Source: a virus. Taken from it: a stretch of DNA of 26,152 bases. The notes beneath the pieces are model-generated. The model saw only the letters and a list, made by a program, of their open reading frames with translations. It was not told where the DNA came from and made no database searches. This document shows, in pieces, positions 1 to 26,152 of the stretch (position 1 is the first letter of the stretch; every line of letters begins with the position of its first letter). Where the stretch lies: positions 1-26,152 of the IMG/VR virus record IMGVR_UViG_3300025695_000087. The stretch is one strand, 5' to 3'. The position numbers and the translations under genes were made by a program.

Positions 1-66
1 TGACAAGATTTGAACTTGCGACCTGAGCTTTACAAAAGCCCTGCTCTACCACTGAGCTACGGAGGC
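1..66 (-). tRNA. tRNA-Thr(TGT), 3' end cut by window edge
   Basis: Read on the minus strand from 66, the acceptor 5' strand is GCCTCCG, followed by TA, a D arm GCTC...GAGC, an anticodon stem GGGCT/AGCTC around loop TTTGTAA (anticodon TGT, threonine ACA), and a T arm GCAAG-TTCAAAT-CTTGT. Only two nucleotides of the 3' acceptor strand are inside the window; the second (A) does not pair with its partner C. The HNH reading frame from upstream runs straight through this tRNA. It is the last visible member of a dispersed tRNA set. Confidence 0.88.
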
Positions 67-412
67 ATACGGGATTGTTTTTAGTGCCCCAAGTGTCAGT
101 TTGTGTATGACAATTGGGACACAACCAGCGGACATTATCCAAAGTATTGTTCTTTGGGTTGCCGTCAATATGATCTAACTGAAGAACAAGTGGTTTCCCA
201 TTCCACTCACCTTTGTTACAACACATCACACACTCATAGATGTTTCTTTCCATGAGGTATTGTCTAATCATCTTATGACCCTTTGCGGTACCACTCTCAA
301 CAGTTACCTGTCTTTTGTGATATCCCTGACACTTATTAGAACAATACTTGCCAGTAGATTGGGAAGGCGAGTATGAAAACTCTTTACCGCAATTGGTGCA
401 ATTAGATTTCAT
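1..412 (-). CDS. HNH homing-type endonuclease, open to window edge
   Basis: Starting at the ATG at 412, the frame encodes an N-terminal zinc-finger-like segment (CTNCGKEF ... GKYCSNKCQ), a linker with CVMCC, and a clear HNH motif: LQLDHIDGNPKNN followed by VRWLCPNCHTQ. This matches free-standing HNH nucleases common in T4-like phages, which cut DNA and spread by homing. No stop codon occurs before the window edge, so the frame continues through the downstream tRNA-Thr. A T4-consensus late promoter lies 20 nt upstream of the ATG, and no strong Shine-Dalgarno is visible. Motif identity is clear; the true 3' end is unknown. Confidence 0.82.
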   Translation of the reverse strand, partial: MKSNCTNCGKEFSYSPSQSTGKYCSNKCQGYHKRQVTVESGTAKGHKMIRQYLMERNIYECVMCCNKGEWNGKPLVLQLDHIDGNPKNNTLDNVRWLCPNCHTQTDTWGTKNNPVCLRSSVVEQGFCKAQVASSNLV

Positions 413-431
413 AGTTAGACCGCATTTGTTT

Positions 432-439
432 TATTTATA
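432..439 (-). promoter_or_regulatory. T4-type late promoter for the HNH gene
   Basis: The minus strand reads TATAAATA, an exact match to the T4 late promoter -10 element, 20 nt before the HNH ATG and between that gene and tRNA-Asp. Late expression of a homing endonuclease would parallel T4 practice. Position and match are seen; activity is inferred. Confidence 0.6.
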
Positions 440-448
440 CGATCTAAC

Positions 449-520
449 GGGGCATACGGGACTTGAACCCGTGATCTCCGCCGTGACAGGGCGGCGTCAT
501 AACCACTAGACCAATGCCCC
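449..520 (-). tRNA. tRNA-Asp(GTC)
   Basis: The minus strand folds as a full 72-nt cloverleaf: acceptor GGGGCAT/ATGCCCC, anticodon stem CCGCC/GGCGG with loop CTGTCAC (anticodon GTC), and T loop TTCAAGT in a CACGG/CCCGT arm. No CCA is encoded. The 5' end directly abuts the stop codon of the cpeT-like gene, so the tRNA is probably processed from the same transcript. Confidence 0.93.
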
Positions 521-1039
521 TTACATACGGGTGAAATTGAATGGACCGTAATCAGATCCCCATACTTTTTGATGAGTTTCTGAATGAAGACCACGGTCCA
601 TTACTTGGTAATTTGTTTCAGTAAGAAGAACTTCGTTATTAACATAAGTTCTGACTCCTCCACGCATTACATAACATTCACAAGTATCATTCTTACCGGT
701 GAATGTCTTTGTTGCTGTCTCCTTGATAATATTATCACATCCCTCTCGATATGTCAAGAGGTCATCAGTAAGTTTATCAAGGTTATTGCATCCAACAAAG
801 TCTGCTGGTGTTCTGATCTCGTAGTTCTTAAGTCTAAGGTAATCACCTTCATCAACTACATCAATCACAAATTGTCTATAAGGACGATCTAATTGATAGT
901 TGTATGCTTGCTCACCATAGAATCTAGTTTCCCCAATCTTACGATGACTAACACGAATGTGAGCATAACGAGTAGGATGACTTTGTGCTTGACGTTTGTT
1001 AGCAAAAGTTCCCTCAAATAATTCAAGAAATGTGTTCAT
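521..1039 (-). CDS. cpeT: CpeT/CpcT-like phycobiliprotein lyase
   Basis: The 172-residue protein matches the CpeT/CpcT chromophore lyase family, which attaches bilins to phycobiliproteins. Recognisable stretches are an N-terminal SHPTRYAHIRV, then FYGEQAYNYQLDRPYRQ, a central CDNIIKE and GKNDTCECYV segment, and the C-terminal signature LTETNYQVMDRGLHSETHQ-VWGSDYGPF. Length and domain extent look complete. Cyanophages carry cpeT as an auxiliary gene thought to help maintain or alter host light harvesting during infection. It overlaps the upstream 93-residue gene by 17 nt, implying translational coupling, and its stop codon touches tRNA-Asp. Family assignment is firm; in vivo substrate is not known from sequence. 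Confidence 0.93.
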   Translation of the reverse strand: MNTFLELFEGTFANKRQAQSHPTRYAHIRVSHRKIGETRFYGEQAYNYQLDRPYRQFVIDVVDEGDYLRLKNYEIRTPADFVGCNNLDKLTDDLLTYREGCDNIIKETATKTFTGKNDTCECYVMRGGVRTYVNNEVLLTETNYQVMDRGLHSETHQKVWGSDYGPFNFTRM

Positions 1040-1304
1040 CAGGTAAAACTTCAGGATTAACGATATCTAGATCAAATAATACAGGGTGGCATTCTTCAGC
1101 AATTAAGTAATCAGAATACTTGAAGATGTCCTCCATAGTATACTCTTCATTAAGTGCTGCTTCTGCTAGTATCCATTTGTCATTTTTATCCTCGTCTTCA
1201 AGGACATCGAAAGCAAATGGCATACTTTCAACATAATACATCAAAACAGGTACGTTATCTACAAATACATGTTTACGTGAGATTGTATACCTGAACTGTG
1301 CCAT
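1023..1304 (-). CDS. hypothetical acidic protein upstream of cpeT
   Basis: The frame is open back through tRNA-Leu, but the first sensible start is the ATG at 1304 (MAQFRYTISRKHV), giving 93 residues and preceded by AGGAAA 10-12 nt upstream. The product is acidic, with DVLEDEDKNDKW in the middle and a C-terminal FDLDIVNPEVLP. No domain is recognised. The end overlaps the cpeT start by 17 nt, so the two are probably cotranslated. Confidence 0.65.
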   Translation of the reverse strand: MAQFRYTISRKHVFVDNVPVLMYYVESMPFAFDVLEDEDKNDKWILAEAALNEEYTMEDIFKYSDYLIAEECHPVLFDLDIVNPEVLPDEHIS

Positions 1305-1342
1305 AATGTTATGATTTCCTGTTAATGTTATATTTAACAGAA

Positions 1343-1427
1343 TGCGAGTAGGGAGACTTGAACTCCCACGAGCATAATGCTCAACAGATTTTAAGTCTGG
1401 TGCGTCTACCGATTCCGCCATACTCGC
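1343..1427 (-). tRNA. tRNA-Leu(TAA)
   Basis: A complete class II tRNA of 85 nt: acceptor GCGAGTA/TACTCGC with discriminator A, D-loop containing GGTAGACGC, anticodon loop CTTAAAA (anticodon TAA), a long variable arm with GAGCATTATGCTC, and T arm GGGAG-TTCAAGT-CTCCC. The long variable arm and TAA anticodon identify leucine. Confidence 0.94.
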
Positions 1428-1430
1428 AAA

Positions 1431-1503
1431 TGCTTCCTGTGAGGATCGAACTCACCTTAGGCAAATTATGAGTTTGCTGCATTCACCAGATTGCTAAGGA
1501 AGC
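1431..1503 (-). tRNA. tRNA with CAT anticodon (Met or Ile2)
   Basis: A 73-nt cloverleaf on the minus strand: acceptor GCTTCCT/AGGAAGC, anticodon stem GCAAA/TTTGC with loop CTCATAA, T arm GTGAG-TTCGATC-CTCAC, discriminator A. A CAT anticodon may be elongator methionine, or isoleucine if C34 is modified to lysidine. The sequence alone does not settle this. It lies three nucleotides from tRNA-Leu, so the pair is cotranscribed. Confidence 0.9.
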
Positions 1504-1525
1504 ACTCCGTATATTATAACACAGA

Positions 1526-1663
1526 TTAGGCAGGACGGGTAGGGGGTGCTGACAGATTAGTAATTGACTGTCGCTTGATGAATGCCTTGAGTTCAGGCGT
1601 TTCATCCCACTCCCAGATCTCTTCGTGTCCTTTCTTGTCGATTTTCTTAAACGTCTTTTTCAT
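1526..1663 (-). CDS. small basic hypothetical protein (45 aa)
   Basis: The ATG at 1663 is preceded by a strong Shine-Dalgarno (GAGGAG, about 8 nt upstream) and opens a 45-residue frame starting MKKTFKKIDKKGHEEIWEWD and ending in the proline-rich SAPPTRPA. The N-terminus is lysine-rich. It overlaps the end of the upstream 66-residue gene by 17 nt, which fits the compact, coupled layout here. No family is recognised. Confidence 0.6.
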   Translation of the reverse strand: MKKTFKKIDKKGHEEIWEWDETPELKAFIKRQSITNLSAPPTRPA

Positions 1664-1847
1664 TGGAAAACTCCTCTAATTTGTCTAGAATACCATCAAA
1701 TGAACCAATACTGTCAATCTCTGAGATAAGATTGGCAATCTGTTTACATACAATCGGTCGTTCTGCCCTAGCAGCATACGATAATGCGTTGCGAAGACTA
1801 CCTGTAGCCTCTGAAAGACTCTCTTCTACTTGTTTACCTAAAGCCAT
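1647..1847 (-). CDS. conserved-looking small protein (66 aa)
   Basis: The 66-residue product begins MALGKQVEESLSEATGSLRN, contains YAARAERPIVCKQIANLI, and ends acidic (LDKLEEFSNEKDV). It looks alpha-helical. GAGGAG lies directly before the ATG at 1847. The gene is the first one after a consensus sigma70-type promoter at 1874-1902, about 20 nt downstream of the predicted start site, so it likely heads an early transcript that continues into the 45-residue gene and the tRNA/cpeT region. Function unknown. Confidence 0.72.
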   Translation of the reverse strand: MALGKQVEESLSEATGSLRNALSYAARAERPIVCKQIANLISEIDSIGSFDGILDKLEEFSNEKDV

Positions 1848-1873
1848 TGCTCCTCTTTATCCTCAACATAGTC

Positions 1874-1902
1874 ATTATACTGGGTTTCTTGAATGCTGTC
1901 AA
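1874..1902 (-). promoter_or_regulatory. consensus sigma70 early promoter
   Basis: The minus strand reads TTGACA (1902-1897), a 17-nt spacer, then TATAAT (1879-1874): perfect matches to both hexamers at optimal spacing. The predicted start near 1867 is about 20 nt before the 66-residue gene. The -35 lies inside the 3' end of the glutaredoxin-like gene. Host RNA polymerase should use it without phage factors, as expected for an early promoter. Confidence 0.85.
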
Positions 1903-2138
1903 GCCACAAGCATCCCAGCATCCTTCATATAGTGTAGTGTGTCATGCATGTTACCAAGATGCTTGGCACCAATGGCAACCTGGGGATAGGTTGCTTCAGG
2001 TCCGAACTCTGCTTCAAATGCCCTTTGAGAAAAGTGTTCGTTGAGATTGTACTCATGAAACTCTCCGCCCATAGACTTAAGTAGTGCCGTGATACGCTCA
2101 CACTCTTGACTGCCGTTTGAATAGATTACTGCTTGCAT
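1899..2138 (-). CDS. glutaredoxin-like protein lacking the first active-site Cys
   Basis: The 79-residue protein has the glutaredoxin layout: a first strand AVIYSNGSQECER where the CxxC site belongs, a helix ITALLKSMGGEFHEYNL, and the cis-Pro segment ATYPQVAIGAKHLGNMHDTL, equivalent to the FPQVFI-GG region that binds glutathione. The usual CPYC is replaced by SQEC, so the nucleophilic N-terminal cysteine is a serine while the second cysteine remains. It may bind thiols or partners rather than act as a normal reductase. It overlaps the 67-residue gene upstream by 13 nt. A second, canonical glutaredoxin is at 24949-25194. Confidence 0.72.
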   Translation of the reverse strand: MQAVIYSNGSQECERITALLKSMGGEFHEYNLNEHFSQRAFEAEFGPEATYPQVAIGAKHLGNMHDTLHYMKDAGMLVA

Positions 2139-2329
2139 GTGTCTTCTTTGTAGGTAATAGTGATTTGATTATATATTTCATCTCGGTTGTCGCTGTTGTA
2201 TACATGACAGCGTTCTACCTTAGCATCCAATAGTTTCTCAATATTATTGAGTTGCCATTCAGCAGCATACTTCTTGAATCCATCATCCATCCAACTCGTG
2301 TTAGATCCTGGTGTGTTAAAATCATCCAT
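2126..2329 (-). CDS. hypothetical protein (67 aa)
   Basis: Starting MDDFNTPGSNTSWMDDGFKK, with WQLNNIEKLLDAKVERCHVY in the middle. The ATG overlaps the purS stop codon (TAATG), so translation is coupled to purS. There is no recognised domain; predicted mixed alpha/beta with a C-terminal strand NQITITYKED. Confidence 0.65.
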   Translation of the reverse strand: MDDFNTPGSNTSWMDDGFKKYAAEWQLNNIEKLLDAKVERCHVYNSDNRDEIYNQITITYKEDTCKQ

Positions 2330-2604
2330 TATTCAATACCTGGTGGAAAAGTTTCAATTTCAGTCAGTTCATAGTCCCAATCTTCCATGACTGTATTGGC
2401 AAGGAATCTATCAGATAGCATTTCAAGTTCCTTCTCAGCATACTCTCTGCTCTCTGCTTCCAACCAAACGTCGATGACCTTACCCAATCTAAGTTTCTTG
2501 ATATTGAGTTCAGACAATCGCTTACAGGCGTCTCTCACGGCGTTGCCTGGTGAGTCATCAACCTGTGATCGTAGTCGGATGAATACTAATGCTTTAAACT
2601 TCAT
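2329..2604 (-). CDS. purS: PurS, FGAM synthase small subunit
   Basis: The 91-residue product is a PurS protein, the small dimeric subunit bridging PurL and PurQ in conversion of FGAR to FGAM in purine synthesis. Visible features are the first strand KALVFIRLRSQVDDSPGNAV, helix RDACKRLSEL, strand RLGKVIDVWLE, helix AEKELEMLSDRFLAN, and the typical ending NTVMEDWDYELTEIE. Length fits the family (80-95). The start overlaps the upstream stop (ATGA). Cyanophages carry scattered purine genes to support DNA synthesis; purM is at the far right of this window, not adjacent. Confidence 0.9.
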   Translation of the reverse strand: MKFKALVFIRLRSQVDDSPGNAVRDACKRLSELNIKKLRLGKVIDVWLEAESREYAEKELEMLSDRFLANTVMEDWDYELTEIETFPPGIE

Positions 2605-2771
2605 GCTTGTTCCCTCTCATCAAGTGCTTCATGAATAATTTGTTTCAACTCAATACGTTCTTCTTCAGTGAAGATTGTACGAATTTTCACTGGCATAGGA
2701 GCATAACTACTTGGTTTCTTTGATTTACCAGGAAGACTCATGCCCTGGGTATCGATTTTGTTTACTTCCAT
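2601..2771 (-). CDS. hypothetical protein upstream of purS (56 aa)
   Basis: The frame could start at a TTG at 2789, but the ATG at 2771 (MEVNKIDTQGMSLPGK) is preferred; neither has a clear Shine-Dalgarno, so coupling to the overlapping upstream ORF is likely. The C-terminus, IRTIFTEEERIELKQIIHEA, looks like an acidic helix. It overlaps purS by 4 nt. Function unknown. Confidence 0.55.
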   Translation of the reverse strand: MEVNKIDTQGMSLPGKSKKPSSYAPMPVKIRTIFTEEERIELKQIIHEALDEREQA

Positions 2772-2911
2772 AATTTTTTCATTAACCAACAGGGTTTACA
2801 TAAAGAGTTTTCGTATTTGCCCTTGGAAGGGACATAGCACCCAACTTGAGGACATTGGTTCGCTGGCACCATATTACCACACCCAACGCATTTTGTCTCC
2901 CACATTTTCAT
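2762..2911 (-). CDS. 49-aa Cys-rich zinc-ribbon-like protein
   Basis: The ATG at 2911 overlaps the stop of the HNH gene (ATGA) and opens a 49-residue frame. It contains CVGC near the start (residues 8-11), then C20 and C25, and a C-terminal LCKPCW (C38, C41), followed by a lysine-rich end MKKLWK. The paired CxxC units suggest a zinc ribbon. Coupling to the HNH gene suggests it travels or is expressed with it. Its end overlaps the start of the 56-residue gene by 10 nt. Confidence 0.62.
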   Translation of the reverse strand: MKMWETKCVGCGNMVPANQCPQVGCYVPSKGKYENSLCKPCWLMKKLWK

Positions 2912-3294
2912 TTACGAAATTGATCTCCAGTTTTCTCTCTATGGCAATCATAGCACAGAAGTTGACATTTCTCAATTTCTTTCCATTGTCTCTCCGTCAT
3001 AGTTTTACATTCCATTCTGGGACGGGGATCGAATTCTTTATCCTGTCGATTGATGTGATCTAATTCCAATCTTTCATATGTTCCACAACCAATACACCCT
3101 TCATGATTGTCACGTTCTTCAAGAAATGCAATGACTTGGGAAAAATTATTTTCAAATCTTTCTTTTCTAATAGATTTTCTTTCTATCGACCACTTTGCTT
3201 TGCTTTCTACAACTTCAGGTAGTTTATTACGAGCAATCTTTTTTGCCTTTGCTTCAGGCGATAGGCGAGCATACTCTGCTTTATGATCTCTCAT
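2908..3294 (-). CDS. HNH endonuclease (128 aa)
   Basis: The N-terminal half is highly charged and helical (SPEAKAKKIARNKL; WSIERKSIRKERF), typical of DNA-binding extensions. The C-terminal half has CIGCGTYERLELDHINRQDK followed by CQLLCYDCHREKTG, giving the H-N-H metal site framed by two CxxC zinc pairs. It is a different subtype from the HNH gene at 1-412. ATG at 3294 overlaps the upstream stop codon, and its own stop overlaps the Cys-rich ORF, so it is embedded in an operon rather than isolated. Confidence 0.88.
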   Translation of the reverse strand: MRDHKAEYARLSPEAKAKKIARNKLPEVVESKAKWSIERKSIRKERFENNFSQVIAFLEERDNHEGCIGCGTYERLELDHINRQDKEFDPRPRMECKTMTERQWKEIEKCQLLCYDCHREKTGDQFRK

Positions 3295-3590
3295 AATGTT
3301 CGTTCCAATCTATTTGTTGCTTGATCTGGAAAGTCTCTAGGACGACTATCCAAAGCATTATCAGTTTTAGGAGACCCTTCATTCGCTTTCATAGTATGCT
3401 GATAATTAGGTCTTGGATATCTAATACAGAATGGATCAGGCATCCAATAGGTAACTTGCCATTGTTGTTCAGGACACAACTCAAGATGCTTCTCTACACT
3501 ATGAGAGAAGATACCAATTTGAATGTATCCATCATGACTGACACATCTACCATTACCAATGTCAACTAGGAATAGTATTTTACTACTCAT
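3291..3590 (-). CDS. hypothetical protein (99 aa)
   Basis: Begins MSSKILFLVDIGNGRCVSHD, has an aromatic middle (QQWQVTYWMPDPFCIRYPRP) and a polar, probably disordered C-terminus rich in D, R and P. No domain recognised. The ATG overlaps the stop of the 43-residue gene (ATGA), so it is translationally coupled on both sides. Confidence 0.6.
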   Translation of the reverse strand: MSSKILFLVDIGNGRCVSHDGYIQIGIFSHSVEKHLELCPEQQWQVTYWMPDPFCIRYPRPNYQHTMKANEGSPKTDNALDSRPRDFPDQATNRLERTL

Positions 3591-3718
3591 AGCACTTCTT
3601 GCTCTGGGTTAAGGTTTTTCACGAATTGCATAGGATCTTTTTCTGACTTGTGAACCCAATGATAGCGCATCATCTCAAAAATAGAATCCCACATGGGGAT
3701 ACAGATATAATCCTTCAT
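3587..3718 (-). CDS. small hypothetical protein (43 aa)
   Basis: ATG at 3718 overlaps the stop of the 34-residue gene (ATGA), and the 43-residue frame (MKDYICIPMWDSIFEMMRYH ... NLNPEQEVL) ends in an ATGA overlap with the next gene. The unbroken chain of 4-nt overlaps on both sides is the main support that this short frame is real. Function unknown. Confidence 0.55.
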   Translation of the reverse strand: MKDYICIPMWDSIFEMMRYHWVHKSEKDPMQFVKNLNPEQEVL

Positions 3719-3819
3719 GTGTGTCTCGCAGCAAGTTCTTTGAGTTCCTTCGCTGTGAGTTTATCTAACTGCTCTGTGAAGTGGTCCAGTAGCAATTGTT
3801 TGTATTGTTTCTTAGTCAT
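3715..3819 (-). CDS. small hypothetical protein (34 aa)
   Basis: A 34-residue frame, MTKKQYKQLLLDHFTEQLDK then LTAKELKELAARHT, predicted to be entirely helical and amphipathic. It overlaps the upstream gene by 8 nt and the downstream one by 4 nt (ATGA). The protein is too short for family assignment. Confidence 0.5.
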   Translation of the reverse strand: MTKKQYKQLLLDHFTEQLDKLTAKELKELAARHT

Positions 3820-3988
3820 GGTATTGTTTAATTAATCGTGCAACTTGCTTCTTGTCGCAACCACAAGGAGCATTTCCTAAACATCTGCGAATTAATTCGT
3901 TATCACTAATAGTAGGTTTAATAGTAAACCCCCATTTGTCAACTTCACCATCAACAGGTGCTTCGCATGGATCAAATTCGTGTGGCAT
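3812..3988 (-). CDS. hypothetical protein with Cys-rich motif (58 aa)
   Basis: The preferred start is the ATG at 3988, which overlaps the stop of the upstream gene (TAATG); the longer frame would need a TTG at 4006. GGAG lies about 13 nt upstream. The product MPHEFDPCEAPVDGEVDKWG continues to CLGNAPCGCDKKQVARLIKQ. Three cysteines (C-x5-C-x-C) might bind metal. Function unknown. Confidence 0.6.
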   Translation of the reverse strand: MPHEFDPCEAPVDGEVDKWGFTIKPTISDNELIRRCLGNAPCGCDKKQVARLIKQYHD

Positions 3989-4302
3989 TAGTCTCGCTGT
4001 CTCCAATCAGAAATATCATCCCTCTTAAACCAATCCTTAATATCATCAGCATCAGTGAATCCCTTTTTATGGTTGGATGGATCGGGATCTCCTAAACCCA
4101 TCCTATTCAGAAAATCGTCTGTGCTACCGTCTTCAATTTTATAAGTAATTTGACGACGTGCCATCTTCAACATCTCATTAGCAGAAGTATTTGCTTTTGC
4201 TAATTTATTTGCCCAGATCATATCAGACAATTTTACTTCTTCGCCATTAGCAATACATTTACAAATAAATTCCAGTCGTAGTCTGTATTGTGTAGATAAC
4301 AT
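3988..4302 (-). CDS. conserved-looking hypothetical protein (104 aa)
   Basis: The open frame extends to 4407 through a transcription terminator, so the real start is taken as the ATG at 4302 (MLSTQYRLRLEFICKCIANG). A late promoter (CTAAATA, 4331-4325) sits 23 nt upstream of it. The protein continues with EEVKLSDMIWANKLAKANTS and an acidic C-terminus with DADDIKDWFKRDDISDW. It heads the run of overlapping small genes down to the 66-residue gene. Function unknown. Confidence 0.72.
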   Translation of the reverse strand: MLSTQYRLRLEFICKCIANGEEVKLSDMIWANKLAKANTSANEMLKMARRQITYKIEDGSTDDFLNRMGLGDPDPSNHKKGFTDADDIKDWFKRDDISDWRQRD

Positions 4303-4324
4303 ATGCCACTCATTTCCACTTAAG

Positions 4325-4331
4325 TATTTAG
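4325..4331 (-). promoter_or_regulatory. late promoter CTAAATA
   Basis: CTAAATA on the minus strand, just after the terminator of the porin-like gene and 23 nt before the 104-residue gene. It matches the cyanophage variant of the T4 late -10 element. Confidence 0.55.
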
Positions 4332-4338
4332 AACCATG

Positions 4339-4360
4339 AAAAAAGGGACCCGAAGGTCCC
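4339..4360 (-). terminator. UUCG-loop intrinsic terminator
   Basis: On the minus strand: stem GGGACC, loop TTCG, stem GGTCCC, then six T. This textbook rho-independent terminator follows the porin-like gene by about 55 nt and closes its single-gene transcription unit. Confidence 0.9.
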
Positions 4361-4415
4361 CTTGGGTGTTCCGACTTTTGTAGAGACCGCACGAAAGGAG
4401 TCTCCACATTATTTA

Positions 4416-4787
4416 TCAGAAGCTGTACTTCAGACCCAACTTGGTGCCATAACCACGGTCAACGTTGCTGTCGCCACTACCAACGAAGGAGACTTCGCCG
4501 TAAGCGCCAAGAGCATCGGTCAAACCGATACCAACTCCTGCCTTACCAGAAGGAACGGTGTCGCTCTCACCGCCGTCAGGGGAGACTACAGTAGCGCCGC
4601 CTTGGACGTAGTATGAAGCAGACTCACCGAGTTCGCCTTCATAACCTACGTGAAGGTCCGTGGCGGTTCCGTTGTAGCTGGATCCAGTGAAACCGGAGTT
4701 AGCTTCGACGTTAACGTAGGGACCAGCGAAAGCGGCACCAGCAGATACGGACAGGGCAGCGGTTGCTGCGAATACAGATTTGATCAT
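4416..4787 (-). CDS. secreted porin-like beta-barrel protein (123 aa)
   Basis: The protein starts with a signal peptide (MIKSVFAATAALSVSAGAAF, cleavage predicted after AFA, residue ~21). The mature part is made of alternating strands rich in G, S, Y and V and ends in GTKLGLKYSF, a C-terminal aromatic signature of outer-membrane barrels. At about 100 mature residues it is short for a porin and could be a small barrel or an exported structural protein. Base composition looks clearly more GC-rich than the flanking genes. It has its own promoter, structured leader and terminator, so it behaves as an independent cargo unit. Confidence 0.75.
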   Translation of the reverse strand: MIKSVFAATAALSVSAGAAFAGPYVNVEANSGFTGSSYNGTATDLHVGYEGELGESASYYVQGGATVVSPDGGESDTVPSGKAGVGIGLTDALGAYGEVSFVGSGDSNVDRGYGTKLGLKYSF

Positions 4788-4812
4788 TGTTGTTTAATTA
4801 CCTTTGTTTACT

Positions 4813-4858
4813 TGCGGAATTTATACCCGCAGATGATGGATCGGTTCGACTCCCGATC
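4813..4858 (-). promoter_or_regulatory. two stem-loops in the porin-like gene leader
   Basis: Between the predicted start near 4862 and the ATG at 4787, the leader RNA can form GATCGG/CCGATC around an 8-nt loop (4839-4858), then TGCGG/CCGCA around a 9-nt loop (4813-4831). The first resembles a tRNA T arm when read on the plus strand, but the rest of a tRNA is missing. Possible translational or stability control; function inferred only. Confidence 0.45.
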
Positions 4859-4868
4859 GCATGAGTTT

Positions 4869-4897
4869 ATTATAGCACAAGACGCTCGATGCGTCAA
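4869..4897 (-). promoter_or_regulatory. sigma70-type promoter of the porin-like gene
   Basis: TTGACG (4897-4892), 17-nt spacer, TATAAT (4874-4869) on the minus strand: 11 of 12 consensus bases at optimal spacing. The transcript would start near 4862 with a roughly 75-nt leader. Confidence 0.82.
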
Positions 4898-5031
4898 CCA
4901 GGTTATGCAAGTAATTGCGGCACTCGCCTGATTTGCTACAAGAGTAATTTATCAGGGTTAGGTCCAGAAATCAACCCCCCTTGTGCCAGTTTATGATACG
5001 GATATTAGATGACTGTGATAATGTAAACTTA

Positions 5032-6096
5032 TTAGTTTAGAAGTATTAGAGCACCAGTAACAACAACATTTCCAGTAGCAGCAATAGATATGGTAGTGCC
5101 TGCTGTTTGAGTTATAGCAGAACCTGCTGTTTGAGATATATTAGTGCTTGCTGTTTGAGTTATAGCAGCACCAGCATTTTGAGTTATAGAAGCACCTGCT
5201 GTTTGATCTATAGCACCGCCAGCAGTAATACTTGCGAGACTACCCGCAGAGAATAAAATAGCATCTGTTGCTTTTACAGAAGCACCGCCAATAAGAGTGT
5301 TGACACTATAAGAATTATCTCTCGCTTTGATTAGTGGAGGTGTCCCTGGTTTTCCAGCAATGACAGTTTGCGATACACCACCAACCCATTGCTTATAATC
5401 ACCAAGGATAGACCAATTAACGTGTCCAGGAGAAACAATGTTTTGTGATGCTCTAGGATCAAATTGTACAGATGTTTCTTCACCAGCACCAAATGTCATC
5501 TTCTGACCAAAGACAATATCTTTTTTGTTGTCTACAACTTGCTCAATAGTGCCAGCACTCATTTGGATAGTGCCACCACCATTAGATCCTGCCTGAATGA
5601 ATACTTGTGATTTTCCAATCAAAAATAATTCTTCTTCAGCAGTAATAATAATTTTCTGTGCCTTGATATGCCTTTCGCTACCAGTAGCTTCTTCTACAAT
5701 ATCCCCATATGCAATAATGTTTAATGCTTCTTCGCCATCATCACCACAATTATATTCAATGTGAGTTACTTGCTCGTGTTTTTGTTGCTGTCCATGAGTG
5801 TGTATACACAATTTTCCACTAGAAGCACCCTTTTCTACATTTTTTTCTCCCGTAACAATGACGATAGATCCATTATTTTGGAGTGCTAAAAACCCAGCAG
5901 TGCCATCAGGACCATCTATTCTCAGTGTTGATGTCTGACCATCAGGATACATACGTTCATAGATCTGTGAACGAGTCAACACACCTTTCCAGCATGTTGT
6001 AAACACAGGACCATCTTTTAGACTCTGTGTTTTATCTGCCGTGGTTTGTGGAAAGATACCTGTGGGGTATTCGTTAGCGGGTACAGCGTGTGACAT
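5032..6096 (-). CDS. gp5 C-terminal-like needle protein with octad repeats
   Basis: The ATG at 6096 overlaps the stop of the gp5-like gene (TAATG) and gives 354 residues; the longer frame would need TTG. The N-terminus (PANEYPTGIFPQTT) and middle are beta-rich. The last ~60 residues are consecutive octads such as SITQNAGA, AITQTAST, NISQTAGS, AITQTAGT, ending NVVVTGALILLN. Octad repeats form the trimeric beta-helix needle of T4 gp5 and VgrG spikes, so this is probably the membrane-piercing needle, encoded separately from the OB-fold hub domain upstream. Exact T4 gene correspondence is uncertain. Confidence 0.68.
   Translation of the reverse strand: MSHAVPANEYPTGIFPQTTADKTQSLKDGPVFTTCWKGVLTRSQIYERMYPDGQTSTLRIDGPDGTAGFLALQNNGSIVIVTGEKNVEKGASSGKLCIHTHGQQQKHEQVTHIEYNCGDDGEEALNIIAYGDIVEEATGSERHIKAQKIIITAEEELFLIGKSQVFIQAGSNGGGTIQMSAGTIEQVVDNKKDIVFGQKMTFGAGEETSVQFDPRASQNIVSPGHVNWSILGDYKQWVGGVSQTVIAGKPGTPPLIKARDNSYSVNTLIGGASVKATDAILFSAGSLASITAGGAIDQTAGASITQNAGAAITQTASTNISQTAGSAITQTAGTTISIAATGNVVVTGALILLN
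5101..5220. repeat. five 24-bp tandem units inside the needle gene
   Basis: On the plus strand, units beginning TGCTGTTTGA recur at 5101, 5125, 5149 and 5197, with a diverged copy (AGCATTTTGA) at 5173. The 24-bp period encodes one octapeptide per unit. The repeat could grow or shrink by slippage, changing needle length. Confidence 0.85.
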
Positions 6097-8927
6097 TATG
6101 GACAATCAATATAACGACCAGTTCCGATCTTAGTAGATCCAACTGTAGTGAGTGCTTCAGTATCTAGGCATCTAAAAGATGGTAATAGTTTAGCACCATA
6201 TCCACCTCCACCAACGATAACAATCTCAGGGAATTTTTCAAATGTTAATTGCCTATCTAAAATTCTAGCGCCAACGACAAATCCATCTTCATTGATAACT
6301 GCTTCCGCAACACCAAGTTCACCATTTATATACATATCAGGTTCTGATGTGTATCCAATTCCGGGGCGGATTATAGTAAATGCATCAATGATACAACGAA
6401 CACCAGATTCATTAGCAAGATTTAATTTATATCCGTATCCAGGTGCTTTAATACGAATTTCTGTGATAAATCCATCTTGATCTAGTAAAGGAGTTGCTAC
6501 AGCACCAATTCCTTCACCACCAATCCAGACATATGGTGGTTCTGCCCAAGGATCTCCTGGTTGAGTGATGGGTATTTCAATAATTCCGCCATTATCATCT
6601 GTAATAATAGTTTCAGGAATAACTTCAGGAACAATAAATTCGTCTGTAGTTGTTCCTGGAGTATCACCCTCACCATCATCTTCTGGTGGTTCAGTACTAA
6701 TCTCTTCTGTAAGTGGCACCACCAGCACATCTGTAGTAGCACCAGTTCCATTCACAGTGAATATAAGCAACTCTTCTTCTTCATCTAAAGAATCTTCAGA
6801 AATTCCAACTATTACTTCAGCAGTATTATTATTGACAACAAAAGAACCTGTTGTTTTTCCACCAATAATATCACCAGAGTCAATATCCCCTGTTAATGTA
6901 TAATATGCATATGTACCATTCTCTACGTTTTCTGTAGTGATTGTATATTGTACAAAATCGCCTTCATTAACAGATACTTTGTCAGCAACTACTTCATATG
7001 AAGGTGTAGTATCAGAAGATGGAGTATCATCAGAAGGTGGAGTAGGAATATCTTCTACTACTTCAGGTGGGAAAACATCTGGTATTTCTGGAGTTGGATT
7101 TATTGGTATAGGATAATATGGAGTTCCTGGTTCTCTTATATTACGTTCTGTGATTACACACCTACCAACATTTTTTATAAACGTAGATCTAATTCGACTA
7201 CCTTCACCAGGAGAATTTTTCTTCAGAATAACAAAAAAGTCTTCATCACCTTCGTTTTCTGATGAATGGAAAGTTTTAATAGTAATACTTTTTACAGTTT
7301 CTCCTGGAGCAAATCCAAGAATACCACTATCAGACAAGTAATCTTCATCTGGAGTAGCAGTTCCTTTTCTAGATGTTCTATAAGACACAGATGAAGCAGA
7401 TTCAGTAACTCCAGTTCTAGTTACCTGGAATACAGCATCAAATCCCTCCTCTACAATAATATCAGATATCGTATAAACAATTTTTGGTGTTTTTGTTGGT
7501 TTATCACTGTAACGAGGAACTCCACCAGTAAACCCAACTGTTGTAATAGATAATGGTTTTCCAGTATAAGCATCTTCACAGGTATACTGATTAAAGTCAG
7601 CTCCTGTAGCAGGGAATAAATTATCAATGTTGGAAAGAAGATCATCTAGGAAATCATTTCCTTTTTTGTCATCTTTATCTTTTTTCTCACCATCTGTACA
7701 AATTTGTTTGTATCCGGCACATTCATTATTAGGTCCAGAGCAAGAAATACCAAGTAATTTTAAGACGAAATTAATTGCTCCACCTAAAATATTAAGTGGT
7801 CCGGCAATAGCACCAAGAATATCCTGAATAGGTCCAAGGATACTGCTGAGTATAGTCTCCATCAATGAATTAATCTTTGATAGAATACCATTTACTAGTG
7901 TGTCTACTTGACATGCTGCAGCACGATAAACCTGATTAACTAGACCCATTAAAACGTTCGTCAACCATCCTGCCAAACGATCTCCAAGATCTGCCATTTT
8001 ACACCCAAGATCTTTAAGCAGATTATTGAACCATTCTGTAACTGGAGTAAGGGCATTTCCAGTTTCATTTGGATACAATACTGCTTTAATTAGATCCTTA
8101 ACAGCATTAGTAAGTTTCTCAAGCACAAAACCTTTTACCTTTGCGATAAAATGCCTGATTACAGCCATAAACTTATTGACATACTTTCTTGCTATGCCAA
8201 TACCACTATTAATTGTTCCACTGATAGGACTGATCAAATACGTGCCAATGTTTCCATCATTTTTCTGAACTTCATTTAAAAATTCACCAAGTAAAATTTT
8301 GGTTTTGTCAGTTAAATTTTGTTTGTCGCATTTTTCTGCTACAGATTGACACCATTTTTCATCATCCCGACCCCTCAGCATTCTTGGAGGTATTGGGACT
8401 GTATCATCACCAGTTGGCAAAGCACCAGTGGTTTTGTTTGTTTCTCCTTCTCCACCTTCCCGATTTTCTGGTGCTGGTTGTCCGTCTGTAACAGGATTTA
8501 CTGGATTATCAACTGTATTATTGACTGTTCCAAAAGCTGTGCTCTCACCAGGTCTCTCACTCTTAGAGATAGTTGTAGCACCAGGAGTTTGTCCAATAGA
8601 ACCCATAATAATGGGTTTCTGCTTTAAGTGATCTAAGTAAAAACCAACAACCCAACACCCCTTAATAAGTTGTGGATGTGCTCCACCAACATTACCAGGC
8701 ATGAAGGGCACATTGACTGGCATCATCACATTTGCCCATGGCAAGTCTGACGTATCAAGGATCTCCTTACTTTGAGGATGATCACCTACGATACGAACCT
8801 TAAAACGGTATCCGCCTTTATTGTTTTTTTCTTCTGCGGCAGTTTGTTCGACTTGACCCACCCACCAATTGAACCCATCGGATCCGATGCGCTGAGTTGG
8901 GATCAACTGTGATAATAGTTGGTCCAT
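6096..8927 (-). CDS. gp5-like baseplate hub protein with Calx-beta domains
   Basis: This 943-residue protein has an N-terminal OB-fold region (about residues 20-116; FNWWVGQVEQ, YRFKVRIVGDHP, GCWVVGFYLDHLKQKPIIMG) as in T4 gp5/VgrG hubs. Residues ~209-396 are strongly amphipathic helical. A Calx-beta domain lies at ~479-575 (VEEGFDAVFQVTRTG ... GTATPDEDY ... ENEGDEDFFVIL), a second, more diverged one at ~640-740 (VNEGDFVQYTITTE), and a Gly-rich beta region at ~795-935 with GYGYK, GIGYTSEP and GGGGYGAKL. The T4 lysozyme domain is absent. It is coupled by TAATG to the needle gene. Extra beta domains may decorate the tail tip or contact host surface. Confidence 0.8.
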   Translation of the reverse strand: MDQLLSQLIPTQRIGSDGFNWWVGQVEQTAAEEKNNKGGYRFKVRIVGDHPQSKEILDTSDLPWANVMMPVNVPFMPGNVGGAHPQLIKGCWVVGFYLDHLKQKPIIMGSIGQTPGATTISKSERPGESTAFGTVNNTVDNPVNPVTDGQPAPENREGGEGETNKTTGALPTGDDTVPIPPRMLRGRDDEKWCQSVAEKCDKQNLTDKTKILLGEFLNEVQKNDGNIGTYLISPISGTINSGIGIARKYVNKFMAVIRHFIAKVKGFVLEKLTNAVKDLIKAVLYPNETGNALTPVTEWFNNLLKDLGCKMADLGDRLAGWLTNVLMGLVNQVYRAAACQVDTLVNGILSKINSLMETILSSILGPIQDILGAIAGPLNILGGAINFVLKLLGISCSGPNNECAGYKQICTDGEKKDKDDKKGNDFLDDLLSNIDNLFPATGADFNQYTCEDAYTGKPLSITTVGFTGGVPRYSDKPTKTPKIVYTISDIIVEEGFDAVFQVTRTGVTESASSVSYRTSRKGTATPDEDYLSDSGILGFAPGETVKSITIKTFHSSENEGDEDFFVILKKNSPGEGSRIRSTFIKNVGRCVITERNIREPGTPYYPIPINPTPEIPDVFPPEVVEDIPTPPSDDTPSSDTTPSYEVVADKVSVNEGDFVQYTITTENVENGTYAYYTLTGDIDSGDIIGGKTTGSFVVNNNTAEVIVGISEDSLDEEEELLIFTVNGTGATTDVLVVPLTEEISTEPPEDDGEGDTPGTTTDEFIVPEVIPETIITDDNGGIIEIPITQPGDPWAEPPYVWIGGEGIGAVATPLLDQDGFITEIRIKAPGYGYKLNLANESGVRCIIDAFTIIRPGIGYTSEPDMYINGELGVAEAVINEDGFVVGARILDRQLTFEKFPEIVIVGGGGYGAKLLPSFRCLDTEALTTVGSTKIGTGRYIDCP

Positions 8928-8932
8928 GTTAA

Positions 8933-9160
8933 TTAATCATCAAAGACTTTACACTCTAGTGCGCTTGGTTCCATTTCACAAAACAATTCTAAAGGTGAGG
9001 GATCATGATGATCTCCTGCCTCAATTTCTTGTTTGTGATTTTCTGCATAAACTTCAAGTTCCTGAAGTTCACCTTCGATATGACGACGTTGGTTAGGAGA
9101 AGTCATAGGATTGTCAAGGATCTCTTTGTCCTTAGCAATATGTGCTTCGATATTTTCCAT
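8933..9160 (-). CDS. CP12-like Calvin-cycle regulator peptide
   Basis: The 75-residue protein ends HHDPSPLELFC-EMEPSALEC-KVFDD, which matches the C-terminal GAPDH-binding part of CP12: two cysteines eight residues apart that form a redox disulfide, followed by (R/K)-V-(Y/F)-(E/D)-D. The N-terminal half (RRHIEGELQELEVYAENH) is helical. Host CP12 locks GAPDH and phosphoribulokinase in an inactive complex; phage CP12 is proposed to slow carbon fixation and favour NADPH for nucleotide synthesis. The N-terminal Cys pair of plant CP12 is absent. It sits inside the tail module with its own late promoter. Confidence 0.72.
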   Translation of the reverse strand: MENIEAHIAKDKEILDNPMTSPNQRRHIEGELQELEVYAENHKQEIEAGDHHDPSPLELFCEMEPSALECKVFDD

Positions 9161-9180
9161 AAGTAATTGCTTCTACGTTT

Positions 9181-10599
9181 TTATTTAGTGCCGTGGTTTG
9201 ATGGTCTATCTTTAAGACCATATGAATCTCTCATGAGTCTGAGAGTTGTTGTGAATCTACCATTAGTTCCGACTGTAGTATCATAGGTATGAGTTGCCTC
9301 GTTGATTAAATAAGTTCCACTAGATTCTATATCGTATTGATCTTTTCTTGCTTCAGCATTTGGAAGTTTACTCGATAACCTAATGTCAATTTTATCACCC
9401 GCACAAATATCAGGATTTCCAGGAATTACTATGGTGCATATTTGGTTCTTTAATAACTGATATCTCGCGAGAGATTGTGCAGCATAAAATTTCTGCCAGT
9501 CAGCAAACTTAGTTGGATCTGTACTACCATCTTTTGGATCGGGTGAAGCGGGGGTTTTTTCGTTATACCATGATTCGTGATCTAAGTAGATAGACATAAT
9601 TCTACTCGGATAATCAGATAATTCAATCTGATTTGAGGGAATCAAAGTAATTCCTTCTTGACCACCCAAATGTGCCATATTATCATAACTGTCTTTAATC
9701 TTGTAAACATACTCTTCATACTGTCCCGTGGAGTGGTTGAAGAACACTACCATAGAAGAATATTTACCTCTGCGTAATGATGACATTAAATCAAGTTCAG
9801 ATCCAAAAGTAGATCGATATACCACAAACCTATCGTCTGCTCCATCACCTTGATTAGCAATTTTCTCTATGTAAGGACCCCACGAAGGTGATTTTAATTT
9901 TTTTGATTTAAGACTACTATCATCATTTGCACATAAAGAATCAACTGAGAAAAAATTATAACCTCGTTTAGATTCCCAGAAAAAGAACCCAGCACTTCCT
10001 CTCACACTTTGAGATGTATTTGTTTGTGATGTTGTTGTGTCTTTTGTTTGATCAAATTTTGCTTGTGGAGAGACACTTTTTACTGCCATCGCATTAACTA
10101 AATCAAAAACTCTTTTTCTATTTGGTAAAATTTTTGTATCAAATAAAGATGGTTCGCTAAAAAATTCTTTTTGTGTATTTAAACTTTCTTGTAGTAGGTT
10201 AGAGATAATTTTTTCAGGATTTCCCTGTAGAGGTTTTGTAACTCTAGTAACTTCGTTGTTAAGAGCCTCTGGTGATATAAGTCCAATTGTATATGCTTGT
10301 TTTTGATTCTGAGCAAATCTATTGCCTATTTTCCATATCGCCAAAGAATAAGTAAGAGATTCATTTATACTAGTAGATACTTCAATTTCAACTATTTCTC
10401 CACCCTGTACAGGCAATCCTTGTAGTAATCCACCACTATCAACTACCACCATAGTTGCCGACAAAAATGGAGATGTAATAGTTTCAACGTAATTGAAAGA
10501 ATTTATCAGAGTTGTTATTGGAATAGGTTTACCACCACTATTTGGATATATCTTTACTGCGGTTAATCCAAAGTCCGTGTTAGATTTAAATTTTGTCAT
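9181..10599 (-). CDS. gp27-like baseplate hub protein
   Basis: A 472-residue, beta-rich protein starting FGLTAVKIYPNSGGKPIPIT with an early region (SPFLSATMVVVDSGGLLQGL, GGEIVEIEV) typical of hub proteins of the gp27/gp44 fold. The middle is polar with a Q/S/T-rich insert around residue 185; the C-terminal part has NPDICAGDKIDIRLSSK, GTYLINEATHTYD and TTTLRLMRDSYG, resembling the strands that close gp27-type tube domains. Position between the tape-measure-like protein (4-nt overlap, ATGA) and the gp5-like protein fits the hub role. Assignment rests on context and fold pattern, not a diagnostic motif. Confidence 0.68.
   Translation of the reverse strand: MTKFKSNTDFGLTAVKIYPNSGGKPIPITTLINSFNYVETITSPFLSATMVVVDSGGLLQGLPVQGGEIVEIEVSTSINESLTYSLAIWKIGNRFAQNQKQAYTIGLISPEALNNEVTRVTKPLQGNPEKIISNLLQESLNTQKEFFSEPSLFDTKILPNRKRVFDLVNAMAVKSVSPQAKFDQTKDTTTSQTNTSQSVRGSAGFFFWESKRGYNFFSVDSLCANDDSSLKSKKLKSPSWGPYIEKIANQGDGADDRFVVYRSTFGSELDLMSSLRRGKYSSMVVFFNHSTGQYEEYVYKIKDSYDNMAHLGGQEGITLIPSNQIELSDYPSRIMSIYLDHESWYNEKTPASPDPKDGSTDPTKFADWQKFYAAQSLARYQLLKNQICTIVIPGNPDICAGDKIDIRLSSKLPNAEARKDQYDIESSGTYLINEATHTYDTTVGTNGRFTTTLRLMRDSYGLKDRPSNHGTK
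9182..9188 (-). promoter_or_regulatory. late promoter CTAAATA before CP12-like gene
   Basis: CTAAATA on the minus strand, overlapping the stop region of the gp27-like gene and ending about 21 nt before the CP12-like ATG. It suggests the CP12-like gene and downstream gp5-like gene have late expression of their own. Confidence 0.5.
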
Positions 10600-13274
10600 G
10601 AGAATGTAGCTTCTTGGAAGGCATAGATGATTGTTCCCATATCAGCAGACCCAGGTCCCGGTGATATATCTGCCGGAGCATTTCCACCATTGTTAGAACC
10701 AGGTGACATATTAGTAATGTTGTTAATATTAGTAGTATTCCCTGTAGATGCCATTGCCAATTCTTGTGACCTAGTATTAAGAGCAGTGGAAGTATCAGCA
10801 GATGCAGAAGCAAGTTTATTTGTGTCATTATCTACTGGATTTAAGGAACTTACTTCTTTTGGTTTAGCAGCCTCCATTAATTGCTCTTTTAACCCAAGGT
10901 TTTTACCTTTAGTATCAATGGGCATGATCATACCCAACGCACCTTTTCTCATGATTTTATATCCACCACTATCATTCTTAATAGCACGAAACTGGTTATC
11001 AGAACCAAAATCAATAAACGACTGGTCACCCAGACTTGGTAATGATTTTGCCCAGTCACCACCTGTTGTAGCGGCAGCTGCTTGTTTCGCTTTGAATGCT
11101 GCTGCTTGTCGTTTTGCAATCGCAGCAAGTTTTTTTTGATATTCAGCCTTTTGTTCTGGTGTTGCATTTGCTCCAGGAATTTCACTAGGATCTAGAGTTA
11201 ATGGACCACCATCTGGCGGGTCTGGAGTTGGGTCTGGTTTATTATTTAACGCCTTCTCTTTTTCTAATGCTTTAGCAATAACTTCTGGACTAATTGAAGC
11301 TGCGTTACCAGCATCGCCATAATCAGCGTACAAACTTTCACCTTTTTTAATGTCTCTTGCAGGTACTCCATTAGCATATTCACCCTTCTTCATATCACGA
11401 GGAACACCAACAGAAGCAAATTCTGCTGCTAATGCCATCTGTGCTTTTTCTAAAGACGAACCCTCTGCTCCTTTTAAGTAGTTTCCAACAGATGGTCTTT
11501 TTTGATCGATCACATATTGTTTAAATTTATCCTGAGTTTCTTCGTTAAAAATATCATCTCTACTAATACCCGCACCACTCACAAAACCTTTCATTGTGTC
11601 TGGGATAATTTGATACTTACCAACAGCAAATAACGTTCCCTTTGCTTGCTCATCCATAACTTGACCAACAGTCATCTTAGAAATTGCTTTAGGTGGTGTG
11701 TATCCAGCCTGAGATCCAGCTCTACCGGTATTATAAGAATCAATTCCACCTTCTCCCCCAGAAATAGTAGAGAAAAGATCGTTTCCGACTTTTGCACCGC
11801 CGCCGTTGCCGCGACGGTCACCGCCACCGGGAAGAAAACTTAATAACCGGCTCCATATATTATCAGCACCTCCAGCACCAGGGATCAGACTTTTCAATAT
11901 ATTTTTCAATGCATCGACAAAGTTTGCCCATCCATTTTGTTTGTCATAATACTGAGAAAGTCCTTGTGCCTGAAGTTTTGCGAATTTACTTTTATTTTTA
12001 AACTGTGCGTCTAAAATACCTTCACCAAAGTTAAGGAAAGTTTTTCTGCCTTCAGCACCCTCAAGTGGGAAAACACCTTCTTTACCCTTTTCACCAACTA
12101 GTCCAAGAGTAGCATCAGAAATAATACCACCTTCGGCAAATGGGACTACTCCCATATCTCTAGCAGCCAAAGCAGCGTCAATACCAACAGACCCGGCAGT
12201 TCCAATACCAGGAACAGTAGATGCTGCTCCAGATGCTAATTCAAGACCAGCACCAAGGAAATCGCCTTGCATTGCTCTCTGAGCAGCGAAAATAGCACCT
12301 AGTCCTAATCCTACTAATGGAATTTTTTTACCTAAACTCTTCGCAAGTGCTCCACCTGCCACTTTACCAACTGATTGAGCTCCTAGTTTGGCACCCATTC
12401 TGGCACCAAAACCACCTGCTAGTTTGCCACCAAGAGCAATACCTAACCTAGCACCAGTTCTGCCAGCACCTCTTTTGGCAGCACCCTTGAGCATATTTTT
12501 TGCCAGCACTTTGCCGCCAATACCCATACCAGGACCACCGCCTCTTGACGATCCTCCTGCCCCAGACATAGCACCGGTAGCGGCACGTAAAAGACCTTGA
12601 TAAGCAGAATTACTAGAAAGGTCCTGACCATTCTCAAGAGCACTTTCTTCCGCAGCTGCTTTTGATTTTCTCGCTAATTTATCTGTTTGTTGTCGCTGCG
12701 CCCCAGCGATCATTTTTTGCTGATTAGATTGCTCTTTAGTAGCAGAAACTAAACTCATCGTGACAAACGTTAGTCTGTCAATTGCCTGAACTACTTCTTC
12801 AGATCCACCACCACTATCACCGAAAGTATCAAGGCGTTTGGTGAACATATCACCACCACCAAGATCTCTCTCCACACCAAGATTCGTAGCGCCAATATCT
12901 ACAATAGAGTCGCCAAAATAACCTTCTCCTGTTATACCTTTTCTTCGCGAAACTCCAGGTGTAGCAGCACCACCAACCACATCAGGATTTACAGCAGATG
13001 CACCAGGGAGTGATCTTTGTAATGAACTCCCACCAAGCATTTTTTGTAGTGGAATTTCTGATACGTTAGTATTCCCACCACCACTCAATAAATTAGTTTT
13101 ACCACCAGATAAAGTTTTTTGCTCATCTAAAATATTTACTTTAGCGGCAACCATATCCGCTGTTTTTTCTTTCTTATCACGATTATCCAGATACTTTTTA
13201 ACAGCATCAATAACTCCCCCAAGATAATCTACATTACCTCTGTTGTCTTGATATGATAGGTATCCGTGTGCCAT
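10596..13274 (-). CDS. tape-measure-like tail protein with lysozyme-like domain
   Basis: 892 residues. The N-terminal third is polar with long Gly/Ser segments; residues ~225-345 are Gly/Ala-rich helices (KLAGGFGARMGAKLGAQSVG). At ~378-405 is FAEGGIISDATLGLVGEKGK-EGVFPLEG, the motif common near the end of tape measure proteins. At ~500-600 is a lysozyme/transglycosylase-like domain with ISGGEGGIDSYNTGRAG (probable catalytic Glu) and VGKYQIIPDTMKG. The C-terminus is K/A/Q-rich helix then polar. Its ATG overlaps the stop of the gp51-like frame (TAATG), the usual place for a tape measure gene after tail chaperones. It may set tail length and carry the wall-cutting activity that T4 places in gp5. 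Confidence 0.7.
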   Translation of the reverse strand: MAHGYLSYQDNRGNVDYLGGVIDAVKKYLDNRDKKEKTADMVAAKVNILDEQKTLSGGKTNLLSGGGNTNVSEIPLQKMLGGSSLQRSLPGASAVNPDVVGGAATPGVSRRKGITGEGYFGDSIVDIGATNLGVERDLGGGDMFTKRLDTFGDSGGGSEEVVQAIDRLTFVTMSLVSATKEQSNQQKMIAGAQRQQTDKLARKSKAAAEESALENGQDLSSNSAYQGLLRAATGAMSGAGGSSRGGGPGMGIGGKVLAKNMLKGAAKRGAGRTGARLGIALGGKLAGGFGARMGAKLGAQSVGKVAGGALAKSLGKKIPLVGLGLGAIFAAQRAMQGDFLGAGLELASGAASTVPGIGTAGSVGIDAALAARDMGVVPFAEGGIISDATLGLVGEKGKEGVFPLEGAEGRKTFLNFGEGILDAQFKNKSKFAKLQAQGLSQYYDKQNGWANFVDALKNILKSLIPGAGGADNIWSRLLSFLPGGGDRRGNGGGAKVGNDLFSTISGGEGGIDSYNTGRAGSQAGYTPPKAISKMTVGQVMDEQAKGTLFAVGKYQIIPDTMKGFVSGAGISRDDIFNEETQDKFKQYVIDQKRPSVGNYLKGAEGSSLEKAQMALAAEFASVGVPRDMKKGEYANGVPARDIKKGESLYADYGDAGNAASISPEVIAKALEKEKALNNKPDPTPDPPDGGPLTLDPSEIPGANATPEQKAEYQKKLAAIAKRQAAAFKAKQAAAATTGGDWAKSLPSLGDQSFIDFGSDNQFRAIKNDSGGYKIMRKGALGMIMPIDTKGKNLGLKEQLMEAAKPKEVSSLNPVDNDTNKLASASADTSTALNTRSQELAMASTGNTTNINNITNMSPGSNNGGNAPADISPGPGSADMGTIIYAFQEATFS

Positions 13275-13459
13275 TATTGTTTAGCTGCTTCGCGAGCTTG
13301 CTTGATTTGTTCTAAGTGTTGCATCAAGAGACTAACGTAAACTTGACGCTCCCATGGTATCATGTTTTCAATTTCACTCAAATTATATTTATGATGCTGC
13401 ATCAAAGAAAAATTAGTTTTATAATATCCCTCTAGCGTATTATGAAAGAGGGCTATCCG
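13274..13459 (-). CDS. gp51-like frame, probably made by -1 frameshift from gp26
   Basis: In the -1 frame relative to gp26, starting within its slippery site, 61 codons run without stop: RIALFHNTLEGYYKTNFSLM, then QHHKYNLSEIENMIPWERQV, ending EQIKQAREAAKQ. The motif SEIENMIPWERQVYVSLL resembles cyanophage gp51. There is no good start with Shine-Dalgarno; the residues before the first Met look coding. Together with gp26 it would give a fusion of about 297 residues. T4 gp26 and gp51 act in hub assembly. The alternative is initiation at an internal ATG giving about 42 residues. Confidence 0.72.
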   Translation of the reverse strand, partial: RIALFHNTLEGYYKTNFSLMQHHKYNLSEIENMIPWERQVYVSLLMQHLEQIKQAREAAKQ

Positions 13460-13465
13460 AAAAAA
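13421..13465 (-). promoter_or_regulatory. candidate -1 ribosomal frameshift signal
   Basis: In the gp26 frame the codons AAT TTT TTC contain the heptamer T_TTT_TTC (13465-13459), a canonical X_XXY_YYZ slippery site. Six nucleotides later comes a perfect 6-bp stem, CCCTCT (13452-13447) with AGAGGG (13433-13428). ATAATA in its loop (13443-13438) is complementary to TATTAT just 3' (13426-13421), allowing a pseudoknot, although the single-nucleotide linker may strain it. The gp26 stop TAG is inside the spacer. Confidence 0.75.
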
Positions 13466-14166
13466 TTGGATAATCCAGTAAGTACAAATTCAGATGGTTC
13501 TCCAGTATTTGGATTGATTACGGTAAATTTGTGCTCTAGTCTAGGACAAGATTGGAAGAATTCTTGAATTTTTTCAAATTGAGTGTTGGTAAGATTTTCT
13601 ACAAATTGAACAAATTCTTTTTTTGATGTAGTAGAACTATCATATACGCCTTCAGCATCAAATATTTGATCGACACAATCAGCAATGATTTCAATAATTC
13701 CTTCAGCAGATGGAGACTGTCCCATAACTGATCCAGTAATAAAATCATTCCACTGTGGATATTTCATGATTACACCCATATCATCAGATAGCATGATTTT
13801 ATTACTATGCCCTTCTGGTTTGATAACATTAACCTCAGACAAATTCAAATTATATTGAACTTTTGTTGTATTATCATCTTTACAAGTTACTTTCATTTCA
13901 ACAATTTCGCCTACAGACACAGCGCGAATTTGAAGAAAAATATACTCCAAATCAAAAATTGCTAAATTTTCAATTTTTACTCTAGATTGAATACAACCTT
14001 TTAATGCAGTTTTTACAGCTTCTTCAATTTGTTTTTCGTCATTTGTTTCTAATGCCAAAAGAAGTAGTTTTTCTTCTTTTACGACAAATGGACGATATTT
14101 AATTTTTTTGCCATTAGACGGAATTTCCAACTCATAGGTTGGAAGCACAACTTGTGGTAATGCCAT
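13453..14166 (-). CDS. 26: gp26 baseplate hub assembly protein
   Basis: 237 residues beginning MALPQVVLPTYELEIPSNGK-KIKYRPFVVKEEKLLLLA, the characteristic start of T4-type gp26, followed by ENLAIFDLEYIFLQIRAVSV, a GEIVEMKV strand and a C-terminal helical half (SAEGIIEIIADCVDQIFDAE; FVENLTNTQFEKIQEFFQSC). In T4, gp26 is needed for baseplate hub assembly and behaves like a tail assembly chaperone. The gene ends in a slippery heptamer leading into the gp51-like frame. A late promoter (CTAAATA, 14196-14190) precedes it by about 24 nt. Confidence 0.85.
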   Translation of the reverse strand: MALPQVVLPTYELEIPSNGKKIKYRPFVVKEEKLLLLALETNDEKQIEEAVKTALKGCIQSRVKIENLAIFDLEYIFLQIRAVSVGEIVEMKVTCKDDNTTKVQYNLNLSEVNVIKPEGHSNKIMLSDDMGVIMKYPQWNDFITGSVMGQSPSAEGIIEIIADCVDQIFDAEGVYDSSTTSKKEFVQFVENLTNTQFEKIQEFFQSCPRLEHKFTVINPNTGEPSEFVLTGLSNFFG

Positions 14167-14189
14167 TATGTTCAGATCATATCATATTA

Positions 14190-14196
14190 ATATTTA
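14190..14196 (-). promoter_or_regulatory. late promoter CTAAATA before gp26
   Basis: CTAAATA on the minus strand in the gp54-gp26 gap, 24 nt before the gp26 ATG and immediately after the repeat element at 14201-14270 in transcription direction. Confidence 0.6.
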
Positions 14197-14200
14197 GTGC

Positions 14201-14270
14201 GACTTTTTTAAGCAAAAATGAGCAGGAAAAATTTTCCCACTTTCATGGAATTGAAAAATCAATTTTGCTA
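14201..14270. repeat. 70-nt imperfect repeat, copy A
   Basis: Plus-strand sequence begins GACTTTTTTAAGCAAAAA, contains AGCAGGAAAAATTTTCC (a near-palindrome), then TTGAAAAA and ATTTTG, and ends in the gp54 stop codon. It matches 17904-17973 along its whole length, roughly three quarters identical by eye, in the same orientation. The two copies flank the gp54/gp4-gp53 segment. Confidence 0.75.
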
Positions 14271-14972
14271 TGCTACGTCGCCATTAGCTCCTCTTAAATC
14301 TGCCAAACCAGTCTGTCTTTGTGCCTCTGATAAAATAGACCTTCCAGTAATGGTTTTAAATTCTTGTACTAATGGTTTTCCTGTTACCGCAGTAATATCT
14401 CTATTAATAGTGTAGTGTCTCTGATATTTAAACTGAGCAGTAACTTTAGTAATTTGAGAAGATCCAAACTGAAGTGGGATAGCATCAACGGCATATGGAT
14501 ATGCCTTCTCCATAACATATGTGATTGGTTTTCTTTGTGTTGGTGAATTTGGACCAGATTCAGTTTTAGTAATTTTTATAGTGCTAGCATAATCATCTTT
14601 ATATGCTAGTCTAGTCGATCGATTTTCAAGATAAGTTCCACTTTCAATAAAACCAGTTTCATTAAAAATAGATCCATACCACAAATTCAAAGATTTCAAA
14701 AGATTCAAATTAGCATCCAACATAAAAGAAAGTTGAAATTCAGTAAAGACCCTGGTATGGGGATAATCTACAGATCCCAATCCAACATAAAGACCATTTT
14801 GTGTCCCAGTAGCAGTATTTACATTTGGTAATTGTGCTTCATCACAGAAAAATTCAACTTCCTCTGAATTAAAATATGCCGCAGCAGGTCCTTCAAAACT
14901 AACCACAAAGTTATTACTAAATGACATACCGCCATTTTTTGCAACTGTGCTTAAGAATCTATTGATTGACAC
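14268..14972 (-). CDS. tail-tube-fold baseplate protein, gp54-like
   Basis: 234 residues from a GTG at 14972 (MSINRFLSTVAKNGGMSFSN), with AGG about 8 nt upstream and a late promoter at 15004-14998. The sequence FFCDEAQLPNVNTATGTQNG, then SVDYPHTRVFTEFQLSFMLD and NLWYGSIFN follows the tail tube/gp54 pattern (acidic-aromatic strand, PxxN turn, fixed Y/F strand). In T4, gp54 starts tube polymerisation on the hub. It lies head-to-head with gp4, only 31 nt apart. It could instead be a gp19 paralogue; a tube fold is more certain than the gene number. Confidence 0.68.
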   Translation of the reverse strand: MSINRFLSTVAKNGGMSFSNNFVVSFEGPAAAYFNSEEVEFFCDEAQLPNVNTATGTQNGLYVGLGSVDYPHTRVFTEFQLSFMLDANLNLLKSLNLWYGSIFNETGFIESGTYLENRSTRLAYKDDYASTIKITKTESGPNSPTQRKPITYVMEKAYPYAVDAIPLQFGSSQITKVTAQFKYQRHYTINRDITAVTGKPLVQEFKTITGRSILSEAQRQTGLADLRGANGDVA

Positions 14973-14973
14973 A

Positions 14974-14980
14974 CTAAATA
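14974..14980 (+). promoter_or_regulatory. late promoter CTAAATA for the plus-strand block
   Basis: CTAAATA on the plus strand, 23 nt before the gp4 ATG. It lies next to the gp54 GTG in a divergent 31-nt gap. Confidence 0.62.
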
Positions 14981-14997
14981 CCTATGTTGGTCCTTCT

Positions 14998-15004
14998 ATA
15001 TTTA
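14998..15004 (-). promoter_or_regulatory. late promoter ATAAATA for gp54-like gene
   Basis: ATAAATA on the minus strand, 25 nt before the gp54-like GTG and overlapping the gp4 ATG on the other strand. With the plus-strand CTAAATA it forms a back-to-back promoter pair whose transcripts would overlap at their 5' ends. Confidence 0.62.
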
Positions 15005-15435
15005 TGGCGTACTCAGGATTTTACAAACCTAAAAATCCTACTAAGTACCGTGGCAATCCTTCAAACATAGTTTATAGGTCGCTATGGGAACGTAAGTTCA
15101 TGGTGTTCTGTGATAGTAATCCCTCAATAATCGAATGGGGTAGCGAAGAGATAATTATTCCCTATCGCGCACCTGATGGTAAGGTAAGACGATATTTCCC
15201 TGACTTTTATATTAAAGTAAAAGAAAAGAGTGGCAAACTTACCAAGTATATTATTGAGATCAAACCCAAAAAGCAAACTCAACCACCGAATGAGAAAAAT
15301 AAAAAAACTGCTGCCTATCGTAATGCCGCACTAACTTATGTAAAGAACCAAACTAAATGGTCCGCTGCGCGAGAGTATTGTGAAGACAGGCAGATGAACT
15401 TCTTAATACTAACCGAAGATCACTTAGGAGTCTAA
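15004..15435 (+). CDS. 4: gp4 head completion protein
   Basis: 143 residues from the ATG at 15004 (MAYSGFYKPKNPTKYRGNPS), the known length of T4-like gp4. It shows NIVYRSLWERKFMVFCD, IIEWGSEEIIIPYRAPDGK, and a PD-(D/E)XK nuclease-like core: RRYFPDFYIK (Asp) and YIIEIKPKKQT (Glu-x-Lys), ending FLILTEDHLGV. In T4 gp4 finishes the head after DNA packaging so the tail can attach. It has no clear Shine-Dalgarno, whereas the three genes behind it have strong ones. First gene of the plus-strand late block. Confidence 0.9.
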   Translation: MAYSGFYKPKNPTKYRGNPSNIVYRSLWERKFMVFCDSNPSIIEWGSEEIIIPYRAPDGKVRRYFPDFYIKVKEKSGKLTKYIIEIKPKKQTQPPNEKNKKTAAYRNAALTYVKNQTKWSAAREYCEDRQMNFLILTEDHLGV

Positions 15436-15436
15436 A

Positions 15437-16126
15437 ATGGCAACCGGATTTGCGTCAGTCCAACGTAATAATACAAATAAGAACCCAGGATATAAGACAT
15501 TATTTGAAAGAGTAAGTGCTGCTACAGGAGGAGAAAAGAAATCTCTAACTTGGTATAGATCTGCAGTAAAAGCAGAAGCAAGTAAATACAAAAAGAATTT
15601 TAACAAGTACATCTTAGACGAAAAGAAAGATCGTGCTGGTGCTGTTAAAGAACAAGATAAGAATGAACTGCGTAGATATGCAGTAGCAGGTCATCTTTAT
15701 ATGTTTGAATATAAGGCAAAAATGAAGTGGTTGCCTTACTATGATAGATTTCCTTTAGTGTATTGTTTTAAAGCACCAGGAAAGCATGAATTTTGGGGTG
15801 CTAACTTACACTACCTCTCCCCAAAGAAAAGATTGATTGTTACAAAGAAATTGATGCAAGGCAGAGTTGACATACCTAAGATATGTTTCCATAAATATCT
15901 CAGTAGTCATGTAGATGGATTATATCTTGACCTTGCTGCAGATGAATGGGACACTGCTATTCTTTTGCCGACCGAGGATTATGTGAAAAATGTTAACGGA
16001 AGAGATTTTCCTATCGATAAAAAAATCGTATGGGAAGAGACCGATGACAAATTCTACGATAAAATCTCAGGTCAAAGAATGATTAAAGGATACGGTAGCA
16101 AGCAGTCTAAGGAGATGTCTAAGTAA
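15437..16126 (+). CDS. conserved late gene between gp4 and gp48, function uncertain
   Basis: 229 residues, start with TAGGAG 6-8 nt upstream inside the gp4 end. N-terminus is basic and helical (YRSAVKAEASKYKKNFNKYI), the middle hydrophobic-aromatic (HLYMFEYKAKMKWLPYYDRF; GKHEFWGANLHYLSPKKRLI), and the end charged (KIVWEETDDKFYDKISGQRM). The pattern recalls T4-like virion or DNA-end proteins; a gp2-type DNA end protector is one possibility given its place beside gp4, but I see no diagnostic motif. Its stop overlaps the gp48 start (TAATG). Confidence 0.6.
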   Translation: MATGFASVQRNNTNKNPGYKTLFERVSAATGGEKKSLTWYRSAVKAEASKYKKNFNKYILDEKKDRAGAVKEQDKNELRRYAVAGHLYMFEYKAKMKWLPYYDRFPLVYCFKAPGKHEFWGANLHYLSPKKRLIVTKKLMQGRVDIPKICFHKYLSSHVDGLYLDLAADEWDTAILLPTEDYVKNVNGRDFPIDKKIVWEETDDKFYDKISGQRMIKGYGSKQSKEMSK

Positions 16127-17274
16127 TGGCAGAAACATTGAAGACAAATTTTGCCGGAAAACCGACAGATCCAGGTAATACAGTAGGTCAGGTTGTAAAG
16201 ACTAGAGCTGTTGGTGGCATGGGAAGCACAAATGATGCTTACTATCGATGGACAGGCAAAGAATGGGTCCCTGCTAACGATGATCAAGTTCAATCTTATA
16301 CGAACGAACAAAAGAATCAAACTAAACTAACACCTATTATAGGACCAACATCATTGCCCGCTGCTGGTAGTGGTTCTTTACGATACCCAAATAAAGATAT
16401 AAATGAAAGTGGTGATTATGTTCTTTTTAAATTTAAAAAATATCAACCACCATTTGGGAAAAATGCTAAAATAAAAGTAAATAAAACAGATGGTTTTGAC
16501 TCTAAAGTATTTAATTACAACCAGTCAAAAGAATATAAATCTGCTGATGCCGAGGGATACAAGACAATCATAATGTATATGCCGGAAGATGTTTCTACTG
16601 GATTTAAAGCAAACTGGGGAGGAAAAGCATTCTCAAATATAGGAGCAGGGATACTAAAATCTGCTGGCGCTGAGGGTATGGATAAATTAAAACAATTTGG
16701 GGAAGAAGCGGGAAATGCATTCAATAAATTACTTCCAATGGCAGGTTCTGCTGCTCTTCAAAAAGCAATTACAAAGATAACGGGTGACAATATATCAAAC
16801 AATGATATTTTTGGTAGTATTTCAGGAGCAATTTTAAATCCAAACGTGGAGCTTTTATTTGATAGTATAGACATGAGAACTTTTAATCTTAAATTTAAGT
16901 TAGTTCCTAGAAATTCAGAAGAATCTGGCATTATCAATGAAATATGTAAAACATTTAAAATGTGTACACTCCCCACCAAGAATCCAGGAGAAATTTTTGG
17001 ATTTGAAAATTCAGGAACTGGTGCTGGTTTTATAGGTGTTCCGAATTTATGTCAAGTTTCTTTCATGAGAGGAGCAAAAGAACACCAAGCTCTTCCTAGA
17101 TATAAAATGTGTGCTATTACTAGTGTTGATGTAAACTATACTCCTGATGGAGCTTACGCTACATATAAAGATAATGATTTCCCAGGTCAACCGGTTGCTA
17201 TTGAATTGTCAATAGGTTTCCAAGAAACAAAACTTGTATTCGCAGAAGAAATCGCAAGAGGAGAGATAAGATAA
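16126..17274 (+). CDS. 48: gp48 baseplate tail tube cap
   Basis: 382 residues with AAGGAG before the ATG. The N-terminal third is polar and Gly-rich and includes FRAME-typical YRWTGKEWVPAND; the C-terminal ~150 residues match gp48: LLFDSIDMRTFNLKFKLVPR, EICKTFKMCTLPTKNPG, VPNLCQVSFMRGAKEHQALP, then KMCAITSVDVNYTPDGAYAT and IELSIGFQETKLVF. gp48 caps the baseplate and, with gp54, starts the tail tube. A predicted helical segment (residues ~165-225, GAGILKSAGAEGMDKLKQF) lies in the middle. Size is close to T4 gp48 (364). Confidence 0.85.
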   Translation: MAETLKTNFAGKPTDPGNTVGQVVKTRAVGGMGSTNDAYYRWTGKEWVPANDDQVQSYTNEQKNQTKLTPIIGPTSLPAAGSGSLRYPNKDINESGDYVLFKFKKYQPPFGKNAKIKVNKTDGFDSKVFNYNQSKEYKSADAEGYKTIIMYMPEDVSTGFKANWGGKAFSNIGAGILKSAGAEGMDKLKQFGEEAGNAFNKLLPMAGSAALQKAITKITGDNISNNDIFGSISGAILNPNVELLFDSIDMRTFNLKFKLVPRNSEESGIINEICKTFKMCTLPTKNPGEIFGFENSGTGAGFIGVPNLCQVSFMRGAKEHQALPRYKMCAITSVDVNYTPDGAYATYKDNDFPGQPVAIELSIGFQETKLVFAEEIARGEIR

Positions 17275-17275
17275 A

Positions 17276-17905
17276 ATGTATTTTTCAATTGTTCCAAACA
17301 TCTCATACGATGAGAAACCAATTAGTTATCCATTTTCAAATTCGGATTTTGTAACTGCTAAGAATTTCTTTCGTAGATACAGAATTAACGATGACGTATT
17401 TTCTTATGCTATCATTTTTAAGAAGTATTCAATTGAAGATGGCGAACGTCCAGATACTTTAGCAGAAAAAGCATACGGAGATCCATTCTATGATTGGATT
17501 ATTGTTTTGACAAATAATATGGTCAACGTCCAATATGATTGGCCAATGACAAACTATGAGATGTATAAGATTCTAGAAAAAGAATACGATGATCCGTATG
17601 GAACTATTCATCACTATGAAACAGACGAGATTGGACCATACAAAAAGGGTCAACGTGTTGATGAGACATTCTACAATACAACACACAAACTAAACATTGA
17701 CGGTGCTATCATAACAAAAAACGGCAACGAGATTTGTGGTCCCGTCACCGTTGCTGAGTGGTATAATAATGAGAATGAAAAGAAGAGAGAAATCTTTTTA
17801 CTGAAACCTGCATATCTAGAATCATTTGTTAATGATTTCAGAAGACAAAATTTATACAAAAAAGACGCCAACTTTATCAGTCAGCGTCTAAAGAAAACTG
17901 GTTGA
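17276..17905 (+). CDS. 53: gp53 baseplate wedge protein
   Basis: 209 residues, GAGGAG 13-18 nt upstream of the ATG. It contains the LysM-like core characteristic of gp53: GERPDTLAEKAYGDPFYDWI then IVLTNNMVNVQYDWPMTNYE, followed by an insert with YGTIHHYETDEIG and a C-terminal helix FVNDFRRQNLYKK. T4 gp53 (196 aa) joins wedges around the hub. It is the last gene of the plus-strand block; its stop codon is inside the start of repeat copy B. Confidence 0.9.
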   Translation: MYFSIVPNISYDEKPISYPFSNSDFVTAKNFFRRYRINDDVFSYAIIFKKYSIEDGERPDTLAEKAYGDPFYDWIIVLTNNMVNVQYDWPMTNYEMYKILEKEYDDPYGTIHHYETDEIGPYKKGQRVDETFYNTTHKLNIDGAIITKNGNEICGPVTVAEWYNNENEKKREIFLLKPAYLESFVNDFRRQNLYKKDANFISQRLKKTG

Positions 17906-17973
17906 CTTTTCCAAGCAAAAAATTAGCAGGAAAAATTTTTCCAGTTTTACCGTTTTGAAAAACCCATTTTGTA
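17904..17973. repeat. 70-nt imperfect repeat, copy B
   Basis: Counterpart of 14201-14270, same orientation: GACTTTTCCAAGCAAAAAA, then AGCAGGAAAAATTTTTCC, TTTTGAAAAA and CATTTTG. It occupies the convergent gap between gp53 and the minus-strand 69-residue ORF, and covers the last codons of that ORF. The centre GGAAAAATTTTTCC is a perfect palindrome. Confidence 0.75.
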
Positions 17974-18156
17974 GCAAGAAGGTATTGCTATTTTTGGATT
18001 CTTTTTCAATACTCTGTAAGCATGACCATGCACATCTGTTTCTAAAGTAAGGTGTGCTTTAGTATGAACGACCTGAATCACCAACAGAAACCCAACAAAC
18101 GAAAGGTTTAGATAAGTCACTGGATGATTCAGTCCTTTCCAGAGAAACTTAATCAC
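17947..18156 (-). CDS. possible small membrane protein (69 aa)
   Basis: A GTG at 18156 overlaps the gp32 stop (GTGA) and opens a 69-residue frame with one hydrophobic segment, YLNLSFVGFLLVIQVV (residues ~15-30), then a basic C-terminal part (HAYRVLKKNPKIAIPSCYKM). The AGGAG in the gp32 end touches the GTG, which is too close to be ideal. The last ~9 codons come from repeat copy B. It may be a gp32-coupled membrane peptide, or chance. Confidence 0.45.
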   Translation of the reverse strand: MIKFLWKGLNHPVTYLNLSFVGFLLVIQVVHTKAHLTLETDVHGHAYRVLKKNPKIAIPSCYKMGFSKR

Positions 18157-19076
18157 TCCTCAGCAAGACGTGCGAAGTAAGACAGTGCATCGTCATCCTC
18201 AACGATTGCTTCTTCCTTGACAGGAGAGGGAGCATTCATCTGCTGACGGAACGATGACTGAGGGGTGATGTCAGGGTCGTTGAACCCACCAGTAGCAGCG
18301 ACTGGTTCGTACTCTTCGCTGTCTACTGTAGGAACAGCAGTGCGTTGAGTGATACCAAGCACCATATTCAGACGCTTCTCAAGGTCAGCATATGATTTGA
18401 ACTGATCCTTGTGAGTGAATGCTTCAAGGGAATTCTCTTGCTTCCAGATTGCTTCTAGTTGATCATCATCAGCTGACAGAGCAGAGACATTATCAAACTC
18501 AGAACTATCGTAGTTCCAGTATCCTGCGACCTTCTTGATCTTCAGTTTGAAGTTAGCACCTTCCCAAAGATCAAAGACATTTACAGGTGTCTCGTCTTGG
18601 AACTCAGGTTGCATAGCAGCGAGGATCTTGTCGTGAATCTTCTTGCCATACTTATAGAGGAAGACTTTGCCTTCGTTCTCAGGGTGCTTAGGATCCTTCA
18701 CAACATAGATGTTGCTATAGTATTGAAGCTTACGCTTCTGCTTACGAGCAGTCTCTTTGTCTTCATCAGCACCGCTATTCCAGAGACGGCGGTTTACTTC
18801 ACCAACAGGATCGTTTTCGTTGAGTGTAGTCAAAGAGTTTTCAATATACCAACCACCAATACCTTGGAAGGCGTGGGAGTATAGTTTTGCCCAAGGGAGA
18901 GTCTCTCCATCAGGGGCAGGGAGGAAACGGATAACAGCGTATCCATTTCCAGAAGCGTCAACCTCTGGTTTCCAGAAACGTTCATCAACGTTCTTACCGC
19001 TGGATGATTTCTCTAATTCCTTTTGTAGGAAGTCAAAGTTTGTCTGGGATTTACGCTTAAGGTCTGAAAAAGACAT
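18153..19076 (-). CDS. 32: gp32 single-stranded DNA-binding protein
   Basis: 307 residues with T4 gp32 architecture: basic N-terminal segment (MSFSDLKRKSQTNFDFLQKE), OB-fold core (FWKPEVDASGNGYAVIRFLP; LYSHAFQGIGGWYIENSLTT; LYKYGKKIHDKI; FDLWEGANFKLKIKKVAGYW), and an acidic C-terminal tail (EEAIVEDDDALSYFARLAEE) that recruits replication proteins. I find no cysteine in the protein, so the zinc site of T4 gp32 (H64, C77, C87, C90) is missing although the His remains. It coats ssDNA in replication and repair. It has a perfect sigma70 promoter and a G-free leader suited to autoregulation. Confidence 0.93.
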   Translation of the reverse strand: MSFSDLKRKSQTNFDFLQKELEKSSSGKNVDERFWKPEVDASGNGYAVIRFLPAPDGETLPWAKLYSHAFQGIGGWYIENSLTTLNENDPVGEVNRRLWNSGADEDKETARKQKRKLQYYSNIYVVKDPKHPENEGKVFLYKYGKKIHDKILAAMQPEFQDETPVNVFDLWEGANFKLKIKKVAGYWNYDSSEFDNVSALSADDDQLEAIWKQENSLEAFTHKDQFKSYADLEKRLNMVLGITQRTAVPTVDSEEYEPVAATGGFNDPDITPQSSFRQQMNAPSPVKEEAIVEDDDALSYFARLAEE

Positions 19077-19144
19077 AGGATTTTTGGATTGGATTGGATT
19101 TGGTTTACGTGTTGGGTCTTACGCTCAATACTGTGCTGCCCAAC
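19077..19144 (-). promoter_or_regulatory. gp32 mRNA leader: hairpin plus G-free unstructured tract
   Basis: The predicted transcript starts near 19144 and can form GTTGGG (19144-19139) with CCCAAC (19116-19111). The last 31 nt before the ATG contain no G and include repeated CCAAT units (CCAATCCAATCC); there is no Shine-Dalgarno. T4 gp32 represses its own translation by nucleating on a 5' pseudoknot and spreading over an unstructured leader; this leader has the same design in principle. Confidence 0.6.
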
Positions 19145-19150
19145 GAAGTT

Positions 19151-19179
19151 ATTATAGCAGGTGGTGGGGTGGGTGTCAA
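19151..19179 (-). promoter_or_regulatory. perfect consensus sigma70 promoter of gp32
   Basis: TTGACA (19179-19174), 17-nt spacer, TATAAT (19156-19151) on the minus strand. All twelve consensus bases match. The -35 overlaps the last codon and stop region of the DUF1825 gene. Confidence 0.9.
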
Positions 19180-19523
19180 CCCGGTGGTCCCTCACCATTT
19201 TCAAAACGAGTCTTGAGAATTTGAACTTTCTCCAACAACTCATCAAACATCTGCTCTATGGGTGTACCAGGTGTAGCACCCAGCATAACAACCCCTTGCT
19301 TCATCGTCTCAAGAACAGAGACAGCTTCAGGATCGTCACTCAACTTGATGCGAGCATGAAAGATTTTTTGTTTTTCAATAAGAGTTGCTAGAGTATCAAA
19401 GTATTCTAGTTTACGTTCTTCATTGAGAAGAGCAAAGTTCATAGCAGATCTAAAACAATACTGCTGAAGTTCCATCATCTCTTGGATATCTCCTCGGATG
19501 ATATCTGATTTAAAGAAGCTCAT
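19176..19523 (-). CDS. DUF1825 family protein
   Basis: 115 residues, starting MSFFKSDIIRGDIQEMMELQ and continuing as helices (YFDTLATLIEKQKIFHARIK; PIEQMFDELLEKVQILKTRF) with LSDDPEAVSVLETMKQ between. The layout FF-x-S/D-I near the start, E-K-Q-x-I-F-x-x-R, and GxTPxxMFD-like segment fit DUF1825, a small family shared by cyanobacteria and cyanophages with no assigned function. It overlaps the gp33 stop by 4 nt and precedes gp32, so it belongs to the replication/late-transcription cluster. Confidence 0.75.
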   Translation of the reverse strand: MSFFKSDIIRGDIQEMMELQQYCFRSAMNFALLNEERKLEYFDTLATLIEKQKIFHARIKLSDDPEAVSVLETMKQGVVMLGATPGTPIEQMFDELLEKVQILKTRFENGEGPPG

Positions 19524-19774
19524 ACTAACATTAATTTGGCACGACTTGTTTTTTTCATAAAATTAAGTTGTTGAGCATCATGACGGAGTTTTTCCTTCAA
19601 TGGTTTGCTGATCAACTTATTGATGCTATCTAGTTCAATCTCATTCACTTCACAGTAGTGGATAACCGAATCAATATAATTCATATCGGGATTACTAACA
19701 GCAATCTTCTCCACCTCCTGCGAAAATCTCGCAGCAGTCATAAACTTATCCTCTAATAATTGTTTCTTGTCCAT
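19520..19774 (-). CDS. 33: gp33 late transcription coactivator
   Basis: 84 residues, all helical. The core MNYIDSVIHYCEVNEIELDS then INKLISKPLKEKLRHDAQQL NFMKK matches T4-like gp33, with the DAI/V-x-x-YCE pattern and LKEKI/L-x-x-A-x-x-LN. In T4, gp33 binds the RNA polymerase beta flap and, through its C-terminal hydrophobic tip, the sliding clamp gp45; here the C-terminus is AKLMLV. It works with sigma gp55 to activate the ATAAATA late promoters seen in the window. Overlaps the next genes by 4 and 29 nt. Confidence 0.75.
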   Translation of the reverse strand: MDKKQLLEDKFMTAARFSQEVEKIAVSNPDMNYIDSVIHYCEVNEIELDSINKLISKPLKEKLRHDAQQLNFMKKTSRAKLMLV

Positions 19775-20441
19775 GTTGTTCTTGATACTCCGAGATATAA
19801 CTCATTAGTTTCATAAAGAATTCTTTCTTAGGTGGAAGCACCTTAACTTGAGTCTCTCCGTTTTCACAAGCAACAATAGTTACGAGTTGTTTGACACTCA
19901 ACCCATAGTTTTCTTGTAGCATACATGCGTATGCAGTTTCTTGAACGAAGTAATCGTAAAGATATTTCTCACGCTTTGGTTCAGCAGCAGTCTTGAAGTC
20001 AATGATAGACAACACACCGTCAAACTCAGCGATACAATCTACTCGCCCTGCAATCTCTAAATGTTTAGAGTAGAGCGCCGCTTCTTGTAAGTAAATATTA
20101 TTTATACGGTCCAAATCAGGGCGACTATGATGGAACATTAGTACAGGAAGTGGATGCGATTTATACTTCTTCAGGTCTAGATCATTATTAAAGTAGTCTT
20201 CAGCAATAGAGTGATACTTTGTGCCACGACCAGTAGCACGAGTTGTCTTAGCATTTGCTGCCTTCTCGCCAACACGAGCTCGCCACTTAGCAATGCCTGC
20301 TTTCTTTGCTGCGTTGTTGCCAATCACAGTGGTGACAGATGGATAGTGATGTCCTGTTGGTGTAAGATAAACACGTTTGCCCCCCACCATTTCAGCAGAC
20401 ATTTCAATAGGATCTAGTCCCACATGATTGAACAGTTTCAT
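19746..20441 (-). CDS. PD-(D/E)XK exonuclease (MGME1/RecB-like)
   Basis: 231 residues with a Cas4/RecB-type nuclease core: GRGTKYHSIAEDYF (conserved His), EIAGRVDCIAEFDG (Asp), LSIIDFKTA (Asp-x-Lys), and YDYFVQETAYACM (Gln-x-x-x-Tyr, motif of RecB/MGME1 nucleases). The N-terminus includes TPTGHHYPSVTTVIG, found in phage exonucleases of this type. It likely processes single-stranded DNA ends in recombination or replication. Coupled with phoH upstream (ATGA overlap) and gp33 downstream. Confidence 0.87.
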   Translation of the reverse strand: MKLFNHVGLDPIEMSAEMVGGKRVYLTPTGHHYPSVTTVIGNNAAKKAGIAKWRARVGEKAANAKTTRATGRGTKYHSIAEDYFNNDLDLKKYKSHPLPVLMFHHSRPDLDRINNIYLQEAALYSKHLEIAGRVDCIAEFDGVLSIIDFKTAAEPKREKYLYDYFVQETAYACMLQENYGLSVKQLVTIVACENGETQVKVLPPKKEFFMKLMSYISEYQEQHGQETIIRG

Positions 20442-21190
20442 AGACCTAGATTAATTTTGTTGATGATGTAAGATTTGACGAGACCAGAGCGAACGATATC
20501 ATCCACACCAAACTCAACCAGTGAGAACTCATCCATGTTTTGTAGGATGCGTTGGAAGTCTAGGATACCTGAACGTTCAGAGATCTTTTGAAGGTCAGTT
20601 TGTGCTGCGTCTCCACAGAAAATGATCTTACTGTCTTGTCCCACACGAGTGATGATTGAATCAAGTTCGTGGAAGTTTAGGTTCTGACACTCATCAATGA
20701 TAACGATAGCATTGTCTAGTGTAGTGCCACGTATGAAACTAGTAGACCAGAAGGAGATAGTTTCCTGTGCCTTCAGGTTATCATAGAGCATTTCATATGA
20801 TGCATCGTCAGGCATCTCAAACATGGATTGAACCATGTTCTTATATGGTATCTGATAGAGAGAAGACTTATCCTCATGGTCTCCAGGAAGGAAACCAATC
20901 TCCCTAGTAGCGACAAGAGAGCGAACAATATAGATCTTTTCAAAAGGTGTATACTCATTGAGTACATCCTTAAGTGCTTTATAAAGAGCAACATAAGTTT
21001 TACCAGTTCCTGCTACACCATAGGCATAGATCATCTTACCTTTGTCCCACTCATCAAACATGATTTGTTGATTGTGAGTAAGAGGTTCGACTGGAACCAT
21101 GTATGCTTCATCAATGGGTTTACGACGCTTCCTCTGCTTCGCATTCATACCTTGTCCAGGTGCTTTAGTAGTCTTCTTTCTAGCTGGCAT
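20438..21190 (-). CDS. phoH: PhoH-like P-loop ATPase
   Basis: 250 residues from the ATG at 21190 (MPARKKTTKAPGQGMNAKQR); the longer frame overlaps the upstream gene. The basic N-terminus is followed by the PhoH ATPase domain: LTHNQQIMFDEWDKGKMIYA, Walker A GVAGTGKT, YIVRSLV, Walker B AIVIIDECQN, TRVGQDSKIIFCGDAAQTDL sensor segment, and C-terminal VEFGVDDIVRS. phoH is widespread in marine phages; the bacterial homologue belongs to the phosphate regulon, but the phage role is unclear and may involve RNA. No Pho box is evident upstream. Confidence 0.93.
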   Translation of the reverse strand: MPARKKTTKAPGQGMNAKQRKRRKPIDEAYMVPVEPLTHNQQIMFDEWDKGKMIYAYGVAGTGKTYVALYKALKDVLNEYTPFEKIYIVRSLVATREIGFLPGDHEDKSSLYQIPYKNMVQSMFEMPDDASYEMLYDNLKAQETISFWSTSFIRGTTLDNAIVIIDECQNLNFHELDSIITRVGQDSKIIFCGDAAQTDLQKISERSGILDFQRILQNMDEFSLVEFGVDDIVRSGLVKSYIINKINLGL

Positions 21191-21191
21191 G

Positions 21192-21455
21192 TCAGTTATA
21201 CTTTTGTGTGATGGTTCTGTTTCTTGGTGCCTTAGGAGCAATCTTATTCTTCATTATATCATGAAAACCAGGATGTGTTCTACTCATCTTGTCTCTCCAG
21301 TCACCTACTTCACCAGAGGCAGGGCATGTAGATGGATCACTCCAATCTCTATCCCATTCTGGATTGTCATCTTTCCACTGACTCCACTCATGAACACTAA
21401 GTCTTACTTCTTTTTGTTCACCAGTTTCTTTGTTAATCACTGGGTAAGTCGCCAT
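21192..21455 (-). CDS. hypothetical protein (87 aa), MATYPV type
   Basis: Strong ribosome site (AAGGAGGGAGACG) before the ATG at 21455. The product starts MATYPVINKETGEQKEVRLS, continues VHEWSQWKDDNPEWDRDWSD and has one cysteine (STCPASGEVGDW). The start resembles the FmdB-like zinc-ribbon beginning but the CxxC pairs are missing. Similar small proteins are common in cyanophages. Stop is one base before the phoH ATG. Confidence 0.72.
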   Translation of the reverse strand: MATYPVINKETGEQKEVRLSVHEWSQWKDDNPEWDRDWSDPSTCPASGEVGDWRDKMSRTHPGFHDIMKNKIAPKAPRNRTITQKYN

Positions 21456-21663
21456 CGTCTCCCTCCTTTACTTTATTAAATCCAAATGGACCTGCTCCCT
21501 TTTCTTCGAGTGCTAGCTTCAGTGCAACACCACCAATTGCTTCCATAACTTTAATGACTTGCTCAGGTTTGGCATCCTCACCAAGTTCTTTGGCAACGTA
21601 CCAATACTTAGGCCAAAATGTTTGACCTGCTAATTCATAATCTTCTAACGTTAATAGTTTCAT
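21433..21663 (-). CDS. hypothetical protein (76 aa)
   Basis: ATG at 21663 overlaps the thyX stop (ATGA), preferred over a GTG at 21669. Sequence MKLLTLEDYELAGQTFWPKY then WYVAKELGEDAKPEQVIKVM, then a Gly-rich C-terminus ending DDGDLPSD. Helical and acidic at the end. It overlaps the next gene by 23 nt. No family is recognised. Confidence 0.65.
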   Translation of the reverse strand: MKLLTLEDYELAGQTFWPKYWYVAKELGEDAKPEQVIKVMEAIGGVALKLALEEKGAGPFGFNKVKEGDDGDLPSD

Positions 21664-22310
21664 GACCACTCCAGTGCTTCAGCACAAATAGGTAATTCTT
21701 TTACAAATACATCGCGACATTGTTGAGCGATATCCATGTGTTCTTTCTGTGTTCCATGAGCAGAACGCAGATCGATATAATGCATCCATGATCGAACTGA
21801 TCCGCTCATGTAAATTTTGGTGGGAATTGCTAAAGGAAGCACAAAACGCGAACATTCCTTTGCAATCCCTACAGAAAGCATATGCTGATATAGATCCATA
21901 GCAGAATCAAAGTGACGCTCGATAGCAATCTCAAGTTCCTGCTTAACAAAAGGATCTACATCATCAATACTATTCTGACGGTTCTTTGTATCTTGACGAC
22001 GCAAATTAGGTAGAGGAATCTTATCAGTCAACATAGAACTATCAGCATACCGCTGAGAAAACTCTTGGAATGTGAACGATCTATGCCTCAGGATCTGAGC
22101 TGCGATTCCCCGATTAGTTTCAATCTCCAGTGTCATGAACGCTTGTTCAAATACAGACCAGTGATTGTGCTTGATACAATAACTAAGGAGTCCCGATACT
22201 TTCGGGTTGTCCTGGTTGTTCGGGTTGCTCACCCTCGCTACGTACCCCATCATCTTCTCCGCTTCTGGGGTGATAGAAACTAGACGGACTGACCCATGTT
22301 GTTGCTTCAT
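21660..22310 (-). CDS. thyX: ThyX flavin-dependent thymidylate synthase
   Basis: 216 residues with the diagnostic ThyX motif RHRSFTFQEFSQRY (RHR-x7-S), N-terminal VRLVSITPEAEKMMGYVARV, a KHNHWSVFEQAFMTLEIETN substrate region, and C-terminal MSGSVRSWMHYIDLRSAHGT containing the conserved Arg/His active-site cluster. It makes dTMP from dUMP with NADPH and FAD without generating dihydrofolate, feeding phage DNA synthesis. AAAGGA precedes the ATG at 22310. Its first ~128 nt overlap the end of the upstream gene in another frame. Confidence 0.95.
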   Translation of the reverse strand: MKQQHGSVRLVSITPEAEKMMGYVARVSNPNNQDNPKVSGLLSYCIKHNHWSVFEQAFMTLEIETNRGIAAQILRHRSFTFQEFSQRYADSSMLTDKIPLPNLRRQDTKNRQNSIDDVDPFVKQELEIAIERHFDSAMDLYQHMLSVGIAKECSRFVLPLAIPTKIYMSGSVRSWMHYIDLRSAHGTQKEHMDIAQQCRDVFVKELPICAEALEWS

Positions 22311-22476
22311 TCTTGAATCCTTTGCTCATCATTTCACGTTTTTTCTTGAGACCTAACTTCGCAGCACGTAACTGCAGTCGCATGTAATGGATCTCTTCAT
22401 CAGTATACATCATCGGATTCTTATCCGCAAGCTTAATCGCTTTCTTTGCTACTTTAATTGTGTCCTTGAACCTCAA
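22183..22476 (-). CDS. basic helical protein overlapping thyX (97 aa)
   Basis: The start is a TTG that overlaps the upstream stop codon (TTGA), with AGGAGG about 9 nt upstream. The N-terminal two thirds are basic helix (DTIKVAKKAIKLADKNPMMY; EIHYMRLQLRAAKLGLKKKR). The last 43 residues, rich in P, G, E and S (RSGEDDGVRSEGEQPEQPGQ), are encoded within thyX in another frame. The helical part looks like a real conserved cyanophage protein; the tail looks like overprinted, disordered sequence. Confidence 0.65.
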   Translation of the reverse strand: MRFKDTIKVAKKAIKLADKNPMMYTDEEIHYMRLQLRAAKLGLKKKREMMSKGFKNEATTWVSPSSFYHPRSGEDDGVRSEGEQPEQPGQPESIGTP

Positions 22477-22676
22477 TGGGTTACCTCCTCTAAGTATTGA
22501 AGGAATGCTTCTTCAGCACCCTCTGTTGATTTATTGCCTTGGGATACCCAGTGGTGACAGAATTCATACAGATGCTTTCCTGTTTTTAATTTCAAGTAGT
22601 GTTTCAATTTAATAAACACATCTGCGCGAAGACTCATACGTTCGTCACTGTATCTCCAGTCAGACTCTATGTCCAT
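22473..22676 (-). CDS. hypothetical protein (67 aa or shorter)
   Basis: From the ATG at 22676 the product is MDIESDWRYSDERMSLRADV then FIKLKHYLKLKTGKHLYEFC and SQGNKSTEGAEEAFLQYLEE. A late promoter element (22684-22678) lies only two bases before this ATG, so a late transcript would begin inside the frame and initiation at the internal ATG at 22637 (MSLRADVF, GGAG upstream) is plausible. Function unknown. Confidence 0.62.
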   Translation of the reverse strand: MDIESDWRYSDERMSLRADVFIKLKHYLKLKTGKHLYEFCHHWVSQGNKSTEGAEEAFLQYLEEVTH

Positions 22677-22677
22677 A

Positions 22678-22684
22678 TATTTAT
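22678..22684 (-). promoter_or_regulatory. late promoter ATAAATA heading the thyX-phoH cluster
   Basis: ATAAATA on the minus strand directly before the 67-residue gene and just after the terminator at 22710-22734. It is the first promoter-like element for the run of overlapping genes down to DUF1825. Confidence 0.5.
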
Positions 22685-22709
22685 GGGTAATATCAACACA
22701 TCATAGCAC

Positions 22710-22734
22710 AAAAAAAGGAGGGTCGCAACCCTCC
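22710..22734 (-). terminator. intrinsic terminator after the 56-aa gene
   Basis: Minus strand: GGAGGGT, loop TGCG, ACCCTCC, followed by seven T. It ends transcription of the small-gene group 22744-23472 before the thyX-phoH cluster. Confidence 0.9.
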
Positions 22735-22743
22735 GTGATGATG

Positions 22744-22914
22744 TTATGCTAAGATCCTCCTACAAATACGTTTACATAATGACTGACCTTCTCGACATTC
22801 AATTAAGCATTCATAGTATTCATTAATTGTTTCTAGTTCCTCTTGTGATTGTTTTACAGATGATTCAAAATTTCTCCACTCATGTAGTTGATTGAATGGT
22901 ATTAGATTATGCAT
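22744..22914 (-). CDS. small protein with paired cysteines (56 aa)
   Basis: The ATG at 22914 has a very strong Shine-Dalgarno (AAGGAGGTG, 7 nt upstream), much better than most genes here. The 56-residue product MHNLIPFNQLHEWRNFESSV continues as an acidic helix (QSQEELETINEYYECLIEC) and a basic end (SLCKRICRRILA). Two C-x3-C pairs (residues 36/40 and 47/51) could link two helices or bind metal. A terminator lies directly behind it and another directly before its leader, so it is a single-gene unit. Function unknown. Confidence 0.65.
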   Translation of the reverse strand: MHNLIPFNQLHEWRNFESSVKQSQEELETINEYYECLIECREGQSLCKRICRRILA

Positions 22915-23054
22915 GATACACCTCCTTAGTATAGAATAAAACTACATCATAACGAAGAGTTATTTCTTACATCACTAGTCCTCATTTCTATAACTAATTA
23001 TAAGGGTTTCCTCACATTTTAGCATCCGTAAATATGCTCAAAAATAAATAAGCA

Positions 23055-23083
23055 CAAAAAAAGAAGGGCGTTAACCCTTCTTT
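23055..23083 (-). terminator. intrinsic terminator after DUF4278 gene
   Basis: Minus strand: AAAGAAGGG, loop TTAACG, CCCTTCTTT, then a T run. A perfect 9-bp stem. It lies about 20 nt after the DUF4278 stop codon. Confidence 0.9.
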
Positions 23084-23101
23084 TACAAGTTTACAAGTAA
23101 C

Positions 23102-23269
23102 TCACTTACTGTAGGTACGACCACGATAACAGAATGTGCCGTGGGGTTCCTTTAATTCGACACAACGTGTAGTATACTCAACACCACGGTATGAAGTGTG
23201 TGTAATCTGTGCGTCGTGAAGGGCAGATGCTTTGTTGATCTGCTTCTTGATCATGTTTAGTGTGTTCAT
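23102..23269 (-). CDS. DUF4278-like small protein (55 aa)
   Basis: ATG at 23269 with AGGAG about 8 nt upstream. The 55-residue product has HTSYRGVEYTTRC and a second half-repeat GTFCYRGRTYSK, the doubled YRG-x-x-Y signature of DUF4278, a family confined largely to cyanobacteria and their phages. Function unknown. It follows the riboswitch-controlled peptide gene and shares its transcript unless the intergenic hairpin terminates it. Confidence 0.72.
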   Translation of the reverse strand: MNTLNMIKKQINKASALHDAQITHTSYRGVEYTTRCVELKEPHGTFCYRGRTYSK

Positions 23270-23280
23270 TTGTCAGTCTC

Positions 23281-23314
23281 CTGAAGTTAGGGTTTTTAAT
23301 CCCCGTTCCTTCAG
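23281..23314 (-). promoter_or_regulatory. intercistronic hairpin before DUF4278 gene
   Basis: CTGAAG (23314-23309) pairs with CTTCAG (23286-23281); an inner GGG/CCC pair encloses an A-rich loop. The left arm includes the stop codon of the 53-residue gene and the right arm touches the AGGAG of the next gene. It may govern RNA processing or coupling; no T run follows, so it is not a terminator. Confidence 0.45.
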
Positions 23315-23472
23315 TCGTGTGCGTCCCAGATACACTCAGGGGTAGATTCCTTTACGGTCTCTATCAACTCTACCTTAAAAGCATCAGAGATTTTCTCGTT
23401 TGCTTTCATCTTAAGCATGATTGTATCAGCTTGTTGGCAGGTGAGTGATGAATAGAATAATAGTTCTAACAT
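23311..23472 (-). CDS. 53-aa peptide controlled by a glutamine riboswitch-like leader
   Basis: The product begins MLELLFYSSLTCQQADTIML, continues KMKANEKISDAFKVELIETV and ends KESTPECIWDAHD. The frame upstream is closed by a stop, fixing the ATG at 23472; GGAG is 11 nt upstream. The gene sits directly behind an aptamer of the glutamine/Downstream-peptide type, which is known for preceding short conserved ORFs in cyanobacteria and marine phages. In cyanobacteria glutamine riboswitches control glutamine synthetase inactivating factors, so a role in host nitrogen metabolism is a reasonable guess, not a demonstrated one. No sequence motif of those inactivating factors is evident. Confidence 0.75.
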   Translation of the reverse strand: MLELLFYSSLTCQQADTIMLKMKANEKISDAFKVELIETVKESTPECIWDAHD

Positions 23473-23477
23473 GGGAT

Positions 23478-23530
23478 GAACGGCTCCGTTCCGCGACTTA
23501 CTTGCGTCCCACCCAAGAGTGGGATGAACG
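23478..23530 (-). promoter_or_regulatory. glutamine (Downstream-peptide type) riboswitch-like leader
   Basis: Read on the minus strand: P1 CGTTC (23530-23526) with GAACG (23491-23487); P2 TCCCAC (23524-23519) with GTGGGA (23512-23507); then CGCAAGTAAGT, close to the CGGAAGTAAG core of glnA/Downstream-peptide RNAs. GAACG runs straight into the Shine-Dalgarno GGAG. A second CGTTCATCCCA copy lies at 23482-23472; its CGTTC can pair with the same GAACG to form a hairpin holding the GAGC of the ribosome site in its loop. Ligand-bound P1 would free it, giving an ON switch. The family match is from memory of the motif. Confidence 0.72.
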
Positions 23531-23566
23531 TATGGTAATTATACCATACTTTATTTATGGCGGCAA
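23530..23566 (-). promoter_or_regulatory. sigma70 promoter overlapped by an 8-bp inverted repeat
   Basis: TTGCCG (23566-23561), 17-nt spacer, TATAAT (23543-23538). The -10 and start region lie within the inverted repeat GTATGGTA-N4-TACCATAC (23530-23549), a perfect 8-bp operator-like element. A late element ATAAATA (23558-23552) sits in the spacer. The palindrome could bind a dimeric repressor; none is identified. Confidence 0.75.
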
Positions 23567-23576
23567 GCAGTCTGAT

Positions 23577-23846
23577 TCAGTTTCCAGAGAGATAAAATGC
23601 CTCTCCTCTAGCATGGCAAACTCTCTTTACTTGTGCGTCATAGACAGGAACAGTGCCAGCACCCGTGATTAAATTCTTAGCAAAGTCAAATGCTTCTTTA
23701 TATTTACTAAACTTGTACACATCATTATAAGTTTTAGCAGATACAAGAATGCCATCCTTCCTCCACGTCTTCATCGTATGCCAAACTAGAGGGTCGGATA
23801 GTTTACGATAAAAAATACACCAGTTACCTTTTTGATTTGCACTCAT
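23577..23846 (-). CDS. hypothetical protein (89 aa)
   Basis: MSANQKGNWCIFYRKLSDPL starts the product, followed by WRKDGILVSAKTYNDVYKFS, KEAFDFAKNLITGAGTVPVY and CHARGEAFYLSGN. It has an alpha/beta look with strands (WCIFYRKL; ILVSA) and a helix. The ATG overlaps the stop of the upstream gene (ATGA). No family recognised. Confidence 0.65.
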   Translation of the reverse strand: MSANQKGNWCIFYRKLSDPLVWHTMKTWRKDGILVSAKTYNDVYKFSKYKEAFDFAKNLITGAGTVPVYDAQVKRVCHARGEAFYLSGN

Positions 23847-24100
23847 TTGCTTTTCTTGTTAGGATTTTGCCAGAGTTTAGGATTAGCTCTACCCTCTGTT
23901 TGTTTCATACTAATCACACTATGATACTTATCCCAGTAGTAATCAAATATCTCTGATTTCTTGGCAGATATAACAATGTCATGTTGAACACCACCTTCAA
24001 CACTATACTCAATGATGTAAGCAGTACATGGTAGTGATGTATCTTTTGCTAATTCAGGATCACAATTTTCATGAAGTAAGTTCAAGAGCGACCTCCCCAT
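23843..24100 (-). CDS. conserved-looking cyanophage protein (85 aa)
   Basis: The product starts near the end of the DUF6433 gene (19-nt overlap). LLNLLHENCDPELAKDTSLP, TAYIIEYSVEGGVQHDIVIS, then AKKSEIFDYYWDKYH and a C-terminal TEGRANPKLWQNPNKK. The pattern (helix, two strands, helix, basic tail) is of the type found in many cyanophages without assigned function. GGGGAGG lies in the start codon region itself, so an internal TTG start a few codons later is possible. Confidence 0.68.
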   Translation of the reverse strand: MGRSLLNLLHENCDPELAKDTSLPCTAYIIEYSVEGGVQHDIVISAKKSEIFDYYWDKYHSVISMKQTEGRANPKLWQNPNKKSK

Positions 24101-24513
24101 TGAATTTGGGGATACGCTTCTTCAACACATTGCTTTGTGATCTTCCAACGCTTACCGATCTTTTTGTCTTTCATTAGACATAGCACTTCTGCTTCTCCTT
24201 GATGGAGACCTTCAAGGAGTTGAATGAATAAGGTTTCACGACGACTTTGCGATACATTCGCTCCACCTTTAAAGAAGAGATAGAGTTTACGATACTCATG
24301 AACTAGTTTCGTATGCTCTGTCTCTTCAGGTGCTTCATTCTTTTCATAAGGAACATCACCATCAGGAAGCATAGAAATAATGCTCTCATCAAAGTTGGCA
24401 ATTAGAATTTGCCTGAGTGCTGGAGAGTTATGCTCCACCAAAAGTTTAATTTTTTGTGCCTTAGTCTTAGCGTTGCTTATTTTTTGCAGCACTTCATTCA
24501 GTAATAGTTGCAT
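24082..24513 (-). CDS. DUF6433-like protein (143 aa)
   Basis: Helical protein beginning MQLLLNEVLQKISNAKTKAQ-KIKLLVEHNSPALRQIL, then ANFDESIISMLPDGDVPYEK and a C-terminal RETLFIQLLEGLHQGEAEVL-CLMKDKKIGKRWKITKQC-VEEAYP. The K-x-K-x-x-K-I-x-x-L, F-D-x-S-I/V and L-E-x-x-H-x-x-x-A-x-x-L...MKDKK features match DUF6433, widespread in T4-like cyanophages, function unknown. A late promoter (24542-24536) precedes the ATG by about 23 nt. Confidence 0.78.
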   Translation of the reverse strand: MQLLLNEVLQKISNAKTKAQKIKLLVEHNSPALRQILIANFDESIISMLPDGDVPYEKNEAPEETEHTKLVHEYRKLYLFFKGGANVSQSRRETLFIQLLEGLHQGEAEVLCLMKDKKIGKRWKITKQCVEEAYPQIQWGGRS

Positions 24514-24535
24514 GACCTAATTAATATCATAAGTG

Positions 24536-24542
24536 TATTTAT
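24536..24542 (-). promoter_or_regulatory. late promoter ATAAATA before DUF6433 gene
   Basis: ATAAATA on the minus strand overlapping the stop codon region of the 74-residue membrane protein gene and 23 nt before the DUF6433-like ATG. Confidence 0.55.
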
Positions 24543-24763
24543 TCTTCTTCAAGTTCCTCTTCATCTACAAAGCGAACTGATAGAAGTTCTTCGTTGATCC
24601 ATTGACCGTCTCCATCTAACATTTCTGGATGAATGTTATCTTCTTGCATACGATACATGTATTCATGGAGTTTTTCGTTTGCTGTCCACCCAGCAATCAC
24701 ACCAACACATAAAAATATAAAGGAAACAGTTGCTGAGAAATAAACAATGGTTGCTTGCGTCAT
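24539..24763 (-). CDS. small membrane protein (74 aa)
   Basis: One N-terminal transmembrane helix (TIVYFSATVSFIFLCVGVIA, residues ~5-24), then GWTANEKLHEYMYRMQEDN and a strongly acidic end (FVDEEELEEE). GGAG is 8-9 nt before the ATG at 24763. Single-pass small proteins of this shape are common in cyanophages; the acidic C-terminal part would be cytoplasmic if the N-terminus is outside. Function unknown. Confidence 0.72.
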   Translation of the reverse strand: MTQATIVYFSATVSFIFLCVGVIAGWTANEKLHEYMYRMQEDNIHPEMLDGDGQWINEELLSVRFVDEEELEEE

Positions 24764-24778
24764 TGGTTCAACTCCAAA

Positions 24779-24916
24779 TTAAATTTGCTTGCTGTCCCAC
24801 AAAAGTTCAAAGTTGAAATAGACTCTTCGCTTTAGTAGGGTAAAAAACCTAGTGATAGCGATACCTTTTGATGGGGGTTTCGCTTCTTCCTTTTCCTCCT
24901 TCGCCCCCCGAAGCAT
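24779..24916 (-). CDS. possible small basic protein (45 aa)
   Basis: MLRGAKEEKEEAKPPSKGIA continues as ITRFFTLLKRRVYFNFELLW and DSKQI. AGAGG lies about 10 nt before the ATG and ATAAATA (24937-24931) a little further up, but a start site for that promoter would fall after the AGAGG. The gap is otherwise empty. It may be real, a leader peptide, or chance. Confidence 0.4.
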   Translation of the reverse strand: MLRGAKEEKEEAKPPSKGIAITRFFTLLKRRVYFNFELLWDSKQI

Positions 24917-24930
24917 GAGTTCTATGCCTC

Positions 24931-24937
24931 TATTTAT
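24931..24937 (-). promoter_or_regulatory. late promoter ATAAATA
   Basis: ATAAATA on the minus strand in the gap after the glutaredoxin gene; it could serve the 45-residue ORF and the 74-residue membrane protein gene. Confidence 0.5.
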
Positions 24938-24948
24938 TTTAAGATCTT

Positions 24949-25194
24949 TCACTTTTTATTAGAAGATACTAAATTCTTTTCTACGAAAAATTTAGCAGTC
25001 TCTACCAGACCACCAATTTCCTTTCCATCTATAATAACATGAGGAAATGAACTTGCTTCTGGATAATCTACACGAACCTCGTCTCCGCTAGCACATATCT
25101 GCTCATCATAATCAGTGATGTTCGCACGTTCAAATAGTTCCTTTAACTTTGTGCAGTAGAAACATCCGGGAGTAGAATAAATTTTAATTTTCAT
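24949..25194 (-). CDS. glutaredoxin with CFYC active site
   Basis: 81 residues from the ATG at 25194 (MKIKIYSTPGCFYCTKLKEL); the longer frame overlaps the oxygenase gene. It has the thioredoxin fold of glutaredoxins: dithiol site CFYC at residues 11-14 region, then VRVDYPEASSFPHVIIDGKE with the cis-Pro (FPHV) and the GG glutathione-binding turn (IGGLVETAKFF). It likely supplies electrons to ribonucleotide reductase, as phage glutaredoxins do. No strong Shine-Dalgarno; it follows the 2OG oxygenase stop by 5 nt. Confidence 0.9.
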   Translation of the reverse strand: MKIKIYSTPGCFYCTKLKELFERANITDYDEQICASGDEVRVDYPEASSFPHVIIDGKEIGGLVETAKFFVEKNLVSSNKK

Positions 25195-25199
25195 AATTT

Positions 25200-25799
25200 T
25201 TAATGTAAGTAATGAACCCATCCGGTAACGATCATTTTTTCTTCTTCCATTGAAGGAATTCCTCTATGAGTATGTGTCCAATCTGTAGGCCAAATTAAAG
25301 TCAAACCTTTTTGTGGTTTAATTTTTAAATTTTGATATAAAAATTCTGTTTCTCCTCCAGATTCAACATCATTTAAGTATGTCATATAAACGAGGTGTCT
25401 ACAGAGTTGTACTGGATCCATGATAGATCTTTCACTGTGGTAAATTTTATACCCACCACCTTTCTTATAGTGCTGAATGTTATGTCCTTCTCTAAAACCA
25501 ATTTTAGAGTTGGGCATTGCTTCAGCATATTTATCCAGATAAGCATCAACCACTTCAATTAAAGTATTGAAATAATTTTTCCATTTCACATTTGTAATAG
25601 AACAAAATGCGGGAACACAAAGATCGGTAGAGTCTTTAATATCTGGATCAACACGATTACCAGAAACTACACCAGGAAGTTTTTCCAATTCTGTTGTGGT
25701 ATTAAAAAAGTCAACAACATCATCACAAACGTCTGGAGGAATTGTCCATCCACCAATAAAGGAATTGAATGGCAAATCATATTCAGGATATTTATTCAT
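25200..25799 (-). CDS. 2OG-Fe(II) oxygenase (prolyl-4-hydroxylase-like)
   Basis: 199 residues. Iron site: GGGYKIYHSERS gives H-x-E (less usual than H-x-D), and the distal His is in TDWTHTHRGIP, followed by the Arg that binds 2-oxoglutarate. Between them are YMTYLNDVESGGETEFLYQN and KPQKGLTLIWP, typical of the double-stranded beta helix of P4Hc-type enzymes. Cyanophages often carry several such oxygenases; substrate is unknown. The ATG overlaps the purM stop (ATGA). Confidence 0.88.
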   Translation of the reverse strand: MNKYPEYDLPFNSFIGGWTIPPDVCDDVVDFFNTTTELEKLPGVVSGNRVDPDIKDSTDLCVPAFCSITNVKWKNYFNTLIEVVDAYLDKYAEAMPNSKIGFREGHNIQHYKKGGGYKIYHSERSIMDPVQLCRHLVYMTYLNDVESGGETEFLYQNLKIKPQKGLTLIWPTDWTHTHRGIPSMEEEKMIVTGWVHYLH

Positions 25800-26152
25800 T
25801 TATCTTTAACAATTCCAATAACCCAAGACATCATACCATACGGTGTGTCAGAAATCAAGGTCTGAGTTAGTTCTGCTACATCTGGTGGCACAACTAAACA
25901 GAATCCAATACCACAGTTGAATACATTACGCATCTCTTCCTCAGCAATGTCTCCAGCCTGCTGAATCTTGGTGAAGAGTTCTGGTCGTTCCCAAGCATCG
26001 TAATCAACATCAACTGTAAGACCCTTTGGAAGGCATCGTGGGAGGTTCTCAGGCAGTCCTCCACCTGTGATGTGTGCCATGCCTAGGATAGGAACTTCAT
26101 CCAACAGGTGCTGGATCAGACGAGCATAGATGGTAGTTGGAACCAACAGCTC
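25796..26152 (-). CDS. purM: PurM, AIR synthetase, C-terminal part
   Basis: The frame enters from the right edge without a start, so the N-terminal ATP-binding part is outside. The visible 118 residues are the PurM C-terminal domain: LLVPTTIYARLIQ, then MAHITGGGLPENLPRCLPKG (the conserved glycine-rich AHITGGGL), and GDIAEEEMRNVFNCGIGFCL (M-x-x-x-F-N-x-G-x-G). PurM makes aminoimidazole ribotide from FGAM, the step after the PurS-containing synthase. Its end overlaps the oxygenase start by 4 nt. Confidence 0.93.
   Translation of the reverse strand, partial: ELLVPTTIYARLIQHLLDEVPILGMAHITGGGLPENLPRCLPKGLTVDVDYDAWERPELFTKIQQAGDIAEEEMRNVFNCGIGFCLVVPPDVAELTQTLISDTPYGMMSWVIGIVKDK

Follow-up and report, generated by a model that had tools for sequence, protein, structure and literature searches.

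Two small genes follow a promoter on the minus strand of a 26,152-nucleotide stretch of viral DNA (the window), and the short leader ahead of the first of them carries a duplicated motif; the question raised by this locus is what RNA the leader belongs to, where that RNA ends and which of the two genes it would control. The window has a T4-like cyanophage context, with four tRNAs, a gp5-type protein with a Calx-beta domain, a tail tube protein, gp32, PhoH and ThyX (features at 1-520, 1343-1503, 6096-8927, 14268-14972, 18153-19076, 20438-21241 and 21660-22310). An earlier note had described positions 23470-23566 as a glutamine riboswitch-like ON switch for a 53-aa peptide, an interpretation that is supported in part: the family, the phage-borne nature and the pairing of the second repeat copy held, but P1, extent, target and direction were contradicted or not supported. 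The motifs on which it drew are all present where it had placed them on the minus strand, with CGTTC at 23530-23526, a P2 hairpin at 23524-23507, CGCAAGTAAGT from 23506 and GGAACG at 23492-23487; a second CGTTCATCCCA begins at 23482 and reaches into the ATG at 23472. When a 391-base stretch was compared with Rfam, Glutamine-II (27.2 bits, E 8e-5) and Glutamine (26.0 bits, E 0.0015) were the two best matches, in keeping with the proposed family, but both fell under the curators' cut-offs of 33 and 35 bits; E for the Glutamine match was 2.4e-5 with the whole record searched. These sub-cut-off matches are well clear of chance. The local fold of the leader was not better than shuffles (z -1.0), so its significance rests on family resemblance and conservation.

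Judged from the sequences of its relatives, the leader by itself is half an aptamer. Relatives were collected by a pattern scan of viral contigs, followed by the reading of about 110 distinct ones. In these the second copy of CGTTCATCCC forms the 5' arm of a second hairpin, which is closed immediately in many phages (CGTTCATCCC-TTCG-GGGACGCAAACGACTGAAGGAACG); in other phages, including that of the window, the closing arm comes 137-244 nt further on, with a small ORF in between. The closing arm of the window, TGGGACGCACACGACTGAAGGAACG (23328-23304), contains the stop of this ORF at 23311, the ORF start being at 23472. In relatives without an ORF the glnA model RF01739 matched a single aptamer bounded by the first CGTTC and the last GAACG, over both copies and including the aptamer end GAAGGAACG; against a threshold of at least 35 bits these relatives scored 39.6-43.6 bits (L007, 43.6; L020, 39.6; Synechococcus phage ACG-2014f, 41.1) and the half in the window 26.0 bits. 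L020 closely resembles the window minus its gene, with identity at 106 of the 113 positions compared (all outside the gene) and a few nucleotides replacing the ORF. We consider it likely that the window element is a glutamine-I riboswitch with a circularly ordered second junction (P1b and P2b) added to its P3 arm and the 53-aa gene in the P2b loop, and that it is an ON-switch for the DUF4278-like gene downstream.

Every strand of the P1-P2-P3 three-way junction, with the core CG[C/G]AAGTA and GAAGGAACG, is present on the minus strand of the window. The 5' strand of the outer P1 (CGTTC, 23526-23530) pairs across the nested gene with GAACG at 23308-23304; it is followed by the P2a hairpin (23507-23524), which covaries at 5/5 pairs in ORF-less relatives, and by the core strand CGCAAGTA (J2/3, 23499-23506), as placed by the RF01739 and RF01704 alignments. 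The 5' strand of P3 (AGTCG, 23494-23498) pairs with CGACT at 23313-23317, a 3' strand assigned by P3 covariation. The P3 arm bears the extra hairpin P1b (GAACG-GAGC-CGTTC, 23478-23491) and the second P2 hairpin, P2b, whose 5' strand TCCCA (23472-23476) ends on the A of the start codon and covaries across the ORF with TGGGA (23324-23328), giving in the window 5 bp around a loop of ~150 nt. The aptamer end GAAGGAACG (23304-23312) supplies J3/1 and the 3' strand of the outer P1 (23308-23304). The aptamer thus does not end 5' of the start codon, as had been supposed; its 3' half is found where the 53-aa gene ends, and the interval first proposed was too short, since the element runs on through that gene to about 23278.

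The junction helices P2a, P3, P1b and P2b are backed by covariation. Over outer P1, P2a, P3, P1b and P2b, 49 ORF-less relatives had 138 double-changed cells compared with 36 in shuffles, and a whole-structure covariation score of 0.330 compared with 0.098. In all classes together, P3 was paired in 154 of 185 cells (137 +/- 2.6 shuffled), a value reached in 0 of 5000 shuffles; an A-C mismatch at its third pair is conserved in many relatives. Two large groups (the AGCCGAC and GGACGG types) have a conserved C-A or A-C in place of U-A at this position, which may be a protonated A-C pair or a feature involved in binding. Covariation of the P2 stems persists when an ORF separates their arms, clearly for P2b (282 paired cells versus 262 +/- 5; maximum of 2000 shuffles 279) and more weakly for P2a (143 versus 134 +/- 3.4; maximum of 2000 shuffles 146). 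The fourth pair of P2b may be C-G, U-A, U-G or A-U, and that of P2a U-A, A-U, C-G or G-U; several P2a stems are of 6-8 bp and include the start codon (for example UCUUAUG/CAUAAGA in S-TIM5 and S-CAM1). The architecture, and with it the nesting and coding status of the gene and the expression platform, can be regarded as demonstrated at the level of sequence and covariation.

The outer P1 is invariant in the pattern-selected set and has no covariation of its own: this first set of relatives was gathered mostly by motif patterns that fixed the P1 letters, so that P1 pairs were unable to vary in it, and class frequencies among relatives found in this way are biased. A protein-based search added loci free of the motif-pattern bias, and in these one clade had CAACG instead of the inner GAACG. 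A new scan, allowing A, C or T at the first base of the inner GAACG and any base at its partner, found C together with G (CAACG/CGTTG) in 56/56 distinct sequences, which form a related clade and so represent few independent events. The outer strands were still CGTTC and GAACG in the 42 of these sequences in which both were identified, such that the outer P1 remains constant while the inner hairpin changes, and the first CGTTC is still complementary to the GAACG that follows the gene. No change at the next inner pair was found in a second variant scan in which any change was allowed.

This clade supports the inner hairpin P1b and, as far as the sequences of one lineage can tell, contradicts both the P1 first proposed and a tandem arrangement. 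The pairing of copy 2 with the adjoining GAACG, part of the earlier note, is borne out by the compensatory change, as a conserved inner hairpin and not as one of two mutually exclusive folds. A stand-alone ON-switch confined to the leader, in which P1 is formed by the first CGTTC and the near GAACG and glutamine frees the ribosome site of the 53-aa peptide, can draw on the fact that these sequences exist and that both Rfam models match the leader, albeit below cut-off; we regard it as extremely unlikely, given that the near GAACG pairs with copy 2, with compensation in 56/56 variants that breaks the P1 in question, that the 3' P3 strand and the J3/1 GAA both lie 3' of the ORF and so outside the leader, and that the full element is kept before the DUF4278-like gene in ORF-less relatives. 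Its topology was rejected on the evidence of the CAACG/CGTTG clade. Scarcely more credible are two ordinary tandem aptamers (each CGTTCA-P2-core-GGAACG), one per gene, with the second split by the ORF. Tandem glutamine riboswitches are common, with 157 doublets described (PMC9481103); they have two core-motif copies, as here, and CGTTCA, ACGCA and GGAACG are common to both copies of the element. In such a doublet both aptamers would be complete and each would have a P1 of its own, but the window-type copies interlock through a shared P3 that joins copy 1 to copy 2, the full glnA signature occurs only in the outer junction, and Rfam fits a single aptamer over both copies. Moreover, the CAACG/CGTTG clade would break both tandem P1 helices and keeps both nested ones; with the P1 strands pairing first-with-last and inner-with-inner, the tandem topology was rejected.

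The gene nested within the two-junction glutamine-I element (23311-23472, minus strand) encodes 53 amino acids with two conserved cysteines and a hydrophobic N-terminus, and is matched over residues 1-53 of 53 by the phrog_504 profile (E 5e-27). AlphaFold gave a modest two-to-three-helix model (pLDDT 78, pTM 0.55). ORFs in relatives are of 49-69 aa and have the hydrophobic start and two cysteines in common. With the aptamer codons excluded, median dN/dS was 0.38 for P2b ORFs and 0.20-0.31 for two families of P2a ORFs, values that indicate purifying selection on the nested genes. The GGAG in the P1b loop of the window (23487-23484), 5' of the nested gene, is likely to be its Shine-Dalgarno sequence: this loop carries GGAG in 50 of 71 loci with a P2b ORF as opposed to 2 of 123 without (p 7e-27), so that the inner hairpin doubles as a ribosome site. 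At its other end the gene runs into the aptamer, the C-terminal WDAHD and the stop TGA (23313-23311) lying inside the 3' half. As their last codons are dictated by the aptamer, P2b ORFs belonging to different families terminate in DAND or DAHD, and they nearly always stop at a UGA or UAA abutting AGGAACG, about 41 nt 5' of the next start codon and over the CUGAAG strand. Chance, or protein coding of the WDAND ending, was rejected as the origin of the 3' half, as the RNA motif persists without a coding reason in ORF-less hairpins and in P2a protein copies. The ORFs of L133 (in P2a) and L070 (in P2b) are identical at 52 of 59 amino acids, with the DAND ending solely in the P2b copy; the same gene can therefore occupy either loop, and the shift between loops probably occurred via recombination between the repeats.

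The expression platform (23278-23314, minus strand) consists of CTGAAG (23314-23309), which can pair with CTTCAG (23286-23281) over the Shine-Dalgarno sequence AGGAG (23282-23278). This hairpin folds with a z of -3.0 versus shuffles; the CUGAAG/CUUCAG pairing is perfect in 109 of 156 leaders versus 88.7 +/- 2.9 shuffled, and relatives with CUAAAG carry CUUUAG or CUUUGG in place of CUUCAG. The masked fold was calculated, without ligand or tertiary contacts, to be 6.4 kcal/mol more stable than the aptamer fold, as expected of an ON-switch that requires its ligand. The gene that it would mask (23102-23269, minus strand; phrog_545) encodes a DUF4278-like protein of 55 amino acids with two YRG motifs, which matched PF14105 at 21.4 bits (E 3e-4; cut-off 25.3), one relative being above the cut-off at 29.3 bits. 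The known glutamine riboswitches of cyanobacteria act mainly on DUF4278 genes (PMC6316151), and a gene for a small YRG-motif protein lies directly 3' of the element in nearly all relatives. It is thus more likely that the window element controls the DUF4278-like gene than the 53-aa peptide gene previously taken as its target. Between aptamer end and Shine-Dalgarno sequence, six relatives (L006, L031, L077, L108, L116 and L296) have an extra hairpin, CGGATCC...GAGAAGG. Single glutamine-I aptamers in L065, L013, L238, L118 and other viral contigs have a GGAAA/TTTCC platform around ATGGAGTTTCCAATG and precede other YRG proteins.

Upstream, a sigma70-like promoter (23538-23566, minus strand) has TTGCCG at 23566-23561 and TATAAT at 23543-23538, with a 17-nt spacer, and transcription presumably starts just 5' of CGTTC; of 194 related loci, 180 have a -10-like box 5-10 nt 5' of this motif. 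The box sits within a perfect inverted repeat, TATGGTA-TAAT-TACCATA (23531-23548), found at the same place in related loci. Its arms vary between phages with self-complementarity kept, and arms of at least 6 occur in 56% of 180 loci compared with 3% in shuffles; the repeat may be an operator, a cruciform or an RNA hairpin. A manA RNA (RF01745; 184 and 142 bits) was also observed near the nested riboswitch (L388, 176-361, and L301, 1178-1372; phages P-SSM4 and P-TIM40).

In line with the phage-borne nature claimed previously, BLAST recovered similar sequences from 440 phage records, almost all of them cyanophages. An anchor pattern gave 204 distinct loci, two of them chance matches, with the ORF in P2b in 71, in P2a in 32 and absent in 89, counts shaped by the patterns used in the search. 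An ORF is also present in P2 of L281, a locus with a single aptamer. The element was present in 18/18 named phage isolates examined, from many cyanophage genera, and 15 of these have nested genes, the exceptions being S-PM2, ACG-2014f and S-CAM7. S-TIM5, S-CAM1 and P-SSM4 have a gene in each loop and the remaining gene-bearing isolates one in P2b; the nested gene is unannotated in ACG-2014j and P-SSM2. When 84,980 bacterial and archaeal genomes were scanned, 8 contigs were returned, two without the element and only six with the dual form, one of which matches phage P-TIM40 in sequence; from this distribution the dual-form element appears to be phage-borne.

Cyanophage and tandem glutamine riboswitches were already known (PMC9964418, PMC9602691, PMC9481103, PMC2864571). 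The window element shares with glutamine-I (glnA RNA, RF01739; cyanobacterial and phage) CGTTCA, P2, the core CG[C/G]AAGTA, P3, GAAGGAACG and a DUF4278-type target, ahead of which the leader lies, in keeping with the usual place of RF01739 in leaders of nitrogen-linked genes, mostly DUF4278; it differs in the hairpins P1b and P2b added to P3 and in the protein gene within P2a or P2b. Single-aptamer phage copies of glutamine-I score 46-49 bits. With glutamine-II (Downstream-peptide, RF01704) it has in common a CGCA core, GGAACG soon after and a small ORF following. Its 27.2 bits are below the 33 bits required for RF01704, with relative L114 at 39.3; P3 and GAAGGAACG are of the glnA type, and the glutamine-II P1, from CGUUC to GGAACG in the following hairpin loop, is contradicted in this family by the CAACG/CGTTG clade. 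Group I introns hold homing-endonuclease genes in their loops and likewise present a protein gene in the loop of a structured RNA, but here the RNA is a ligand-sensing regulatory leader and not a ribozyme, and the ORF encodes a small protein of 49-69 aa. The riboswitch of phage Melnitz, reported at the ssrA gene, is likewise phage-encoded, but no nested gene is described there (PMC9004378). In the open-access literature we found no report of a gene within a riboswitch aptamer or loop, or of two junctions sharing a P3.

From family membership we infer that the element binds glutamine and that it is an ON-switch, and we further infer competition between the two genes. The glutamine pocket would be made by the outer P1, P2a and P3, of which P1 and P3 span the nested gene. 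Glutamine would keep CUGAAGGAACG within the aptamer, so that the Shine-Dalgarno sequence of the DUF4278-like gene is not masked and this gene is switched on. Translation of the nested gene would use the P1b-loop GGAG, with the AUG beside or in the P2b stem; ribosomes on this gene would open P2b, P3 and P1, and its translation should therefore compete with aptamer folding. As the P2b stem that closes the loop of the gene extends just into the start codon, translation of the 53-aa peptide should fall with glutamine, the reverse of the direction first proposed.

We tentatively suggest, as a possibility that falls somewhat short of probable, a two-gene toggle in which the glutamine-bound RNA gives the DUF4278-like protein and translation of the nested gene gives the small cysteine protein, ligand sensing and translation being exclusive and the gene mobile between P2 loops by recombination. 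The loops of self-splicing introns tolerate insertions, and the nested gene could instead be passive cargo in insertion-tolerant P2 loops, with no regulatory exchange; different ORF families, the use of both loops and the many loci without any ORF fit with this, but the start codon is always beside or within the P2 stem, the P1b loop holds a Shine-Dalgarno sequence and the stop is built into the aptamer, which together suggest otherwise, and we think passive cargo rather unlikely. Translational coupling, in which a ribosome halted at the UGA within the aptamer end keeps the masking hairpin from forming, so that the DUF4278-like gene is on regardless of glutamine, would make use of the P2b stops, almost always against AGGAACG, about 41 nt before the next start and on the CUGAAG strand. 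P2a ORFs, however, terminate at a distance from the platform, and in 89 loci there is no ORF at all, such that coupling is not needed for the switch; we judge it unlikely, and a little more so than passive cargo.

By the usual description, riboswitches are untranslated leaders. In common marine cyanophages (P-SSM2, P-SSM4, Syn1, S-SM2, S-TIM5 and others) the aptamer contains a whole protein gene, and sometimes two, an arrangement overlooked in part since some nested genes lack annotation and a covariance model is unable to span the inserted gene; it suggests that other split riboswitches are being missed. The nested arrangement would offer a natural system for testing ribosome versus ligand competition on one RNA, and the element may connect infection by the phage with the glutamine of its host by way of a DUF4278-type protein.
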